Both the position numbers and the translations under genes were made by a program. Shown here piece after piece: positions 1 to 64,000 of a DNA stretch of 64,000 nucleotides. Within the stretch, counting starts at the first letter, position 1. Each line of letters starts with the position of its first letter. The stretch lies in NCBI RefSeq assembly GCF_016862795.1, contig NZ_BONQ01000004.1, forward strand, positions 1-64,000. Direction: 5' to 3'. Below the pieces are notes generated by a model. It was not told the DNA's origin. It did no database searches and worked only from the letters and a program-made list of their open reading frames with translations. This DNA comes from Dactylosporangium siamense. GTDB lineage: Bacteria; Actinomycetota; Actinomycetes; Mycobacteriales; Micromonosporaceae.

Positions 1-53
1 GGTAGCCGCCGCCTCAGGACGATGGGGCGGCGGCCGGTGCGGGCGGGGCGGGG

Positions 54-2540
54 TCAGCCGCGTTCGACGAGGTGGCCGACGATCTCCGGGGCGCGCAGCT
101 GGGCGCCGGAGCCGTCGCGGCGCTGGTCGGGGGCGGGCAGGTCGCGGGGCTCGCCCTTGGTGGAGGAGGCGGCGGGGCGGGGGCCGACCCAGGCGAGGAC
201 CAGGTGGGTCTCGCCCTTGAGGAAGCGCTGGGCGCGGACGCCGCCCGTGGCCCGGCCCTTCGCCGGGTAGAGGCGCAGCGGGGTCATCTTGGCGTTGCCG
301 ATGGTGGCGGTGACGACCATGGGCTCGCCGTGCTGCGGGTCGTGGGTGGTGACGGCGCCGAAGAAGAGGACCTGGACGCCGTCGGCGAGGGCGATGCCGG
401 CCATGCCGCCGCCCTTGAGGCCCTGGGGGCGCACGAGCTTGGCCGGGAAGCGCAGCAGCGACGCGTCGGAGGTGACGAACGCGAGGGTCTCGGCGCCGTC
501 GCCGAGCCAGGTGGCGCCGACGACCTCGTCGCCTTCGCGGAGGCCGATGACCTCGAACTCGTCGGCGCGGACCGGCCACTCGGGGGCGCAGATCTTCACC
601 ATGCCGTTGCGGGTGCCGAGGGCGAGGCCTGGTGAGCCTTCGGCGCCCGGGCCGCCGAGCGGGGCGAGGGTGACGACGGTCTCGCCGGCCTGGAGCGGGA
701 CGAGCTCGGCGGTGGACATGCCGCCGCGCAGGGAGACGGTGCCGGTCTGCTCGGGCAGGACCGGCAGGGGCAGGACGTCGACCTTGAACGCCCGGCCGAG
801 GCTCGTGACGAGCAGGACCTGGCCGCGGGCCGTGGTGTGCACGACGGCGCGGACGGTGTCGTGCTTGTCGCGGCCGGCCTTGCGGCTGCCCTCGGGGGCC
901 TCCTCCGACTCGGCGGCGGTGCGGGCGACGAGGCCGGTGCTGGACAGCAGGACCTGGCACGGGTCGTCGGACACCTCGAGGGGGCCGGCGGGGACGGACG
1001 CGGCGAGGACCTCCTTGAGGTCACCGTCGATGAGGGTGGTGCGGCGCGGCTGGGCGAACTCCTTGACGACGGCGGCGAGCTCGTCGGAGACGACCTTCTT
1101 GAGGACCTTCTCGTCGTCGAGGATCTGGCTGAGCGCGGCGATCTCCTCGTTGAGGCGGGCCTGCTCGGCCTCAAGCTCGATGCGGTCGAAGCGGGTGAGG
1201 CGGCGCAGCGGGGTGTCCAGGATGTAGGTGGCCTGGATGTCGGTGAGGCCGAACTCGCTCATCAGCGACGCCTTGGCCGCGGCCGCGTTGTCGCTGGCAC
1301 GGATGATGGCCACGACCCGGTCGATGTCCAGCAGCGCGACGAGCAGGCCGTCGACGAGGTGCAGCCGGTCCTGGCGCTTCTTGCGGCGGAACTCGGTGCG
1401 GCGGGTCACGACCTCGTAGCGGTGCGCGAGGAACACCTCGAGCAGGGGCTTGAGGCCGAGGGTCTGCGGCTGGCCGTCGACGAGGACGAGGTTGTTGACG
1501 CCGAAGGACTGCTCCAGCGGGGTCAGCCGGTAGAGGTCGGCGAGCAGGGCCTGCGGGTTGACGCCGACCTTGCACTCGATGACCAGCCTGGTGCCGTTCT
1601 CCCGGTCGGTGAGGTCCTTGACGTCGGCGATGCCCTGCAGGCGCTTGGTCTTGTTGACCTCGTCGGTGATCTTCTCGATGACCTTCTCGGCGCCGATGCC
1701 GTAGGGCAGCTCGGTGACGGTGATCGCCTGCCGGCCGCGGCTGCCCTCGAGCAGGCCGATCTCGATCCGGCCGCGCATGCGCACCACGCCGCGGCCGGTC
1801 TCGTAGGCGCGGCGGACCTCGTCGAGGCCCAGCAGCAGCCCACCGGTCGGCAGGTCCGGGCCGGGGACGAACTCCATGAGCTTGTCCAGGGTGGCGGTCG
1901 GGTGGTTGATGAGCCAGCGGGCCGCGGCGACGACCTCGCCGAGGTTGTGCGGGATCATGTTGGTGGCCATGCCGACGGCGATGCCCGAGGAACCGTTGAC
2001 CAGCAGGTTGGGGAACGCGGCCGGCAGCACCGACGGCTCCTCGAGGGAGCCGTCGTAGTTGGGCCGGAAGTCCACGGTGCCCTCGTCGAGCTCGCCGACG
2101 AGCAGCATCGCCTCCCGCGACATCCTGGCCTCGGTGTACCGCGAGGCGGCCGGTCCGTCGTCCGGGGAGCCGAAGTTGCCGTGGCCGTCGATGAGGGGCA
2201 CGTTGAGCGAGAAGTCCTGTGCCATGCGGACCATCGCGTCGTAGATCGCGCTGTCGCCGTGAGGGTGGTACTTACCCATGACGTCACCGACGACGCGGGA
2301 CGACTTGACGTGGCCGCGGTCGGGGCGGTGCCCCTGCTCGCTCATCGAGAACAGGATCCGGCGGTGCACCGGCTTGAGGCCGTCCCGCGCGTCGGGCAGC
2401 GCACGGGAGTGGATGACCGAATACGCATACTCCAGGTAGGAGTCCTCGACCTCGGTGATGAGCGGGTTGTTGAGGACCCGCGCACCCGCCTGGTCGAAAG
2501 CGGACAGGTCGGCCTTCACTGGTGTGGCCTTGCGTGCCAT
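54..2540 (-). CDS. parC: Topoisomerase IV / GyrA-like subunit A
   Basis: This is the breakage-reunion subunit of a type IIA topoisomerase, which cuts and religates DNA through a tyrosine. The N-terminus carries the family landmarks: [17 protein letters not shown] near residue 50, the quinolone-determining stretch [20 protein letters not shown], and the catalytic tyrosine in AASRYTEAR near residue 135. The serine and aspartate of the quinolone pocket are the sensitive residues. The C-terminal third is a degenerate beta-pinwheel and I see no QRRGGKG GyrA box, which favours a topoisomerase IV or decatenase role over gyrase; that is an inference. The length of 828 aa is normal. It lies 23 nt downstream of the parE-like gene, so the two are surely one operon. 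The gene is complete, with its stop at base 54. Confidence 0.9.
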
Positions 2541-2563
2541 GTCGGCGAACTACCCTTCCTGAC

Positions 2564-4636
2564 TCAGGCGTCGATGTTCTCTTGGTCGACCCGCGGCGCG
2601 GCGTCGATGAGCCAGTTGCGGCGGGGCTCGACCCGCTCACCCATGAGCAGCTCGAGGACCTCTTCGGCCTTCTCGACGTCGTCGAGGGTGATGCGCCGCA
2701 CGGCCCGGGTCGCCGGGTTCATCGTCGTGTCCCACAGCTCGTCGGCGTCCATCTCACCGAGACCCTTGAACCGCGGGATCGGCGTGACGACCTGCTTGTT
2801 GGCCTTCTCCAGCCGGGTGACGGTGCTGACCATCTCCTGCTGCGTGTACGTGTAGATCGTCTCGGGGTTGCGGCCCTTGGTGACGATCTTGTGCAGGGGC
2901 GGGACGGCGGCGTAGAGCCGGCCGTCGGCGATCGCCGGGCGCATGTACTTGGCGAACAGCGTGATGAGCAGCGTGCGGATGTGCGAGCCGTCGACGTCGG
3001 CGTCGGCCATGATCAGGATTCGCCCGTAGCGCATCGACTCGAGGTCGAACGTGCGGCCGGAGCCGGCGCCGAGCACCTGCACGATCGCGGAGCACTCCGC
3101 GTTGTCCAGGACCTGCTGGATGTTGGCCTTCTGCACGTTGAGGATCTTGCCGCGGATCGGCAGCAGCGCCTGATACTCCGAGGAGCGGGCCATCCGGGCG
3201 GTGCCGAGGGCGCTGTCGCCCTCGACGATGAACAGCTCGCTGCGCTGCACGCCGGTGGAGCGGCAGTCGACCAGTTTCGCCGGCATCGACGCGCCTTCAA
3301 GCGCCGTCTTGCGCCGGGCGGCGTCCTTCTGCTGCTTCTGGGTGAGGCGCACCCGCGCCGCGTCGACGATCTTCTGCAGGACGGTGCGGGCCTCGACCTT
3401 GGTCTTGCGGGCCTCGACCCACGCCTTCACCTGCTGCTCGACGATCGCCTGCACGACCCGGGTGACCGGCGCCGTGGACAGCTCGTCCTTGGTCTGCGAC
3501 GTGAACTGCGGCTCGGGGATCCGCACGTGGATGACCGCCGTCATGCCCTCGAGCACGTCGTCGAGGGTCGGCAGGTCCTCCTTCGGCCGCAGCAGGCCGC
3601 GGGTGTTGCGGATCGCGTCGGCGAGCGCCCGCAGCGCGCCGCGCTCGAAGCCGCGGCGGTGCGTGCCGCCGTGCACGTTGCGGATCGTGTTGGTGAACGA
3701 CTCCACGATCCGCTCATAGCCGGTGCCCCAGCGCAGCGCGATCTCGATCTCGGCGCGGCGCTCGACGTTGGCCTTCATCACGCCGTTCTCGTCGGCGGCG
3801 TTCTCCTTGTAGGTGCCCTCGCCGGTGATGTGCAGCATGCCGCAGACGGCCCGGTCGCCGGACGGCGCCAGGAACTCGACCATGTCGGCGAGGCCGTTGG
3901 GATATTGGAACGTCTCGGTCGCGATCTGCCCGCCGGTCGCGTCCTTGAGCACATAGGCCACGCCGGGGACGAGGAACGCGGTGTTGCGCAGCTTGGTGCG
4001 GACCGTCTCGACGTCGAGCGTGGCGCCGGTCTCGAAGTAGCGGGCGTCGTGCCAGTAGCGGATCGACGTGCCGGCGGACTGGCCCCGCTTCATCCGGCCG
4101 GTGACGCTGAGCCCCGAGCGGCGGGTGAACGGCGCGGCCGGTCCGGTGCCGTCGAAGTCGCCGGGGACGCCGTGCTGGAAGGCCATGTGGTGGACCTTGC
4201 CGTCGCGGCGCACGGTGACGTCGAAGCGGTGCGACAGGGCGTTGACCGCGGACGCGCCGACGCCGTGCAGGCCGCCGGAGGTCTTGTAGCCCGACCCGCC
4301 GAACTTGCCGCCGGCGTGCAGCCGGGTCAGCACCAGCTCGACCCCGGACATGCCCGACTTCGCGTGCACGCCGACGGGGATGCCACGACCGTCGTCGTCG
4401 ACCTGGACGGAACCGTCGGCGTGCAGGGTCACCTCGACGCGGGTCGCGTGGCCCGCGATGCCCTCGTCGGTGGAGTTGTCGACGATCTCGTTGAACAGGT
4501 GAGCGACGCCGCGGCTGTCGGTCGAGCCGATGTACATGCCGGGCCGCTTGCGGACAGCGTCCAGCCCTTCGAGGAGCGTGAGGTCGTCAGCCCCGTACAA
4601 GGTCTCGGGTTGTGCGGTCAACTCGATGCTCTCCAA
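2564..4636 (-). CDS. parE: Topoisomerase IV / GyrB-like subunit B (ATPase)
   Basis: This is the ATPase subunit that partners the downstream parC-like protein. The GHKL ATPase motifs are visible: EIVDNSTDEG for Mg-ATP binding, DDGRGIPVG, and GLHGVGASAVNALS in the lid. The TOPRIM domain shows EGDSALGTARMARSSEYQ and the metal-binding MADADVDGSHIR. At 690 aa it matches GyrB/ParE proteins lacking the gamma-proteobacterial insertion. The apparent start is TTG (protein begins MESIELTAQPETLYGADDL); no strong Shine-Dalgarno precedes it, so the exact start is uncertain. It is the first gene of a leftward operon, and the promoter must lie in the 243-nt divergent region shared with the chemotaxis gene. 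Confidence 0.9.
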   Translation of the reverse strand: MESIELTAQPETLYGADDLTLLEGLDAVRKRPGMYIGSTDSRGVAHLFNEIVDNSTDEGIAGHATRVEVTLHADGSVQVDDDGRGIPVGVHAKSGMSGVELVLTRLHAGGKFGGSGYKTSGGLHGVGASAVNALSHRFDVTVRRDGKVHHMAFQHGVPGDFDGTGPAAPFTRRSGLSVTGRMKRGQSAGTSIRYWHDARYFETGATLDVETVRTKLRNTAFLVPGVAYVLKDATGGQIATETFQYPNGLADMVEFLAPSGDRAVCGMLHITGEGTYKENAADENGVMKANVERRAEIEIALRWGTGYERIVESFTNTIRNVHGGTHRRGFERGALRALADAIRNTRGLLRPKEDLPTLDDVLEGMTAVIHVRIPEPQFTSQTKDELSTAPVTRVVQAIVEQQVKAWVEARKTKVEARTVLQKIVDAARVRLTQKQQKDAARRKTALEGASMPAKLVDCRSTGVQRSELFIVEGDSALGTARMARSSEYQALLPIRGKILNVQKANIQQVLDNAECSAIVQVLGAGSGRTFDLESMRYGRILIMADADVDGSHIRTLLITLFAKYMRPAIADGRLYAAVPPLHKIVTKGRNPETIYTYTQQEMVSTVTRLEKANKQVVTPIPRFKGLGEMDADELWDTTMNPATRAVRRITLDDVEKAEEVLELLMGERVEPRRNWLIDAAPRVDQENIDA

Positions 4637-4879
4637 TGATCTGGTGCGCTGCTGCCCGCGAGCGTAGCCGCAGGGTCTGACAATTCCGTGGCACCCTCGC
4701 CGGTTGTGGTGCCCGCCGCCTCCGGAAAATCAAACGAAGCCGCCCGGAAACCAAACGGAGCCGCCCGGAACGTCAGACAAAAGCCGACCGGCAAGTTGCC
4801 CCTCAGGTGCGGCCCGGTCACGCCGATGTGCCGGTCACACGCCACTTCCTGGCCGTTCGCCGAATGAGGTGCTCCTGCC
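4637..4879. promoter_or_regulatory. Divergent promoter region parE / chemotaxis gene
   Basis: This 243-nt non-coding gap separates the leftward topoisomerase operon from the rightward chemotaxis receptor and must hold both promoters. It contains two near-identical tandem 22-nt units (from 4723 and 4745, core CGGAAAnCAAACGnAGCCGCC) and the start of a third at 4766. I cannot assign -35/-10 boxes with confidence. Confidence 0.4.
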
Positions 4880-6520
4880 GTGACCGCTCCCACAGCTCCG
4901 TCGCGTTCCGGTCCCCTGCGCGCCTTCCACGACATGCGGGTCGGCGGCAAGATCTACCTCGCCGTCGTCATCGTCATCCTCGTGGCGATCGGCGTCGGCG
5001 GCCTGTCGATCACGCGGATGAGCACGCTCAACGACCGGCTCACCACGATCAAGGAGCAGAACGTCGACGGTCTGCGCCACGTGGACGCGGCCCGCGGCGG
5101 CATCGAGAAGATGTACTCGGACATGGCCTTCTACTTCGCCACCACGGGCAGCGGCGGGCAGGGCCCCAGCGTCGCGGAGTTCGTGCGGATGGTCCACTCC
5201 GACGACAAACTCGTCGATGACTCGATCGCCGCCTACCGTTCAGTGAAGCACGGCCACAACGCGGACGCGGTCCAGGCCTTCGAGAAGTCGGCCACACAGT
5301 ACCGCGGCCTGCGCGACACGGTCGCGTTCCGCCAGCCGCCGCCGGCCGGCCTGACCATCCCGACGGAGATCCCGGCGCTGATCAAGGCGTTCGACGACGG
5401 CCAGAAGCTGATGGACGCGTCGTTGCAGCGTCTCGTCGACGCCGAGGTCGCCGACGCGAACGCGCAGGTCAAGGCGACCGCGGACACCTACCACGCGGCG
5501 GTGCGCCTGATCGTCATCGTGATCGTCGTGGGGTTGCTGCTGGCGGTGCTGCTGGCCGCGGCCATCACCCGGCGGATCGTGCGGCCGCTGCGCGACGTGT
5601 CGCAGTCCCTGGCGAAGGTGGCCGCGGGCGACCTCACCCACACCGTGCCGGTCACGTCCCGCGACGAGGTCGGGCAGATGGCGGCGTCGCTCAACCAGGC
5701 CACCGAGTCGGTGCGGGAGACCGTCCGGGCGCTGCGGACCAGCGCGGACACCCTGTCGTCCAACTCCTCGCAGCTGACCTCGCTCAGTGACCGCATCGCG
5801 GTGAACGCCGACTCCGCCAGCAGCCAGGCGAGCTCCGCCGCGCACAGCGCGGACCAGGTGTCGCGCAACATGCAGACGGTCTCCGCCGGCGCCGGCGAGA
5901 TGGGCTCGTCGATCCGCGAGATCTCCGCCAGCGCCAACGAGGGCGCCCGGGTGGCCGCGCAGGCCGTGGCGGTGGCGCAGTCGACGAACGCGACGATCGC
6001 GAGCCTCGGCGAGTCCTCGGCGCAGATCAGCTCGGTCATCAAGGCGATCACGTCCATCGCCGAGCAGACCAACCTGCTCGCCCTCAACGCCACCATCGAG
6101 GCCGCCCGGGCCGGCGAGTCCGGCAAGGGCTTCGCGGTCGTCGCCGGCGAGGTGAAGGACCTGGCCCAGGAGACGGCGAAGGCGACCGAGGACATCTCCC
6201 GGCGGGTGGAGGCGATCCAGGCCGACACCGGCCGGGCGGTCGAGGCGATCAGCGAGATCGGCGACATCATCGCCCGGATCAACGACTACCAGATGACGAT
6301 CGCCAGCGCCGTGGAGGAGCAGACCGCGACGACGAACGAGATGAACCGCAACGTCGGCGAGGCCGCCAACCTCGGCGCGGAGATCGCCGCGCACATCAGC
6401 GGGGTCGCCACGGCCGCGCAGGCCACGGCGCAGAGCACCGGCGAGAGCCGACAGGCCGCCGCGGACCTGGCGTCGCTGTCCGACGAGCTACGAGGGCTGG
6501 TCTCGAGGTTCAAGTACTGA
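4880..6520 (+). CDS. Methyl-accepting chemotaxis protein
   Basis: This is a transmembrane signal transducer that normally controls a CheA kinase. An N-terminal cytoplasmic stub is followed by TM1 (about residues 21-42, [15 protein letters not shown]), a roughly 165-residue helical extracytoplasmic sensor of the four-helix-bundle type, TM2 (about 211-232, [20 protein letters not shown]) and a HAMP domain ([22 protein letters not shown]). The long methyl-accepting coiled coil has the conserved hairpin tip [19 protein letters not shown] near residue 394. GTG is used as start, with GAGGTG upstream. No cheA, cheW or cheR lies nearby, so its partners are elsewhere. The last 33 nt overlap the 3' end of the convergent PH-domain gene. 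Confidence 0.93.
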
Positions 6521-7051
6521 ACGACCGCCGAACTGCGCGAGGGCGCCGAGGATCTCCGATTCGGTGCGGTCGTTGAGCCGCAGCGGCGCCAGGTAGCGAA
6601 CCCGGCCCGCGAAGACGGCGATCATCCGGGCGCCCAGGAACCGGCGCCGGGCGACCCGCTCGACGGACTCCCAGGGGATCCAGACGGCCTTGCCCCACAC
6701 GGCCTGCGAGTTCTTGATCCAGAGACCGGAGTGGTCGAGCGCGAGCACCGGGCCGTTGCTCAGGATGATCCGGACCACGATCAGCGCGGCCACCGCGAAA
6801 ATGACGGCGGCGCAGAACCCGCCGACCACCACGGCGACCACGTCGCCGCCGGTGCGGTCCTGGGACTCGCCCGCGAGCAGGCCGAACGCCAGCTGGCCGG
6901 TCAACAGTGCCCAGATCAGCGCGAACACCGATCCCATGGACACCGACAGCCGCCCGGCGCTGCGCCGCACCACGAACGGCAGGTCGCCCGGGATCTGCCT
7001 GCGAGGCGCCGGCGGCGCCCCACGCCACGACGGCGGCTGAGGATTGGTCAC
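6488..7051 (-). CDS. PH-domain membrane protein
   Basis: This is a 187-aa protein of unknown function with a bacterial PH-like module. A proline-rich N-terminus is followed by two hydrophobic helices (about residues 38-58, [20 protein letters not shown], and 70-92, [23 protein letters not shown]). The beta-rich C-terminal domain contains [25 protein letters not shown], the signature layout of the actinobacterial PH domain-containing small membrane proteins. The start is GTG. It is 15 nt downstream of the next membrane-protein gene on the same strand and probably cotranscribed. The 33-nt tail overlap with the chemotaxis gene is convergent and may affect termination. No catalytic residues are apparent. 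Confidence 0.7.
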
Positions 7052-7066
7052 GCGAGCAGGATACGG

Positions 7067-7627
7067 TCAGGCACTGGTGCGGTCGATCCACGAACGGTAG
7101 GTGCCTCCGCCGTCGCCGGTGGGCTCCTCGAGGTAGTACTCGCGCAGATCGCCGCGGGTGACGAAGCCGGCGATGAAGAACAGCAGGCCGGCCGCGAAGA
7201 GCTCGGCGGTGCCGTGCACCCACAGGTACCACTCCGGCACGGCCTTCGCGTATTCCTGCCGCAGCAGCTCGGGCTCCTCGCCGGTCGGGGCGACCGCCCA
7301 CTCGGGTCCGCCGACGAGCCCGCACAGCAGGGCCAGGCCGAGCAGCGGCCCGATGATCCAGATCGCGGCCCTGATCTTCGGGCTGTGCCGGTGCACGACC
7401 AGCGCCAGCGCCACCATCAGCACCGCTCCGACGGATGCCACCAGCAGGTTGTTGGTGTAGTCGGCCTTGACCTGCTCGAGGGAGCGCGGGGACATGAGCC
7501 GGGTGTCCAGGTGCAGCAGGTTGCGCCGCACCACCGCGGTCATGGCGGCGTCGAGCACGAGCAGTGCCGCGATCGCGACGACGGACCAGAACACCAGCCG
7601 GACCTGCGTGCGCACCTGCATTGCCAC
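7067..7627 (-). CDS. Hypothetical four-TM membrane protein
   Basis: I do not recognise a named family for this 186-aa protein. Four hydrophobic segments are visible: LVFWSVVAIAALLVLDAAM (about 11-29), LLVASVGAVLMVALALVV (about 62-80), IIGPLLGLALLCGLVGG (about 91-107) and LFAAGLLFFIAGFV (about 143-157). A hydrophilic loop (PTGEEPELLRQEYAKAVPEW) lies between TM3 and TM4, and the tail is charged. It starts GTG-GCA-ATG, so the start could be 7627 or the ATG at 7621. It is probably first in a two-gene operon with the PH-domain gene. It is divergent from the TauE/SafE permease across about 78 nt. Confidence 0.6.
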   Translation of the reverse strand: MAMQVRTQVRLVFWSVVAIAALLVLDAAMTAVVRRNLLHLDTRLMSPRSLEQVKADYTNNLLVASVGAVLMVALALVVHRHSPKIRAAIWIIGPLLGLALLCGLVGGPEWAVAPTGEEPELLRQEYAKAVPEWYLWVHGTAELFAAGLLFFIAGFVTRGDLREYYLEEPTGDGGGTYRSWIDRTSA

Positions 7628-7705
7628 ACGCTAACCAAGTGCCCCTCGCCACCGCAGCCCCGTTTCGAACCGGCAAAAGCGACCGGCATAGTGCACAATT
7701 CCCCG

Positions 7706-8674
7706 GTGGATCCTGTGATGGCCCTGGCCGGGCTCGGTGTCGGCGTCGTCGTCGGCCTCACCGGTATGGGTGGCGGCGCGCTGATGACCCCCATCCTGGT
7801 GCTGTTCTTCGGGATCCCTCCCCTGGCGGCGGTCTCCAGCGACCTGGCGGCGAGCGCGGTGATGAAGCCGTTCGGCGGCTGGGTGCACGCCCGCCGCGGC
7901 ACCGTCAACTGGGCGCTGGTGCGGTGGCTGTGCCTGGGCAGCGTGCCCGCGGCGTTCACCGGAGTCCTGATCATGCGGGCGCTCGGGGACGGCGAGTCGG
8001 TGCAGGACGTCGTCCGCGTGGCGCTCGGCGTCGCGCTGATGCTCGCCGTCGTGGGTCTGCTGATCAAGGCGTACACCGGCCGAAATCGGAACAAACAGGA
8101 TGTAGCGGAAGAGATCACCATCAGACCCGTCCCGACGGTGCTGCTCGGCGCCCTCGGCGGGGTGGTCGTGGGGATGACCTCGGTCGGGTCCGGCTCGCTC
8201 ATCATTGTGATCCTGCTCGCGTTGTATCCGATGCTGCGCCCGAACGACCTCGTCGGCACCGACCTCGTGCAGGCCATCCCCCTGGTCGCCGCGGCCGCGC
8301 TGGGCCACGCGATCTTCGGCGACCTGAAGCTCGACCTCGCCGCCGCCGTCCTGGTCGGATCCGTGCCCGGCGTGCTCATCGGCGCGCGGCTGTCGTCCCG
8401 GGCGCCGGCCGGCGTCGTGCGGGCCGCCCTGGTCATCGTGCTGATCGCCAGCGCGCTGAAACTGTTCGAGGTGCCCACCGCCGTCGTCGGCGCCGTGGTC
8501 GCGGCGGCAACCGTCGCGGCGGTCGTGATCGCGATCCGTCGACGGTCGACAGTTTCGGCGGGTGTACCGGCACCGCCGGCCGAACCGGTCGGGGCGGCCC
8601 TCACGGGGTGGGACCAATCGCAAGATCGGCGCACGGAGGACGAGACGGATGCGAAAGGGGCACAATCCCAGTGA
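7706..8674 (+). CDS. TauE/SafE family sulfite/anion exporter permease
   Basis: This is an integral membrane permease of the TauE/SafE family (often annotated sulfite or organosulfur anion export). The N-terminal half shows the family repeat [23 protein letters not shown] and [24 protein letters not shown]; the second half repeats the fold with [25 protein letters not shown]. About eight membrane helices are visible. The reading frame is open far upstream, but similarity to the family begins at the GTG at 7706 (VDPVMALAG) or the ATG at 7718; I chose GTG 7706, giving 322 aa. The charged C-terminal tail after [14 protein letters not shown] is not conserved-looking. The substrate cannot be inferred from the neighbours. 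Confidence 0.82.
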
Positions 8675-8702
8675 GAGTGTGACCTCGCTGAAGGAGTGCT
8701 TG

Positions 8703-10343
8703 ATGTCTCACGGCCGACCCAATCAGCTGCCCGAATGGGCTGCGCTGGCGAAACACCGCGCCGAGCTGGGTGAGGTGCACCTGCGGGACCTGTTCGCCGA
8801 CGACCCCGGGCGCGGTGAGAAGTACGCCCTGCGGGTCGGCGACCTGTATCTCGACTACGGCAAGCACCTCGTCACCGGCGAGACCCTCGGCCTGCTGCGC
8901 GACCTCGCCGCGGCGCGCGGGGTGGGCGAGCTGCGCGACGCCATGTTCCGCGGCGACCGGATCAACTTCACCGAGCACCGGGCGGTGCTGCACACCGCGC
9001 TGCGCGCGCCCCGCGGCGCGGTCGTCGAGGTCGACGGTGAGAACGTGGTGCCGAAGGTGCACGCCGTGCTGGACCGGATGGCGGCGTTCGCCGAGCGGAT
9101 CCGCTCCGGCGAGTGGACCGGCTTCACCGGCCGGCGGATCACCACGATCGTCAACATCGGCATCGGCGGCTCCGACCTCGGCCCCGCGATGGCCTACGAG
9201 GTGCTGCGCGGATACACCGACCGCGACCTGGAGATGCACTTCGTCTCCAACGTCGACGGCGCCGACCTCTACGAGGCCGTGCGGGCCGCCGACCCGGCCA
9301 CGACCCTGTTCATCGTGTCGTCCAAGACGTTCACCACGATCGAGACGATCACCAACGCGACCGCCGCCCGCACCTGGATCCTCGACGCGTTCGGCGACGA
9401 CGCCGCGGTCGCCAAGCACTTCGTCGCGGTGTCGACCAACGCCGGCGAGGTCGCGAAGTTCGGCATCGACACGACCAACATGTTCGAGTTCTGGGACTGG
9501 GTCGGTGGGCGGTACTCCTACGACAGCGCGATCGGCCTGTCGCTGATGATCGCGCTCGGACCGGACGGCTTCCGGGAGATGCTCGACGGCTTCCACGCCA
9601 TGGACGAGCACTTCCGCACCGCGCCGCCGGAGGAGAACGCGCCGTTGCTGCTCGGGCTGCTCGGCATCTGGTACCGCAACTTCCACGACGCGCAGACCCA
9701 CGCCGTGCTCCCCTACAGCCACTACCTGTCCCGGTTCACCGCGTACCTGCAGCAGCTGGACATGGAGTCCAACGGCAAGTCCGTCGACCACGACGGCCAC
9801 CCGGTCGAGTGGCAGACGGGCCCGGTCGTGTGGGGCACCCCCGGCACCAACGGCCAGCACGCGTACTACCAGCTGATCCACCAGGGCACGATGCTCATCC
9901 CGGCCGACCTCATCGGCTTCGCGCAGCCGGCGCCGGGTCTCGGCGTCTTCGCCGACCAGCACGACCTGCTGATGGCCAACCTGTTCGCGCAGGGCCAGGC
10001 GCTCGCGTTCGGCAAGACGTCCGACGAGGTCGCGAAGGAGGGCGTCGCCGCCGAGGAGGTCCCGCACCGCACGTTCCGCGGCGACCGGCCGACCACCACC
10101 ATCCTCGCCGACAAGCTCACCCCCGGCGTGCTCGGTCAGCTGATCGCCCTGTATGAGCACAAGGTCTTCGTCCAGGGCGCGATCTGGGACATCGACTCCT
10201 TCGACCAGTGGGGCGTCGAACTCGGCAAGGTCCTCGCCAAGCGGATCGAACCCGCCCTCACCAGCGCCGCCGGCGACACGTCCGCGCTGGACTCCTCGAC
10301 CGCCGCCCTGGTCAACCGCTACCGGGCGCAACGCGGCCGCTGA
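8703..10343 (+). CDS. pgi: Glucose-6-phosphate isomerase
   Basis: This enzyme interconverts glucose-6-phosphate and fructose-6-phosphate in the cytoplasm (glycolysis/gluconeogenesis). The 546-aa protein has the PGI signatures: [20 protein letters not shown], the phosphate-binding [14 protein letters not shown], the second signature [13 protein letters not shown], the active-site [13 protein letters not shown] and the histidine region YYQLIHQGT. The conserved C-terminal [11 protein letters not shown] is also present. The ATG at 8703 is preceded by AAGGAG at the right distance, which decides the start even though the frame is open further upstream. It follows the permease by 28 nt and the next gene starts immediately after its stop. 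Confidence 0.97.
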
Positions 10344-10913
10344 GTGCCGGTCACCGACGACGAGCTCGCTCGGATGTCCCCGTCCGAGCGGGCCGACCTG
10401 GCCCGGCGCCTCACCCGCCTGGCGCCCGTACCGCACGCCGACGAGCAGGCCCGGCGCCGGTTCGTCGTCGTGGTCGTCACCGCCGCCCTGCTCATGATCC
10501 CGTGGGTGGCGGCGCTGGCGTGGACGCTGCCGCCGCGCTACCTGGCCGGTCACTGGCGCACCACCTGGGTCGGCTTCGACCTGGTCCTCGCCGCCGCTCT
10601 CGCCGTCACCGCGTGGGCGGCGGTGCGCCGCCGCCAGATCGTGGTGCTGACCGCGATCGTCAGCGCCACGCTCCTGGCCTGCGACGCCTGGTTCGACATC
10701 ATGACCGCGGCCGGCCCGGACCGCTGGGTCAGCCTCGCCACCGCCCTGCTGATCGAGCTGCCCTTCGCCGGCTGGCTGTTCTACGTCGTGCACGCCCTGA
10801 TCCGCCTGAGCATGCGCCGGATGCTGACCCTGTCCGGCCAGACCGTCATCGACCTGCCCCTCTGGCGCATGCCACTGTTCGGCGTCCCGCCCCGCCGGCG
10901 CCGCCGGACGTGA
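10344..10913 (+). CDS. Hypothetical membrane protein downstream of pgi
   Basis: This 189-aa protein has no family I can name. A hydrophilic N-terminus (DDELARMSPSERADLARRLTRLAPVPHADEQARRR) precedes four membrane helices: VVVVTAALLMIPWVAALAW, LVLAAALAVTAWAAV, IVVLTAIVSATLLACDAWFDIM and LATALLIELPFAGWLFYVV. The basic C-terminus ends in RRRRRT. The GTG start abuts the pgi stop codon with no gap, so translation is very likely coupled to pgi. A role in sugar metabolism is not implied by this alone. Confidence 0.6.
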   Translation: MPVTDDELARMSPSERADLARRLTRLAPVPHADEQARRRFVVVVVTAALLMIPWVAALAWTLPPRYLAGHWRTTWVGFDLVLAAALAVTAWAAVRRRQIVVLTAIVSATLLACDAWFDIMTAAGPDRWVSLATALLIELPFAGWLFYVVHALIRLSMRRMLTLSGQTVIDLPLWRMPLFGVPPRRRRRT

Positions 10914-10965
10914 CGGTGGTTTCGCGGCGTGCCGGTCGCCGCCGGCGACCGGCCCGGCCGCGGCG

Positions 10966-11811
10966 TCAGGCTCCGGCCAGCTCCTCCACGAGGGTCGGCC
11001 GGGTCGGGGTCCAGCCGAGCGAGCGCGCCTTCGCGCCGGTGGCCTGCTGGTCCAGCAGCAGCGCGTCGGCGAACAGGGGACCGAACCGGGCCCGGGACGC
11101 CTCGACGCTCTCCGGCGCCACCCCGGCGCCGACGGCCTCGGCGACCTCGCGGACCGTCGGGTTCACCCCGGAGGCGGCGACCACGTGCCCCAGCCGCTCG
11201 CCGCGTTCGACCACGGCGACGTACAGCGCCGCCACGTCCTCGACGTGCACGGTCGTCCAGCGCTGGGTGCCGTCGCCGACCAGCCGGACCCGGCCCTGCT
11301 CGTCCCGTCCCGGCGCGAGCACCCCGGCCGGGATGCCGCCGCCGTGGCCGTAGACGATCCCGGGGGCCACGATCGTGGCCACCAGGTCCGCGTCGAGCAC
11401 CGACCGCTCGACCGCCAGCCGCCACGCGGTCAGCGCCGGGGGCGCGAACGGCGAGTCCTCCGCGATGTCGGCGTTGTCGCCGTACACCCAGATCCCGCTG
11501 GTGTGCACATACGGCTTACCGGTCCCGGACAGCGCCTCGACCGCCGCCTCCACGACCGCGCGGTCGAACTGCTCGCTGGTCCCGTCGCCGGGGGCCGCGG
11601 TGTGCACCACGCCGTCGGCCGCCGCGAACAGCCTGGCCGTCCACGCGGTGTCGTAGAGGTCCCCGACGGCCGGCTCCGCGCCCGCCTTGCGGACCTTCGC
11701 GGCGGCCTCGTCACTGCGCACCAGCGCCGTGACGGCGTGCCCCGCGGCGACGAGCTGCTCCAGCACCACGGAGCCGATGTACCCGGTCCCACCGGTCAAT
11801 ACGATCTTCAT
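10966..11811 (-). CDS. NAD-dependent epimerase/dehydratase (extended SDR)
   Basis: This is a Rossmann-fold oxidoreductase of the extended short-chain family, 281 aa. The cofactor-binding motif is TGGTGYIGSVVLEQL at residues 6-20, followed by the LVRSDEAAAKV strand typical of NADP preference. Asp in VGDLYD contacts the adenine, and TSGIWVYG sits where the catalytic Ser/Tyr region lies. The usual YxxxK is replaced here by a non-canonical context (SPFAPPALTAWRLAVERSVL), so catalysis by the classical tetrad is doubtful. Members of this group are often annotated as NAD(P)-binding atypical SDRs. It is transcribed alone, convergent with the pgi-linked gene. Confidence 0.82.
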   Translation of the reverse strand: MKIVLTGGTGYIGSVVLEQLVAAGHAVTALVRSDEAAAKVRKAGAEPAVGDLYDTAWTARLFAAADGVVHTAAPGDGTSEQFDRAVVEAAVEALSGTGKPYVHTSGIWVYGDNADIAEDSPFAPPALTAWRLAVERSVLDADLVATIVAPGIVYGHGGGIPAGVLAPGRDEQGRVRLVGDGTQRWTTVHVEDVAALYVAVVERGERLGHVVAASGVNPTVREVAEAVGAGVAPESVEASRARFGPLFADALLLDQQATGAKARSLGWTPTRPTLVEELAGA

Positions 11812-11918
11812 GCGGCCGAGCCTAGGACCGGTTCTTGTGGCGATGCAGCGTGACCAATACCGCGCGTCCGGCGGGAATGCGGCGCTGACGAGGCTATTCC
11901 CGGGTTAGCCGTGATGTT

Positions 11919-13424
11919 TCAGCCCAGGGCTTCCGCCTTGCGCAGGAGGACCGCGCGTTCGCGGACGTTGCGGCACAGCCGGGCGGCCAGCTCCAGCTCG
12001 TTGCGGGCCTCGGCGATGCGGCCGAGCCGGATGAGCAGCTCGCCCCGCACCCCCGGCAGCAGGTGCGAGCCCGGCAGCCGGTCGGTGGCCACCAGCTCGT
12101 CCACGATCTCGAGGGCGAGCTGCGGGCCGCTGGCCATCGCCACGGCGACGGCCCGGTTGAGCTCGACGACGGGTGAGGGCGCGATCCGGCCGAGCGCCTC
12201 GTACAGCAGCACGATGTGGTCCCAGTCGGTCTCCCCGACCGACGCCGCCCGCGCGTGGCAGGCCGCGATCCCCGCCTGCAGCCCGTACGGGCCGAGCCCG
12301 GTCTTGGCCGCGGTGCCGAACGCGGCGAGCCCACGGCGGATCGCGGAACGGTCCCACAGCCGCCGGTCCTGGTGCTCCAGCAGCACCGCCTCACCGTCCG
12401 GCCCGGTGCGCGCCGGGAACCGGGCGGCGGTCAGCTCGAACAGCGCGAGCAGCCCGTACACCTCCGGCTCCCCCGGCAGGACCGCGGCCAGCATCCGCGC
12501 CAGCCGGATCGCCTCGTACGCGAGGTCGGGCCGCAGCAGGTCGTCGCCGGCCGTCGCGGTCGCCCCCTCCGTGAAGATCACGTAGAGCACGCTGAGCACC
12601 CCGCCGAGCCGCTCCCGCCGCTCCTGCGCCGGCGGCACCTCGAACGGCACCTTGGCCGCGGCGATCGTCTTCTTCGCCCGCGTGATCCGCGCCTGCACGG
12701 TCGGCACCGGCACCAGGAACGCCCGGGCGATCTCCTCGCTCGACAGCCCGCCGACGGTCCGCAGCGTCAGCGCGACCCTGGCCTCGGGGGCGAGCACCGG
12801 GTGGCACGCCACGAACATGAGCGCGAGGATGTCGTCGTCGATGCGGTCCGGGTCCCACGGCAGCTCGTCCGCGTGCCCCGCCGGCGTCACCGCCCCCGTG
12901 GCGGCCTCACCCTCGGTGAGCTGGCCGGCGAGCGCCGCATACCGGTCGTCGCGGGCCGACCTCCGCCGGAAGCTGTCGATGGCCCGCCGCCGCGCGGTGG
13001 CCAGCAGCCAGCCCACCGGGTTGTCCGGCGCGCCCTCCCGGGCCCAGCTGACCAGGGCCTCCGCGACCGCCTCCTGGGCGACGTCCTCGGCGAGCGCGAA
13101 GTCCCCGGTGTACCGGGCGAGCGCCCCCACGATGCGCGCCGACTCGATCCGCCAGACCGCCTCGACCGCCCGCCGCGCCGCCTCGACCGCCCGCGGCTCG
13201 GGCTCCGCGGCCTGCGGCTTCCGCTCCTCGGCCGGCTCTTGTGCGACAGGCGGCTCTTGTGCGGCGGCCGGCTCTTGTGCGGCGGCCGGCTCTTGTGCGG
13301 CGGCCGGCTCTTGTGCGGCGGCCGGCTCTTGTGCGACAGGCGGCTTTTGTCCGGTGGGCGGCTGGGCCCCGACGGCCCGCGGCGCCGGCTCGGCGCTCGG
13401 CGGGCCGTCCGTGGCCGCGACCAT
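11919..13424 (-). CDS. ECF42-type RNA polymerase sigma factor with C-terminal helical/TPR domain
   Basis: This 501-aa sigma factor has a sigma2 region (RIVGALARYTGDFALAEDVAQEAVAEALVSW, about residues 92-125), a sigma4 region (LTLRTVGGLSSEEIARAFLVPVPTVQARITRAKK, about 215-250) and a long alpha-helical C-terminal domain of the TPR type. That layout, plus the adjacent YCII/DGPF gene, is the hallmark of the ECF42 group. The ATG at 13424 overlaps the YCII stop as TGATG, so the two are translationally coupled. The first 90 residues are an unusual Pro/Ala/Gln-rich extension with seven 18-bp repeats (AAAQEP). No anti-sigma gene is adjacent; in this group the C-terminal domain is thought to regulate activity. 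Confidence 0.9.
   Translation of the reverse strand: MVAATDGPPSAEPAPRAVGAQPPTGQKPPVAQEPAAAQEPAAAQEPAAAQEPAAAQEPPVAQEPAEERKPQAAEPEPRAVEAARRAVEAVWRIESARIVGALARYTGDFALAEDVAQEAVAEALVSWAREGAPDNPVGWLLATARRRAIDSFRRRSARDDRYAALAGQLTEGEAATGAVTPAGHADELPWDPDRIDDDILALMFVACHPVLAPEARVALTLRTVGGLSSEEIARAFLVPVPTVQARITRAKKTIAAAKVPFEVPPAQERRERLGGVLSVLYVIFTEGATATAGDDLLRPDLAYEAIRLARMLAAVLPGEPEVYGLLALFELTAARFPARTGPDGEAVLLEHQDRRLWDRSAIRRGLAAFGTAAKTGLGPYGLQAGIAACHARAASVGETDWDHIVLLYEALGRIAPSPVVELNRAVAVAMASGPQLALEIVDELVATDRLPGSHLLPGVRGELLIRLGRIAEARNELELAARLCRNVRERAVLLRKAEALG
13234..13359 (-). repeat. 18-bp tandem repeat coding AAAQEP in the ECF42 N-terminus
   Basis: Seven units of 18 bp begin at 13234, 13252, 13270, 13288, 13306, 13324 and 13342 (plus-strand core GGCTCTTGTGCGGCGGCC). 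The period is a multiple of three and the frame is preserved, giving a PVAQEP/AAAQEP array. The four central copies are identical, suggesting recent expansion by slippage. Confidence 0.95.
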
Positions 13425-13843
13425 CAGAGCTGGCCGGTCTGCTCGCGCCACGCCCGCTCCTTGACGATCCACTCGTTGTCCTGCGGGAACTCCTCGATGC
13501 TCGGCACCCGCCGGATCTCACACTTCGTGCCGGGCCCACCGGGGAGCCGCTTGGCCCACTCGACGGCCTCCTCCTTGCTCGCCACGTCCAGCAGGTAGAA
13601 GCCGCCGAACAGCTCCTTCGTCTCCCCGTACGGCCCGTCGGTGACCAGCGGCGTCTCACCGTCGAAGCTCACGACCACACCCTGCGACGGGTCGTCGAGG
13701 CCCTCGGCGGCGACCAGCACCCCGGCCCGGATCAGCTCCTCGTTGAACCGGCCCACCGTCTCCAGCATCTCCTCGAACGGCGTCTCCATCATCTTCGCCA
13801 TCGACTCGTCCGTGCCGCGCATGATCAGCATGTACTTCGTCAT
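13424..13843 (-). CDS. YCII/DGPF-domain protein, ECF42 partner
   Basis: This is a 139-aa protein of the YCII-related (DGPF) family: MTKYMLIMRGTDESMAKM, then VVSFDGETPLVTDGPYGETKELFGGFYLLDV with the diagnostic DGPY/F motif, and a C-terminal EIRRVP. Biochemical function is unknown; members are small alpha/beta-barrel dimers resembling YciI. The ATG at 13843 has GAGGAGAA upstream. The gene is followed directly by the coupled ECF42 sigma gene. A plausible ECF42-dependent promoter lies just upstream, suggesting that this gene is the sigma factor's own target. Confidence 0.9.
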   Translation of the reverse strand: MTKYMLIMRGTDESMAKMMETPFEEMLETVGRFNEELIRAGVLVAAEGLDDPSQGVVVSFDGETPLVTDGPYGETKELFGGFYLLDVASKEEAVEWAKRLPGGPGTKCEIRRVPSIEEFPQDNEWIVKERAWREQTGQL

Positions 13844-13893
13844 CGTCGTTCTCCTCGTCCAGCGGGGTCGCTCCTCGACCCTCTCACCCCAAG

Positions 13894-13920
13894 GTCGAAC
13901 GACGCAGGCGCCGATCGACA
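13894..13920 (-). promoter_or_regulatory. Candidate ECF42 autoregulated promoter
   Basis: On the minus strand TGTCGA (13920-13915) is followed after exactly 17 nt by CGAC (13897-13894), matching the TGTCGA / CGA(T)C bipartite promoter known for ECF42 sigma factors. It lies about 50 nt upstream of the YCII ATG. A feed-forward loop is inferred. Confidence 0.6.
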
Positions 13921-13943
13921 CGGCCCCCAAAAAAGTTTTCCGG

Positions 13944-14609
13944 TCACCGCCGCAGCACGTCTGCGCAGCTCCGGGCGGGGTCGACCGGCACCGCGTGCCC
14001 GAGCGCCGGGTCGAACCGGACCTCGCCGCTGTCGAGGGCGGCGAGCCAGCGGCACAGCAGGTCGGTGACCGAACTCGCCACGACCACGCGCTCCACCCGG
14101 TCGGTCGGAAACAGCACCTGCCCCGCCGTCCCCCGCGGCCCGGGCGCGGAGTCCAGCACCATGATCCCGTCGTCGTTCTCCGCGACCGGCAGCCACGACC
14201 ACGGCACCGACCACTGGTAGTGGGTGCCGTCCCCGGCGAGCTCCGGCGTCCAGCCGGGATGCTGCGAGGTCAGCGTCGCCCAGTACTGCCACGCGGTCAG
14301 CATCGCCTCGTACGGCAGCAGCGACATCCCATTCGGCAGCAGCGGCGCATAGGAGCCACCGTGCACCGCATACAGCGCCCGCAGGTCCGCCGGCACCCTG
14401 AGCCCCGTGCGCTCCTCCAGCACCCGCGCGGCGTCGTCGTCGCCCGGCGGCTCGAACAGCGGCCGCACGATCCAACCGTCGACGGCCGCGGCCCGGTACC
14501 CAGGTGGCAGGCACAGCCAGCCGGCGCTGAGCACCGGCGGCGGCAGCTCCCACCGCGATGCCCAGACCCGCAGGCGGGACCACAGCTCCACCGGGTCGGC
14601 ATCATCCAC
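13944..14609 (-). CDS. SMI1/KNR4 family protein
   Basis: This 221-aa protein resembles the SMI1/KNR4 (SUKH-like) superfamily. The segment LEERTGLRVPADLRALYAVHGGSY is the classic helical entry of the fold. It is followed by LLPNGMSLLPYEAMLTAWQYW, and the C-terminal half contains HYQWSVPWSWLPVAENDDGIMVLDSAPGPRGTAGQVL, a typical strand array. In bacteria such proteins can be immunity proteins for polymorphic toxins or housekeeping proteins of unknown role. No toxin gene is beside it, so I do not propose immunity. The start is GTG. A G/T-rich stretch lies immediately downstream before the ECF42 promoter. Confidence 0.7.
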   Translation of the reverse strand: MDDADPVELWSRLRVWASRWELPPPVLSAGWLCLPPGYRAAAVDGWIVRPLFEPPGDDDAARVLEERTGLRVPADLRALYAVHGGSYAPLLPNGMSLLPYEAMLTAWQYWATLTSQHPGWTPELAGDGTHYQWSVPWSWLPVAENDDGIMVLDSAPGPRGTAGQVLFPTDRVERVVVASSVTDLLCRWLAALDSGEVRFDPALGHAVPVDPARSCADVLRR

Positions 14610-15031
14610 CGCGACACCGTACCGGTCGTCATGTCGCGACGCGGCTGGCGTCCTGTCACTCCGTCGCGGCCACTGGACCGGGTGGTACCAGCGCTCCGGA
14701 ACGGAAATCTTGAACTACCTGGTTGATTGGTGGCTGGCCGCGACCACCAATCAACCAGGTAGTTCGAAGCGTCGGGTCCGGCGTGGGCGGGTCGGGGGGA
14801 TTGCGGCTTTTGTGGCCGGCGGCGGTGTTGTAGCACCGAATGATGACCTCGACGGCGCTGGATCCTGTGAGTGCGGACCTGGCTTGGGATCACCGCGAGA
14901 CGGCACGGACCGGGACCACGCCACCCTGTCGCACGGACGCGCCAGCGGCCGGGCGGGAGCCCCGAAGTCCCCTTGCGCGAACGTGAATATCTGAAGGTCA
15001 TGCCGACCAGAACCGCGAACCGCAACCAGCG
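14610..15031. other. Non-coding gap with no convincing gene
   Basis: No ORF here has actinobacterial codon bias or recognisable similarity. The gap holds a perfect 22-bp inverted repeat (14712-14765) in the left half. At the right edge it runs into the terminator-like hairpin of the ABC operon. The A+T-richer 14701-14770 stretch stands out against the flanks. Confidence 0.5.
14712..14765. repeat. Perfect 22-bp inverted repeat, 10-nt loop
   Basis: The left arm 14712-14733 (GAACTACCTGGTTGATTGG...) is the exact reverse complement of 14744-14765, with a 10-nt spacer. Each arm is itself nearly palindromic around ACCTGGT, as TetR-type operators are. It could be a strong hairpin, a double operator or a mobile-element remnant. 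Confidence 0.9.
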
Positions 15032-15076
15032 CCGATCCACCCCCACGGCCAAATACACGGCGTGAGGGTGGATCGG
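15032..15076 (-). terminator. Hairpin downstream of the ABC exporter operon
   Basis: An 11-bp perfect stem (CCGATCCACCC at 15032-15042 pairing with 15066-15076) encloses a 23-nt loop, 12 nt past the stop codon of the leftward ABC gene. No U-tract follows, as is common in actinomycetes. A terminator role is inferred from position. Confidence 0.5.
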
Positions 15077-15087
15077 AGGAAGCCGGG

Positions 15088-17064
15088 TCAGTCGACCTCG
15101 ACGGCCGCCGCGGCGAACTGTGCGGAATACAGCCGCGCATACGCGCCGCCGGACGCGAGCAGCGACTCGTGTGTCCCCTGCTCCACGATCGTGCCGTGCT
15201 CCATGACGAGGATCAGGTCGGCGTCGCGGATGGTGGAGAGGCGGTGGGCGATGACGAAGCTCGTCCGGCCGGCCCGCAGCGTGCTCATGGCACGCTGGAT
15301 GAGGACCTCGGTGCGGGTGTCGACGGAGCTGGTGGCCTCGTCGAGGATGAGGATCGTCGGCTCGGCGAGGAACGCTCGGGCGATCGTGATGAGCTGCTTC
15401 TCGCCCGCCGAGACGCCGGCGCCCTCCTCGTCGATGACGGTGTCGTAGCCGTCGGGGAGGGTGCGGACGAACCGGTCGGCGTGGGCCGTCTCGGCCGCGG
15501 CGACGACCTTGTCGTGGGTCGGGTGGTCGGCGCCGTAGGCGAGGTTCTCCGCGATGGTGCCCTGGAAGAGCCACGTGTCCTGCAGGACCATGCCGATCTG
15601 CTCGCGGAGGTCGTCGCGGGTCATCGTGGCGATGTCGACGTCGTCGAGGAGGATGCGGCCGGCGGTCAGGTCGTAGAAGCGCATGACGAGGTTGACGAGC
15701 GTGGTCTTGCCTGCACCGGTGGGACCGACGATCGCGACCGTCTGGCCGGGCTCGACGGTGAGCGTGAGGTCCTCGATGAGGGGCTCGTCGTGCTTGTAGC
15801 GGAACGACACCCCCTCGAACGTGACCTTGCCCCGCACCTGGGCGGGCCGGGACGGCTTGACCGGGTCCGGCGACTGCTCGGCGGCGTCCAGGAGCTGGAA
15901 GACCCGTTCGGCGGAGGCGACGCCGGACTGCACCAGGTTGGCCATGCTCGCGACCTGGGTCAGGGGCTGGCTGAACTGGCGGGAGTACTGGATGAACGCC
16001 TGCACGTCGCCGAGGGACAATGACCCGGACGCGACCCGCAGCCCGCCGACGACGGCGACGAGGACGTAGTTGAGGTTGCCGATGAACATCATCGCGGGCT
16101 GGATCAGCCCGGAGATGAACTGGGCCCGGAACGACGCCGTGTAGAGCGCCTCGTTGTGCTCCTCGAACGTCTTCGCGGCCTCGGCCTGGCGGCCGAAGAT
16201 CTTCACCACGGAGTGCCCGGTGAACATCTCCTCGATGTGGCCGTTGAGCTTGCCGGTGGACGCCCACTGCTTGACGAACTGCGGCTGGGACCGCTTGCCG
16301 ATGCGCATCGTGATGAGCACCGACACCGGCACCGTGACCAGGGCGATGATCGCGAGCAGCGGCGAGATCCAGAACATCATGCCCAGGACGCCGACGATCG
16401 TCAGCAGGGACGTGAGCAGCATGCTCATCGACTGCTGCAGGGTCATGGCGATGTTGTCGGTGTCGTTGGTGGCGCGGCTGAGGACCTCGCCGCGGGGCTG
16501 CTGGTCGAAGTAGCTCAGCGGCAGCCGGGACAGCTTCGCCGAGACGTGCTCGCGGAGCCGGTAGACGGTGCGCTGCACGATGACCGTGGTGAGCCGGGCC
16601 TGGAGCAGGCCGAGGATCCAGGCGCCGAGGTAGATGACGGCGACCCACAGCAGGACCCGTTCGAGCCGATCGAAGTCGATCCCGCGGCCGGGCACGACGT
16701 GGTCCATCGCGGCGAGCATGTCGGCGTAGCGGTCCTGGCCGCGTGCCCGCGCCCCGGCGACCGCCTCGGCCTGGGTGATGCCGGCCGGCAGTTCCCGGCC
16801 GATGATGCCCTCGAAGATGACGTCGGTGGCCTTGCCGAGCAACCTCGGCCCGATGACGGACAGCACGACGCTGCCGATGCCGAACACGAGGACCGCGGCG
16901 ACCAGCAGCCGGTCCGGTGCGAGCATCCGCAGCAGCCGCTTGGAGGAGCCCTTGAAGTCCTCGAGCTTCGCCGGCGGCCCGCCGGCACCCATCATCATTC
17001 TGCCGGGGCCGAACGCGGGCGGCGTGGGCCGCGATCCGCCGCCGGGGCGTCCAGGTCCGGTCAT
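15088..17064 (-). CDS. ABC exporter half-transporter (TMD-NBD), second subunit
   Basis: This is a 658-aa fused membrane/ATPase subunit of a multidrug-type ABC exporter. A Gly/Pro-rich cytoplasmic N-terminus (TGPGRPGGGSRPTPPAFGPGR) precedes six TM helices and the NBD. The NBD shows GPTGAGKTTLVNL (Walker A), QDTWLFQGTI (Q-loop), GVSAGEKQLITIARAF (ABC signature, with the unusual AGEKQ) and ILILDEATSSVDT (Walker B with catalytic Glu). The extracytoplasmic loop after TM1 is longer than usual. The ATG at 17064 overlaps the upstream stop (ATGA), so subunit stoichiometry is coupled. With the next gene it should form a heterodimeric exporter; substrate unknown. Confidence 0.92.
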   Translation of the reverse strand: MTGPGRPGGGSRPTPPAFGPGRMMMGAGGPPAKLEDFKGSSKRLLRMLAPDRLLVAAVLVFGIGSVVLSVIGPRLLGKATDVIFEGIIGRELPAGITQAEAVAGARARGQDRYADMLAAMDHVVPGRGIDFDRLERVLLWVAVIYLGAWILGLLQARLTTVIVQRTVYRLREHVSAKLSRLPLSYFDQQPRGEVLSRATNDTDNIAMTLQQSMSMLLTSLLTIVGVLGMMFWISPLLAIIALVTVPVSVLITMRIGKRSQPQFVKQWASTGKLNGHIEEMFTGHSVVKIFGRQAEAAKTFEEHNEALYTASFRAQFISGLIQPAMMFIGNLNYVLVAVVGGLRVASGSLSLGDVQAFIQYSRQFSQPLTQVASMANLVQSGVASAERVFQLLDAAEQSPDPVKPSRPAQVRGKVTFEGVSFRYKHDEPLIEDLTLTVEPGQTVAIVGPTGAGKTTLVNLVMRFYDLTAGRILLDDVDIATMTRDDLREQIGMVLQDTWLFQGTIAENLAYGADHPTHDKVVAAAETAHADRFVRTLPDGYDTVIDEEGAGVSAGEKQLITIARAFLAEPTILILDEATSSVDTRTEVLIQRAMSTLRAGRTSFVIAHRLSTIRDADLILVMEHGTIVEQGTHESLLASGGAYARLYSAQFAAAAVEVD

Positions 17065-18797
17065 GCCGCCGCCTCCTGCTCGGTGAGCTGGGACAGGACG
17101 ATCTCGCGGTAGGTCGCGTTGCCGTCCATGAGTTCGGTGTGGGTGCCGGTGCCGACCACGCGGCCCTCGTCGATCACGACGATGGTCTGCGCGTCGCGGA
17201 TCGTGCTGACCCGCTGCGCCACGATGACGACCGTCGCGTCGGCGATCTCGGCCCGCAGCGCGTCGCGCAGCGCGGCGTCGGTCGCGTAGTCCAGGGCGGA
17301 GAACGAGTCGTCGAACAGGTAGACCTCGGGCCGGGCGACGAGCGTGCGGGCGATCGCGAGGCGCTGCCGCTGCCCGCCGGAGACGTTGGTCCCGCCCTGC
17401 GCGATCGGCGCGTCGAGCGCCTCGGGCATGGCCCGCACGAAGTCGGCGGCCTGGGCGACCTCCAAAGCCCGCCACAGCTCGGCGTCGGTCGCGTCGGGCC
17501 GGCCGTAGCGCAGGTTGGACGCGACGGTGCCGGAGAACAGGTACGGCTTCTGCGGCACCATGCTCACCGTCGCCGACAGCAGCGCGGGGTCGATGTCGCG
17601 CACGTCGACGCCGTCGACCAGCACGGTGCCGCCGGTCGCGTCCATCAGCCGCGGGACGAGGTTGAGCAGCGTGGTCTTGCCGGCGCCGGTGCTGCCGATG
17701 ATCGCGGTCGTCTCGCCGGGCCGGGCGGTGAGGTCGATGCCGCTGATGACGGGCGACTCCGCGCCCGGGTAGCGGAACTCGACCCCGCGCAGCTCCAGCT
17801 CACCGTGGCGGGGCAGGCTCGTGACCGCCTTCGCCGGCGGCACGACGCTGGACCCGGTCGTGAGGACCTCCTGGATGCGCTCGGCGCACACCTCGGCCCG
17901 CGGGATCATGACGAACATGAACGTCGCCATCATCACCGCCATCAGGATCTGCATGAGGTAGCTCAGGAACGCGGTCAGTGCCCCGACCTGCATGCCGCCG
18001 CTGTCGATGCGGTGCGCGCCGAACCAGAGCACGAGGATGCTGGAGGCGTTGACGACCAGCATCACCGTCGGGAACATCAGCGACATCAGCCGGCCGACGG
18101 CGAGTGACACGTCGCGCAGGTCGCCGTTGGTCTTGGCGAAGCGGACCCGCTCGTGCTCGTCGCGGACGAAGGCCCGGATCACCCGGATGCCGGTGATCTG
18201 CTCCCGGATGACCCGGTTGACCAGGTCGATGCGCACCTGCATGGTGCGGAACAGCGGCCGCATCCGCACCACGATGACGGAGATGACCCCGACCAGGATC
18301 GGCACGACGACCAGCAGCAGCGCCGAGAGCGGCACGTCCTGCACGAGCGCGAGGATGATGCCGCCGACGCACATGATCGGTGCGGACACCATCAGCGTGA
18401 AGGTCATCAGCACCAGCATCTGGACCTGCTGGATGTCGTTGGTGGTGCGGGTGATCAGCGACGGCGCGCCGAACTGCCCGACCTCCCGCGTGGAGAGCTC
18501 CTGCACGTGGGCGAAGATGCCGGCGCGCACGTCACGGCCCAGCGCCATCGCGGTGCGGGCGCCGAAGTAGACCGCGGCCGCGGAGCACACGATCTGCACG
18601 GCGGTGACGGCGAGCATCCAGCCGCCGATGCGCATGATGTAACCGGTGTCGCCGGTGACGACGCCACCGTCGATGATGTCGGCGTTGAGGGTCGGCAGAT
18701 ACAGCGTCGCCAGGGTCTGCACCAGTTGCAGCAGCACCACCAGCGTGATCGGCCGTTTGTAGGGCCGAAGATAGGTTTTGAGCAGTTGGATGAGCAT
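17061..18797 (-). CDS. ABC exporter half-transporter (TMD-NBD), first subunit
   Basis: This is a 578-aa half-transporter and heterodimer partner of the following gene. Six TM helices occupy about residues 15-310 (LVVLLQLVQTLATLYLP, IGGWMLAVTAVQIVCSAAAVYFG and others). The NBD has GSTGAGKTTLLNL (Walker A), QKPYLFSGTV (Q-loop), NVSGGQRQRLAIARTL (canonical signature) and VYLFDDSFSALD (Walker B). The residue after Walker B is Asp-Ser rather than Glu, so this half carries a degenerate catalytic site, as in many heterodimeric exporters. It starts only 2 nt after the TetR stop, so the regulator and both subunits form one leftward operon. Confidence 0.92.
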   Translation of the reverse strand: MLIQLLKTYLRPYKRPITLVVLLQLVQTLATLYLPTLNADIIDGGVVTGDTGYIMRIGGWMLAVTAVQIVCSAAAVYFGARTAMALGRDVRAGIFAHVQELSTREVGQFGAPSLITRTTNDIQQVQMLVLMTFTLMVSAPIMCVGGIILALVQDVPLSALLLVVVPILVGVISVIVVRMRPLFRTMQVRIDLVNRVIREQITGIRVIRAFVRDEHERVRFAKTNGDLRDVSLAVGRLMSLMFPTVMLVVNASSILVLWFGAHRIDSGGMQVGALTAFLSYLMQILMAVMMATFMFVMIPRAEVCAERIQEVLTTGSSVVPPAKAVTSLPRHGELELRGVEFRYPGAESPVISGIDLTARPGETTAIIGSTGAGKTTLLNLVPRLMDATGGTVLVDGVDVRDIDPALLSATVSMVPQKPYLFSGTVASNLRYGRPDATDAELWRALEVAQAADFVRAMPEALDAPIAQGGTNVSGGQRQRLAIARTLVARPEVYLFDDSFSALDYATDAALRDALRAEIADATVVIVAQRVSTIRDAQTIVVIDEGRVVGTGTHTELMDGNATYREIVLSQLTEQEAAA

Positions 18798-18799
18798 CG

Positions 18800-19438
18800 T
18801 CAGGCGTCTCCCCCGGGGGTGTCGGTCGGGCGGACCAGCAGGCCGTCCAGTAGGACGGCGACCACGCCGTCGGCATCCAGCGCCTCGGGCCCGGCCAGCT
18901 CCTGCCGGACCGACGCGATGGAGAGCAGCACGAGCATGCCGGCGGTTGCGCCCGGGCCGCGCCGCAGCAGCGCCCGGTCCGGCTCGATGAGGGCCGCGAC
19001 CGTCTCGGTCAGCCGCCGGCGGCCCTCCATCAGCTGCTCGACCTGCCGCCGGCCGAGCTCCATCGGCAGCGTGCGGGCGACCATCATCAGCTGAGCGTTG
19101 GTCTCGAAGCGGCGCATCAGGATCGCCGCGGCGTCGCGCATGCGCTCCCGCAGGGGTGCCTGCGGGTCGATCGCGCTGAGCTGGCGCAGCACTGACTCCT
19201 GGTCGAAGGCGGTGTCGAGTGCGGCGAGGATCAGCGACGCCTTGTCGGGGAAGACGCCGAAGATGGTGCCCTCGGCGACGCCCGCGGCCTCGGCGATCTG
19301 CTTCGTGGTGACCGCCGCGCCGTGCGTGCGCAGCAGCGGGATGGTCGCGGCGATGATCGTCGCCCGTCGCTCGTCCGGCGACAGCGCGGGAACGCGCCGG
19401 CGGCGGGTCTGCACGGGCTGCTGGTTCACGATGGCCAC
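18800..19438 (-). CDS. TetR family regulator of the ABC exporter
   Basis: This is a 212-aa one-component repressor. The N-terminal helix-turn-helix (RRATIIAATIPLLRTHGAAVTTKQIAEAAGVAEGTIFGVFPDKASLILAAL, about residues 24-75) is a standard TetR DNA-binding domain. The helical C-terminus would bind a ligand, probably a substrate of the pump. The start is GTG (AIVNQQPVQTRRRR). An inverted repeat GAGCGAG-CA-CTCACTC sits 6-22 nt upstream of the start codon and is the likely autoregulatory operator. As first gene of the operon it should repress itself and both ABC genes. Confidence 0.9.
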   Translation of the reverse strand: MAIVNQQPVQTRRRRVPALSPDERRATIIAATIPLLRTHGAAVTTKQIAEAAGVAEGTIFGVFPDKASLILAALDTAFDQESVLRQLSAIDPQAPLRERMRDAAAILMRRFETNAQLMMVARTLPMELGRRQVEQLMEGRRRLTETVAALIEPDRALLRRGPGATAGMLVLLSIASVRQELAGPEALDADGVVAVLLDGLLVRPTDTPGGDA

Positions 19439-19444
19439 CTTACT

Positions 19445-19460
19445 GAGCGAGCACTCACTC
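19445..19460. promoter_or_regulatory. Putative TetR operator
   Basis: GAGCGAG (19445-19451), a 2-nt spacer, then CTCACTC (19454-19460) form an inverted repeat with one mismatch, directly in front of the TetR start codon. It is the right size and place for an autoregulatory operator. The short distance suggests the transcript is leaderless or nearly so. Confidence 0.6.
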
Positions 19461-19638
19461 GGACAACTGGATTTCCAAAGATGCCGGACAACGAGGTTTC
19501 AAAAAAGACGAGAACCACACCCTAAGCACACCCCCCGACACTTCCCGGCGCCCGCTACCGCACCGCAACCGTGCGTGATCGCGGCAGGCACCTGGGTAAC
19601 CCGAATCTGATGGGGCACAGCCGAGCCGGGGGGACGAG

Positions 19639-20829
19639 ATGACGACACATGCTCACGACGAGGACGCCCGCCTCGCCGCGCTGCACAGTTACGGCATCCT
19701 CGACGGCCCCCGCCCGCCGGCCCTCGACGAGCTCACCCGGCTCGCGAGCTCGATCTTCGACACCCCGATGTCGGCGGTCTCCCTCGTCGACCGGGACCGG
19801 CAGTGGTTCGCCGGCAACACCGGCCTCGGCGACGCCGAGACCCCGCTCGACGTCTCCTTCTGCGTCCACGCCGTGCGCGACCGGCGGCAGCTCGTCGTGC
19901 CCGACGCCCGCCTCGACCCGCACTTCGGCACGTACCCCAACGTCACCGGCGACCCGCACATCCGCTTCTACGCCGGCTCCCCCCTCGTCGACGAGGACGG
20001 CCACGCCCTCGGCGCGCTGTGCGTCATCGACGACCGCCCCGGCGACATCGGCCCCCGCCAGCGTGAGGCCCTGGACACCCTCGCCGCGCAGGCGGTGGGC
20101 CACCTCTCCCTGTTGCGCAGCCGGATCCTGCTCACCGAGCTCGGCGACGAGCTGGCCCGGGCCACCCAGCGCGAGGAGGACCTGATCGCGACCGTCTCGC
20201 ACGAGCTGCGCACCCCGGTCGCCGCGATCCAGGGCTACCTGGAGCTGCTGGCCGAGGAGGAGCAGCTGGCCGCGTACGCGCGGCTGGTCGAGCCCATCCA
20301 GCGCAACGGCGAGCGGCTCATCCGGATGGTCGACCACCTGCTCACCGGCACCCGCCCGGCGCACGCCCCGACCGAGCTGCACCGCACCCCGGTCGACCTG
20401 GCCATGGTCGTCGAGGCCGCCTGGCGCGCCTGCCGCGCCCTCGCCGAGCAGCGCGCGGTCGCCTTGACCTCGGTGCCCACCCCGGCGCAGGTCGTCGTGC
20501 GGGCCGACGTGACCCAGCTGACCCACGCGGTCCAGCAGCTCATCCGCAACGCCGTGCTGTTCACCCCGGCGGGCGGCGAGGTCACGGTCTCCATCGCGGG
20601 CGGGCCGGTGCCGACCGTCGAGATCGCCGACACCGGGGAGGGCATCCCGGCCGACGAGCTGCCATACGTCTTCCAACGCTTCTATCGCGGCCGGTACGCC
20701 CGGCAACAGGCCGTTCCCGGCGTCGGGCTGGGCCTGCACATCGCCCGCCAGGCCGCGACCGCCCACGGCGGCACCGTGACCCTCCGCTCGGGCCAGACCG
20801 GCACCACCGCCCGGCTCACCCTGGGCTGA
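19639..20829 (+). CDS. GAF-domain sensor histidine kinase
   Basis: This is a soluble 396-aa histidine kinase. Residues about 10-160 form a GAF domain (ARLAALHSYGILDGPRPPALDELTRLASSIFDTPMSAVSLVDRDRQWF, then GALCVIDDRPGDIGPRQREAL), of the type found with light, redox or small-molecule sensing. The HisKA phosphoacceptor is in ATVSHELRTPVAAIQGYLELL. The HATPase_c domain carries the N-box QLIRNAVLFT, G1 IADTGEGIP, F-box YVFQRFYRG and G2 GVGLGLHIARQAA. No TM helices and no adjacent response regulator were seen, so it is an orphan kinase. It is preceded by a 200-nt divergent region shared with the TetR operon. Confidence 0.9.
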   Translation: MTTHAHDEDARLAALHSYGILDGPRPPALDELTRLASSIFDTPMSAVSLVDRDRQWFAGNTGLGDAETPLDVSFCVHAVRDRRQLVVPDARLDPHFGTYPNVTGDPHIRFYAGSPLVDEDGHALGALCVIDDRPGDIGPRQREALDTLAAQAVGHLSLLRSRILLTELGDELARATQREEDLIATVSHELRTPVAAIQGYLELLAEEEQLAAYARLVEPIQRNGERLIRMVDHLLTGTRPAHAPTELHRTPVDLAMVVEAAWRACRALAEQRAVALTSVPTPAQVVVRADVTQLTHAVQQLIRNAVLFTPAGGEVTVSIAGGPVPTVEIADTGEGIPADELPYVFQRFYRGRYARQQAVPGVGLGLHIARQAATAHGGTVTLRSGQTGTTARLTLG

Positions 20830-20951
20830 AACCCCTCTGACGTGGAACTTTCACGGCAGGTGCCTTGTCCCACCGCACCGGCGACGTCGACGCTTGCCAA
20901 TGCGCGAAGCCCGTGGGAACACTGCGCTCACCTCATGTGAGGAGGAGCACA

Positions 20952-22067
20952 TTGCGCCCAATGTGGAGCGTCGTCGCGGCCATCGCCGTCGGCGCCGTCG
21001 CGGTTCTCGTGGTGCCCGCCCCGGCGGGGGCCCACGGTGTCGCCATGGTGCCCGGCAGCCGCACCTATCTGTGCTATGTGGACGGGCTGCGAGCCAACGG
21101 CCAGATCATCCCGTCCAACCCCGCCTGCGCCGACGCCGTCGCGCAGGGCGGCCAGCAGCCGCTGTACGACTGGTTCGGCGTGCTGCGCTCCGACGCCGGC
21201 GGCCGCACGACCGGCTACATCCCCGACGGCCAGATCTGCGGGGCGGGCACGACGAAGTACGCCGCGTACAACGCCGCCCGCACCGACTGGCCGCTCACCC
21301 ACCTGACCGCCGGCTCGACGATCCAGCTGCGCTACAGCAACTGGGCCGCGCACCCCGGCACGTTCCACCTGTACGTCACCCGCAACGGCTGGAGCCCCAC
21401 CACCCCGCTCGCGTGGGGTGACCTGGAGCCGTTCTGGAGTGCGACCGACCCGCCGCAGTCCGGGCCGCCCGGCGCGCTCAACTACTACTCGTTCAACACC
21501 ACCCTGCCGGCGGGCAAGACCGGCCGGCACATGCTGTTCATCCAGTGGGTTCGCTCCGACAGCCAGGAGAACTTCTTCAGCTGCTCGGACATCGTCTTCG
21601 ACGGCGGCAACGGCGAGGTGACCGGCATCAACAACCCGCCCACCTCACCGTCGGCGTCCGTGTCGCCGTCGCGGTCCGTCTCACCGTCACCGTCAAGGTC
21701 GGTCTCGCCGTCGCCGTCACGGTCCGCGTCGTCCTCACCGCCACCGTCCGGCGGGTCCGGCGGGTGCACCGCGACCTGGCGGATCGTGCCCAGCTCGTGG
21801 GCCGGGCACTTCCAGGCCGAGGTCACGGTCCGCAACAGCGGATCAGCGAGCCTGAACGGGTGGACCGTGCGCTGGACGTACCAGGGCGGAGAGGGCTTCG
21901 AAGGCTCGCCCTGGAACGGCACCCTGGTCGGTCAACCGCCGAACGTCGCGGTCAGCAACGTCGACTGGAACAGGGTCCTGGCCGCCGGCGCCACGACGTC
22001 GTTCGGGTTCAACGCCACCGGCACGGCCCCGGCGACCGCACCGACGCTGAGCTGCACCAGCCAATGA
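20952..22067 (+). CDS. Secreted AA10 lytic polysaccharide monooxygenase with CBM2
   Basis: This is a copper enzyme that oxidatively cleaves crystalline chitin or cellulose outside the cell. A signal peptide (WSVVAAIAVGAVAVLVVPAPAGA) ends so that His becomes residue 1 of the mature protein (HGVAMVPGSR), the first leg of the copper histidine brace. The second His is in YSNWAAHPGTFHLYVT, and the axial Phe region is NFFSCSDIVF. A Ser/Pro linker (SPSPSRSVSPS type) leads to a C-terminal CBM2 (CTATWRIVPSSWAGHFQAEVTVRN, then LNGWTVRWTY). I prefer the TTG at 20952 because AGGAGG lies 6 nt upstream; the ATG at 20961 is the alternative. It is coupled by ATGA to the next gene. Confidence 0.9.
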   Translation: MRPMWSVVAAIAVGAVAVLVVPAPAGAHGVAMVPGSRTYLCYVDGLRANGQIIPSNPACADAVAQGGQQPLYDWFGVLRSDAGGRTTGYIPDGQICGAGTTKYAAYNAARTDWPLTHLTAGSTIQLRYSNWAAHPGTFHLYVTRNGWSPTTPLAWGDLEPFWSATDPPQSGPPGALNYYSFNTTLPAGKTGRHMLFIQWVRSDSQENFFSCSDIVFDGGNGEVTGINNPPTSPSASVSPSRSVSPSPSRSVSPSPSRSASSSPPPSGGSGGCTATWRIVPSSWAGHFQAEVTVRNSGSASLNGWTVRWTYQGGEGFEGSPWNGTLVGQPPNVAVSNVDWNRVLAAGATTSFGFNATGTAPATAPTLSCTSQ

Positions 22068-22798
22068 TCAAGTCACCGTGGTTGCGCCTGCTGACCGGTG
22101 TGGTGGCGGTGGCGTTGGTACTGGTAGGCCTCGTCATCGCCACCACCCGCACGGGTACCCCGGACACACCCGCCGAGAAGGAGCCGGTGCACACCGTCAC
22201 CGGCACCCTCGACGGCCGGCAGGCAGCCACGCTCGAGGTGGTCACCGGCGCCGAGTCGGTGATCATCCACAGCGAGCCGATGGACGGCTATCTGTACCGC
22301 GCCTCGACGCTGCCCGGCAGCCGGGTCGAACCGGCTGCCGCGGTGGACGGCGACGTGGTCAAGCTCAGCCTGAACGGCACCGAGATCGCCGGCCAGGCCA
22401 CCGTCCACGTGTACCTCAACTCGACCGTCCGCTGGCAGCTCAAGCTCGCCGGCGGCGGCCTGCGGCAGGTCGTCGACTTCGCCTCCGGCCGCCTCGCCGG
22501 CGTCGACGTGCTCGCCGGCGTCCAGGAGCTCGACGTCACCGTCCCCAAACCGGAGGGCGAACTGCCGATCCGGGTCGGCGGCGTCGGCAAGCTCCTGGTC
22601 CACGCGCCGGCCGGCCCGCCGGCGCAGCTGACCCTCGGCGCGGGCAGCACCGTCGGCAAGGCCACCCTGGACACCGCCGCCAAGCAGAACCTGGCCGGCG
22701 GCACCGTCCTGGCCCTGCCCGGCTGGCAACAGGCCGCCGACCGCTACACCCTGCGCGTCGACGGCGGCGCGGCCGAGGTCCTCCTCGACCGCCGCTGA
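22064..22798 (+). CDS. Membrane-anchored or secreted beta-rich protein coupled to the LPMO
   Basis: I do not recognise this 244-aa protein. It has an N-terminal membrane anchor (LLTGVVAVALVLVGLVIATT), then a Thr/Pro segment. The rest is a beta-strand-rich ectodomain with alternating hydrophobic patterns (SVIIHSEPMDGYLYRAS, ATVHVYLNSTVRWQLKLAGG, GVDVLAGVQELDVTVPKPE). The pattern resembles DUF2807/DUF4097-type adhesin-like beta-helices, but this is only an impression. No cysteines or catalytic motifs stand out. Its ATG overlaps the LPMO stop (ATGA), so the two are made together. A surface role in polysaccharide binding or in electron delivery to the LPMO is possible but unproven. Confidence 0.65.
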   Translation: MIKSPWLRLLTGVVAVALVLVGLVIATTRTGTPDTPAEKEPVHTVTGTLDGRQAATLEVVTGAESVIIHSEPMDGYLYRASTLPGSRVEPAAAVDGDVVKLSLNGTEIAGQATVHVYLNSTVRWQLKLAGGGLRQVVDFASGRLAGVDVLAGVQELDVTVPKPEGELPIRVGGVGKLLVHAPAGPPAQLTLGAGSTVGKATLDTAAKQNLAGGTVLALPGWQQAADRYTLRVDGGAAEVLLDRR

Positions 22799-22857
22799 GC
22801 GCCCCCGGCGCAGGCGCGGGCCGCGAACCCGCGCCTGCGTCGGGTATGCATGGACGC

Positions 22858-23625
22858 GTGACAGCGAACATGGCATGGCCCGGCGGGCGCAACGTCCGCG
22901 ACCTCGGCGGCAGGGCGTTGCGCGACGGCGGGGTCACCCGGTCCGGGCTGGTGTTCCGCTCGGCCGCACCCGAGCACCTCACCGACGCCGGCTGGGCGGC
23001 GGCCCGGGCCACCGGGATCCGCACGGTGGTGGACCTGCGCAACGCGCCGACGGAGACCGGCCGCACCGCGGACCACCCGGTCATCCGGGCCGACTCGCTC
23101 GACGGGCTGGTCTTCGTCGCCGCGCCGACCGAGGACCCGGACGACGCCGAGTTCCTGCGGGTCTGCGGCCCGTGGCTCGATCATCCCCGCTCGTGGGCGG
23201 ACAACGCACGGCTCGCCCCGGCGCGGGTCGCGGGCGCCGTGCGGGCCGTCGCGGCGGCGCGGCCGGCGGTGCTCGTGCACTGCGCCGGCGGCCGGGACCG
23301 CACCGGCATGATCTGCGCGATGCTGCTGGTCCTGGCCGGTGCCACCGCTGACGCCGTCGTCGACGACTACGCCGACGGGTGGCGGGGCGCCGGGGCATAC
23401 GAGGGACACGGCTGGGTCTACGACCTGCAGCGGCAGACCTGGGACCGGCGGCATCTGCCGGCCGCGGAGCCGGCGGAGCTCGACCGTCAGGTGGCCGAGC
23501 GCGTCCCCGCAGTGCGGGAGTGGATCCGCACGTTCGACACCGAAGCGTTCCTGCGCTCGGCCGGGCTCTCCGGGCCGGAGCTGGACACCCTGCGGGCGCT
23601 GCTGCGACCGCTCAGCGGATCCTGA
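22858..23625 (+). CDS. Tyrosine-protein phosphatase (DSP/PtpB-like)
   Basis: This is a 255-aa phosphatase of the cysteine-dependent class. The P-loop VLVHCAGGRDRTGMICAMLL matches HCX5R with Cys nucleophile and Arg. The N-terminal GGRNVRDLGG and LVFRSAAPEHLTDAGW plus IRTVVDLRNAPTE are signatures of the actinobacterial PtpB/lipid-phosphatase-like family (Tyr_phosphatase3). Such enzymes act on phosphotyrosine or phosphoinositides. The start could be GTG 22858, ATG 22846 or ATG 22870; I chose GTG. The 3' end overlaps the convergent Hsp70-DnaJ gene by 14 nt. Confidence 0.88.
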   Translation: MTANMAWPGGRNVRDLGGRALRDGGVTRSGLVFRSAAPEHLTDAGWAAARATGIRTVVDLRNAPTETGRTADHPVIRADSLDGLVFVAAPTEDPDDAEFLRVCGPWLDHPRSWADNARLAPARVAGAVRAVAAARPAVLVHCAGGRDRTGMICAMLLVLAGATADAVVDDYADGWRGAGAYEGHGWVYDLQRQTWDRRHLPAAEPAELDRQVAERVPAVREWIRTFDTEAFLRSAGLSGPELDTLRALLRPLSGS

Positions 23626-25486
23626 TCGTGACCAGGAGGGCACCGCCGGGGCGGGCGCCACGGTCGGGGACGCGCATCGTCCGGCCGTCCGGGATGTCCT
23701 TCGGCAGGCGGATCTCGACCGTGCCGGTGGTGGTCGGGACCGTGACGACGGCGCCGGAGCGGGCCTGTTCCCCGGTGACGTCGAGGGTGTACAGGTAGTC
23801 GTCGCCCTGCCGCTGGAAGCCCTCGTGCGGGTCGACGAGGACCCGGACGAACAGGTCACCGGCCGGGCCGCCGGGGTCCGGGCTGGGATGCCCGCGGCCG
23901 GACAGCCGGACCCGCTGCCGGTCGCCGATCCCGGCCGGCAGTCGCACCTTCAGGGTCCGCCGGCCCAGCGCGCCGGTCAGCCCCGAGCCGCGGCAGGTGC
24001 CGCAGGTCGCGCCGCGGATCACGCCGCCGGCGACGCCGGTGCCCTTGCAGGGCACGCACAGGGTGGGCCAGTTCATGTTCAGCACGACGACGCCCTCGCG
24101 GACCTGGGCCTTGGTCAGCACGACGTCGGTCTCGTGGTTGCGGCCGGGCCGCAGCGGCGCGCGCGTCTTCGCGGTGCCGAAGAACTCGTCCATGATCTCT
24201 TTGAACCCGGCCCCGCTGTACGCCTCCGGCGGGTCCGGCTGCGAATCCGTGACCTTGGTGAAAGGCGGCGGCACCTCCGCAACCGGCGGCGGCACCTCCG
24301 CAACCGGCGGCGGCACCTCCGCAACCGGCGGCGGCACCTCCGCGACCGGCGGCGGCATCTCCGAAACAGGCGGCACGGTCAGTGGCACGGTGAACGGCGA
24401 GGTCGGCGCCGACCCGGTCAGCGTGACCAGGCCGCCGTGCGCGACCACCAGCTCCGGCTGCTCGATCACGACCGGCGCCAGCCGCAGCGCCCGGTGCAGC
24501 ATCGTCGCCACCAGCGGGGTCCGGCTCGCGCCGCCGACCAGGAACACCCCGGTGAGACGGTCGGCGGGGACCTTGCTGGCGGCGATCGTGTCGCGGGTCA
24601 GGCGCACCGTGCGTTCCAGCCACGGCTGGGCGAACGTCTCGTACTCGCTCCTGGTGAGGTGCGCGTCGACGTCGAGGACCGGCACGGCCAGGTCGGCGGT
24701 GGTGCCCCGGGACAGCTGCTCCTTCGCCGCCCGGGCGTCGTCCCACAGGTGCCGGCGGTGGCGCCGATCGGCCGGGCTCTGCGGGGCGAGCAGCCGCTGC
24801 CAGGTGGGGTCGTCGGGGCGCACGGTGCGCCGCGCCCAGTCCACGACCGCGGCGTCGAGGTCGACCCCGCCGACGTCGAGGCCGTCGGCGGCGGCCACGT
24901 CCCAGGCGTCGTCGCCGGTGCGGCGGACCACGCTCACGTCGAACGTGCCGCCGCCGAAGTCGTACACGACGATGGCGTCGCCGTGGCGCACCTGGTGACC
25001 GAGGACGGTGGTGAAGTACGCCGCCGCGGCGACGGGTTCGCTGACCAGTTCGACGCCGGTGAGGCCGGCCGCCGACGCGGCGGCGGACAGCACGCCACGC
25101 CGCTGCGGTCCCCACCCGGCCGGGCAGGTGAGCACGGTCCGCGCGGGCGCCGACCCGCCGAGGGTGCGAGCCGCCTCCTCGCGGACCCGGCGCAGCACCG
25201 CCGCGCAGGCGTCGACCACGCCGATCTCGGCGTCGCCGAGCAGCAGCGTGCCCTCGTCGAGGCGCCGTTTCGGGTTGGGTTCGTATCTGGCCGGGTCGGC
25301 CCTGGCGGAGCGGTCCGCGTCCCGGCCGACCAGCAGCCGGCCGTCGGTGCCGGCGAAGACCGCGGAGGACAGCAACGGCGAAGCGTCGAACAGCAGCGGC
25401 TCGACCCGGCCGTCGGCGCGGGCGAGCACCGCCACGGTGTGCGACGTGCCGAAGTCGAGGGCGAGACCGGGCGCGATCGACGTCAC
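23612..25486 (-). CDS. Hsp70 ATPase domain fused to DnaJ zinc-finger/C-terminal domain
   Basis: This 624-aa chimeric chaperone has a DnaK-type nucleotide-binding domain at residues 1-370: LDFGTSHTVAVLA (phosphate 1), VVYDFGGGTFDVSVV (phosphate 2) and GVFLVGGASRTPLVA (adenosine). The usual Hsp70 peptide-binding domain is absent. It is replaced by a PPPVAEV repeat linker (about 373-407), a DnaJ-like GFKEIMDEFFG, two cysteine motifs (CVPCKGTG and CGTCRGSG, about 476-500; DnaJ normally has four) and a DnaJ C-terminal beta-domain (VRLPAGIGDRQRVRLSGRG, GDLFVRVLVDPHEGFQRQGDDL-type). No J domain or HPD is present, so it cannot stimulate Hsp70 in the usual way. The start is GTG. It is divergent from a methyltransferase. 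Confidence 0.9.
   Translation of the reverse strand: MTSIAPGLALDFGTSHTVAVLARADGRVEPLLFDASPLLSSAVFAGTDGRLLVGRDADRSARADPARYEPNPKRRLDEGTLLLGDAEIGVVDACAAVLRRVREEAARTLGGSAPARTVLTCPAGWGPQRRGVLSAAASAAGLTGVELVSEPVAAAAYFTTVLGHQVRHGDAIVVYDFGGGTFDVSVVRRTGDDAWDVAAADGLDVGGVDLDAAVVDWARRTVRPDDPTWQRLLAPQSPADRRHRRHLWDDARAAKEQLSRGTTADLAVPVLDVDAHLTRSEYETFAQPWLERTVRLTRDTIAASKVPADRLTGVFLVGGASRTPLVATMLHRALRLAPVVIEQPELVVAHGGLVTLTGSAPTSPFTVPLTVPPVSEMPPPVAEVPPPVAEVPPPVAEVPPPVAEVPPPFTKVTDSQPDPPEAYSGAGFKEIMDEFFGTAKTRAPLRPGRNHETDVVLTKAQVREGVVVLNMNWPTLCVPCKGTGVAGGVIRGATCGTCRGSGLTGALGRRTLKVRLPAGIGDRQRVRLSGRGHPSPDPGGPAGDLFVRVLVDPHEGFQRQGDDYLYTLDVTGEQARSGAVVTVPTTTGTVEIRLPKDIPDGRTMRVPDRGARPGGALLVTIRIR
24264..24368 (-). repeat. 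21-bp tandem repeat, PPPVAEV linker
   Basis: Five 21-bp units start at 24264, 24285, 24306, 24327 and 24348. The first three are identical and the last is degenerate. They encode PPPVAEV on the minus strand and form the hinge between the Hsp70 ATPase and DnaJ-like halves. The period keeps the frame. Confidence 0.95.
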
Positions 25487-25606
25487 TGTCGCAGCCTATC
25501 GACGTCACGCACGCCGGGCGCGGCCCGAAACGCCGCCGCGAGCGGCCGGGAACCGGAAACACGCCCCGCAGGCACCGAAATCGGGCGGTCACGATAGGGT
25601 CCGGCG

Positions 25607-26353
25607 ATGATCGATGAGGACGGCTATTTCGGGGAGCGGGTCGCGGCCCGGTACGACGAGTCGTCGAGGGAGATGGCGGACCCCGCGGTCGTGCAGCCGG
25701 CCGTCGACACGCTCGCCAAGCTCGCCGACGGCGGCCGGGCCCTGGAGCTGGGCATCGGCACGGGTCGTATCGCGCTGCCGCTCGCCGCCCGCGGCGTGCC
25801 GGTGCACGGCATCGACCTGTCCCGGGCCATGGTGGCCCGGCTGCGCGAGAAGCCCGGCGGCGAGGCGATCAGCGTCACGATCGGCGACTTCGCCACGGCC
25901 CGGGTCGACGCGGCGTTCTCCGTGGCGTACCTGGTCTTCAACACGATCATGAATCTGACGACCCAGGCGGCGCAGGTCGCCTGCTTCCGCAACGTGGCGG
26001 CGCACCTGCAGCCCGGCGGCCGGTTCGTCGTCGAGGTGATGATGCCGGACCTGCGGCGGCTCCCACCGGGCCAGGACGTCGTGCCGTTCCACGTGAGCAA
26101 GACCCGCTGGGCCTACGACCTGTACGACGTCGCCACCCAGTCGATGAGCTCCAACTACGTCGAGGTCTCCGGCGGCCGCGGCGGCTTCCGCTCCATCCCG
26201 TTCCGCTACGTGTGGCCCGCCGAACTGGACCTGATGGCGCAGATGGCCGGCCTGCACCTGCAGCACCGCTGGTCGGGCTGGGACCAGGAGCCGTTCACCA
26301 GCGACAGCACCCAGCACGTCTCCGTCTGGGAGAAGCCCCTGCTGCCGGAGTGA
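25607..26353 (+). CDS. SAM-dependent methyltransferase (class I)
   Basis: This is a 248-aa class I methyltransferase. Motif I is ALELGIGTGRIALPLAARG (about residues 47-65), motif II VPVHGIDLSRAMVARLR with the acidic residue binding the SAM ribose, and motif III LQPGGRFVVEVMMPDL. The N-terminus FGERVAARYDESSREM resembles the ubiE/BioC-like group. The substrate is unknown and no biosynthetic genes surround it. It begins MIDEDGYFGER, 120 nt from the divergent Hsp70-DnaJ gene. Confidence 0.88.
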   Translation: MIDEDGYFGERVAARYDESSREMADPAVVQPAVDTLAKLADGGRALELGIGTGRIALPLAARGVPVHGIDLSRAMVARLREKPGGEAISVTIGDFATARVDAAFSVAYLVFNTIMNLTTQAAQVACFRNVAAHLQPGGRFVVEVMMPDLRRLPPGQDVVPFHVSKTRWAYDLYDVATQSMSSNYVEVSGGRGGFRSIPFRYVWPAELDLMAQMAGLHLQHRWSGWDQEPFTSDSTQHVSVWEKPLLPE

Positions 26354-26437
26354 CGCATGCCCGACACGCGCCGTTTTTGACCCGGGGACGGTTGCCCGGA
26401 AGGATCGGTGCGGCGTTCGGGGATGGGGGGCACCGCA

Positions 26438-27064
26438 ATGCGCAACCGGCGGGTGAGTCTGCTGGACATCGGGCTGGACCAGTCGTTCGACGCCTCGATG
26501 GCCTTCGTCCAGTCGACCCTGCAGAGCATCAACGCCGGCCTGCCGGAGTCGATCGTGGACATCGACTTCGTGCGGTCCCGGGACCTCGACACGGTCCTGG
26601 CCGCGTTCACCGCGCCGTGCGACGTCCTGCACGTGATGGCGCACGGCGATCACGGCGAGACCCCGATGTTCAGTAGCACCGACGGCAAGACCGCCATCTC
26701 GTTGGAGGCGATCGGTGACTACTCCGCCGACCGTGGCAGCGGGCTCAACGCGAGCGCCGTGCTCGCCGACGGGTGCAAGACCGGCATCGGCGCGTGGCAG
26801 CGGGCGCTGCGCAACTGCCTGCACGGGGAGATCGTCTACATCGGCTCGTCCGCCCTGGTCGGCTGGCACGAGAGCACCGTGTTCTGCTCGGCGTTCTACG
26901 GCGCGTTGTTCCGCAACAAGGGCAAGGGCTCGACCCCGGCCGAGCAGGCGTGGGACGCGGCCAGCCGGGCGATCGAGGCATACGCGGCGATCACCGACCG
27001 GGTCTGCCCCTACAAGGTGATGGTGCTGGAGCCGAGCCGCCAGGCCCGCCTGGCGTTCAGATAA
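26438..27064 (+). CDS. Caspase/CHAT-like protein (putative)
   Basis: This is a 208-aa protein with a layout like the caspase-fold (C14/CHAT) hydrolases. The His-bearing strand is CDVLHVMAHGDHGETPMFSS, followed after about 60 residues by a Cys-bearing strand ASAVLADGCKTGIGAWQRAL. Then comes VYIGSSALVGWHESTVFCSAFYGALF, typical of the specificity loop. His-Gly and Asp-Gly-Cys are placed as the catalytic dyad. The family call rests on motif pattern only. The start is ATG 26438, preceded by a G-rich Shine-Dalgarno; ATG 26423 and GTG 26408 are alternatives. No EAD, TPR or NTPase partner gene is adjacent; the next gene follows after 38 nt. Confidence 0.55.
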   Translation: MRNRRVSLLDIGLDQSFDASMAFVQSTLQSINAGLPESIVDIDFVRSRDLDTVLAAFTAPCDVLHVMAHGDHGETPMFSSTDGKTAISLEAIGDYSADRGSGLNASAVLADGCKTGIGAWQRALRNCLHGEIVYIGSSALVGWHESTVFCSAFYGALFRNKGKGSTPAEQAWDAASRAIEAYAAITDRVCPYKVMVLEPSRQARLAFR

Positions 27065-27102
27065 AGGGCATAAGGGCGATTTTGTCGGGTAGGTCCGCCG
27101 AC

Positions 27103-28746
27103 GTGCTGACCAACCTTGCGCATCTGGACTCCCTGCGGGTCCGTCTCACCCCGCCGCCGCAGCCGGGCCACACCACGTTCCGGCTGGCCGAGGAGCCCTC
27201 CGTCGAGGTCGTGTGGACCTACGCCGAGCGGCTCCCGGACGGCAGTTACCTCCCGGTCGGCGGCGGGCCCGTCGACCCCGACACCGGTCACTACACCCAG
27301 GGCGCCTTCAACGCCGACGACATCGCCCGGGCCGCCGTGGTGTACCTGCGGCACTGGCAGGCCACGGGCGCGGACACCAGCCGGGACGCGGCGCGGCAGC
27401 TGCTGCGCGGGCTGTGCTTCCTGCAGACCGTGCACGACGACGACCCCGACGACCCCGCGCACGGCAACGTGGTGCTGTGGCAGCAGCCGGACGGCATCCT
27501 CAACCGCAGCGGCATCCCCGCGGAGAGCCCCGACCCGTCCGACACCGGCGAGTCGGCGTGGCTGGCCCGCACGGTCTGGGCCCTCGGTGAGGGGTTCGCG
27601 GCATTCCAGGGCGACCCGGATTTCGGGGCGTTCCTGCGGCGCAGGCTCCGGCTGGCGATGAGCGCGATCCGCCGTCAGGTGCTGCCACGGTACGGCCAAT
27701 GGCGCGTCGTGGAGGACTCGGCCACCCCCGCGTGGCTGATCGGGGACGGCGCGGACCTGACCGGCGAGGCACTGCTGGGGCTCTGCGCGTACACCGGATG
27801 CACCGGCGACGACGACGCGCGGAAGCTCCTCGAACAGCTCGCCGAGGGGGTCACCGCGATGCGGACCGGCACGCCCTGGACCTGGCCGTTCGGGGCGGTG
27901 CTGCCCAGCGCCCTGTCACGCAGCGCCTGGCACGCGTGGGCCGGGCTGGCACCGGCCGGACTGGCCCGCGTCTACGAGGTTGCCGGTGACCTGGCGGCCC
28001 GGGACGCGGCCCTGGCCGACGCGGCGTCGTTCACCCCGCACCTGCTGGTGGAGGGCGGACCGGACAACCTGCGGGTCGCGGTCCCGGGCGCCCGGGAGGC
28101 GCTGACGATCGACGGGGTGCAGCTGTCCTACGGCGCCCAGTCCCGGGTCGAGTCGCTGCTGACCACGGCCAGGGTGACGGGCCGGCCCGCGCTGTCGACC
28201 CTCGCCGGGATCGCCGGCTCGTGGTTCTTCGGCAACAACCCGGCCGGCGCACCCATGTACGACCCGGCGACCGGCCGCACCTACGACGGCGTCGACATCC
28301 CCGACGCCCCGCCGCAGCAGCAGGGCCCGCGGGGCGTCGTGCACCGCGACGCGGGCGCCGAGTCCACGATCCACGGCCTGCTCGCCATGCTCGCCCTGGA
28401 CTCGGACCCGCACGCGGCGGCCGTGGCCCGCATCGCGGAGACCGAGACCGACCTGGAGCCGGGTGCCGGGGCCGGCGACTGCCGCAAGGACGGCGAGCTG
28501 CGCTGCCTCACGCTGCGGGACCCGCTGACCGGGGCCCGGCTGACGCTGCTGCGCAGCGTCGCGACCAGCACCCGGGTCTGCGACGTCGACGTGGCCGGCG
28601 GCACCACCGAGAGCACCGCCACCGTGACGGTCAACGACCCCGGCGGCGAGGAGCTGGAGCACTACACGACGTCGGCGGGCCGCATCCGGGCGCTCGTCCC
28701 GGCCGGCGGCTTCACCGTCATCACGCGGATGCCGGAGACCGGCTGA
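27103..28746 (+). CDS. (alpha/alpha)6-barrel six-hairpin glycosidase-like protein (putative)
   Basis: This is a 547-aa protein whose helical repeat pattern (DTGESAWLARTVWALGEGFAAF, LIGDGADLTGEALLGLCAYTG) and a late segment GSWFFGNNPAGAPMYDPATGRTYDGV followed by DAGAESTIHGLLAMLAL recall six-hairpin glycosidase domains found in actinobacterial glycan enzymes. The Glu in AESTIHGLL is the conserved residue of that pattern. A beta-rich C-terminal domain follows (TLRDPLTGARLTLLRSV onward). There is no signal peptide, so it is probably cytoplasmic. I chose GTG 27103 because GGTAGG lies 9 nt upstream. Substrate unknown. It shares its strand with the caspase-like gene. Confidence 0.5.
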   Translation: MLTNLAHLDSLRVRLTPPPQPGHTTFRLAEEPSVEVVWTYAERLPDGSYLPVGGGPVDPDTGHYTQGAFNADDIARAAVVYLRHWQATGADTSRDAARQLLRGLCFLQTVHDDDPDDPAHGNVVLWQQPDGILNRSGIPAESPDPSDTGESAWLARTVWALGEGFAAFQGDPDFGAFLRRRLRLAMSAIRRQVLPRYGQWRVVEDSATPAWLIGDGADLTGEALLGLCAYTGCTGDDDARKLLEQLAEGVTAMRTGTPWTWPFGAVLPSALSRSAWHAWAGLAPAGLARVYEVAGDLAARDAALADAASFTPHLLVEGGPDNLRVAVPGAREALTIDGVQLSYGAQSRVESLLTTARVTGRPALSTLAGIAGSWFFGNNPAGAPMYDPATGRTYDGVDIPDAPPQQQGPRGVVHRDAGAESTIHGLLAMLALDSDPHAAAVARIAETETDLEPGAGAGDCRKDGELRCLTLRDPLTGARLTLLRSVATSTRVCDVDVAGGTTESTATVTVNDPGGEELEHYTTSAGRIRALVPAGGFTVITRMPETG

Positions 28747-28805
28747 CCGGCCGGCGCCCGCGGGCGCCCGGGCCCGCGGCCGCCACGGTGGGGTGGGTTC
28801 CTCAT

Positions 28806-28930
28806 GTCACGTCATCGGGCCTTGGCGTGCAACTGACTGTCACGTCATCGGGCCCTGGCGTGCAACAGGCTGTCACGTCATCGGGCCCTGGCGTGCAACA
28901 GGCTGTCACGTCATCGGGCCCTGGCGTGCA
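28806..28930 (-). repeat. 33-bp tandem repeat duplicating the erm 3' end and stop codon
   Basis: Units start at 28806, 28839, 28872 and 28905 (core GTCACGTCATCGGGCCCTGG). The fourth is the genuine end of the erm gene, whose last codons and TGA read LLHARAR-stop; each upstream-lying copy repeats these codons and the stop. There are no spacers, so it is not a CRISPR. The rest of the 28747-28910 gap shows nothing else. Confidence 0.95.
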
Positions 28931-29702
28931 GGAGGCGGAACAGGGTCAGCCACTGCTCGGGCCAGACCAGCCCGACCGGGGTGTCCGGGGCGAGCCGCAC
29001 CGCCCGGAACGCGGCCGACACGCGCCGCGGGTCGAACCGGCGGCTCAGCGACGCGTGCAGCGACCCGCCGACGCCGCCGAACCCGAGGTCCACGAACGGT
29101 TCCCAGCCGCGGGCCGGCGCGAGCGGCACCGGCCTGCGGGTCAGCCGCAGGATGCCGCCGTCGACGCGGGGCACCGGCCGGAACGCCGCCCGCGGCACCC
29201 GCCCGGCGAGCCGCCAGTCCCACCACGGCCAGGTCAGGATCGTCAGCCGGGTCCAGCGGCCGTAGTCGCCGGTGCGTTTGCGGGCGTACTCGAGCTGGGT
29301 CAGCAGCGTCGCCCCGGTCAGGCCGGGGGCGTGCAGGCACCAGTCAACGACGGCGGACGTCAGCGCGTACGGGATGTTGCCGACGACCGTGAACGGCTCC
29401 GCCGGCGGCGCCGACGCGAGGAAGTCCGCGACCCGGACCGTGACGTCGCCGCCTCCGGGGACGCCGGCGGGGAGGGCGGCGGCGAGGGCCGGGTCGACCT
29501 CGTAGGCGATGACCCGCCGGCACCGCTGGGCGAGCGCGGCGGTGACGTGCCCGCGCCCCGCGCCGACCTCGACGACGACTCCGCGGGGTTCGAGCTGTGC
29601 CGCGTCGACCAGCCGGCGGACCGCGTCGGGGGCGGTGAGCAGGTTCTGGCCGTACACGCGGCGGCTTCTGGCTTGAAGGTTTTTCCGGATGGATGGCGCC
29701 AT
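28911..29702 (-). CDS. erm: Erm-family 23S rRNA (adenine-N6) methyltransferase
   Basis: This 263-aa protein would dimethylate or monomethylate A2058 of 23S rRNA and confer macrolide-lincosamide-streptogramin B resistance. The order of motifs is Erm-like: RRVYGQNLLTAPDAVRRLV at the N-terminus, VVEVGAGRGHVTAAL (SAM motif I), AYEVDPALAA, VRVADFLA and the catalytic VVGNIPYALTSAVVDWCL (NIPY, motif IV). Then come TLLTQLEYARKRTGDYGRWTRLTILTWPWW and AFRPVPRVDGGILRL, both strongly shared with actinomycete Erm proteins. KsgA is less likely because of the ARKRTGDYGRW block. The start is ATG at 29702. A hairpin (29720-29738) sits just upstream of the ribosome-binding area and a short ORF lies 119 nt upstream, suggesting attenuation. 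Confidence 0.9.
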   Translation of the reverse strand: MAPSIRKNLQARSRRVYGQNLLTAPDAVRRLVDAAQLEPRGVVVEVGAGRGHVTAALAQRCRRVIAYEVDPALAAALPAGVPGGGDVTVRVADFLASAPPAEPFTVVGNIPYALTSAVVDWCLHAPGLTGATLLTQLEYARKRTGDYGRWTRLTILTWPWWDWRLAGRVPRAAFRPVPRVDGGILRLTRRPVPLAPARGWEPFVDLGFGGVGGSLHASLSRRFDPRRVSAAFRAVRLAPDTPVGLVWPEQWLTLFRLLHARAR

Positions 29703-29719
29703 GACCGTGGGTCCCGTCT

Positions 29720-29738
29720 GCCGCCGCGACTCGGCGGC
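29720..29738 (-). promoter_or_regulatory. Hairpin in the erm leader
   Basis: GCCGCC (29720-29725) pairs with GGCGGC (29733-29738) across a 7-nt loop, about 18 nt before the erm start. A second weaker pairing (ACGGAC/GTCCGT) lies farther up the leader. They could mask or free the start region, as in translational attenuation. Not tested. Confidence 0.4.
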
Positions 29739-29821
29739 GAAACACGGACAGGCGGCATCGCGGCCCGTCCGTCTCCGAAGATGGACTCGGTGGGCCCTGG
29801 CGCGGCTGGAAGCGGCGGCGT

Positions 29822-29908
29822 CTAGCGGACCAGGGCGCGACGCTCGGCGCGCTTGCGCGCGGCCGGCATCGCCGCCTGGGCGATGAGGGCATGCGTCGTC
29901 GTGGTCAT
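29822..29908 (-). CDS. Short ORF, candidate erm leader peptide
   Basis: This is a 28-codon ORF (ATG at 29908, TAG at 29822) in the leader of erm, on the same strand and ending 119 nt before its start. It begins MTTTTHALIAQAAM and ends with a very basic AARKRAERRALVR. Leader peptides of inducible erm genes stall ribosomes in the presence of macrolide, often at Arg/Lys-X-Arg/Lys motifs; RKR would qualify. The ribosome-binding site is weak. It could also be an unrelated small protein or a chance ORF. Confidence 0.4.
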   Translation of the reverse strand: MTTTTHALIAQAAMPAARKRAERRALVR

Positions 29909-29955
29909 CGCCGCACCGTAACGGACCACCGGCCGCACGGCACCCGATTTCCCGC

Positions 29956-29986
29956 TTGAACCTTTCCGCGGCGCCGGGAGTAGATG
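29956..29986 (+). promoter_or_regulatory. Weak candidate promoter for the SigE-family gene
   Basis: TTGAAC (29956-29961) and TAGATG (29981-29986), 19 nt apart, precede the ATG at 30006. The spacing is long and the -10 box weak, so this is tentative. The divergent erm promoter must share the 97 nt between 29909 and 30005. Confidence 0.3.
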
Positions 29987-30005
29987 GTGCGACCACGGGA
30001 GGTGG

Positions 30006-30512
30006 ATGGTGGCGCGGACCGACGCCGACTTCACGGACTACTTCGCTGCGCGGGCGGCGCCGCTGCGCCGGTTCGCGTTCGCGCTGTGCGGCGACTGGCA
30101 CACCGCCGACGATCTGGTGCAGGCGACGTTCGTCAAGCTGTACCAGCACTGGCGCCGCGTGGAGCCGGAGTCGCTGGACGCCTACGTGCGGCGGATCCTG
30201 GTCAACACCTTCCTGTCGCACCGGCGCGACCGGCGGCGCGAGACGCTGGTCGCCGACCCGCCGGACGCCGCCTCCGACGTCAACCGCGACCAGGCCGTCG
30301 GTCAGGGCGTCGACCAGGAGCTCGGCCGGGCGCTGCAACGCCTGCCGGAGCGTCAGCGGGCCGCGGTGGTGCTCCGACACCTCGAGGACATGTCGATCAC
30401 CGAGGTCGCCGACCTGCTCGGCATGGCCGAGGGCACGGTCAAGAGCCAGACGGCCCGCGGCGTGGACGCGCTGCGCCGGGCGCTCGGCGCCCCTACAACG
30501 ATGAAGGAGTAG
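30006..30512 (+). CDS. SigE-family ECF RNA polymerase sigma factor
   Basis: This is a 168-aa group 4 sigma factor of the actinobacterial SigE-like family. The N-terminus FTDYFAARAAPLRRFAFALCGDWHTADDLVQATFVKLYQHW is the sigma2 domain, with ADDLVQ/TFVKLYQ contacting the core enzyme and -10 box. Residues about 105-160 (ALQRLPERQRAAVVLRHLEDMSITEVADLLGMAEGTVKSQTARGVDALRRAL) form sigma4. The Shine-Dalgarno GGGAGG lies 5-10 nt upstream. Its tail contains the AAGGAG used by the next gene, 2 nt downstream, so both are one operon. The partner is probably its regulator. Confidence 0.93.
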   Translation: MVARTDADFTDYFAARAAPLRRFAFALCGDWHTADDLVQATFVKLYQHWRRVEPESLDAYVRRILVNTFLSHRRDRRRETLVADPPDAASDVNRDQAVGQGVDQELGRALQRLPERQRAAVVLRHLEDMSITEVADLLGMAEGTVKSQTARGVDALRRALGAPTTMKE

Positions 30513-30514
30513 CC

Positions 30515-31411
30515 ATGCACGACACGCTGGTCAGTGATGCGCTGCGCTCGTACGTCTCCGGCGGGCCCCCGATGACGATCGACTCGGCCGGGGTGCTCGC
30601 GGCGGGCCGCCGGGTTCGCACCCGCCGGCGGGTCGGCGTCGCGGCCGGCGCTGCGGCGGGGGTGGCCGCGCTCGCCGCGGTGTCGGTGGTCGTGGCGGGC
30701 CTGCTGCCGGGCCCGGTATCGGCCCCGGCACCGCCGGCGGGCCCGGGCTGGGCGAGCCTCGACCCGGCGCCGTTCTGCGCCGCGGCGGCCGCGCCGGCGA
30801 CCGGGCCGGGCACGGCCCCGACGAGCACGGTCAACGAGAAGAACGGCCACGTCATCGAGTCGCCGACGGAACCGGCTGACCACGCGGCGGCCCGGCTGAG
30901 CTGCTATCTGCTCGGCGAGGTTCCCCGCCGGCTGCCCGGTGCGACGTTCTACCGCGACCCGGACAGCCCCGGGGGCACGGTGCCGCTGCAGGTGTACCGG
31001 GCCGGGGTCGAGCCGTCATTCTCGTCGTCGGCGATCGTCGCCGACGCTCGCGGGGTCGGGACGATCGGGTTCGGGGTGTTGCCGGCGTACGAGTCACCGG
31101 CGGACGCGACGGCCGGCTGCCAACCTCCCGCCTGCACGGTTCGCACCGGCCCTCGCGGTGAGGTGGTCACCGTCGTGGTCGCCGGCCTGACCCGGAACGG
31201 CCAGGTGCAACTGGTCAATGTCCGCGTCTACCTGGCGCGGACCATCACGTTCGCCAGTGCCGTGAACGCGAACACCGCCGCCACCGCACCGGCGGCCCCG
31301 GGCGAGGCGAGGGTCCTGAACGACCTGCGGGCGGGCCGGCCCGACCTGCCGCTGAGCATCGACACGTTGATCGAGCTCATCGCCGCACCCGCGCTCACCC
31401 TGTTTCCGTGA
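30515..31411 (+). CDS. Membrane protein cotranscribed with the sigma factor (possible anti-sigma)
   Basis: This is a 298-aa bitopic protein: a short cytoplasmic N-terminus (HDTLVSDALRSYVSGGPPMTIDSAGVLAAGRRVRTRRR), a single TM helix (VGVAAGAAAGVAALAAVSVVVAGLL, about residues 38-62), and an extracellular domain of roughly 230 residues with four cysteines. This topology is usual for the partner gene of SigE-family sigma factors. The N-terminus is too short for a zinc anti-sigma domain and has no HxxxCxxC motif. I therefore call it a sigma-associated membrane protein and leave the anti-sigma role as inference. AAGGAG precedes the ATG. Confidence 0.7.
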   Translation: MHDTLVSDALRSYVSGGPPMTIDSAGVLAAGRRVRTRRRVGVAAGAAAGVAALAAVSVVVAGLLPGPVSAPAPPAGPGWASLDPAPFCAAAAAPATGPGTAPTSTVNEKNGHVIESPTEPADHAAARLSCYLLGEVPRRLPGATFYRDPDSPGGTVPLQVYRAGVEPSFSSSAIVADARGVGTIGFGVLPAYESPADATAGCQPPACTVRTGPRGEVVTVVVAGLTRNGQVQLVNVRVYLARTITFASAVNANTAATAPAAPGEARVLNDLRAGRPDLPLSIDTLIELIAAPALTLFP

Positions 31412-31437
31412 CGCCCGCTCGCGGTTCTCCAGCCGGT

Positions 31438-31470
31438 TCAGAGCCGGCTCAGAGCCGGCTCAGAGCCGGC
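31438..31470 (-). repeat. 11-bp tandem repeat spanning the ABC ATPase stop codon
   Basis: TCAGAGCCGGC occurs three times in a row (31438, 31449, 31460). The last copy contains the reverse complement of the ATPase's final codons and TGA. The GAGCCGGCTC junctions are palindromic and may act as a terminator between the two convergent genes. Confidence 0.9.
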
Positions 31471-32203
31471 CGGCGTCGGTGATGCGTTGCAGGAACTGCC
31501 GGGTGCGCGGCTCGCGGGGTGCGCCGAAGACCTGCTCCGGCGGGCCCTGCTCGACGATGAGGCCGCCGTCGAGGAAGCAGACCCGGTCGGCGACCTGACG
31601 GGCGAAGCTCATCTCGTGCGTCGCGAGGATCATCGTGACGCCGTCGCCCTTGAGGTCGCGGATCAGGGCGAGGACCTCACCGACCAGCTCCGGGTCGAGG
31701 GCGGACGTGACCTCGTCGAGCAGCAGCAACCGCGGGTCGTTGACCAGCGCCCGGACGATCGCGACCCGCTGCTGCTGGCCGCCGGAGAGACGGTCCGGGT
31801 AGGCGGCGGCCTTGTCGGCGAGCCCGACCCGCTCCAGCAGCGCGAGCGCCTTGGCCCGCGCCTGCGCCTTCGGCATCCGGTGCACGCGCAGCGGGGCGAG
31901 GGTCACGTTGTCCAGCACGCTCAGGTGCGGAAACAGGTTGAACGCCTGGAAGACGATGCCGATGCGGCGGCGGACCTGGTCCGGGTCGGCGCGCGGGTCG
32001 GTGATGTCCCGGCCGTCGAGGTGGATGGTGCCGTCGTCGACCTGTTCGAGGAGGTTCACGCAGCGCAGCAGCGTCGACTTGCCGGAGCCGGACGCGCCGA
32101 TGAGTGCGACCACCTCGTGCTCGTCGACGTCCAGGGACACCCCGCGCAGCACCGGGTTGCCGTTGAACAGTTTGTGGACGCCGGAGATGCTCAGCACGGT
32201 CAC
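31460..32203 (-). CDS. Polar amino-acid ABC transporter ATP-binding protein
   Basis: This is a 247-aa ATPase of the glutamine/GlnQ class that energises uptake. Motifs: GASGSGKSTLLRCVNLLE (Walker A), FQAFNLFPHLSVLDNV (Q-loop), RLSGGQQQRVAIVRAL (signature), LLLLDEVTSALDPELVGEVL (Walker B; Val replaces the usual Pro after Glu) and ATHEMSFAR (H-loop). The GTG at 32203 overlaps the permease stop as GTGA, so it is translated with the permease. It is the last gene of an SBP-permease-ATPase operon. Its stop codon lies within an 11-bp tandem repeat. Confidence 0.94.
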   Translation of the reverse strand: MTVLSISGVHKLFNGNPVLRGVSLDVDEHEVVALIGASGSGKSTLLRCVNLLEQVDDGTIHLDGRDITDPRADPDQVRRRIGIVFQAFNLFPHLSVLDNVTLAPLRVHRMPKAQARAKALALLERVGLADKAAAYPDRLSGGQQQRVAIVRALVNDPRLLLLDEVTSALDPELVGEVLALIRDLKGDGVTMILATHEMSFARQVADRVCFLDGGLIVEQGPPEQVFGAPREPRTRQFLQRITDAGRL

Positions 32204-33045
32204 AGCCGGTTGTCTCCTGACTGGCGGCGGGCGGCGCGCAGCGTGACCCAGTCCGTGACGGCGACGACGGGGATCGCCAGCAGCACGAACAGGATCCCGG
32301 CGACGACGTACGGGGTGTAGTTGTAGGAGCCGGCGGTCTCGATCTGCGCGGCCCGGATCGCGTCGATCGGCCCGGCGAGGGAGATCAGCCCGACGTCCTT
32401 CTGCATCGCGACGAGGTCGTTGAGCAGCGGCGGCGCGACCCGGCGGACGGCCTGCGGCAGCACCACGTGCCGCATCGTCTGCCGATAGGTGAGACCCAGC
32501 GAACGGGCCGCGGCGCGCTGCGACGGGTGCACCGACTCGATCCCGGCGCGGAACACCTCGGCGATGTAGCCGCCGTAGGTGAGCACGATCGCGATCCCGC
32601 CGAGGACGAGGACCGACGGGGTGCCGCTGAGCCGCAGCCCGGGCACGCCGAACGCGAAGAGATACAGGGTCACGATCAACGGCAGACCGCGGAAGGTGTA
32701 CGTGTATCCGGCCGCGAGCGCGCGCAGCGGGAAGAACACGGCGGGCCGGATGGTGCGCAGTGTGGCGATGCCCAGACCGAGCAGCACCGCGGCGATCGCA
32801 CACACCACGAGCAGCTGCACGTTGAGCCACAGCCCGCGCAGCACCGCGGGCAGCGAGTCGCGGGCGGCCTCGGCGGACAGGAAGCTGGCCCGGAACCGGT
32901 CCCAGCCGGGTGCGCCGGTGACGGCGGCGTACAGCAGAATCCCGACGACGAGCGTGGACACGGCCGCGACCGCCACCGACAGGATCGTCTGCCGGCGGCG
33001 GTACGCGTCGCGTTCCAGCTGTAACGGGCTGGGTTGGAACGTCAT
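32200..33045 (-). CDS. Polar amino-acid ABC transporter permease
   Basis: This is a 281-aa inner-membrane permease of the HisM/GlnP type. An N-terminal anchor (ILSVAVAAVSTLVVGILLYAAV) precedes the conserved block (LRGLWLNVQLLVVCAIAAVLLGLGIATL). The YTYTFRGLPLIVTLYLFAFG segment and the EAA loop (AARSLGLTYRQTMRHVVLPQAVRRVAPPLLNDLV) that docks the ATPase are clear. A large extracellular loop after TM1 (APGWDRFRASFLSAEAARDSLPAVL) is typical. It starts at ATG 33045, 5 nt after the binding-protein stop, and overlaps the ATPase start. It transports the solute delivered by the lipoprotein encoded upstream. Confidence 0.93.
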   Translation of the reverse strand: MTFQPSPLQLERDAYRRRQTILSVAVAAVSTLVVGILLYAAVTGAPGWDRFRASFLSAEAARDSLPAVLRGLWLNVQLLVVCAIAAVLLGLGIATLRTIRPAVFFPLRALAAGYTYTFRGLPLIVTLYLFAFGVPGLRLSGTPSVLVLGGIAIVLTYGGYIAEVFRAGIESVHPSQRAAARSLGLTYRQTMRHVVLPQAVRRVAPPLLNDLVAMQKDVGLISLAGPIDAIRAAQIETAGSYNYTPYVVAGILFVLLAIPVVAVTDWVTLRAARRQSGDNRL

Positions 33046-33050
33046 CGCTT

Positions 33051-33938
33051 TCAGCTGAGCGTCGGGGCGCCCTGCACGGACGACAGCCATTTGTCCGTGA
33101 GCGTCTTGAGGGTGCCGTCGGTGCGCAGCGCGTCGACGGCCTGGCTGACGCAGCCGGTCAGCGCCGAGCCCTTGTCCAGCACCAGACCGAACTGCTCCGG
33201 GGTGCCGGACGGCTGCGGCAGCTGCCCGACGATCTGCGCGTCGGTGATCTCGGCGCCGGTGATGTAGAACGCGGTCGGCAGGTCCACGACGAGCCCGTCG
33301 ATCTGCCCGTTCTGCAGGGCCTTCTTGGCGTCGTCGTTGTTGTTGTACACCTGCGGCTGCGCCGTCGGCTTGACCACCTCGGTGATCGAGCGGTAACTGG
33401 TCGTGCCGACCTGCGCGCCGAGCTTGGCGCCCTTGAGGTCGGCGACGGTCTTCGCCCCGGCGATCTTCGACGTCTTCAACGCGATGACCGTCTGGGTCAC
33501 GTCGTAGTACGGGGCGGAGAAGTCGACGGCCTGCTTGCGCTCGTCGGTGATGGAGAACTCGTTGACGTCGAAGTCGAACGTCTTCTTCCCCGGGGCGATC
33601 GCGTTGTTGAACGTGACCCGGGTCCAGGCGACCTGGTCCTTGCTGTAGCCGAGCTTCGTGGCGACCGCGTAGGCGACCGCGGCCTCGAAGCCCTCGCCCG
33701 ACTCCGGCTTGTTGTCCTTGAACCACGGCTCGTAGACGGGCTCGTCGGTGGCGATCGTGAGCTTGCCCGCCGCGACGGTCTTGAGGTTCGCCGGGTCGCA
33801 CTTCGCGGTGCCCGGTGAGGCGGAGCCGCCCGAGGCGGCCGGGGTGGCAGTGGTGTCGTCGTCGGCCGGCGCGCAACCGGAGGCGACGGCGAGCGCCGCC
33901 GTGAGCCCGGCGGCGACGAGAAGGGTCCTGGAGCGCAT
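33051..33938 (-). CDS. Amino-acid ABC transporter substrate-binding lipoprotein
   Basis: This is a 295-aa extracytoplasmic solute-binding protein of family 3. The signal peptide (RTLLVAAGLTAALAVASGC) ends in a lipobox with Cys for lipid anchoring, followed by an Asp/Thr/Ser-rich spacer. The SBP_bac_3 core is obvious: LTIATDEPVYEPWFKDNKPESGEGFEAAVAYAVATKLGY, then FDFDVNEFSITDERKQAVDFSAPYYDVTQTVIAL. The SIT.ER/DFS.PY signature favours polar or basic amino acids; the exact ligand cannot be read. First gene of the uptake operon. Confidence 0.94.
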   Translation of the reverse strand: MRSRTLLVAAGLTAALAVASGCAPADDDTTATPAASGGSASPGTAKCDPANLKTVAAGKLTIATDEPVYEPWFKDNKPESGEGFEAAVAYAVATKLGYSKDQVAWTRVTFNNAIAPGKKTFDFDVNEFSITDERKQAVDFSAPYYDVTQTVIALKTSKIAGAKTVADLKGAKLGAQVGTTSYRSITEVVKPTAQPQVYNNNDDAKKALQNGQIDGLVVDLPTAFYITGAEITDAQIVGQLPQPSGTPEQFGLVLDKGSALTGCVSQAVDALRTDGTLKTLTDKWLSSVQGAPTLS

Positions 33939-34006
33939 GGCGGCGATCGTACCCACCACAACGGTAGGAATTGGATCTCCAGTGTGTCGGATCACGGCAT
34001 TGACGG

Positions 34007-35521
34007 TCACGGCACCGGCGTGATCCGCCGTGGCATCAGCAGCAGCGCGCCGACCCCGAGGACCGCGACGCAGGCCAGCGCGATGAACACGTGGTGGGTC
34101 GCCGCGTACAGGCTGCCGCGTGCGTACTCCAGCACCGCCGGTGGTGTGCCGTCCGCCTTGAGCACGACGTCGGTCGCGTCGGCGCCGGCTGTGAACGTGT
34201 CGCGCACGTCGGGCGGCGCGGCCGCGAACCGCTGGTCGAGGGTGGTGTTGGCGATCGCGCCGAACACCGCACCACCGATCGCGCTGCCGATCGACCGGAA
34301 GAACATGTTGGTGCCGGTGACCACGCCGCGGCGGTCCCAGCCGACCACCGACTGCACGGCGACGATGTTGGGACTCGACACCAGCCCGAGGCCGATCCCG
34401 ACGACGAAACAGGCGACCGCGAGGAACGGGATGCCGGTGTACCGGCCGAGCACGGCGCACATGACGGTGCCGGCGACCACTGCCGCGCTGCCCACCAGGC
34501 CCGTGTCACGGAAACCGATGCGCAGGTAGACGCGGCCGGACAGGGTCGCGGCGATCGGCCAGCCCAGCGACATCGCCGCGACGACGAACCCGGCGACGAC
34601 GGCGCTCGCGCCCAGCACACCCTGCGCGAAACTCGGCACGAACGACGTGAGCCCGATCAGCAGCGCGCCGACGACGAGCGCGATGAGGTTGCCGGCGACG
34701 AGCACCCGGTGCCGGAACACCCACAGCGGCAGGATCGGCTCCTCGGCCCGGCGCTCCACGAACCAGAACGCGACCATCAGCACCGTGCCGGCCGCGAAGA
34801 TCGCCACGCTCGGCGCCGAAGCCCACGCCCAGCTGGTGCCGCCCTCGAGGGTGCCGAGGATGAGCAGGCTGCAACCGGTGACGAGCAGCGCCGCACCCAG
34901 ATAGTCGATGCGGTGCTGGCGCCGCTCGATCTTCTCCTTCAGGTTCCGGGCGAGCATCCACGCGGCGAGCGCGCACAGCGGAAGGTTGACGAAGAAGATC
35001 CACCGCCACGACAGGTAGTCGGCGAACACCCCGCCGAGGGTCGGCCCGATCACCGACGACACGCCCCACACGCCGGCGACGTACCCCTGCACCCTGGCCC
35101 GCTCCTCGACCGTGTACAGGTCACCGATGATCGTGATGTTCATCGGCTGGATCGCGCCCGCGCCGATGCCCTGCACGGCCCGGAACACGATGAGCGACAG
35201 CATGCTCCACGCGAACCCGCACAGCACCGACCCGGCCAGGAACACGGCGATCCCGGCGAACATCACCGGGCGGCGGCCGAGGACGTCGGCGAGCTTGCCG
35301 TACAGCGGCGTCGTCACCGCCTGGGTCAGCAGGTACACCGAGAACAGCCACGGAAACTGCGAGAACCCGCCGAGGTCACGGACCACCGACGGCACCGCGG
35401 TCGCGATGATCGTGCTGTCGAGCGCGACGAGCGCGGTGGTCAGCATCACCGAGGCGAGGACCGGCCCCCGCTCGGACCGCAGCCCGACCGCTTTCCGGGG
35501 CGTGAAAGTGGCGTTACCCAT
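34007..35521 (-). CDS. MFS transporter, DHA2 (14-TM) drug exporter family
   Basis: This is a 504-aa proton-driven exporter. Motif C-like ALDSTIIATAVPSVVRDLGG near residue 35, motif A GKLADVLGRRPVMFAGIAVF near residue 75 and GVWGVSSVIGPTLGGVFADYLSWRWIFFVNLP near residue 150 are hallmark DHA2/EmrB-QacA sequences. About fourteen hydrophobic segments fit the length. An insertion (TTLDQRFAAAPPDVRDTFTAGADATDVVLKADGTPPAVLEYARGSL) before the last helix is typical of actinobacterial members. Drugs or a secreted metabolite are the likely substrate. No regulator gene is adjacent. Confidence 0.93.
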   Translation of the reverse strand: MGNATFTPRKAVGLRSERGPVLASVMLTTALVALDSTIIATAVPSVVRDLGGFSQFPWLFSVYLLTQAVTTPLYGKLADVLGRRPVMFAGIAVFLAGSVLCGFAWSMLSLIVFRAVQGIGAGAIQPMNITIIGDLYTVEERARVQGYVAGVWGVSSVIGPTLGGVFADYLSWRWIFFVNLPLCALAAWMLARNLKEKIERRQHRIDYLGAALLVTGCSLLILGTLEGGTSWAWASAPSVAIFAAGTVLMVAFWFVERRAEEPILPLWVFRHRVLVAGNLIALVVGALLIGLTSFVPSFAQGVLGASAVVAGFVVAAMSLGWPIAATLSGRVYLRIGFRDTGLVGSAAVVAGTVMCAVLGRYTGIPFLAVACFVVGIGLGLVSSPNIVAVQSVVGWDRRGVVTGTNMFFRSIGSAIGGAVFGAIANTTLDQRFAAAPPDVRDTFTAGADATDVVLKADGTPPAVLEYARGSLYAATHHVFIALACVAVLGVGALLLMPRRITPVP

Positions 35522-35534
35522 GCGGACACCTTAC

Positions 35535-35569
35535 GACCGGCGGCCCTTGGGGGGACCGCCGGTCTTTTT
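35535..35569 (+). terminator. Intrinsic-type terminator between 35.52 and 35.58 kb
   Basis: A perfect 9-bp stem GACCGGCGG (35535-35543) / CCGCCGGTC (35556-35564) is followed on the plus strand by TTTTT and soon TCTTT. It is a canonical rho-independent structure pointing rightward. The flanking genes both run leftward, so it either blocks antisense transcription or, as a bare hairpin, ends the leftward DUF-like gene. Confidence 0.6.
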
Positions 35570-35579
35570 CGTCTTTGGT

Positions 35580-36269
35580 CTACTTTGTGTCAGCGATCCG
35601 GGTGCGGTTGACGACGCGCAGCCCGGCGACCACCATCACGGCGAGCATGGGCAGGGTGCCGACGGCCGGGAGGATCGGCGTGTCGTACGGCATGAACAGC
35701 AACCCCGCATACCCGAGCACGATCGCGCCCAGCGACCACCAGCCGATGACACCGGCGCGGGCCAGCCCGGCGAACGTCAGCAGCAGCGCGACCGACACCA
35801 GCGGGCCGGGGCTGAACGCCAGCTGCTGCGCGGGGTGCGCGAGCACCTTGTCCGACAGCGCCACCGCCTGCTCGACCGGCAGGTTCCGGCCGATCTCCAT
35901 GTGGAACCAGTCCGACAGCAGCGCCCCCGACATCTCGATCAGGCACAGCGCGCCGAGCAGCGCACCGACCAGCGTGACGACGCTGCCGCGGCGGCCCCGC
36001 ACGAGCAGCGGCAGCGCCAGCAGCCCGACCCCCATCAGCAGGTTGCCGTAGTGCAGCAGCAGCGCCGACAGCTGCGTCTGGAACGGATCTTCGGCCAGGG
36101 ACTGCAAATATGCGGCCTTGTCGTCGCCGGTGCTCGGCGGTGACGTGGCCAGCCCGGCGAAGAAGAGGGCGGCGCCCGCGATCAGCGAGACACCGGCGGC
36201 GTATGGAAGGACCCGGTTTGACTTGTTCATAAGGTTTGTCGTGCTTGTGGTGCTTGTCAGGCTTGTCAT
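35580..36269 (-). CDS. Hypothetical six- to seven-TM membrane protein
   Basis: This is a 229-aa membrane protein I cannot assign to a named family. A Thr/Ser-rich N-terminus (MTSLTSTTSTTNLMNKSNR) precedes the helices AGVSLIAGAALFFAGLA, LLMGVGLLALPLLV, VVTLVGALLGALCLIEMSGALL, LVSVALLLTFAGLARAGV, WWSLGAIVLGYAGLLFM and LPMLAVMVVAGLRVV. The start may be ATG 36269 or 36230; neither has a good Shine-Dalgarno. The region around both starts is rich in GCTTGT repeats. It is divergent from the histidine kinase across about 145 nt, and the kinase may regulate it. Confidence 0.6.
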   Translation of the reverse strand: MTSLTSTTSTTNLMNKSNRVLPYAAGVSLIAGAALFFAGLATSPPSTGDDKAAYLQSLAEDPFQTQLSALLLHYGNLLMGVGLLALPLLVRGRRGSVVTLVGALLGALCLIEMSGALLSDWFHMEIGRNLPVEQAVALSDKVLAHPAQQLAFSPGPLVSVALLLTFAGLARAGVIGWWSLGAIVLGYAGLLFMPYDTPILPAVGTLPMLAVMVVAGLRVVNRTRIADTK

Positions 36270-36413
36270 GGCCAGAAATCTATGGCCGGACCCCCTGCCG
36301 GGTCTGCTGCCCGGCGTCTCGACCCGCGTCCGCCGCCCGACGGACCCGGCACCGTCACGCTGTCCGCCGCACGGCCGACCCGGCCCACTGACCTGCGACA
36401 ATAGGATCACCCC

Positions 36414-37583
36414 ATGCACCGCACGCTCGTGCCCCTGGCCACCGCCGGTCTCCTGGCGGTCATCGGCGTCGCCGAGATCCTCCTCGACAGCGCGTTCTCC
36501 GCCGCCCCGGCCGTCCCGGCGCTCGCGCTCGCCGCCGTCGTGGCCGGCGCCGCCCTCGCCGGCAGGTTCCCGATCACCGGCGCCGCCGTCGTCGCGCTCG
36601 CCTTCCCCATCGCCGTCGCCGGCGGCCTCAACGGCCCGACCGGCGCCGCCGTCTTCGGCTTCTTCCTGGCCCCGGGCTGGGCCGGCTACCGGCGGGCCGC
36701 GTCCTGGCCGGCGCCCCTCGCGGCGCAGCTCATGGCCAGCCTCGGCACCTGGCTCGCCGCCCGGGCCGCCGGCTCGACCGTGACCGGCGTCGCCGCCATG
36801 GCCTGGGAGAACCTGTTCTTCGGCCTGCTGTGCTGGGGCGCCTGGGGCGTCGGCCTGCTCGCCCGGCGGCTGCGCGACCGCGCGGAGCTCCTCGCCCGGC
36901 TCACCACCGCCCTGGACGCCGAACGCGACGCCCGCGAACACGCCGTCGTCGCCGAGGAACGCCAGCGCATCGCCCGCGACATGCACGACGCCGTCGCGCA
37001 CTCGATCAGCGTCATGGTCCTGCAGCTCGGCGCGGTCCGCGCGACCCTGCCACCCGGCACGCCACAGGCCGAGATGCTCGAAGGCGTCGAACGGCTCGGC
37101 CGCGAGTCCGTGCGCGAGCTGCACACCCTGGTCGGCATCCTGCGCGACACTCCCGCCGCGACCACCGCGCCCCAGCCGTCCCTCGCCCGCGCCGAGGACC
37201 TGGTCGCCGAGGTCCGCGCCGCCGGCCTGCCGGTCGAGCTCACCGTCGACGGCGACCTGACCGGCCTCCCCCGCGCCCAGGACATCTCCGCCTACCGGGT
37301 CCTGCAGGAGGCCCTGACCAACGTCCTGCGCCACGCCGGCACCGCCGCGACCAGCGTGCACCTGCAGCGGACCGCGGACAGCGTCACCCTCACGGTCGAC
37401 AACGCCACCGGCTCCACCGCGCCGGTCGACAGCGGCGGGCACGGGCTCATCGGGATGCGCGAACGGGTCGCCGTGTTCTCCGGCACCCTCGATGCCGGCA
37501 CGCGCCCCGGCGGCTACACCGTGCGTGCCGTCTTTCCCCTCGGTACCACCACCGCACCGGCCATCCTGACGGCCCGCGCATGA
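36414..37583 (+). CDS. Two-component sensor histidine kinase (HisKA_3, NarL-type partner)
   Basis: This is a 389-aa membrane sensor. Five to six TM helices fill residues 1-150 with hardly any extracellular loop, so it probably senses membrane state or small hydrophobic molecules. A coiled coil (LTTALDAERDAREHAVVAEE) leads to the HisKA_3 phosphoacceptor QRIARDMHDAVAHSISVM. The HATPase_c domain follows (LQEALTNVLRHAG N-box, then GHGLIGMRERV). The G1 box is weak, VDNATGSTAPVDSG, as often in this class. The stop overlaps the response regulator ATG (ATGA). First gene of a two-gene operon. Confidence 0.92.
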   Translation: MHRTLVPLATAGLLAVIGVAEILLDSAFSAAPAVPALALAAVVAGAALAGRFPITGAAVVALAFPIAVAGGLNGPTGAAVFGFFLAPGWAGYRRAASWPAPLAAQLMASLGTWLAARAAGSTVTGVAAMAWENLFFGLLCWGAWGVGLLARRLRDRAELLARLTTALDAERDAREHAVVAEERQRIARDMHDAVAHSISVMVLQLGAVRATLPPGTPQAEMLEGVERLGRESVRELHTLVGILRDTPAATTAPQPSLARAEDLVAEVRAAGLPVELTVDGDLTGLPRAQDISAYRVLQEALTNVLRHAGTAATSVHLQRTADSVTLTVDNATGSTAPVDSGGHGLIGMRERVAVFSGTLDAGTRPGGYTVRAVFPLGTTTAPAILTARA

Positions 37584-38242
37584 TCCGGGTCGTGGTCGTC
37601 GACGACGAGGCGATGATCCGGGCCGGCCTGCGCATGCTGCTGGACCACCAGCCCGACATCGAGGTCGTCGGCGAGGCCGCGGACGGCGTCCGGGCCCTCG
37701 ACGAGGTCCGCCGCACCACCCCCGACGTGGTCCTGCTGGACGTCCGCATGCCGCACGGCGACGGCATCGAGGCGGCCCGGCACATCCTCGCCCTCGGCAC
37801 CGCCCGGGTCATCATCCTGACCACCTTCGACGAGGACGAGGCGGTCCGGCGGGCGCTGCGCCTGGGCGTGAGCGGGTTCCTGCTCAAGGTCGCGCCGCCG
37901 GAGCAGCTGGTCCACGCGGTGCGTACCGTCGCCGCCGGCCAGGCACTGCTCGACCCGGCGGTGACCCTGCGCGTCATCGAGTCCTACGCCGCCGCCCCCA
38001 CCGCCGACCCACGGGCCGCCGCCCAGCTCGCCACCCTCACCGACCGCGAGGTCGACGTGCTGCGACTCGTCGCCCGGGGCCGGTCCAACGCCGAGATCGC
38101 CGCGGCCCTGTTCCTCGGCGAGGCGACGGTCAAGACGTACATCTCCCGCATGCTGACGAAACTCGACCTGCGCGACCGCGTCCAGGCGGCCGCGTTCGCC
38201 TACGAGAGCGGCCTGATCCGCCCCGGCACCGCGTCCCCCTGA
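37580..38242 (+). CDS. NarL/FixJ-family response regulator
   Basis: This is a 220-aa regulator paired with the upstream kinase. The receiver domain has DDE near the N-terminus (IRVVVVDDEAMIRAGL), phospho-acceptor Asp in PDVVLLDVRMPHGDGIEA, the Thr switch in VIILTTFDEDEAVR and Lys in GFLLKVAPPEQL. The LuxR-type HTH is at about 150-215 (LTDREVDVLRLVARGRSNAEIAAALFLGEATVKTYISRMLTKLDLRDRVQAAAFAYESGLI). It would bind DNA as a dimer, possibly upstream of the divergent membrane gene. Translationally coupled by ATGA. Confidence 0.94.
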   Translation: MIRVVVVDDEAMIRAGLRMLLDHQPDIEVVGEAADGVRALDEVRRTTPDVVLLDVRMPHGDGIEAARHILALGTARVIILTTFDEDEAVRRALRLGVSGFLLKVAPPEQLVHAVRTVAAGQALLDPAVTLRVIESYAAAPTADPRAAAQLATLTDREVDVLRLVARGRSNAEIAAALFLGEATVKTYISRMLTKLDLRDRVQAAAFAYESGLIRPGTASP

Positions 38243-38248
38243 CCCTGC

Positions 38249-38386
38249 TCCCCCGGCCTTGCTTCCCCCCGGCCTTGCTTCCCCTTGACCCTTGCTTCCT
38301 CTTGGCCTTGTTTCCCTTGGCCCTTGCTTCCCCTTGGCCTTGCTTCCCCTTGGCCTTGCTTCCCCTTGGCCTTGTTTCTCCTTGGG
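38249..38386. repeat. Degenerate 16-bp tandem repeat between convergent response regulators
   Basis: About nine copies of CCTTGCTTCCCCTTGG, the last four nearly exact, fill the whole gap between the stop codons at 38242 and 38391. The plus strand is almost purely pyrimidine/G-poor. It begins within a few bases of the 38242 stop. No gene or clear terminator is present. Confidence 0.9.
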
Positions 38387-38390
38387 GCGG

Positions 38391-39065
38391 TCAGGGTTCG
38401 CCGCGGCGGACCACGCCCGCCTCGTAGGCGAACACCACGACCTGGACCCGGTCCCGTAGCCCGAGTTTCATCAGCAATCGCCCCACGTGCGTCTTCACCG
38501 TCGTCTCCGACAGCGACAGCGCCTCGGCGACCTCCAGGTTGGACCGGCCGCGGGCGACCTCGACGAGCACCTCCCGCTCCCGCCCGGTCAACCGCTCCAG
38601 CAGCAGGTCCGCCGGCGACGGCCCGGCCGCCGGGTCCGGCAGGTGCCCCGCGAACGCGTCGATCAGCCGCCGGGTCACCCGCGGCGCGACGACGGCGTCG
38701 CCCTCCGCGACCGACCGGATCGCGCCGACCAACTCGGCCGGCTGGACGTCCTTGAGCAGGAACCCGCTGGCGCCGGCCCGTAGCGCCGCCCACACGTACT
38801 CGTCCAGGTCGAACGTGGTCAGCACCAGAATCCGCGCCGCCGAACCCGACCCCACGATCCGCCGGGTCGCCTCGATGCCGTCGGCGACAGGCATCCGCAC
38901 GTCCATGAGCACCACGTCCGGCTGAAGCGCCGCCGCCATCGTCACCGCCTGCGCACCGTCACCGGCCTCCCCGACCACCTCCAGGTCCGGCTGCGTCGAA
39001 AGGATCATCCGGAACCCGAGCCGCAACAGCGGTTGATCGTCCACCAGCAGCACCCTGATACTCAC
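38391..39065 (-). CDS. NarL/FixJ-family response regulator
   Basis: This is a 224-aa response regulator. Receiver: SIRVLLVDDQPLLRLGFRMIL, phospho-Asp in PDVVLMDVRMPVADGIEA, ILVLTTFDLDEYVW and Lys in GFLLKDVQPAELV. The output domain is LuxR-type (LTGREREVLVEVARGRSNLEVAEALSLSETTVKTHVGRLLMKLGLRDRVQVVVFAYEAG). GTG at 39065 overlaps the kinase stop (GTGA), so it is coupled to it. It is last in an operon of ATPase, permease, kinase and regulator, the usual arrangement of an exporter with its own two-component system. Candidate binding sites lie upstream of the operon (42893-42959). Confidence 0.93.
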   Translation of the reverse strand: MSIRVLLVDDQPLLRLGFRMILSTQPDLEVVGEAGDGAQAVTMAAALQPDVVLMDVRMPVADGIEATRRIVGSGSAARILVLTTFDLDEYVWAALRAGASGFLLKDVQPAELVGAIRSVAEGDAVVAPRVTRRLIDAFAGHLPDPAAGPSPADLLLERLTGREREVLVEVARGRSNLEVAEALSLSETTVKTHVGRLLMKLGLRDRVQVVVFAYEAGVVRRGEP

Positions 39066-40594
39066 GCCCCGCCCCCTCCCCCGTGCACCACGACCCGCAC
39101 CGACCACCCCGGACCATCGGCGCGCGGACCGGCTGCGAACCGCCCGCCGTACGCCGCGGCCCGCGCCGCCATCCCCGCCATCCCCCGCCCGTCCCCCGAC
39201 CCCACGTCGGTTCCGAGCGCACCAGACCCCGCGCCTGCCCTGGGCGCGCCCGGGCCGGTGCCCGTCCTTGACGCACCCAGCCCCGCCCCTGCCCTGGGCG
39301 CGCCCGAGCCGGTGCCGGTTCTGAGCGCACCCGCCCCGGCGCCCGTCCTTGGCGCACCCGTCCTTGACGCACCCAGCCCCGCCCCTGCCCCGGGCGCACC
39401 CGAGCCGGCGCCTGCTCTGAGCGCACCCGCCCCGGCGCCCGTCCTTGGCGCACCCGTCCTTGACGCACCCAGCCCCGCGCCTGCCCCGGGCGCACCCGAG
39501 CCGGTGCCGGTTCTGGGTGCGCCCGAGCCGGCTCCGGGCGGGCCCGGCCCGTCGTCGGTGACCTCGAGTTCGACCCGCCCGCCCGTATACCGCAACCGCA
39601 CCACCGACCGGCTCGCCGCCCCGGCGTGCTTGAGCACGTTGGTGAGCGCTTCCTGGACGATGCGGTACACCGCCAGCTCCGCCCCGGCGCCGAGCTCACC
39701 GGGCACCCCGTCCACGGTGACCTCGACCCGCAGCCCGGCCGCCCGCACCCCGGCGACCAGGGCGTCGAGGTCGGCCAGCCCCGGCTGCGGTCCGGGCCGC
39801 TGACCCGCGCCGGTGCCGGCGTCCGCGTCGCTGTGCAGGAGACCAAGGACCCGGCGCATCTCGCCGAGCGCCTGCCGCCCGGTGCCCGACACGTGCCGCA
39901 TCGCGGCCACTGCCTCGTCCGGCGACGACCCGGCTGTCAGCGTCGCCGCGTCGGCAAGGGTGACCATCACCGACAGGTGGTGCGCGACGATGTCATGCAT
40001 GTCGCGGGCGATCCTGGCCCGCTCGGCCGCCACCGCGATCTCGGCCCGCTGGTCACGGTCGCGCTCGAGGCGCCGGGCCCGGTCCTCCAACCCGGCCAGA
40101 TACGCCCTCCGCGTCCGCATCACCAGCCCGAGCAGCACCGCAGCCGCCAACCCGAACGTCACGAACCCCGCCGCCGTCCACAACGGACCGGCCGCCCGCG
40201 ACGCCGTGAGCGACGCGGCGAGCGCAAGCGCCTCCACCACGACGACGATCGGAACGAGATGCGGCAGCGGTGCGTGCCGGGCGACCGTGTACACCGCGAT
40301 GGCGATGACCGCCTCCGGATACAGCCCCTCGACCCGGATCCCCACCGACACGAGCGTCACCAGCGACAGCCCGAACACGCCCCAGCACACCGCGACGGGC
40401 GCGGCCCGCCGCCACGCCAGCAGCAGGTGGACCGCCACGTAGCACCCGACGCCGACGGCGTGCGCCCCCTCCAGGGCCCGGTCCGCGTTGACCACCCCGA
40501 CCGCGGCGGCGAGCACACCGTCCAACCATCGCGGATGCCGCATCGCGAACGCCCGCACCGCCCCGAACCACCGCGCCCCGGCCGACCCGCTCAT
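39062..40594 (-). CDS. DesK-type sensor histidine kinase with expanded ATP-lid region
   Basis: This is a sensor kinase of about 510 aa. The N-terminal half has a set of membrane helices (VGVGCYVAVHLLLAWRR, WGVFGLSLVTLVSVGI, LVPIVVVVEALALAASL, FVTFGLAAAVLLGLVM) and a coiled coil (LEDRARRLERDRDQRAEIAVAAE). The phosphoacceptor is RARIARDMHDIVAHHLSVM and the N-box VQEALTNVLKHAG. Between the G1 box TDDGPGPPG and GMAGMAARAAAYGGRF lies a Gly/Ala/Ser/Thr/Pro insertion of about 118 residues made of 32-residue repeats; normal members have about 10 residues there. The ATG at 40594 is my choice, but the frame stays open upstream through another repeat tract. Coupled to the response regulator by GTGA. Confidence 0.85.
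   Translation of the reverse strand: MSGSAGARWFGAVRAFAMRHPRWLDGVLAAAVGVVNADRALEGAHAVGVGCYVAVHLLLAWRRAAPVAVCWGVFGLSLVTLVSVGIRVEGLYPEAVIAIAVYTVARHAPLPHLVPIVVVVEALALAASLTASRAAGPLWTAAGFVTFGLAAAVLLGLVMRTRRAYLAGLEDRARRLERDRDQRAEIAVAAERARIARDMHDIVAHHLSVMVTLADAATLTAGSSPDEAVAAMRHVSGTGRQALGEMRRVLGLLHSDADAGTGAGQRPGPQPGLADLDALVAGVRAAGLRVEVTVDGVPGELGAGAELAVYRIVQEALTNVLKHAGAASRSVVRLRYTGGRVELEVTDDGPGPPGAGSGAPRTGTGSGAPGAGAGLGASRTGAPRTGAGAGALRAGAGSGAPGAGAGLGASRTGAPRTGAGAGALRTGTGSGAPRAGAGLGASRTGTGPGAPRAGAGSGALGTDVGSGDGRGMAGMAARAAAYGGRFAAGPRADGPGWSVRVVVHGGGGGA
39195..39545 (-). repeat. 96-bp-period minisatellite inside the histidine kinase
   Basis: Near-exact units of 96 bp (32 codons, e.g. GAPRTGAGAGALRAGAGSG) repeat with partial copies on both sides. 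Shorter GCGCCCGTCCTTG-like sub-repeats are nested in them. All copies stay in the kinase frame. The tract lies between the G1 and G2 boxes of the ATPase domain. Confidence 0.92.
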
Positions 40595-41184
40595 GCCGCC
40601 GTCACCACCGCCGCCACCCGCCCTGCCGGACCGCCCCACCCCACCATCAACAGCACCGACAACGCCCCCGCCGTCCGCGACGTTGGCGACGTTGGCGACG
40701 TTGGCGACGTTGGCGACAGGATCTCCGCCCCCAAGACCCCCGCCCGAGATGTCCCCGCCCCTGATGCCCCCACGCGCGATGCCCCCGCTAGCGATACCCC
40801 CGCTAGCGATGCCCCCGCCCGCAACGTCTGTGGCGGTCCCGCCGTCCGGACCTTCGGCAAGGCTGCCGGCGGGAGCCACGACCGCCGACCCCCCGACCGG
40901 AACCTCGACGGCCGGGACGTCGCCCGCTTCCGCGGCGAATCTGCCCAATGAGACACCAGCGTTGGAGCCGCCGAGCGAAACGTCGTCAGGCGCGGGGACG
41001 GTGAAGCCGCCGGGCGAAACGTCAGACGCGGGAACAGCGGACCCACCGAGCGAAACGTCGTCAGGCGCGGGGACGGTGAAGCCGCCGGGCGAAGCGTCAG
41101 GCGCGGGAACAGTGGAGCCGCCGAGCGAGGCGTCGTCGGGTGTGGGGGCATGGTGGTCGGCGGCGGGGGTCACGGGGAGCAACG
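40595..41184 (-). other. Repeat-filled gap upstream of the kinase, possibly an N-terminal extension
   Basis: Between the kinase ATG and the permease stop lie three stacked minisatellites: a 9-bp array at 40681-40716 (NVA codons), a 15-bp array at about 40740-40830 and a 75-bp array at about 40975-41140. All are in frame with the kinase, with no stop, from a possible GTG at 41173. Another frame (41151-40591, 186 codons) is also open and ends by ATGA overlap with the kinase start. I cannot tell which, if either, is translated. Confidence 0.5.
40975..41140 (-). repeat. 75-bp tandem repeat
   Basis: Units beginning CGTCGTCAGGCGCGGGGACG at 40981 and 41056 are 75 bp apart and nearly identical, with a partial copy beyond. 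In the kinase frame they read as 25-residue units (VSLGGSAVPASDVSPGGF...). The period is a multiple of three. Confidence 0.9.
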
Positions 41185-41963
41185 CTATGCGTCTCGGCGG
41201 CGCAGGACGAGGGTGCCGGCCAGCAGGAGCAGCGCCACCCAGCCGGTGAGCACGGCTGCGGAGGCGGCCGGGGAGAAGGTGTGGAACGGGTTGCCGGTGC
41301 CGTTGACGCTGTACATGGCCTGGGCGGCCACCGTCGGCACGAAGCGCATGATGTCGTCGGCGCGGTCGGCGGGCAGGGCGGCGCCGAGCAGGGCGGGGCC
41401 GACGAACATCGCGGCCACCAGGGTGGTGATCGCGCCCGCGGAGTGGCGCAGGAGGGTGCCGACGCCGAGGCCGAGCAGGCCGGTGAGGACGAGTCCGGTG
41501 GCGGCGCCGGCGATGGCGCGGGGGACCTGCGGGTCGCCGAGGGAGGCGCCGTCCGGGCCGAGGAACGCCTGGCAGAGCAGGAACGAGCCGAGGCAGACGG
41601 CGGTCATCAGCGGCACGGTGACGGCGAGCTGGGCGACGGCCTTGGCCGCGACGACCGGCCAGCGGCGGGGCACGGCGGTGAGCGTGGAGCGGATCGAGCC
41701 GGTGCCGTATTCGCCGGTCATCTGCAGGACGCCGAAGACACCGACGACCAGGACGACGAAGTCGACGGGGAGGAACCCGGCGCCGATGGCCTCGGGGACG
41801 CCGGGTGGTGTGGCGCCGCCGAGGACGGAACGGTGCACGCCGTAGCCGACGGCGCCGGCGAGGCCGACGGTGACGACGGCGAGGGTGCCGAGCGTGAACC
41901 AGGTCGAGCGCAGGGACAGCAGCTTGGTCCACTCGGCGTGCAGGACCCTTGGGAACGTGAGTC

Positions 41964-41967
<4 letters not shown>
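41185..41967 (-). CDS. ABC-2 type transporter permease
   Basis: This is a 260-aa membrane subunit of an ABC exporter. The N-terminus LTFPRVLHAEWTKLLSLRSTWFTL is typical of actinobacterial ABC-2 permeases, followed by six hydrophobic segments (LGTLAVVTVGLAGAVGYGV, FVVLVVGVFGVLQMTGEYGTGSIRSTL, VAQLAVTVPLMTAVCLGSFLL, GLVLTGLLGLGVGTLL, ITTLVAAMFVGPALLGAAL and ASAAVLTGWVALLLLAGTLVL). The EYGTGSIRSTLTAVPRR motif after TM2 is conserved in this family. Its ATG overlaps the ATPase stop (ATGA). Substrate unknown; together with the downstream kinase and regulator it may be a self-regulated resistance exporter. Confidence 0.9.
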
Positions 41968-42860
<893 letters not shown>

Positions 42861-42892
42861 GCGTCCGACGCTATGACCGGCACGAATTTGCC

Positions 42893-42935
42893 ACGACCTC
42901 CTCAGGTCGCGACCCGCGGCGGTGAATGTCCTCCT
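42893..42935. promoter_or_regulatory. Candidate operator cluster upstream of the exporter operon
   Basis: GACCT-CCTC-AGGTC (42897-42910) is an inverted repeat, and a related GTCCT-CCTC-AGGT-AGGAC begins at 42928 and runs into the large palindrome. They sit 35-95 nt upstream of the ATPase start and could be sites for the cognate NarL-type regulator. Binding is inferred only. Confidence 0.4.
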
Positions 42936-42959
42936 CAGGTAGGACCCGGGTCCTACCTG
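42936..42959. terminator. 24-bp perfect palindrome over the P450 stop codon
   Basis: CAGGTAGGACCC (42936-42947) is followed immediately by its exact reverse complement (42948-42959). The P450 stop TAG (42955-42953) lies inside. It may be the P450 terminator, an operator for the exporter operon, or both. Confidence 0.6.
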
Positions 42960-44128
42960 GCGACGACCGGCAGCGCGGCGAGGCGCCATGTGCCCGGGTC
43001 CGGCACCCGCCGGGCGGCGACCCCGGCGAGGGCACCGGCGTCGCTGAGCGCCAGGTCCGGAAACCGTGCCAGCAGGGCACCGAGCGCCACCGTCGTCTGC
43101 ACCCGGGCGAGGGGCGCGCCGAGGCAGAAGTGCGGGCCGTGCGCGTAGCCGAGATGGGCCCCGGCGGACGTCGAGCGCAGGTCGAGCCGCTCAGGGTCGG
43201 GAAACACCCGCGGATCCCGGTTCGCCGCGACGATCGAGACCGTGACGGGCTCACCGGGTGCCACAGTGATGCCGGCGAGGGTGGTGGGGCGCTGGACGTA
43301 CCGTGGAATCGTCAGAAGCTGCGGACCGCACCATCTGGTCAGCTCCTCGACGGCGCCCGGTAGCAGGTGCGGTTCGGCGCGCAGGAGTGCCGCGCGGGAG
43401 GGGTCCTCGAGCAGGACCGCGACGGCGTTGGCGATCAGGTTCGTCGGGGTCTGCCCGGCGAGGACCAGGTGCCAGACCAGCGTGACCAGTTCCTGCTCCG
43501 TGAGCCCGGCGCCGAACAGGGCCGCCACGTGCGGCGCGGCGGTCCTGGCCCCGTCGATGATCGCCGGCATGGCCGCGGTGAAGGCGGCCCCGTTGCCGGC
43601 CGCGACGGCCCTGCCGTGCGCCAGCCAGGCCGGACGGTCGCCCGCCGGGACGCCGACGAGCGCGCAGATGACCTCCATCGGCAGCGGCCCGGCGAAGTGT
43701 TCCAGCAGGTCGACCGGCCCGTCGAGGAGCCGGTCGGCGACGCCGTCCAGCAGCCGGTCGACGATCTGCGAGATCACCGGCTGGAAGTCGGCGGCGCGGC
43801 GGGCGGTGAACGCGGGTGCGCTCAGCCTGCGCAGCCGCTGGTGTTCGGGGCCGTCCAGCTCCTGCATGGTCCGCAGGTACGGCCGGCAGTGCTCCGGCAC
43901 GTCGAGCCGCGGATAGCTGGCGGCGCTGTTGCCGAACCGCGGGTCGGCGAGCATCGCCCGAGCCTCGGCGTGCCGGGTGACGGCCCACATGGGACCGAGC
44001 CCGGGCGCGACGAGCCTGGCGATCGGGGCACGTTCGCGGGCCTGCCCGAACACGGCGGCGGGGTCGTGCAGCACCGAAGGGTCGGTGAGGTCGATCTCGA
44101 GCAACTGTCCTCCAAATGATCGCATCAT
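42953..44128 (-). CDS. Cytochrome P450
   Basis: This is a 391-aa soluble P450 of the actinobacterial type. The K-helix motif is EELTR (in GAVEELTRWCG) and the haem-binding loop is LGYAHGPHFCLGAPLARVQ with the Cys ligand. Here the loop starts with Ala-His-Gly instead of the consensus Phe-Gly-x-Gly. The I-helix reads LVLAGQTPTNLIAN: the usual acid-alcohol pair (AGxET/DT) is absent, which may alter oxygen activation. No ferredoxin or reductase is adjacent. The start is ATG-ATG at 44128, just 27 nt from the divergent TetR gene, so that regulator probably controls it. Substrate unknown. The stop lies within a 24-bp palindrome. Confidence 0.92.
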   Translation of the reverse strand: MMRSFGGQLLEIDLTDPSVLHDPAAVFGQARERAPIARLVAPGLGPMWAVTRHAEARAMLADPRFGNSAASYPRLDVPEHCRPYLRTMQELDGPEHQRLRRLSAPAFTARRAADFQPVISQIVDRLLDGVADRLLDGPVDLLEHFAGPLPMEVICALVGVPAGDRPAWLAHGRAVAAGNGAAFTAAMPAIIDGARTAAPHVAALFGAGLTEQELVTLVWHLVLAGQTPTNLIANAVAVLLEDPSRAALLRAEPHLLPGAVEELTRWCGPQLLTIPRYVQRPTTLAGITVAPGEPVTVSIVAANRDPRVFPDPERLDLRSTSAGAHLGYAHGPHFCLGAPLARVQTTVALGALLARFPDLALSDAGALAGVAARRVPDPGTWRLAALPVVAR

Positions 44129-44155
44129 CTGAATGGTGACAGTATCTTAACCACC

Positions 44156-45151
44156 ATGGCTCGTCTGACCCGCGCCGAGACGCAGGAGCGCAACCGCACG
44201 GCCGTCCTCACCGCCGCGCGCGCGGAGTTCGCCGAACGCGGCTTCCGCGACGCGAAGATCGACGCGATCGCCGAGCGGGCCGAGCTCACCCGGGGTGCGG
44301 TCTACTCGAACTTCCCGGGCAAGCGCGCCCTGTACTTCGCGGTCCTCGCCGACGACGTCCCCGCCGTCCCCGCGGCCGCCACCACGACCACCGCCCGGGC
44401 CGCGCTCGGCGCGCTCGCCAGGGCCTGGGTCGCCCGGCTGCCCCTGGCGACCGACGACACCGGACCGGCCGCCCGCCTCGCCGCCGACCTGATGGCCGAG
44501 GTCGTCGCCGACCCGGCCGCACGGACCGCGTTCGCGCAGCTCAAGCGGCTCGACGCGATCATTCTCGGGCTCTGCCTGGAACGCCTCCGGGGAGACGACC
44601 GCCGGCAGGTCCGCCTCGCCGAGCTGGCCCTGACGGTCCTGCACGGCGCCGGCCAGCTCGCCGTGGCGGCGCCCGGTTTCGGCGAGCCGTTCGACGTCGT
44701 GCGGGCCGTCGAGGAGCTCCCCGACCTCGACGACACCTGGGCCCCACCGGCGCCCGCGACCACCGCGGACCCCGTCGACGAGCCCTGGACCCCGCCGTCC
44801 ACAGTGGACTTGTTGCGGGGCGGGCCCGTGCAGGCCAGACCGGACGGGATCGTCGCGATCGTCGGGCTGCACCGCCTGGCCGCCATCGAGGACGCGGCCC
44901 GCGGCGGGCGACCCGTGACCGCGGTCCTCGTCACCGGCGCGCCGGACGAGCTGCTGCCGCTGGTCCGGCTGTCCCTGGCCGAACTGCGCCATCACCTCGC
45001 CCACGCCGTGCCGCCCGGAGCATGGCCCGAGGTGCAGGTCACCTGCGATCCGCGGCCCGCCCCCGACACCACGGAGACCGCGCTGCGCGTCGCCGGCGGC
45101 CGGATCGTCGCCCGCGCCGACGGATGGGGCGCTGTGGCGGCCGTCTCCTGA
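44156..45151 (+). CDS. TetR family regulator with a long C-terminal domain, divergent from P450
   Basis: This is a 331-aa regulator. Residues 10-60 form the TetR HTH (RNRTAVLTAARAEFAERGFRDAKIDAIAERAELTRGAVYSNFPGKRALYFAVL). The ligand domain is followed by an extra segment of about 130 residues (VDLLRGGPVQARPDGIVAIVGLHRLAAIEDAARGGRPVTAVLVTGAPDELLPLVRLSL) that normal TetR proteins of about 200 aa lack. This looks like a small alpha/beta domain of unknown role. The gap to the P450 is only 27 nt, so the two promoters overlap. Probably it represses the P450 and itself. Confidence 0.88.
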   Translation: MARLTRAETQERNRTAVLTAARAEFAERGFRDAKIDAIAERAELTRGAVYSNFPGKRALYFAVLADDVPAVPAAATTTTARAALGALARAWVARLPLATDDTGPAARLAADLMAEVVADPAARTAFAQLKRLDAIILGLCLERLRGDDRRQVRLAELALTVLHGAGQLAVAAPGFGEPFDVVRAVEELPDLDDTWAPPAPATTADPVDEPWTPPSTVDLLRGGPVQARPDGIVAIVGLHRLAAIEDAARGGRPVTAVLVTGAPDELLPLVRLSLAELRHHLAHAVPPGAWPEVQVTCDPRPAPDTTETALRVAGGRIVARADGWGAVAAVS

Positions 45152-45217
45152 ACGCCCCTTCTTGCCGTTTCAGCAACATCCCTTGTCGCTGACGCCAGAA
45201 CGAGCGACGCTCGGGGC

Positions 45218-46132
45218 ATGGAGAACGAATACGACGTCGTGATCATCGGTGGCGGCGCCGCCGGCCTGAGCGCGGCCCTGACCCTGTCCCGCGCGCGCCG
45301 CCGGGTGCTGGTCGTCGACGCGGGCCACCCCCGCAATGCCCCCGCCGGCCACGTGCACAACTATCTCGGCCGGGAAAGCACCCCGCCGGGCGAGCTGCTG
45401 GCGATCGGTCGCTCGGAGGTCATGGGGTACGGCGGCGAGATCCGCGACGGCATCGTCACCGCGGTCCACCCCCGGTCCGGGCCCAGGTTCACGGTGGAAC
45501 TCGCCGACGGCATCAGCGTCGCGGCGCGGCGGGTCCTGGTCACCACGGGCCTCACCGACGAACTGCCGGACATCCCCGGCGTGGCCGAGCACTGGGGCAG
45601 CCGCGTGCTGCACTGCCCTTACTGCCACGGGTGGGAGGTCCGCGACCGGCCCGTCGCGATCCTCGGACTGTCGCCGATGTCCGCGCACCAGGCGCTGCTC
45701 TGGCGGCAGTGGACCCCGGACGTCACCCTGCTGCTGCACACCGGTCCGGCGCCGGCCGCGGACGAGCTGGCGAGGCTCGCCCGGCGCGGCATCCGGATCG
45801 TCGAGGGCGAGGTCACCGGCTTCGACACCGACGGCGCCCGGCTCGCCGACGGCACGCTCGTGCCGGTCGAAGCCCTGGTCCTGATGAGCCGCATCGAGGC
45901 CCGCGCCGACGCCCTCGCGCCGCTGGGCCTGAAACCGGTCGACTTCGAGGCCAACGGTCACCGGTTCGGCACGCACCTCCCGTCGGGCCCGGGCGGCGCC
46001 ACCACCGTCCCGGGCGTCTACGTGGCCGGCAACGTCACCGACCCGATGGCCACGGTCATCGCCGCGGCCGCCGCCGGGGTCAGCACCGCCGGAATGCTGA
46101 ACATGGATCTCGTCATGGAAGAAGCCGCCTGA
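45218..46132 (+). CDS. Thioredoxin-reductase-like FAD oxidoreductase
   Basis: This is a 304-aa flavoprotein. The FAD-binding motif is VVIIGGGAAGLSAALTLSRARRRVLVVDAG. The redox-active disulfide is HCPYCHGWEV (CPYC). The C-terminal FAD contact is GVYVAGNVTDPMATVIAAAAAGVSTA. The NADPH-binding GxGxxA motif is degenerate (AILGLSPMSAHQALLW), so it may not accept electrons from NADPH; this recalls dithiol oxidases of the GliT/HlmI type rather than classical TrxB. No thioredoxin gene is adjacent. It starts at ATG 45218 and ends before a strong 26-bp palindrome. Confidence 0.88.
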   Translation: MENEYDVVIIGGGAAGLSAALTLSRARRRVLVVDAGHPRNAPAGHVHNYLGRESTPPGELLAIGRSEVMGYGGEIRDGIVTAVHPRSGPRFTVELADGISVAARRVLVTTGLTDELPDIPGVAEHWGSRVLHCPYCHGWEVRDRPVAILGLSPMSAHQALLWRQWTPDVTLLLHTGPAPAADELARLARRGIRIVEGEVTGFDTDGARLADGTLVPVEALVLMSRIEARADALAPLGLKPVDFEANGHRFGTHLPSGPGGATTVPGVYVAGNVTDPMATVIAAAAAGVSTAGMLNMDLVMEEAA

Positions 46133-46140
46133 CCGCTCAG

Positions 46141-46166
46141 TGGCACCGGCTCCGGAGCCGGTGCCA
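46141..46166 (+). terminator. 26-bp perfect palindrome after the flavoprotein gene
   Basis: TGGCACCGGCTCC (46141-46153) is followed directly by its exact reverse complement, 9 nt past the stop at 46132. It is a strong terminator-like structure without a T-tract. Confidence 0.65.
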
Positions 46167-46202
46167 CCGGGCAAGCGGGCACGGTCACATTGTGTTATGC
46201 TT

Positions 46203-46216
46203 CCTAGGATACTAGG
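46203..46216. promoter_or_regulatory. CCTAG-N4-CTAGG inverted repeat upstream of the NTase operon
   Basis: A perfect inverted repeat CCTAG-GATA-CTAGG lies 10 nt before the ATG at 46226, in an A+T-richer stretch (TTGTGTTATGCTTCC). It could be an operator over the promoter of the three-gene operon. The regulator is unknown. Confidence 0.45.
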
Positions 46217-46225
46217 CCTCATGGA

Positions 46226-46948
46226 ATGGACGGGCAGATGGACTTCGCAGGACAGATCGCCGCGGCCGTCCCGGACGGCCTGGTGGCCGTGATCCTGCAC
46301 GGCTCCCTCGCCACCGGCGACTTCCTGGCCGGGCGCAGCGACGTCGACCTGCTCGCCGTCGTCGCGACCGCGGTCACCGACGGGCAGGCCGGCGCGCTGG
46401 AGCGGTTCGTTATGGGTGCGGATCTCGGGGACGCCGCCGGGATGGACCTGCACGTGGTCACCGCCGCCGTGGCCGCCCATCCCGGGCAGGCGCCGCCGGT
46501 GGAGCTGTATGTCGGCCGGCATCCGTCCGGCGTCGAGGTCGACCGCGACGTCGCCGCCGACCCTGACCTGCCGGTCGAGCTGGCGATGGCCCGCGCCGGC
46601 GGCCGGTCGCTGCTCGGCGCGGCGCCCGTCGAGGTGATCGGCGAGATCCCGGCCGGGTGGGTGCTCGACCGGGGACGGCACTGGCTGACGGTGTGGCAGG
46701 GGCTGACGGACGACGACGAGCACGCCGCGCACATGGTGCTGACCGCCTGCCGGATCTGGAGGTTCGCCGCCACGGGGGTGCACTGCGGTAAGGGAGACGC
46801 GGCGAGGTGGGCCGCCGCCCGGGATCCGAGCATGGAGGTGATCGGGGCGGCGTTGCGTCGGTACACCACCGGAAAACGCGAATCGATCCAGCCTGCGGCG
46901 ATCGGCGGGCTGCTCGACCGGGTGCTCCGGGATACGGTGTGGCGGTGA
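46226..46948 (+). CDS. Nucleotidyltransferase-fold protein (AadA/KNTase-like)
   Basis: This 240-aa protein has the polymerase-beta-like nucleotidyltransferase core ILHGSLATGDFLAGRSDVDLLAVV (Gly-Ser and the DxD metal site) and a later Asp in MDLHVVTA. The C-terminal helical part (LTACRIWRFAATGVHCGKGDAARWA) resembles aminoglycoside adenylyltransferases of the ANT(3'')/DUF4111 type. Whether it modifies antibiotics is unknown. ATG 46226 or 46238 may be the start. The stop overlaps the following polymerase GTG as GTGA. Expression may be controlled by the inverted repeat just upstream. Confidence 0.78.
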   Translation: MDGQMDFAGQIAAAVPDGLVAVILHGSLATGDFLAGRSDVDLLAVVATAVTDGQAGALERFVMGADLGDAAGMDLHVVTAAVAAHPGQAPPVELYVGRHPSGVEVDRDVAADPDLPVELAMARAGGRSLLGAAPVEVIGEIPAGWVLDRGRHWLTVWQGLTDDDEHAAHMVLTACRIWRFAATGVHCGKGDAARWAAARDPSMEVIGAALRRYTTGKRESIQPAAIGGLLDRVLRDTVWR

Positions 46949-47910
46949 CCGCAGCCGAGGAGCGTGACGGGGTCGCTCTGACGAACCTCGACCAGCCGCT
47001 GTTCGACGACGCCGGAGCGACCAAGCGGGACCTGGTCGACTATCTCGACGCCGTCCGCGACCGGATCATCCCGGTGCTGCGGGACCGGCCGCTGTCGGTG
47101 GTGCGGATGCTGCGCGGGCAGCAGCCGTTCATGCAGAAGAACCTGCCGAAGTACACGCCGGACTGGGTCCCGAGGATGACCGTGTGGGCGGAGTCGTCGA
47201 AGCGGGACGTCACCTATGGGCTGTGCGAGGACCGGCGGACGCTGCTGTGGTTCGCCAACCAGCGGGCCATCGAGTTCCACCCGTTGCTGGCGAGGGCGCC
47301 GGACTTCGCGCACACCACCCACATGATCCTCGACCTGGACCCGCCGTCGCCGGACGCGTTCGGGCTCGCGGTCGGCGCGGCCAAGCTGATCCGGACCGTG
47401 CTCACCGACCTGGGCATGGACAGCGCGGTGAAGACCAGCGGCGCCAAGGGGCTGCACGTGTTCGTGCCCATCGACGCGCACGCGCCGATGGAGGACATCG
47501 CCGCCGCGACGCGGGCCGTGGCCACCCGCGCCGCTCGGCTCGACCCGGCACTGGCCACGACCGCGTTCATCCGAGACGACCGGGAGGGCAAGGTGTTCCT
47601 CGACCCGACCAGGGTCGGCGGGGCGACCGTCGTCGCCGCGTACAGTCCACGGCTGCGACCGGGCACGCCGGTGTCGTTTCCGCTGTCCTGGGACGACCTC
47701 GACGACGTGACGCCGTCCGACTTCACGATCCACACCGCACCCGCGCTCCTCGGCGACGGTGACCCGTGGGCGGCGCGGATGCCGGCCCCGCAACGGCTCG
47801 ACGCCGACCTGATCGCCGAGGGGCACACCATCCCCGTGCCCCGCGTGCAGGCGATGCACGAGGGGAAACGTCGCGCCAAGGCGAAACGGGAAGCGGCGGT
47901 GGACAGCTGA
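46945..47910 (+). CDS. LigD-type DNA polymerase/primase domain protein
   Basis: This is a 321-aa stand-alone polymerase domain related to LigD PolDom (archaeo-eukaryotic primase fold). Visible motifs are TKRDLVDYLDAVRDRIIPVLRDRPLSVVRML, the metal-binding MILDLDPPS, VKTSGAKGLHVFVPI with the nucleotide-binding Ser/His, and KVFLDPTRVGGATVVAAYSPRLRPGTPVSFPLSWDDL. PolDom fills gaps with ribonucleotides in non-homologous end joining; stand-alone versions also function in base-excision repair. No Ku or ATP-dependent ligase gene is in this window. The GTG at 46945 is coupled to the upstream nucleotidyltransferase. It is followed directly by a GrpB-family gene (TGATG). Confidence 0.9.
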   Translation: MTAAEERDGVALTNLDQPLFDDAGATKRDLVDYLDAVRDRIIPVLRDRPLSVVRMLRGQQPFMQKNLPKYTPDWVPRMTVWAESSKRDVTYGLCEDRRTLLWFANQRAIEFHPLLARAPDFAHTTHMILDLDPPSPDAFGLAVGAAKLIRTVLTDLGMDSAVKTSGAKGLHVFVPIDAHAPMEDIAAATRAVATRAARLDPALATTAFIRDDREGKVFLDPTRVGGATVVAAYSPRLRPGTPVSFPLSWDDLDDVTPSDFTIHTAPALLGDGDPWAARMPAPQRLDADLIAEGHTIPVPRVQAMHEGKRRAKAKREAAVDS

Positions 47911-48452
47911 TGCCGATCTCCGTGGACGGGGCGCGGGAAGCATGGGCGGCTCGCGGCCTCGCGCTGGCCGCCCGGATCCAGCACGACCTCGGCGCGTCGG
48001 CGGTGCGGGTCGAGCACATCGGCAGCACGTCGATCCCCGGGATGCCCGCGAAGCCGATCATCGATCTGCAGGTCAGCGTGACGGATCTCGACGCGCCACT
48101 GGACGGTCCCCTCCAGGCCCTCGGACTGGCGCCGCTGCCCTACCGGTATGACCACGTGCCCGCGGGGCTGACCGACGACCCGGATCGGTGGACGAAACGG
48201 GCCTGGAGCGGGCCGGGCGTCAACCTGCACGTCCGGCTGGACGGCTCGCCGAACGAGCGGCTGGCGCTGCTGTTCCGCGACTGGTTCCGGGCGCACCCGG
48301 CGGCGGTGCCGGCCTACGGCGCGTTCAAGTCGGCGCTCGCCGAGGTCCTCGACGACGTCGGCGTCTACAGCGACGTGAAGGACCCCGTGGTCGACCTGGT
48401 GGTCGTCGTGGCTGAGGAGTGGGCCGCGGCGACCGGCTGGCGTGTCGGCTGA
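47910..48452 (+). CDS. GrpB family protein (nucleotidyltransferase superfamily)
   Basis: This is a 180-aa member of the GrpB/UPF0157 family. The hallmark VRVEHIGSTSIPGMPAKPIIDLQV gives the nucleotidyltransferase-like GS and DxQ motif. It is followed by RYDHVPAGLTDDPDRWTKRAW, NLHVRLDGSPNERLALLFRDWFRAHP and YSDVKDPVVDLVV. Function is unknown, though such proteins are sometimes linked with CoaE. The ATG at 47910 overlaps the upstream stop (TGATG), so it is the third gene of one operon with two other nucleotidyltransferase-fold proteins. A hairpin follows at 48533-48553. Confidence 0.9.
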   Translation: MPISVDGAREAWAARGLALAARIQHDLGASAVRVEHIGSTSIPGMPAKPIIDLQVSVTDLDAPLDGPLQALGLAPLPYRYDHVPAGLTDDPDRWTKRAWSGPGVNLHVRLDGSPNERLALLFRDWFRAHPAAVPAYGAFKSALAEVLDDVGVYSDVKDPVVDLVVVVAEEWAAATGWRVG

Positions 48453-48532
48453 TCCCAGCAAGGCCGACACGGCCTGCCCCGGACCCACACTCGTCCATGT
48501 CCGCCGGGTGACGCCTGGGACTCCGCGAGGAC

Positions 48533-48553
48533 CGGCCAGCGGACAACTGGCCG
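48533..48553. terminator. Hairpin between grpB and the glyoxalase gene
   Basis: CGGCCAG (48533-48539) pairs with CTGGCCG (48547-48553) around a 7-nt loop, between two convergent genes. CCGCGG also recurs at 48551 and near 48588, giving a larger possible stem. A bidirectional terminator is likely. Confidence 0.45.
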
Positions 48554-48583
48554 CGGAATCCGCACGTATCGGGCAGTGGACAG

Positions 48584-48991
48584 TTAACCGCGGGGCTCGA
48601 CGAGGACCAGCCAGTTGCCGGTGTCGTCGCGCATGACCGCCTCCACCCCGTAGGGCCGGTCGGACGGCTCCTGCAGGAACGTGACGCCCTTCGCCGACAG
48701 CTCCGCGAACGTCTTGTGGCAGTCGTCGACCCGCAGCCCGAGCCCGCCCATCTGGCCCTTCTCCAGCTGACGCCGCACGAACGCGGCCGCCTCCTCGTCC
48801 AGCGGCGGGCCGGGGAGCATGAGTGTCACCTCCAGCTCCGGCTGGTTCGGGTGACCGATCGTCAGCCACCGGTATCCATCACCCATCGTGACGTCGACAC
48901 GAGGCTCGAAGCCGAGCAGGTTCACGTAGAAGTCGCGGGCTTTATCCTGGTCAAGGCAGTACACAGTGACCAGCGAGACGTTCGTAATCAT
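48584..48991 (-). CDS. Glyoxalase/bleomycin-resistance (VOC) family protein
   Basis: This is a 135-aa vicinal-oxygen-chelate protein. The first beta-alpha-beta unit TNVSLVTVYCLDQDKARDFYVNLLGFEPRVDVTMGDGYRWLTI and the second GLGLRVDDCHKTFAELSAKGVTFLQEPSDRPYGVEAVMRDDTGNWLVLVEPRG make the typical fold. His is absent from the first strand (VSLVTVYC), so a metal site of the usual kind is doubtful. It is 20 nt downstream of the AraC-type regulator, in the same direction; such pairs are common in actinomycetes. Substrate unknown. Confidence 0.9.
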   Translation of the reverse strand: MITNVSLVTVYCLDQDKARDFYVNLLGFEPRVDVTMGDGYRWLTIGHPNQPELEVTLMLPGPPLDEEAAAFVRRQLEKGQMGGLGLRVDDCHKTFAELSAKGVTFLQEPSDRPYGVEAVMRDDTGNWLVLVEPRG

Positions 48992-49011
48992 GCCGCGGAC
49001 GTTACTGACCG

Positions 49012-49443
49012 TCAGTCTTCGGGTGCTTCTCCAGAATTGCGGCGCTGCAGCACGCCGTTCATGAACAGGAAGCAGCCGGGAATGTGCGGGGCGCCGCGGG
49101 CCGCCCAGCGGTCCCGGTAGGCGGTCGGGCTCTCCCCCACGATCGCGGTGAACTTGGCCGAGAACGAGCCCAGGCTGCTGAAACCGACCGTCATGCAGAT
49201 CTCGGTGACGGTCAGGTTGGCCGAGCGCAGCAGGTCCTGGGCGCGCTCGATCCGGCGGCGGGTCAGGTAACGCATCGGCGTCTCGCCATAGGCCGATTCG
49301 AAACAGCGCACGAAGTGATACTTCGAGACGCGCGCGACGGCGGCGACCGCGTCCAGGTCAAGCGGCTCCCGGTAGTGCCGGTCGAGGTGGTCGCGGGCCC
49401 GGCGCAGGTGGGCCAGCAGGGGCACGGGCACCTTGGTCTTCAC
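49012..49443 (-). CDS. AraC family transcriptional regulator (DNA-binding domain only)
   Basis: This is a 143-aa protein consisting nearly only of the double helix-turn-helix AraC domain: LLAHLRRARDHLDRHYREPLDLDAVAAVARVSKYHFVRCFESAYGETPMRYLTRRRIERAQDLL, then LTVTEICMTVGFSSLGSFSAKFTAIVGESPTAYRDRW. There is no cupin sensor domain. I chose GTG 49443 over an upstream GTG because the residues before it (RRRRRYG) look unlike coding sequence. It is first in a two-gene operon with the glyoxalase-like protein, which it probably controls. Confidence 0.9.
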   Translation of the reverse strand: MKTKVPVPLLAHLRRARDHLDRHYREPLDLDAVAAVARVSKYHFVRCFESAYGETPMRYLTRRRIERAQDLLRSANLTVTEICMTVGFSSLGSFSAKFTAIVGESPTAYRDRWAARGAPHIPGCFLFMNGVLQRRNSGEAPED

Positions 49444-49580
49444 GCCAGCACCATAACGCCGCCGCCGCCGGACAATCACCCGCCGCATTCACACGCATGC
49501 ACTGCGCTACAGGGGATGTGAAACCTGCCCGGATTCGGTTACGTTGGCCGGACATGCCGTCCAGGTGAGGAGTGCCCAGG

Positions 49581-50465
49581 GTGTCCCGACGCAGGACCGC
49601 TGTCGTGTTGCTGGTGACGTCGCTGCTCGCCCTGACGGCGTGCGGGTCGGACAAGAAACCGGACCACTCGGCCGCCCTGCCCGCCACCGGCGCACCCACC
49701 GCATCGGCGTCCACGGAACCGTCGCCGCCGCCCGCGTCGCCGTCGGCCAGTCCGTCCACGTCGACGTCGCCGACCAAGAAGCCGTCACCGAAGCCGAGCG
49801 CGTCCACGGTGCAGGGCCCCGAGGGCACATTCGTGATCCGCCCGCCCGGCACCGGTCACGGCGCCGCCGGGTCGCAGAGCCGCACCGGCACCACCGCGGT
49901 CGCGCTGACGTTCGACGACGGACCCGACCCGGTCAACACCCCGAAGATCCTCGACCTGCTGCGCGAGAACGGCGTGAAGGCCACCTTCTGCCTGGTCGGC
50001 TTCCGCGCCCGGGACAACCCGGACCTGGTCCGTCGCATCGCCGCCGAGGGGCACACCCTGTGCAACCACTCGTGGCAGCACCTGACGGACCTGGCGAAGA
50101 AGGACCCGGGATACATCGACTGGGACCTCAAGAAGACCAACGAGGCGATCCGGGCCGCCGCCGGCCCCAACACCCCGATCAGGTACTTCCGGGCGCCCGG
50201 CGGCAACTTCACCTCCGGCCTGATCGCGAAGGCGAAGGACATGGGGATGGCGTCGATCTACTGGGACGTCGACCCGGCGGACTGGAACCACTCGAAGGAC
50301 GCCAACGACGACGCGCACATCAAGCGGGTCATCGCCGACGTGAAGAAGCAGGTCCGGCAGGGCTCGATCGTGCTGTCCCACGACAACAAGCAGCCGGACT
50401 CGATCATCGCCTACAAGACCCTGATCCCGTTCCTGAAGCAGTACTTCACGCTCGAGGCACTCTAA
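49581..50465 (+). CDS. Lipoprotein polysaccharide deacetylase (NodB domain)
   Basis: This is a 294-aa extracellular deacetylase of the carbohydrate esterase 4 family. A lipoprotein signal (RTAVVLLVTSLLALTAC) with Cys is followed by a Ser/Pro/Lys-rich linker of about 60 residues. The NodB domain shows the catalytic motifs TTAVALTFDDGPDPVNTP (metal Asp and base), CNHSWQHLT (metal His pair), YFRAPGGN and SIVLSHDNK. Likely targets are peptidoglycan or chitin-like glycans. I chose GTG 49581, with GGTGAGGAG 8 nt upstream; GTG 49572 is the alternative. The 3' end overlaps the convergent DUF4180 gene by 4 nt. Confidence 0.92.
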   Translation: MSRRRTAVVLLVTSLLALTACGSDKKPDHSAALPATGAPTASASTEPSPPPASPSASPSTSTSPTKKPSPKPSASTVQGPEGTFVIRPPGTGHGAAGSQSRTGTTAVALTFDDGPDPVNTPKILDLLRENGVKATFCLVGFRARDNPDLVRRIAAEGHTLCNHSWQHLTDLAKKDPGYIDWDLKKTNEAIRAAAGPNTPIRYFRAPGGNFTSGLIAKAKDMGMASIYWDVDPADWNHSKDANDDAHIKRVIADVKKQVRQGSIVLSHDNKQPDSIIAYKTLIPFLKQYFTLEAL

Positions 50466-50827
50466 GGACTGAGCCGCTCGTCCAGGGCGGCCAGGTCAGG
50501 CAGGAACCACGCGTCGCGACGGCGGTTGGACTCGCGGACCAGGTCGCGCAGCGCGGTGCTGGCCTCGACCGGCGCGGTGATGTCACCGACGACGGCGAGC
50601 CGCAGCCGGTAGTTGACCAGCTTCTGCAGGACCTCCCCCGCCACGCCGGTGCGCAGCGTCCAGAACTCGGGCGCGACCCGGACGGCCGGCACGACCAGCA
50701 GGTCGACCCCGTGATCCAGGGCGGCGCCGACGAGGTCGCCGGCGTCGAGCTCGGTGCCGACGGCCGGGCCGTCCTCGGACAGGATCAGCGTCGGGATGCC
50801 GTGCAGGGTCGTGACGGTCGGGTCCAT
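50462..50827 (-). CDS. DUF4180 domain protein
   Basis: This 121-aa protein matches the DUF4180 pattern: TLILSEDGPAVGTELDAGDLVGAALDHGVDLLVVPAVRVAPEFWTLRTGVAGEVLQKLVNYRLRLAVVGDITA and ALRDLVRESNRRRDAWFLPDL. Function unknown. The start is ATG 50827. It is third in a leftward operon after an RDD protein and a metallophosphoesterase, with a 16-nt gap. Nothing in the context suggests a role. Confidence 0.85.
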   Translation of the reverse strand: MDPTVTTLHGIPTLILSEDGPAVGTELDAGDLVGAALDHGVDLLVVPAVRVAPEFWTLRTGVAGEVLQKLVNYRLRLAVVGDITAPVEASTALRDLVRESNRRRDAWFLPDLAALDERLSP

Positions 50828-50843
50828 GCCGGCGATTGTTCCC

Positions 50844-51341
50844 TCATCGCACGACCCGGTGCAGCCCAATTCCCGTGAGCGCCCCGCGCACCACGTCGGC
50901 GGTCATGAAGGTGGCGAAGGGCTGGCGCCGCCGGTCCGTCGGCGAACCCGGATTCAGCAGGCGCAGGCCGCCGGGGGTCACGGTGTCCCACGGGATGTGG
51001 GAGTGGCCGAAGACGAGCAGGTCCCGCCCCGGGAAGCGGGCCTCGCACCGCTGCTCACGGCCGGTCGCCGGGCCCGTCTCATGGACGACCGCCACCCGGA
51101 GCCCGTCCAGCTCGACGTCCGCCACCTCCGGCAGCCGCGCTCGCAGTCCCGGGCCGTCGTTGTTGCCGTACACCCCGACCAACCGGACGCAACGTGACTC
51201 CAGACGATCCAGGAACGCCTCATCGACCCAGTCCCCGGCATGCAGGACGACGTCGGCGTCCTCGACGGCGGTCCAGACCGCTGCCGGCAGGTCGCGGGCC
51301 CGCTTCGGGACATGGGTGTCGGCGATGAGGACGAGCTTCAT
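50844..51341 (-). CDS. Metallophosphoesterase (YfcE/MJ0936 family)
   Basis: This is a 165-aa calcineurin-like phosphodiesterase. The metal-binding motifs appear in order: IADTHVP (DxH), LHAGDWVD (GDxxD), VYGNNDG (GNxD/H; here GNND) and VVHETG plus FGHSHIP (GHxH). Such small enzymes hydrolyse phosphodiesters in vitro; the physiological substrate is unknown. ATG 51341 overlaps the RDD-gene stop (ATGA). Confidence 0.92.
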   Translation of the reverse strand: MKLVLIADTHVPKRARDLPAAVWTAVEDADVVLHAGDWVDEAFLDRLESRCVRLVGVYGNNDGPGLRARLPEVADVELDGLRVAVVHETGPATGREQRCEARFPGRDLLVFGHSHIPWDTVTPGGLRLLNPGSPTDRRRQPFATFMTADVVRGALTGIGLHRVVR

Positions 51342-51751
51342 CGTTTGGTGACCACGGTGCCGGCGAGCTTGTCCCCCAGGGTCTGCCGCTTGCCGTCCCA
51401 CAGCGGGAACAGCACGCCGACGAAACTGACCACGTCAGCGGCGTGCGCGAGGTCGCGGACGAGTGCCGCGCCGGCACCGATGGGTCGCTCGGTCCCCTCC
51501 GCGACGAGATCCAGGCCGAGGAGCCGCTTGCCCCAGCTCTGTCCCCGGCCGCCGAGGAACCACCGGTTGTAGCCGATCCAGGCGAGGCCGGCCAGCAGGA
51601 ACAGGTACAGGTACACGCCATACGTCCCGTCGCCGTTGTTGCCGATGACGGCGCCGGCGCCGAGCAGCGCCAGGTACGGGATCGCGTCGATGACGGCGGC
51701 GCCGACGCGCTCGCGCCAGGTGGCGAGGTTCAAAGGGCTCACCGTCGTCAC
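51338..51751 (-). CDS. RDD family membrane protein
   Basis: This is a 137-aa protein with the RDD domain: NLATWRERVGAAVIDAIPYLALLGAGAVIG at the start (Arg and Asp of the family), VYLYLFLLAGLAWIGYNRWFLGGRGQSWGKRLLGLDLV and GAALVRDLAHAADVVSFVGVLFPLWDGKRQTLGDKLAGTVVTKR. Function unknown; some RDD proteins act as Na+/H+ antiporters. Start is GTG 51751 or GTG 51742. It is the first gene of the three-gene leftward operon, divergent from the ABC exporter across 82 nt. Confidence 0.9.
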   Translation of the reverse strand: MTTVSPLNLATWRERVGAAVIDAIPYLALLGAGAVIGNNGDGTYGVYLYLFLLAGLAWIGYNRWFLGGRGQSWGKRLLGLDLVAEGTERPIGAGAALVRDLAHAADVVSFVGVLFPLWDGKRQTLGDKLAGTVVTKR

Positions 51752-51833
51752 GGTAGGCGCATGACATCCGTCATGGGGTCCCGGGTGACGGCACACAGAT
51801 CCGCCGCGGTGGATACCGGGCGATGCTCTTGCC

Positions 51834-52727
51834 ATGACGAACGCAGCTGTCCAGTTGACCGGCCTCACGAAACGGTTCGGTGCGCTCACCGCCGTGGACG
51901 GGCTGGACCTGACGATCCGCCGGGGTGAGGTCGTCGCGCTCCTCGGCCCGAACGGCGCCGGCAAGTCCACGACGATCGACATGCTCCTCGGACTCCAGCG
52001 CCCCGACGCCGGCACGGTCCTGCTGGACGGGCAGTCCCCCGCCAAGGCCATCGCCAAGGGCACCGTCGGCGCGCTGCTGCAGAGCGGCGGACTGCTGCCG
52101 GACCTCACCGCGGGCGAGACGGTCCGCCTCACCGCCGCGTTGCAGCAACGCTCGCGGCCGGTACGGGACGTGCTTGACCGAGCCGGTGTCACCGAGTTCG
52201 CCAACCAGCGGGTCGGTGGCCTCTCCGGCGGGCAGCAGCAGCGGATCCGGTTCGCGATGGCCCTCGTCGCCGACCCGGAGCTGCTGGTCCTGGACGAGCC
52301 GACGACCGGCATGGACGTCGAGACCCGCCGCGGCTTCTGGACCACGATGCGCCAGGAGACCGCGCAGGGCCGCACAGTGCTGTTCGCCACGCACTACCTC
52401 GACGAGGCCGACGCATACGCGGACCGCATCGTCCTGCTGCGCGCCGGGCAGGTCATCGCCGACGGCACCGCCGCCCAGATCAAGGCGGCCGTCACCGGCC
52501 GGACCATCCGCGCCACCCTCCCCGGCGCCGACCTCGTCGGCCTCGCCGCGCTGCCCGGCGTCGACCGGGTCGAGACCCGCGGCGACGTGGTCATGCTGCA
52601 CTGCGACGACTCCGACACCGCACTGCGATCCCTGCTCAGCAGCACCGACGCGCACGACGTCGAAGTCACCGCGCGCAACCTCGAAGACGCCTTCATCGCC
52701 CTCACCGCAGCCGGGAGCAGCAAGTGA
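51834..52727 (+). CDS. ABC transporter ATP-binding protein
   Basis: This is a 297-aa ATPase of a two-gene ABC-2 exporter. Motifs: LLGPNGAGKSTTIDMLLGL (Walker A), LLQSGGLLPDLTAGETV (Q-loop), VGGLSGGQQQRIRFAMALV (signature), LLVLDEPTTGMDVETRRGFW (Walker B) and FATHYLDEADAYADR (H-loop). The domain ending LEDAFIALT is typical of DrrA-like exporters. The stop overlaps the permease GTG (GTGA). The next genes are the permease and a sensor kinase, an arrangement that often exports antimicrobial compounds. Confidence 0.93.
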   Translation: MTNAAVQLTGLTKRFGALTAVDGLDLTIRRGEVVALLGPNGAGKSTTIDMLLGLQRPDAGTVLLDGQSPAKAIAKGTVGALLQSGGLLPDLTAGETVRLTAALQQRSRPVRDVLDRAGVTEFANQRVGGLSGGQQQRIRFAMALVADPELLVLDEPTTGMDVETRRGFWTTMRQETAQGRTVLFATHYLDEADAYADRIVLLRAGQVIADGTAAQIKAAVTGRTIRATLPGADLVGLAALPGVDRVETRGDVVMLHCDDSDTALRSLLSSTDAHDVEVTARNLEDAFIALTAAGSSK

Positions 52728-53446
52728 ACACCACCTACCTCCGCATGGAGATCGTCCGCCTGGTCCGCAACAAGCGGGTTGTCATCTTCTCGATGCTCAT
52801 GCCGGCCCTGCTCCTGCTCATCATCGGCGGCGTCTCCGTCGGCGGCGACCCCGACGCCAAGAAGTACGTCATGGTCAGCATGGCCCTGTTCGGCGCGATG
52901 ACCGCCGCCCTCACCAGCGGCAGCACCATCGCCGTCGAACGCGGCATCGGCTGGAACCGCACCCTGCGCCTCACGCCGCTCTCGCCCGGCGGGTACGTCG
53001 TCAACAAGGTCATCGTCGCGCTCCTGGTCGCCGTCCCGCCGGCCGTCGTCACGTTCCTCGTCGGCGCCCTGGGGCTGCACGTCCGGCTCACCGCGACCGA
53101 GTGGGTCCTCTGCTTCGTCGGCGCCTGGCTGTCGGCGCTGCCCTTCGCGGCACTCGGCGTCGTCATCGGCTACCTCGCCAAGCCCGACGGCGTCCAGCAG
53201 GTCACGGCGCTGCTCAACCTGACCCTCGCCGCCTTCGGCGGGCTCTGGGTGCCGGTCTCGCTCATGCCGGGCTTCATGCAGCAGATCGCGAAGCTGACCC
53301 CCTCCTACTGGACCGGGCAGGTCGCCCGCAGCCCCCTGGACCACGGCCACGTCGACGTCCAGGCGATCCTCGTCCTCGGCGGCTGGACCGTCGCGCTCGC
53401 CCTGGTCGCGCTGCGCCGGTTCCGCGTCGACACCGCCCGCGCCTGA
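52724..53446 (+). CDS. ABC-2 type transporter permease
   Basis: This is a 240-aa permease. Six TM helices: VVIFSMLMPALLLLIIGGVSV, MVSMALFGAMTAALTSG, VIVALLVAVPPAVVTFLVGALG, VLCFVGAWLSALPFAALGVVIG, LLNLTLAAFGGLWVPVSLMPG and ILVLGGWTVALALVAL. VERGIGWNRTLRLTPLSPGGYVV is the conserved cytoplasmic loop of this class. It begins with GTG overlapping the ATPase stop. The kinase follows 12 nt after its stop. Confidence 0.92.
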   Translation: MNTTYLRMEIVRLVRNKRVVIFSMLMPALLLLIIGGVSVGGDPDAKKYVMVSMALFGAMTAALTSGSTIAVERGIGWNRTLRLTPLSPGGYVVNKVIVALLVAVPPAVVTFLVGALGLHVRLTATEWVLCFVGAWLSALPFAALGVVIGYLAKPDGVQQVTALLNLTLAAFGGLWVPVSLMPGFMQQIAKLTPSYWTGQVARSPLDHGHVDVQAILVLGGWTVALALVALRRFRVDTARA

Positions 53447-53458
53447 GTCGTCGGTACC

Positions 53459-54559
53459 GTGTCCGACATGAACACCAACACCAGCCGCCGCCCCTTCTGG
53501 TTGTGGGCGGCGGTCTGGCTGTTCTACATGGTCAACCCGATCAGCGACGCGTGGCACCGCCCCGAGGTCTGGGAGCGGGTCGTCGGCCTCACCGCCGCCA
53601 TCGGCTTCTGCGTGGTCTACCTGCTGTCCTTCATCTCGGCCCGCGCCGCCCTCAGACGCACCGGCGCCGTCCTGCGACTGCCCGAGGCGCTGGTGCGGCT
53701 CGGCGTCATGGTGGCCCTGATGACCGTGCTGACCGTCATCGTCGGCGAGTCCGGCCTGACCGCGCTGGTCTACGTCGGTGTGATGGCCGTGTTCACCTTC
53801 GAGCCGCGCATCGCCTGGACCGTCGCGGGCGCCGCAGCGGTGACGGCGGCGGTCCTGCCACGGTTCGTGCCCGGCTGGCACAGCGACATCGACGTCACCT
53901 TCGCCGTCCTGGTCGCCGCCCTCGCCGTCTGGGGCCTCATTCGCTTCATGCAACGCAACGCCCAGCTCGCCGAGGCCCGCGAGGAGATCACCGAGCTCGC
54001 CGTCGCCGCCGAACGCAACCGCTTCGCCCGCGACCTGCACGACCTCCTCGGCCACTCCCTCACCGTCGTCTCCGTCAAGAGCGAGCTCGCCGCGCGCCTG
54101 GTCCGCATCGCCCCGGACCGCGCCGAGGCCGAGCTCGCCGACATCCAGCGCCTGGTCCGCGAGGCGCTCGTCGACGTCCGCGCCGCCGTGTCCGGATACC
54201 GGGAGATGTCCCTGGCGACGGAGCTCGCCTCGGCCCGCAGCGCCCTGGACGCCGCCGGCATCGAGGCGGAGGTGCCCCTCACGGCCGAGGCCGCCGACCC
54301 CGACCGGCAGCAGCTCTTCGCCTGGGTCGTCCGCGAAGGCGTCACCAACGTGATCCGCCACAGCGAGGCGAAACACTGCTGGATCCGCCTCGAACGCACC
54401 GCCGTCGAGATCAGCGACGACGGCCGCGGCCCGGCCACCTCGGAGCACCCCACCGGCCACGGCCTCGACGGCCTCCGCGAGCGGGTCGACTCCGCGGGCG
54501 GCACCCTGACCATCGGCAACCGCGAGGGCGGCGGCTTCGTCCTGCGCGCCTCCACCTGA
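53459..54559 (+). CDS. DesK-type sensor histidine kinase without adjacent regulator
   Basis: This is a 366-aa membrane sensor kinase of the HisKA_3 class. Several TM helices occupy residues 10-165. The phosphoacceptor is RNRFARDLHDLLGHSLTVVSVKSELAARL, a DesK-type box, followed by the N-box REGVTNVIRHSEA, G1 ISDDGRGPATS and G2 GHGLDGLRERV. A GTG start (MSDMNTNTSRR) lies 12 nt after the permease; ATG 53468 is an alternative. In most such operons a LuxR-type regulator follows directly. Here the next ORF is a 96-aa remnant, so the partner seems lost or moved. Confidence 0.9.
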   Translation: MSDMNTNTSRRPFWLWAAVWLFYMVNPISDAWHRPEVWERVVGLTAAIGFCVVYLLSFISARAALRRTGAVLRLPEALVRLGVMVALMTVLTVIVGESGLTALVYVGVMAVFTFEPRIAWTVAGAAAVTAAVLPRFVPGWHSDIDVTFAVLVAALAVWGLIRFMQRNAQLAEAREEITELAVAAERNRFARDLHDLLGHSLTVVSVKSELAARLVRIAPDRAEAELADIQRLVREALVDVRAAVSGYREMSLATELASARSALDAAGIEAEVPLTAEAADPDRQQLFAWVVREGVTNVIRHSEAKHCWIRLERTAVEISDDGRGPATSEHPTGHGLDGLRERVDSAGGTLTIGNREGGGFVLRAST

Positions 54560-54574
54560 GCGGCGCCGCGACCC

Positions 54575-54865
54575 ATGACCTACCACCTGATCGACGAACC
54601 ACCAGCCGGCACGATCACCCACGCCACGCTCGTCGCCTTCCTGCCCGGCGGCGCGTGCGCCGCCCTGCTCGGCCCGACCCTGATGGGCGACCCCGTCCTG
54701 CCCGGCGAGTCGATCGACCTCGACGCGAGCGTCCGCATCCCGCTGCGCCAGGCCGGATTCCGGCGGCAACGGGTGCGCGCCTTCGCCCTTCCGGTGGCGG
54801 GCGTGGCGCACGCGCGAAGCGGCAACGAGGCCGGGTCGACCGCGTGGGTGGACCGACCTCGATAG
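54575..54865 (+). pseudogene. Truncated NUDIX-like ORF
   Basis: This is a 96-codon ORF 15 nt downstream of the kinase. YHLIDEPPAGTITHATLVAFLPGGACAALLGPTLMGDPVLPGESIDLDASVRIPLRQAGFRRQRVRAFAL resembles the N-terminal part of small actinobacterial NUDIX-like proteins, but the remaining part is missing. Downstream it runs into a 75-bp direct repeat. I read it as the remains of a gene broken by a rearrangement. An intact small protein cannot be excluded. Confidence 0.45.
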
Positions 54866-54874
54866 CACTCGAAT

Positions 54875-55024
54875 GCGGTTGCCGCCTGCCGTCGCGAGGG
54901 GCAGGCTGCGACCGGTGGACCACTCTCCGCCCTCCGACCCGCCACGGCAGCGGTTGCCACCTGCCCGCGCGAAGGGCAGGCTGCGGCCGGTGGACCACTC
55001 TCCGCCCTCCGCCCCGCCACGGCG
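54875..55024. repeat. 75-bp direct duplication
   Basis: Two tandem units (54875-54949 and 54950-55024), both starting GCGGTTG and sharing GCAGGCTGCGnCCGGTGGAC, differ at about six positions. In the APH frame both read as RLRPVDHSPPS. They separate a broken ORF from the phosphotransferase, and may mark a rearrangement junction. Confidence 0.9.
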
Positions 55025-55082
55025 CCCGACCACCCCGGACGCGACGGGGACTGCCGTTGACCGGTCACGACAGCCGACCGGC

Positions 55083-56024
55083 GTGGACGGGGTCACGGCG
55101 GACAGACGACGGCGGGCTGCGGTCGTCGCGGCCGCGCCGGCAGCGGTCCGGGCGAAGGCCGAGGCCGTCGGAGCGCACGACTGGCTGCGGGGTCTGCCTG
55201 AGCTCGTCGCCGAGATCGAGGAGGACTGGGCGGTCAGCGTCAGCCGGGTGTACGGCGACGCCACCGAAGCCCTGGTCGCCGAGGTCACCATGGCCGACGG
55301 CTCGCCCGCGGTGCTGAAACTGCTCGTGCCGCGCCCCGGCAACGCCGCCGCCAACGAGATCACGGTGCTGCGGCTGGCCGACGGCGACGGCTGCGCCCAG
55401 CTGCTGCGCCACGACGTCGCCCGGGACGCGCTGCTGCTGGAGAAGCTCGGCCCGAGCCTGTTCGAACTTGGACTGCCCGTCGACCAGCGCCTCGAGATCC
55501 TCTGCGACGTGGCGAGCCGGGTGTGGCGACCAGCACCGGACGCTGGACTCCCGACGGCCGCGACCAAGGGCGCACGGCTCGGCACGCTCCTGCCCGCCCT
55601 CTGGGAGCGGCTCGGCCGCCCCTGCGCCGAACGCACTATCGCCCACGCACTGGCCTGCGCCGAACGCCGGGTCGCCGCCCACGACGACGAACGGGCCGTC
55701 CTCGTCCACGGCGACGTCCACCAGTGGAACACCCTGCGAGGCGCGGACGGGTTCCGGCTCGTCGACCCCGACGGGCTGCTCGCCGAGGCCGAGTACGACC
55801 TCGGTGTCCTGATGCGCGAGGACCCTGTCGAGCTGATGGCGGCCGATCCCCGCCACCGGTCCCGTTGGCTCGCCGCCCGCACCGGCCTCGACGAGACCGC
55901 GATCTGGCAGTGGGGCGTCGTCGACCGCGTCATGACCGGCCTGGTGCTCACCCAGGTAGGCCTCCAGCCCGTGGCCGCCCAGATGCTCAACGCCGCCGAC
56001 ACCATCGCCACTATGCCCATCTGA
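55083..56024 (+). CDS. APH(6)-like aminoglycoside/hydroxyurea phosphotransferase
   Basis: This is a 313-aa kinase of the streptomycin-6-kinase family. WLRGLPELVAEIEEDWAVSVSRVYGDATEALVAEVTMADGSPAVLKLLVPRPGNAAANEITVLRLA is the N-lobe with the Lys. The catalytic loop is AVLVHGDVHQWNTL and the metal site is FRLVDPDGLLAEAEYDLGVLMRED. The typical C-terminus WGVVDRVMTGLVLTQVGLQPVAAQML is present. It could inactivate streptomycin or hydroxyurea. The GTG at 55083 gives a family-like N-terminus; the frame is open upstream into the 75-bp repeat (from an ATG at 54873), so a longer product is possible. Confidence 0.88.
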   Translation: MDGVTADRRRRAAVVAAAPAAVRAKAEAVGAHDWLRGLPELVAEIEEDWAVSVSRVYGDATEALVAEVTMADGSPAVLKLLVPRPGNAAANEITVLRLADGDGCAQLLRHDVARDALLLEKLGPSLFELGLPVDQRLEILCDVASRVWRPAPDAGLPTAATKGARLGTLLPALWERLGRPCAERTIAHALACAERRVAAHDDERAVLVHGDVHQWNTLRGADGFRLVDPDGLLAEAEYDLGVLMREDPVELMAADPRHRSRWLAARTGLDETAIWQWGVVDRVMTGLVLTQVGLQPVAAQMLNAADTIATMPI

Positions 56025-56663
56025 CCGTCCCTCTTCCGCCGCTGCCGTGCTCGGCGCCTGCCTTCGCTCCGCTCGCTTGCGCTCATCCGCGCCGCCCGGG
56101 GCGCCCGTCCACGCACGCCCGCCCACGCACGTCACTGCGGCGGTGGACCGGACGGTGCGGGCGCGAAACGCACGCCCGCCCAGGCCCGCCCACGCATGGC
56201 CCCCGCCCACGTACGGCCCGCCCACGCACGAACGCACGCCCGCCCAGGCCACTCACACACGCCTGCCCAGGGCCGCCCATGCACGGCCCCGCCCACGTAC
56301 GGCCCGCCCACGCACGAACGCACGCCCGCCCAGGCCCGCCCAGGCCCACCCAGGCCACTCACACACGCCTGCCCAGGGCCGCCCATGCACGGCCCCGCCC
56401 ACGCACGGCCCGCCCACACACGCCCAGGCCTGCCCAGGCCGCCCACGCACGGCCCGCCCACACACGCCCACGCACGGCCCCGCCCACGCACGCCCAGGCC
56501 TGCCCAGGCCGCTGACGCACGCCCGCCCAGGCCCGCCCACGCACGCCGCCCACGCACGCCGCCCGATTGCGCTGTCGACACGACGCCCGATCGCGCCGTC
56601 GAGGTGACGCCACCCGGGTCGTCCCGGGTGGGTCACCGTCGGACCCATCGCGGCGTGCGGTGG
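56025..56663. other. Convergent gap dominated by a minisatellite
   Basis: No gene is recognised in this 639-nt interval. It separates the phosphotransferase stop from the FAD-monooxygenase stop. Open frames run through it on both strands only because the C-rich repeat lacks stop codons. Confidence 0.7.
56105..56555. repeat. Complex CCCACGCACG-type minisatellite
   Basis: About 450 bp are built of CGCCCACGCACG / CGCCCAGGCC elements, arranged in longer units; GGCCACTCACACACGCC recurs at 56247 and 56353, 106 bp apart. The plus strand is nearly devoid of T and G-poor, and the minus strand G-rich. Nested copies imply repeated slippage or unequal exchange. Confidence 0.9.
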
Positions 56664-57785
56664 TCAGGCGTGCGCGAGCATGACACGGGCGGCGACGTTG
56701 CGGGTGGCGATGCCGAGCCTCGTCTTCGGGATCAGCATCGCCGTGGCCAGACCAACGGCGCGCTGCTTGGCGTCGGTGTGGGTGCGGTGGGCTGCCTCAT
56801 ACGCCATGAATGCCGACGTGTGGTCGGACCTGCTCGCGGCCAGAGCGGCGGCGAGCGTGTGCGCGCCGGCCATCGCGAGGCTGGAGCCGTCGCCGAACAG
56901 GGACACGCAGGAGGCCGCGTCGCCGAGCAGCGCCACCCGCCCGTGCGACCAGGACGGCAGGCGGACCTGACTGACCGAGTCGAAATAGAGGTCCGGGGTC
57001 GACCCCAACCGCTCGAGCAGCTCCGGCACTCGCCAGCCGGCACCGGCATAGGCCTGAGTGACGATGCGCTTGTGCTGGGCGGTGTCGCGGTGGTCGAAGC
57101 CGTCGACCATCGGACCGCGGAAGATGAAGGCGGCCATCGGCCGGCCCGTCGACGGGTGGATCGACACGAGGCGGCCCGGCGTGTTGTGCATCAGGACGTC
57201 GTGCGGATATTCGGCCGGACCGTCCAGTGGCATGGTCGCCACCCAGACGCCCATGTGCCGCACGAAGTCCCGCTCCGGGCCGAAGACGATCCTGCGCACG
57301 GCGGAGTGCAGCCCGTCGGCGCCGACGACGAGGTCGAAGCGGCGCGGTGCGGCCCGCTCGAACGTCACGTCGACGCCCCCGCGGTCCTGACTCACCGACG
57401 TGACGGTGTCGTCCCACAGCAGCTCGGCGTCGTCGCGGGCGACGGCCTGCAGGATCGCGGCCAGGTCACCGCGCGGCAGCTCGACCTCCTGGTTGCCGGC
57501 CGCGCTCTTCGAGGTCGGCATCGGCATCCGACCGGCTGGGCGGCCCTTGGCGTCGATGACGAGCATCGACGTGGCGTGGGTGGCCGCCGCGCGCAGCTGC
57601 GGCATGATGCCCAGCTCCTCGGCGACGGGCAGGGCCGGGCCGCGCACGTCGACCGGGTTGCCGCTGGAGCGCAGCCCACCGGCGCGCTCCACGATCGTGG
57701 GGCGGAACCCGTGGCGGGCCAGGAAGTAGGCGAGGGTCGGGCCGGCTACGCCGGCGCCGGAGATGAGGACGGTGGGAGGAGTCAT
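56664..57785 (-). CDS. FAD-dependent monooxygenase (PHBH-type)
   Basis: This is a 373-aa flavoprotein of the aromatic hydroxylase class. FAD motif VLISGAGVAGPTLAYFLARHGFRPTIVERAGGLRSSG lies at the start. DLVVGADGLHSAVRRIVFG is the DG motif binding both FAD and NAD(P)H. WSHGRVALLGDAASCVSLFGDGSSLAMAGAHTLAAAL is the GD motif. Tetracycline-degrading and related monooxygenases share this layout, but substrate specificity cannot be read. The ATG at 57785 faces the divergent TetR across 74 nt carrying two operator-like sites. Confidence 0.92.
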   Translation of the reverse strand: MTPPTVLISGAGVAGPTLAYFLARHGFRPTIVERAGGLRSSGNPVDVRGPALPVAEELGIMPQLRAAATHATSMLVIDAKGRPAGRMPMPTSKSAAGNQEVELPRGDLAAILQAVARDDAELLWDDTVTSVSQDRGGVDVTFERAAPRRFDLVVGADGLHSAVRRIVFGPERDFVRHMGVWVATMPLDGPAEYPHDVLMHNTPGRLVSIHPSTGRPMAAFIFRGPMVDGFDHRDTAQHKRIVTQAYAGAGWRVPELLERLGSTPDLYFDSVSQVRLPSWSHGRVALLGDAASCVSLFGDGSSLAMAGAHTLAAALAASRSDHTSAFMAYEAAHRTHTDAKQRAVGLATAMLIPKTRLGIATRNVAARVMLAHA

Positions 57786-57799
57786 GGGACGACCATAGC

Positions 57800-57829
57800 T
57801 GCATTGAGTGCAGAAATGCAATGAGTGCA
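57800..57829. promoter_or_regulatory. Double TetR operator candidate
   Basis: TGCATTGAGTGCA (57800-57812) and TGCAATGAGTGCA (57817-57829) are two copies of a TGCA-N5-TGCA inverted repeat, 17 nt apart. They lie between the monooxygenase and its divergent TetR gene. Two dimers could bind cooperatively. Confidence 0.7.
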
Positions 57830-57859
57830 AGACGACACTTGATGCGGTACGATGACCGC

Positions 57860-58468
57860 ATGACCCTGCGTGACCGCAAGCGCGCCCGCATCCGGCAGTC
57901 CCTCGTCGACGCCGCGACGGAGCTGTTCGAGCGGGACGGCTATGAGGGCACGACGGTCGCCGACATCGCCGCGGCGGCGGACATCGGCACGCGCACCTTC
58001 TTCAGCTACTTCGCCAGCAAGGAAGAGCTGCTCTTTCCCGAAAGCGACCGCCGGGTCCAGGCGTGCGTCGACGCGATCGCGGCCCGCGGACCTGCCGACA
58101 CCCCGGTCGAGGTGCTGGTCCGCGCCTTACATCTGACCGGCGCCGACAACGACGACCTGACCGACCGGCTGGCGGCGCTGCGGATGCGGCTGATCCGGGA
58201 GGTGCCGGCGGTGCGGGGGCGCGGGCTGCAGCTCCAGATGGACGCCCAGCAGCAGATCGCGGCGCACCTGGCCGAGGCGTTTCCCGAAGAGCTGGACAAG
58301 GTCAGAGCGGGCGCGCTGGTCGGAGCGTTCGTCGGCGCGGTGACCGGGGCGGTGCAAGTCGTGATTGAGGACTTACCGGCGCATCACGACCCGAAAGAAC
58401 TTCGGTCGGCGGTCGAGGAGGCCACGAGCATGGCGCTGCAGCCCTGGATGGCACACCGGGCCCGCTGA
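57860..58468 (+). CDS. TetR family regulator, divergent from FAD monooxygenase
   Basis: This is a 202-aa regulator. HTH region: RKRARIRQSLVDAATELFERDGYEGTTVADIAAAADIGTRTFFSYFASKEELLFPES. The C-terminal ligand domain is helical (LTDRLAALRMRLIREVPAVRGRGLQLQMDAQQQIAAHLAEAF). ATG 57860 is the likely start. It probably represses the monooxygenase and itself from the TGCA repeats. A hairpin (58471-58484) follows the stop. Confidence 0.9.
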   Translation: MTLRDRKRARIRQSLVDAATELFERDGYEGTTVADIAAAADIGTRTFFSYFASKEELLFPESDRRVQACVDAIAARGPADTPVEVLVRALHLTGADNDDLTDRLAALRMRLIREVPAVRGRGLQLQMDAQQQIAAHLAEAFPEELDKVRAGALVGAFVGAVTGAVQVVIEDLPAHHDPKELRSAVEEATSMALQPWMAHRAR

Positions 58469-58470
58469 AG

Positions 58471-58484
58471 GCACCACCTGGTGC
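58471..58484 (+). terminator. Short hairpin after the TetR gene
   Basis: GCACCA (58471-58476) and TGGTGC (58479-58484) pair around two bases, 2 nt past the stop codon. It is a weak terminator. The remaining 200 nt up to the next gene show nothing else. Confidence 0.35.
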
Positions 58485-58690
58485 GACACGCCCGCGACAG
58501 CGACCCGGGCCAGGGCCGGTGCGGCAGCGACCGTTCCGGCAGCGAGCGCTCATGCTCGCGGAGCAGCGGCAGCGAAGACCCCGGACGGGTGACCTGGCAG
58601 GAGCCGTCAGGCATGATCGTGGCAAGGTGGCAGGGACCCGCCGCGCGCACCGAAGCGCGTGGCGGCGGATCAGACAGAGGGGGACGAACC

Positions 58691-58876
58691 GTGAACAGCT
58701 TCTTCGATCGGGTGAAGGATCTCGCGGACCAGCACGACGACAAGGTCGACGCGGCGCTGGAGAAGGTCGGCGACTTCGTCGACGACAAGACCGGCGGGAA
58801 GCACTCCGAGCACATCGACAAGGCCGTCGACGCCGCCCAGCAGCACACCGGCGAGGGCGACACCACCAAGAACTAG
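58691..58876 (+). CDS. MT0933-like antitoxin family small protein
   Basis: This is a 61-aa acidic and hydrophilic protein: NSFFDRVKDLADQHDDKVDAALEKVGDFVDDKTGGKHSEHIDKAVDAAQQHTG. It matches the VDxxxEKVGDFVDxKTGGK pattern of the MT0933/Rv0909-like antitoxin family. In mycobacteria a relative is paired with a toxin; here no toxin ORF is adjacent, so it may have another role, and stress-induced CsbD-like behaviour is an alternative. The start is GTG at 58691 with GAGGGGG upstream. A 20-bp repeat begins immediately after the TAG stop. Confidence 0.8.
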   Translation: MNSFFDRVKDLADQHDDKVDAALEKVGDFVDDKTGGKHSEHIDKAVDAAQQHTGEGDTTKN

Positions 58877-58936
58877 GACCGAAGACCAAAGCCGAGGACC
58901 GAAGACCAAAGCCGAGGACCGAAGACCAAAGCCGAG
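58877..58936. repeat. 20-bp tandem repeat after the small protein
   Basis: Three units of GACCGAAGACCAAAGCCGAG (58877, 58897, 58917) start at the base after the TAG stop. They are followed by decayed copies to about 58990, up to the convergent DUF1360 gene. Confidence 0.95.
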
Positions 58937-58999
58937 GGCAGAAGCTCAGAGCCGAGGGCCAGAAGCCCAAAGCCAGGAGCCAGGAGCCGGAAAGCGGAC

Positions 59000-59506
59000 C
59001 TACCCCGCGGCCTTCTTCGCCGCCGAGTACGCCAGGTGCAGGAAATCGGCACCGGCGACCGCGCTTGCCACGCCCATGCCGAAGCGGGTCAGTCGTGGGG
59101 CGAACACGAGGCCGGCGCCGAGGCCGGACGCGACCCACACCGCGGTGCAGAACGGGCAGGTCAGCAGCTCGCCGAGGGCGTGCTGGACGCCGTGGCCGCG
59201 GGGGCTCTCGTTGAGCTCCGCGGAGCCGGCCGGGCTCTCGAACTGGGTGACGGGGGCGCGCAGCGGGCTGGTGATCGTGTCCTTGGTGATGAGCCGGGAC
59301 ACCTTGTGCGTCGAGACCGCCAGCAACGCCAGGTCAAAGGCCGAGGGCCGCTCCGGGAGGTGCTTTCCGGTGAGTTTGGCAACACCTGCCGCGGCGGCCA
59401 CGGCGGTGGTGAAGACGGCCATGACGGTGGCGTACCCGCGCAGGGGACGCTCATCGGTTGCCTTCCGCGCGTACGTGGACGCTGCCCGGGCATCGATGTC
59501 TGCCAT
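59000..59506 (-). CDS. DUF1360 domain membrane protein
   Basis: This is a 168-aa protein of the DUF1360 family. LALLAVSTHKVSRLITKDTITSPLRAPVTQFE and GVQHALGELLTCPFCTAVWVASGLGAGLVFAPRLTR are characteristic: the CPFC motif and the Arg-Leu-Ile-Thr-Lys-Asp box. One TM helix precedes (YATVMAVFTTAVAAAAGV) and others follow. Function is unknown; some relatives are sporulation-associated. Start ATG 59506. It is divergent from the helicase across 140 nt. Confidence 0.88.
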   Translation of the reverse strand: MADIDARAASTYARKATDERPLRGYATVMAVFTTAVAAAAGVAKLTGKHLPERPSAFDLALLAVSTHKVSRLITKDTITSPLRAPVTQFESPAGSAELNESPRGHGVQHALGELLTCPFCTAVWVASGLGAGLVFAPRLTRFGMGVASAVAGADFLHLAYSAAKKAAG

Positions 59507-59646
59507 AGGGCCCGGCCTACCCGAACCGTACGAGCGGCAAACCAGGTGATCGTCTCGGGTACGATGACTCTGCAACGTCGACCCCCGCGCCGCGACCACC
59601 ACCGTCAGCGCCGGGCAGGACGACCCCTCAGACGTTCGGAGACTTC

Positions 59647-61524
59647 ATGGCGGTCCGCCGCCTCATCCCTTCATCCTCCTCGGCGACCTTCGCCGATCTC
59701 GGCGTCCCCGCACCGCTCGTCGCGGTGCTCGCTGCCAACGGCGTAACCGAGCCGTTCCCGATCCAGACGGCCACGCTGCCCGATGCGATCGGCGGCCGGG
59801 ACGTCCTCGGTCGGGGCCGCACCGGCTCCGGCAAGACGTATGCCTTCGTGCTGCCCGTGCTGATCCGGCTCGCCGCGAGCCGCACCCGCAACCCGCGCCG
59901 TCCCGGCCGGCCGCGGGCGCTGGTGCTCGTGCCGACCCGTGAGCTCGCGACGCAGGTCGAGGCCGCGATGGCGCCGCTCGCGCAGGCGTTGTCGCTGCGC
60001 ACGCAGGTCGTGTTCGGTGGGGTCGGCGCCAACCCGCAGATCTCTGCGTTGCGCGCGGGCGTCGACGTGCTCGTCGCCTGCCCCGGCCGGCTCGACGACC
60101 ACGTCCGGTCCGGTCACGCCCGCCTCGACGACATCGAGGTCACCGTCCTGGACGAGGCCGACCACATGGCCGACCTGGGCTTCCTCCCGGTGGTCCGCCG
60201 GCTGCTGGACGCGACGCCGTCCAACGCGCAGCGGCTGCTGTTCTCGGCGACCCTCGACGCCGGCGTGGACGTGCTCGTCCGCCGGTATCTGACCGACCCG
60301 GTGACGCACAGTGTCGACCCGGTGTCGGCGCCGCCGGTCGACATGACCCACCACGTGCTGCACCTGCGCGACGAGGACCGGTTCCCGGTGCTGGTCGAGC
60401 TGACCGCGGCGCCGGGGCGCACGGTCGTGTTCACCCGGACGAAGCGCGGTGCCAAGACCCTCGCCAAGAAGCTGGTCGCCGCCGGCGTCCCGGCCGTGGA
60501 GCTGCACGGCAACCTCGCGCAGAACGCGCGCGACCGCAACCTGACCGCGTTCTCCGACGGCAGCGCCCGCACGCTGGTCGCGACCGACATCGCCGCGCGT
60601 GGCATCCACGTCGACGACGTCGCGCTGGTCATCCACGCGGACCCGCCCGCGGAGCACAAGGCGTATCTGCACCGCTCGGGCCGCACGGCCAGGGCCGGCG
60701 CCAGCGGCACCGTGGTCACGCTGATGACCGACAAGCAGACCGGTGACGTGCGCCAGCTGGCCCGGGAGGCCGGCATCAAGCCGACGATCACCAAGCTGCG
60801 GCCCGGTGACTCGCTGCTGACCGAGCTCGCACCGGGTGTGCGCACCTTCCACGAGCCGCCCGCCGAGCCCGTCGCCGTGCCCCGTCAGGGTCGCGGCCGG
60901 GCCCGGGACGCGTTCGACGACGATGCCGCACCGCGCACCGCCGGCCGGCGCTCCGGTCGCCGCAGAGGCACCGCCGCAACCTCCGAAAGTGCCACAAGCA
61001 CAAGCAGCGTTGGTACGACCAGCGCCTCCGACGCACGCGGCACCACCCGACGGACCACAGCGACCGCGACCGGTGAACGTACCGCTCGCGGCGGCCGCTC
61101 CGACAGCGGCGCCCGGCGGGGCCAGGCGGCCACCGAAGGCACCAGCCGACGCGGCACGGCCGAAACCACCGGCCGACGCGACAGCACCGGCCAGCGGGGC
61201 ACGGCCGAAACCACCGGCCGGCGCGCCACGGGTGACGGCACCAGCCGACGCGGCACAGGTGACGCGGGCCGCTCCGGCAGCACCGCGGCACGCCGCGCCG
61301 GGGACGACATCGTGCACACCTCCGAGTCCGGCGGCGGGCGTCCACGCGGTCGCCGGCCGTCCAACCAGCGGGAAGGTCAGCGCCAGCCGTCCACGGCGAC
61401 CGGCGCCGGGGCCACCGGCGGGGGCGCGGCGAAGACCGGCGGCACGGCGGCGGCAACGGGCCGACCGGCGGGCGCCGCGGCGTTCTCCTCGCAGACCAGG
61501 GTCGGCCGCCGCAGCGGACGGTGA
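59647..61524 (+). CDS. DEAD-box RNA helicase with repetitive C-terminal tail
   Basis: This is a 625-aa ATP-dependent RNA helicase of the RhlE type. Motifs: the Q-motif GVTEPFPIQTATLP, I GRGRTGSGKTYAF (residues about 57-64), Ia PTRELATQ, II VLDEADHMADL, III FSATLD, V ATDIAARGIHV and VI HRSGRTARAG. The tail from about residue 400 is very basic and repetitive (RRGTAETTGRRDSTGQRG, TSRRGTGDAGRSG), likely an RNA-binding, intrinsically disordered region. It probably remodels rRNA or mRNA. Its stop codon is in the first unit of a downstream repeat. Confidence 0.94.
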   Translation: MAVRRLIPSSSSATFADLGVPAPLVAVLAANGVTEPFPIQTATLPDAIGGRDVLGRGRTGSGKTYAFVLPVLIRLAASRTRNPRRPGRPRALVLVPTRELATQVEAAMAPLAQALSLRTQVVFGGVGANPQISALRAGVDVLVACPGRLDDHVRSGHARLDDIEVTVLDEADHMADLGFLPVVRRLLDATPSNAQRLLFSATLDAGVDVLVRRYLTDPVTHSVDPVSAPPVDMTHHVLHLRDEDRFPVLVELTAAPGRTVVFTRTKRGAKTLAKKLVAAGVPAVELHGNLAQNARDRNLTAFSDGSARTLVATDIAARGIHVDDVALVIHADPPAEHKAYLHRSGRTARAGASGTVVTLMTDKQTGDVRQLAREAGIKPTITKLRPGDSLLTELAPGVRTFHEPPAEPVAVPRQGRGRARDAFDDDAAPRTAGRRSGRRRGTAATSESATSTSSVGTTSASDARGTTRRTTATATGERTARGGRSDSGARRGQAATEGTSRRGTAETTGRRDSTGQRGTAETTGRRATGDGTSRRGTGDAGRSGSTAARRAGDDIVHTSESGGGRPRGRRPSNQREGQRQPSTATGAGATGGGAAKTGGTAAATGRPAGAAAFSSQTRVGRRSGR

Positions 61525-61690
61525 GCGCCAACCGCAACGGACGGTGAACGACCGATCGCAACGGACGGTGAAAAGACCAACCGCAGCGGACAGTAAAGAT
61601 CCACCGCAGCGGACGGTGAGAACCAACCGCAGCGGACGCCGACAAACCAACCGCAGCGGACGGTGAGCGCCAACCGCAACGGACGGCCAC
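61510..61690 (+). repeat. Degenerate tandem repeat beginning with the helicase stop codon
   Basis: Eight units of about 23-25 bp with core CGCAGCGGACGGTGA begin at 61510 (the true last codons SGR-stop of the helicase). They continue, mutated, through about 61690, and fade to 61760. Most copies keep the TGA. Confidence 0.9.
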
Positions 61691-61831
61691 AGCACCGAAG
61701 GACCGTGACAAGCCACGGCGCCGGACGGTGACAGGCCACCCCAGCGGACAGCGACCGCAACCGACCACGGAAGTCGTGAACGACCCGGCGGACCCGCCGG
61801 GTCGTTCGCATATCAAGGGCAGAAGCCCGGA
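61691..61831. other. Convergent gap after the helicase repeat
   Basis: Only faded copies of the repeat and a GGCGGACCCGCCGG-type inverted stretch near 61790 (GACCCGGCGGACCCGCCGGGTC) are seen. The latter could serve as terminator. No gene is present. Confidence 0.5.
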
Positions 61832-62233
61832 TCAGACGGGCAGGCCCCAGCGGACCAGCACCCGCTCCGCGCGGTACGGATCCACCTTCACCGACACCCG
61901 CTGCCCGATCCCGGCCTGCGCCGAGGCGTGCAGCGGCAGCATCGTCTCGACGGTGACCGGGTAGGGCGGCTTCCCGGCGTGCTCGACGAGCAGGTTCAGC
62001 CGCACCAGCGGCACCATGTTGATCCGCGTGCCGGTGTCGACCAGCCCGAGGATCGTCGCCGCGCCGGGGGTGCCGGTCCGCTCGAGCTCCAGGTCCGCGG
62101 TCTGCGCCTGCATGCTGAGCTGCGCCTGCTGCATCTGCGCCATACCGGCCCGCATCTGGGCGGCCGGGTCGTGCGTGGCGTCGATCGCCCGCGCCTGCTG
62201 GTTCAGCTTGCGCAGGTCACCGAAGAGGCCCAT
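61832..62233 (-). CDS. Hypothetical protein, MGLF type A
   Basis: This is a 133-aa protein with no named family that I can assert. It starts MGLFGDLRKLNQQARAIDATHDPAAQMRAGMAQMQQAQLSMQAQTADLELE, an alpha-helical region, followed by a beta-rich part VDTGTRINMVPLVRLNLLVEHAGKPPYPVTVETMLPLHASAQAGIGQRVSVKVDPYRAERVLVRWG that resembles a single beta-barrel domain. It is 4 nt downstream of the next gene on the same strand, which also begins MGLF, so the two are an operon. Confidence 0.65.
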   Translation of the reverse strand: MGLFGDLRKLNQQARAIDATHDPAAQMRAGMAQMQQAQLSMQAQTADLELERTGTPGAATILGLVDTGTRINMVPLVRLNLLVEHAGKPPYPVTVETMLPLHASAQAGIGQRVSVKVDPYRAERVLVRWGLPV

Positions 62234-62237
62234 GGGG

Positions 62238-62654
62238 TCAGACCTGGCCGAAGAGGTTGCCGTAGTGCACGGCGAGCTGGGTGTCGCCACGCATGCGGGC
62301 CGGCCAGCCGGTCGCGGCCTCGTTCCACGAGTCGGCGGGCACACCGAAGGACTGCGCCTTGAGGACCAGGCCGTCGGCGTTGAGGCCCTCCTGGGAGGCG
62401 GCCTTGGAGATGCGGGCGTACATGGTCAGGTCGACGCCGGCGATCGGGGTGAGCCGCGGGTCGTCGGCGGCGATGCCGGTCGCGACCGGGGCACCGTAGG
62501 CGTTGGCCGCGCCGTAGCCCTGCATGCCGTACGCGGCCTGCTGCTGCGCGGCGTAGGCCTGCGCGGCGGCGCTGGTCTGCTGCGCCTGGGCGACCATGCC
62601 CGGGGCGGCGGCGACGACGTTCTTCATATCCTTGAACTGCTTGAAAAGTCCCAT
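62238..62654 (-). CDS. Hypothetical protein, MGLF type B
   Basis: This is a 138-aa protein, first of the pair. The N-terminus MGLFKQFKDMKNVVAAAPGMVAQAQQTSAAAQAYAAQQQAAYGMQGYG is helical and Gln/Ala-rich. The C-terminus (DDPRLTPIAGVDLTMYARISKAASQEGLNADGLVLKAQSFGVPADSWNEAATGWPARMRGDTQLAVHYGNLFGQV) is a compact conserved-looking domain. No signal peptide. Together with the downstream gene it may form a complex; the shared MGLF start suggests common ancestry. Function unknown. Confidence 0.65.
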   Translation of the reverse strand: MGLFKQFKDMKNVVAAAPGMVAQAQQTSAAAQAYAAQQQAAYGMQGYGAANAYGAPVATGIAADDPRLTPIAGVDLTMYARISKAASQEGLNADGLVLKAQSFGVPADSWNEAATGWPARMRGDTQLAVHYGNLFGQV

Positions 62655-62772
62655 GTCTCCCTCATCTGTCGTGCTGTCCCGCAAGACGGTAGGGATCCGG
62701 TTCAGCGCGCAGCGTCAGGAAAGCGATCAACGCACTGTCACCAACCCGCACAGTGCGCTGGACCACAAGCAA

Positions 62773-62816
62773 GCACAAAAGCGACCACGAAAGCGACCAC
62801 GAAAGCGACCAACAAA
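62773..62816. repeat. 12-bp tandem repeat in the promoter region of the EAL gene
   Basis: Three to four units of AAAGCGACCACG fill 62773-62816, about 40 nt before the ATG at 62854. The rest of the 62655-62853 gap shows no gene. Confidence 0.85.
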
Positions 62817-62853
62817 GCTCAGGACGGGGCCCCGGCCGCCGAGGTTGGTTGGC

Positions 62854-64000
62854 ATGGCACGGGAACGCACGGAGGCCGCCCGGCAGATCGCCGAGCTGCT
62901 CAAGACCGCCCGTGAGGCGCTCGGGCTGAGCCTGGCGTTCATGACCCGGCTGGACGACACGACCCAGCACCTGGAGGTGGTGGAGTCGGCGCTGCCGCTG
63001 CTGTTCCGCGACGGGGCGAAGCGCCCTCGGGCGAACTCGTTCTGCCAGAGCATCATGGACGGCAAGCTGCCCGCGGTGATCCCGGACGTCACGAAATTCC
63101 CCGAGGCGATGCAACTGCCGGCGGCCCGGATGCCGCGGATCCGCAGCTACGTGTCGGTGCCGGTGGTGCTCAGCGACGGCTCCGTCTACGGCACGTTCTG
63201 CGCCGCCGGGTTCGGCGCCGACAAGCAGCTGTCCAAGCGCGACAAGGCGCTGATGGAGGTGCTGTCCCAGGCGGCCGCGATGATCATCGAGCCGGACTTC
63301 CGCAAGCGGGAGCTGCACGCCGAGATCGGCCACCGGCTCGGCCCGGTCATCGACGCCGGCGGGCCGGTCGTCGTGCTGCAGCCGATCGTCGCCGTGGGGA
63401 CCGGGCGGCGGATCGGGGCGGAGGCGTTGAGCCGCTTCCCGCGGGAGTGGGACCGCGCGCCGGACGTGTGCTTCGCCGAGGCGCACGAGATCGGCGCCGG
63501 CGACCGCCTGGAGATCCTTGCCCTGCAACGGGCGGCGGCGCACCTGCCGGAGGTCGACGGCTACGTCGCGATGAACGTCTCCCCGACGACCCTGCTCACC
63601 GCCGAGTGTCTCGACCTGCTGGGCCGCCTGCCGTTGGACCGGATCGTGCTCGAGCTCTCCGAACATCAGCAGGTCGAGGACTACGACCTGCTGAAGGCGG
63701 TCCTCGCCCCGCTGCGCGGCGGTGGGATGCGGCTGGCGATCGACGACGTCGGGGCCGGGTTCTCCTCGCTGCGGCACATCGTGCTGACCCAGCCGGACGT
63801 CATCAAGCTCGACCGCAGCATCGTCACCGGCGTCGGCGCGGACCCCGTGCTGCGGGTCCTCACCAAGTCACTGGTCGAGCTGGCGGCCGCGTGCGGCGCC
63901 TCGGTCGTCGCCGAGGGGGTGGAGACCGAGACCGACGCGCTCGCACTCGCCGGCCTCGGCGTCCATCATGGTCAGGGCTGGTTCTACGGACGCCCAGGTG
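62854..64000 (+). CDS. GAF-EAL cyclic-di-GMP phosphodiesterase, cut at window end
   Basis: The start is complete (ATG 62854) and the end lies outside the window. Residues about 5-150 are a GAF domain (SLAFMTRLDDTTQHLEVVESALP, then YVSVPVVLSDGSVYGTFCAAGFG). The EAL domain begins near residue 165 (VVVLQPIVAVGTGRRIGAEALSRFP). It keeps the catalytic EAL Glu, NVSPTTL, ELSEH, the DDVGAGFSS loop, KLDRSIV, AEGVET and HHGQGWFYGRP. It should hydrolyse c-di-GMP. There is no GGDEF domain. The 381 codons seen contain no stop. Confidence 0.9.
   Translation, partial: MARERTEAARQIAELLKTAREALGLSLAFMTRLDDTTQHLEVVESALPLLFRDGAKRPRANSFCQSIMDGKLPAVIPDVTKFPEAMQLPAARMPRIRSYVSVPVVLSDGSVYGTFCAAGFGADKQLSKRDKALMEVLSQAAAMIIEPDFRKRELHAEIGHRLGPVIDAGGPVVVLQPIVAVGTGRRIGAEALSRFPREWDRAPDVCFAEAHEIGAGDRLEILALQRAAAHLPEVDGYVAMNVSPTTLLTAECLDLLGRLPLDRIVLELSEHQQVEDYDLLKAVLAPLRGGGMRLAIDDVGAGFSSLRHIVLTQPDVIKLDRSIVTGVGADPVLRVLTKSLVELAAACGASVVAEGVETETDALALAGLGVHHGQGWFYGRPG

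Follow-up and report, generated by a model that had tools for sequence, protein, structure and literature searches.

On the minus strand of the window, the 64,000-nucleotide stretch of Dactylosporangium siamense DNA analysed here, lies a complete gene whose product joins an Hsp70-type nucleotide-binding domain (NBD) through a Pro-rich linker to the peptide-binding half of a DnaJ protein (Table 1). Translation starts with GTG at 25486, as it does at the equivalent place in an ortholog from another genus (genome G357), and ends with the TGA codon at 23612-23614. GC3 is high across the NBD, the linker and the C-terminal half (0.96, 0.86 and 0.97, respectively), which fits an uninterrupted reading frame. 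That the fusion arose from a frameshift or an assembly join was rejected on the grounds of the open frame, GC3 and the independent ortholog, and is very unlikely because the same architecture occurs in G357, a one-contig genome of a different genus. A single-sequence AlphaFold2 prediction of the protein gave a mean pLDDT of 36.4, too low to use.

Table 1. Features of the fusion gene and its product in the window.
Feature	Residues	Coordinates	Strand	Basis
Complete gene, GTG start and TGA stop	624 aa	23612..25486	minus	reading frame
Hsp70-type NBD (end estimated)	1-360	24407..25486	minus	Pfam HSP70, phmmer vs DnaK structures
Pro-rich linker without DVLLLD motif	361-423	24218..24406	minus	alignment, motif count
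Four exact PPPVAEV units	378-405	24272..24355	minus	motif count
DnaJ G/F region remnant (GFKEIMDEFFG)	424-447	24146..24217	minus	DNA-level comparison
First strands of DnaJ CTD1	448-476	24059..24145	minus	alignments to own DnaJ and Ydj1 1nlt
CxxCxGxG motif CVPCKGTG, at DnaJ motif 1 position	477-484	24035..24058	minus	alignment, motif count
CxxCxGxG motif CGTCRGSG, most likely at DnaJ motif 4 position	495-502	23981..24004	minus	inferred
Remainder of CTD1 (CTD2 boundary estimated)	506-553	23828..23971	minus	Pfam DnaJ_C 508-622
CTD2, without DnaJ dimerisation tail	554-624	23615..23827	minus	alignment to own DnaJ

The N-terminal half matches Pfam HSP70 at residues 94-352 (103.8 bits against a cut-off of 20.6), and this match ends at position 368 of the 599 in the profile, covering neither SBD-beta nor lid. 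The score with NCBIfam prok_dnaK, 109.2 bits, lies below the cut-off of 822.55. Equivalents of the DnaK ATP-site residues K70, E171, D194 and T199 are retained. The J-docking surface is altered: R167, N170 and T173, listed among the J-domain docking residues of DnaK in the consulted sections of PMC4022485 and PMC7289447, correspond to E, S and V, the position of D148 is P, and that of R151 is, by eye, R. The DVLLLD interdomain linker motif was not found on alignment to the cell's own DnaK, and it is unlikely that J proteins drive the fusion in the DnaK manner.

The C-terminal half matches Pfam DnaJ_C (PF01556; 85.7 bits against a cut-off of 26.6), and the DnaJ central domain (PF00684) reaches only 11.7 bits against 32.7, because half of the zinc finger is missing. 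A J domain was not recognised in the protein, either as a PF00226 match at E <= 1 or as an HPD motif. Over query residues 48-205 (about 158 residues) this half shares 45% identity with the cell's DnaJ encoded beside dnaK, and at the DNA level the G/F remnant is closest to L038, the cell's other DnaJ (86% over 36 nt), followed by another fusion in the genome, C90 (78% over 73 nt). Exactly two CxxCxGxG motifs are present, as opposed to the four motifs and two zinc sites of class I DnaJ. The second was assigned to motif 4 since it adjoins the strand after the zinc finger, with the reservation that placement varies: MAFFT aligned it to motif 3, and in the HMMER alignment the pair present falls on motifs 3 and 4. 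Of five positions that we take to form the Ydj1 substrate pocket, placed through the Ydj1 1nlt alignment, four are hydrophobic in the window protein and likewise in G357 (by eye, pair alignment), and the I116 position is H in the former and Y in the latter. The zinc site kept looks like site I; Zn Center I was ascribed to substrate binding and Center II to contact with DnaK (Linke 2003, cited in the section of PMC4428491 consulted).

These results bear out most of the architecture proposed in the earlier note, namely one intact gene, an Hsp70-type NBD without SBD or lid joined to a J-less DnaJ half, and only two CxxCxGxG motifs. The same note gave the linker five PPPVAEV repeats; its repetitive nature holds, and the count has to be corrected to four exact units bordered by the degenerate PPVSEM and PPPFTKV (TRF array 24264-24374, 5.3 copies of 21 bp, 94% matches).

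Judged by its sequence, the NBD of the fusion is not DnaK but a member of a separate Hsp70-NBD family with 26 other rows in the same genome. Matches in the genome at E <= 1e-60 number 24, the window gene included. Long paralog matches share 43-57% identity with the window protein. A predicted TM segment follows the NBD in 22 of the 26 rows; the four lacking it include L024, cut by a contig end, and L032, a short broken frame, and the tails of the window and G357 proteins have no hydropathy peak. Pfam recognised a tail in five of 24 scanned members (WD40 twice, Kelch, LCCL and Peripla_BP_6). The Pro content of the first 80 tail residues varies (29% in the window protein, 14% in G357, 7-36% in tailed paralogs of the genome). 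In the tree, the fusion forms a clade with 100/100 support, its sister being members with multi-TM tails (100/98), and the cell's DnaK sits on a very long separate branch. Because the sister proteins carry membrane tails, the DnaJ half most simply appears to have replaced a membrane module and not an Hsp70 lid, contrary to the earlier note, in which the DnaJ arm stood in place of the lid and beta domain. The one caveat is L032, the only one of the 26 rows with the DnaK linker motif: this broken frame of 293 aa begins like an NBD of the family and continues into a linker of DnaK type and sequence resembling an SBD (over 89 residues 51.7% identical to the DnaK of the cell, with a further match in another frame), which shows that NBDs of this type have carried SBD tails. 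Descent from a DnaK that lost its SBD is rejected for the window gene, given the tree, the membrane-tailed sister and the linker, though not for every family member; L032 leaves the odds for the window gene unaffected, given that the sisters of the fusion are themselves membrane-tailed. In the literature we found no description of this large, mostly membrane-anchored Hsp70-NBD family, and plasmid relatives are annotated 'Hsp70 family protein'.

The fusion gene is rare and its history patchy. Among 354 genomes of the family, two have it at E <= 1e-28, and it is missing from the other six genomes of its own genus and the other five of G357's; samples of the order and the phylum yielded no further fusion. 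Synteny is lacking: no conserved neighbours appeared between the frames of the window (5-50 kb) and 19 kb around the G357 gene, where the sole other match had 41% identity. Searches of plasmids returned no record that spans 80% of the protein within a single region, and the best of the 15 matches listed for the C-terminal half reaches 39% identity (these are dnaJ or cbpA where annotated); viral contigs held no relative, and at least three distant DnaJ loci were among the matches listed from the named genome collection. The dS of the NBD between the two genomes (0.405) is close to that of dnaK (0.390) and a clpB-like gene (0.445) and below that of dnaJ (0.661) and a grpE-like gene (0.636), the last of each pair named by eye; its similarity to dnaK and the clpB-like gene gives no support to a recent transfer between the genera. 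An HspR- or HrcA-type heat-shock operator was not seen in the window, PADLOC reported nothing for the fusion protein, and a scan of 23000-26000 for sigma-70-type promoters and terminators, of little weight here, was negative.

The two halves of the protein have evolved at different rates. The G357 ortholog is 69% identical over query residues 1-552, with 81.9% in the NBD and 52.5% over residues 430-556, and it has lost CTD2 in frame. Between the orthologs, dN/dS is 0.28 (0.20-0.37) for the NBD and 0.88 (0.58-1.39) for the DnaJ half. For CTD1 plus the zinc finger it is 0.96 (0.60-1.60), compared with 0.39 (0.23-0.66) for that region of the canonical dnaJ in both genomes, intervals that overlap slightly and come from one sequence pair; the dN intervals (0.236-0.410 and 0.109-0.230) do not overlap.

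Our leading, still tentative explanation is that the fusion is a soluble, ATP-gated sensor or holder of misfolded protein; detecting or holding damaged protein looks a likelier role for it than refolding. Members of the family are mostly receptor-like (NBD, linker, TM segment and outer part), and here the J-less half of a housekeeping DnaJ would take the place of the membrane module. CTD1 with its predicted single zinc site would catch exposed hydrophobic segments, the flexible linker would tether it to the ATP-binding and probably hydrolysing NBD, and contacts of the NBD with itself or a putative partner, set by its nucleotide state, would report the damaged protein or hold it. We counted in favour the varied tails on one NBD family in a single genome, the position of the fusion clade beside multi-TM members, the kept ATP-site positions with the low NBD dN/dS, the four zinc cysteines preserved amid divergent surroundings, and the mostly hydrophobic pocket with an apparent site I. 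Further support comes from ZnJ2, a zinc-finger protein lacking a J domain and described in the part of PMC5818400 consulted as a holdase that keeps substrates without DnaK, and from J-less DnaJ halves on two caspase-type proteins: the one on contig C90 of the same genome, which is caspase-like with ATPase and propeller traces, and a caspase-domain protein of G356. Counted against are the H/Y at the I116 position and the lack of a conserved neighbour or an HspR/HrcA element; the DnaJ-half dN/dS and the loss of CTD2 in G357 are what a weakly functional or functionless part would show.

Those last two observations sustain the strongest rival, less probable in our view, that the NBD does the work and the DnaJ half is a decaying passenger, acquired by recombination and lost stepwise. 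L032, in which a family copy bearing a different chaperone tail has broken down, shows that such chimeras decay, and the rate relative to canonical dnaJ points the same way. However, both orthologs still have an open frame, the framework of CTD1 and all four zinc cysteines, and fast change would also fit a recognition part switching its client. A self-contained ATP-driven chaperone, whose DnaJ half hands clients to its own NBD and cycles without a J protein, seems improbable. It would have ATP-site residues and a peptide-binding half in one chain, and the acidic residue found where DnaK has R167 brings to mind the DnaK variant R167D, in which communication between the domains is impaired and intrinsic ATPase is somewhat higher, according to the passages of PMC7289447 consulted. 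Nevertheless, the chain has no SBD or lid for trapping clients, no DVLLLD linker and no J domain, and we found nothing that couples the two halves mechanically. We know of no route by which a DnaJ CTD1 would sense the NBD. With J-docking positions altered, the allosteric linker missing and a near-neutral DnaJ half, the single-chain cycling machine envisaged in the earlier note is not supported. Least probable is a modulator acting in trans on the cell's DnaK/DnaJ, for instance a decoy competing with DnaJ for clients or partners, to which the likeness to the cell's own DnaJ and the presence of dnaK and four J-domain DnaJ_C genes lend something, although hetero-dimers with DnaJ are unlikely because the dimerisation tail is missing.

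The fusion would separate client capture by a J protein from J-domain control of the ATPase, which are usually paired in the Hsp70 system: the capture half is retained, the control half lost, and the ATPase altered at the docking site. More speculatively, and doubtfully, the client-gripping J-less half might be a portable detector of misfolded protein, attached via Pro-rich linkers to proteins with signalling or executioner roles (in the window, G357, G356 and C90) and triggering an unfolded-protein or damage response instead of serving as a co-chaperone. If the DnaJ half does work as a detector, bacteria would have recruited pieces of chaperones to sense damage on behalf of signalling ATPases and caspase-like proteases. 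The finding also points to a large, mostly membrane-anchored family of Hsp70-NBD proteins.

With DnaK the fusion shares the actin-like NBD and ATP-site residues, whereas SBD, lid and allosteric linker are absent. Its own family has the same NBD clade, a linker after the NBD and varied C-terminal modules; the fusion differs in having a DnaJ half and no TM segment. CTD1, CTD2 and part of the zinc finger are those of class I DnaJ (Hsp40), but the J domain, the dimerisation tail and two of the four zinc motifs are not there. Chloroplast ZnJ2/BSD2, as presented in the consulted part of PMC5818400, likewise has a DnaJ-type zinc finger without a J domain, but with four motifs and neither a further protein-binding domain nor an ATPase domain. 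Genes like the partners in the GAP1-N2 conflict systems were not recognised adjoining the window gene. Those systems of actinobacteria and firmicutes, as outlined in the section of PMC7159879 consulted, resemble it in having SBD-less HSP70 and DnaJ-domain fusions, which in their case belong to NTP-dependent signalling systems; there, HSP70, GrpE and the fused DnaJ domain are encoded by separate genes, whereas in the window a single gene combines the NBD with the client-binding half of DnaJ.

The fusion is real and rare. Pfam recognised, above cut-off, HSP70 at residues 94–352 and DnaJ_C at residues 508–622 of the window protein, which bears out the earlier note's reading of an Hsp70 nucleotide-binding domain (NBD, residues 1–360) joined to a DnaJ C-terminal half and disposes of the possibility that this half would give no DnaJ_C match. 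As also claimed there, only two CxxCxGxG motifs (residues 477–484 and 495–502) and no J domain are present, the HPD motif being absent from the 624-aa sequence in a motif scan; the DnaJ central domain left a mere trace (11.7 bits against a cut-off of 32.7), because half of the zinc finger is gone. The proposed repeat linker exists, although its exact PPPVAEV units number four (residues 378–405) rather than five, with one degenerate unit flanking each side. GC3 stood at 0.96 for the NBD, 0.86 for the linker and 0.97 for the C-terminal half. An artefact as the origin of the fusion is rejected, as the gene is one open frame and not two split by a frameshift, and an ortholog sharing the NBD and DnaJ-half architecture is carried by G357, a genome from another genus of the same family. 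The 535-aa protein of G357 shares 69% identity with the window protein across query residues 1–552 (81.9% in the NBD, 52.5% over residues 430–556), and it keeps all four cysteines at the zinc motif places (CAVCRGTG and CTACGHSG) but has a different linker. It ends in LLITIRIR after CTD1, and the window protein in LLVTIRIR after CTD2, which we read as an in-frame loss of CTD2 in the ortholog.

Coordinates of the fusion gene, related genes and other features of the window
Feature	Location	Strand	Description
Fusion gene	window, 23612–25486	minus	open frame, 624 aa
Hsp70-NBD paralogs	own genome, loci L009–L032		26 rows beyond the window gene
L032, broken gene	own genome, contig C207, about 2609–3534	minus	NBD-family start, DnaK-type linker, SBD-like sequence
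C90 protein	own genome, contig C90, L036:465–4889	plus	1475-aa frame
G356 caspase-domain protein	contig C427, L088:5158–7275		Peptidase_C14 and J-less DnaJ half
Lytic polysaccharide monooxygenase	window, 20865–22067	plus	with cellulose-binding domain (LPMO_10 + CBM_2)
Tyrosine-phosphatase-like gene	window, about 22826–23625	plus	by eye, HCAGGRDRTG; convergent with the fusion gene, ends overlap by 14 bases
218-aa protein	window, 26408–27064	plus	no match in Pfam or PADLOC; LHVMAHGD and ADGC (by eye) reminiscent of a caspase/CHAT-type His-Cys pair
Tandem repeat	window, 28805–28930		33-bp unit, 3.8 copies, 96% matches; adjoins a minus-strand gene like rRNA adenine methyltransferase (by eye)
GC-rich long tandem array	window, 56171–56560		periods 10–106 bp

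With the last 207 residues of the window protein as query (E ≤ 1e-28), six of the 354 genomes searched in the family gave a match, namely the own genome, G357, G356, G032, G010 and G372. Among the 81 loci L043–L123, most of them comprising the match with 1.5 kb on each side (less near contig ends), the G357 gene alone was matched in both its NBD and its C-terminal half; it is represented by three loci (L084, L087 and L089). The fusion gene was not found in the other six genomes of its own genus, nor in the other five of G357's genus. Searches widened to the order (397 genomes sampled) and the phylum (396 sampled), at E ≤ 1e-27, yielded the own gene and one match each, at about 98–104 bits, in 28 and five genomes, respectively. 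The NBD scan covered the order loci and found no NBD in those of the 28 genomes (frames of 280 to 727 aa); the five phylum frames (389–407 aa) are too short for an NBD–DnaJ fusion. Since ordinary dnaJ reaches E ≤ 1e-27, a fusion with a more diverged DnaJ half would escape the search, and the architecture is called rare, not absent elsewhere. Literature searches, mostly outside subscription journals, found no published account of it.

Forty-three stretches of the own genome were matched, 24 of them (window gene counted) at E ≤ 1e-60. Our alignment placed 26 paralog rows of the own genome alongside the window protein, the G357 ortholog and the own DnaK. In 22 of the 26 paralogs, a hydropathy scan predicted a transmembrane (TM) segment C-terminal to the NBD; as for the rest, L024 is truncated by the end of its contig, the frame of L032 is short and broken, in L029 a hydrophobic stretch (by eye) stays below the TM threshold, and no TM segment was found by the scan in L030. 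The own paralogs presumably resemble bacterial receptor kinases in layout, with an Hsp70 NBD where the kinase would be. Proline makes up 7–36% of the first 80 residues of those paralog tails that have letters, so a Pro-rich linker is true of most family rows, not of each. A Pfam scan of 24 rows (L024 and L032 left out) recognised the tail above cut-off in five, two as WD40 and one each as Kelch, LCCL and periplasmic binding protein. Of the 26 own frames, 25 lack the DnaK-type linker motif, the exception being L032, in which an NBD start 55.6% identical to the window protein over residues 8–133 is followed by a DnaK-type linker and SBD-like sequence spread over two frames. In a 45-row tree the two fusions group together (support 100/100), and the sister of their clade (100/98) consists of two proteins from other genomes of the same genus with Pro-rich, then multi-TM tails (by eye). 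The prevalence of TM tails and the multi-TM sister argue against the earlier idea that the DnaJ arm replaced the Hsp70 lid and beta domain; most simply, the DnaJ half would have taken the place of a membrane tail, once. L032 with its DnaK-type tail shows that a chaperone-type tail was joined to, or kept by, this NBD type at least one other time.

Six DnaJ_C genes were found in the own genome (seven rows, two being one gene), and a J domain was not seen in two of them, the window gene and the C90 frame. The C90 protein starts with a caspase-like segment (Peptidase_C14 at 18.4 bits, short of the 21.4 cut-off), and its AAA/NACHT and propeller matches likewise all stay under their thresholds; a Pro-rich linker comes next, and then a J-less DnaJ half that holds four zinc motifs and two DnaJ_C matches. 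In the G356 protein, Peptidase_C14 (37.1 bits, above cut-off) is followed by a Pro-rich linker and then by a J-less DnaJ half, which has four zinc motifs and no dimerisation tail at its end. Across the 354 family genomes, G356 alone among the matches listed matched this protein at full length, while some match at E ≤ 1e-70 occurred in 258, all of it ordinary dnaJ as far as the listed matches go. The three architectures suggest that a DnaJ half may be useful as a client detector. We tentatively favour the view that the fusion binds or senses misfolded protein in an ATP-gated way.

It seems rather unlikely that the DnaJ half is a decaying passenger, an explanation that draws its main support from dN/dS (NG86, window versus G357, 95% of 200 codon resamplings). 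From a single sequence pair with high GC3 and poorly estimated dS, we obtained 0.28 (0.20–0.37) for the NBD, 0.88 (0.58–1.39) for residues 430–556 and 0.96 (0.60–1.60) for CTD1 plus finger (450–556), values that speak against a strongly constrained DnaJ half. In the canonical dnaJ of the same two genomes, the CTD1 and finger region gave 0.39 (0.23–0.66) and CTD2 0.13 (0.06–0.23). The fusion and canonical intervals for CTD1 plus finger overlap slightly.

The equivalents of K70, E171, D194 and T199, which we take to be ATP-site residues in DnaK numbering, are all kept in the window protein. PMC4022485 lists D148, R167, N170 and T173 among the DnaJ-binding or ATPase-stimulation residues of DnaK; in the window protein these positions read P, E, S and V. 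None of the 25 own rows that align there keeps N170 or T173. R167, placed at the HPD contact in PMC7289447, has its R retained in several own family rows, so its loss is not a family trait. We infer that the fusion NBD would not be driven by J proteins in the DnaK manner, and weak turnover of ATP is still likely. A self-contained chaperone machine, as the single-chain proposal had it, appears improbable, and a modulator of DnaK/DnaJ can be given little credence.

In the putative binder or sensor that we favour, the DnaJ half is a patchwork: segment 424–447 is nearest to the other DnaJ type of the own genome, in DNA too (86% over 36 nt), and the portion after it resembles the dnaK-linked DnaJ. 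At I116, L135, L137, L216 and F249, presumably the pocket positions of Ydj1, the window protein has H, L, M, L and V (1nlt alignment). The first zinc motif lies after the CTD1 strand, in the place of DnaJ motif 1, and the second before the next strand, in the place of motif 4. The MAFFT alignment set the second motif against motif 3 of the own DnaJ, and in HMMER the two motifs aligned with motifs 3 and 4 of 6jzb; because these pairings differ from the assignment by place, that the two motifs are zinc site I is what we infer. If right, the assignment fits the statement in PMC4428491, quoting Linke 2003, that substrate binding is the role of Center I and the DnaK interaction that of Center II; the same paper reports no dramatic effect on deleting the zinc region. 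The window half has CTD1 and CTD2 in common with the own DnaJ (L033), from which it differs in having no J domain, two zinc motifs fewer and no tail beyond CTD2.
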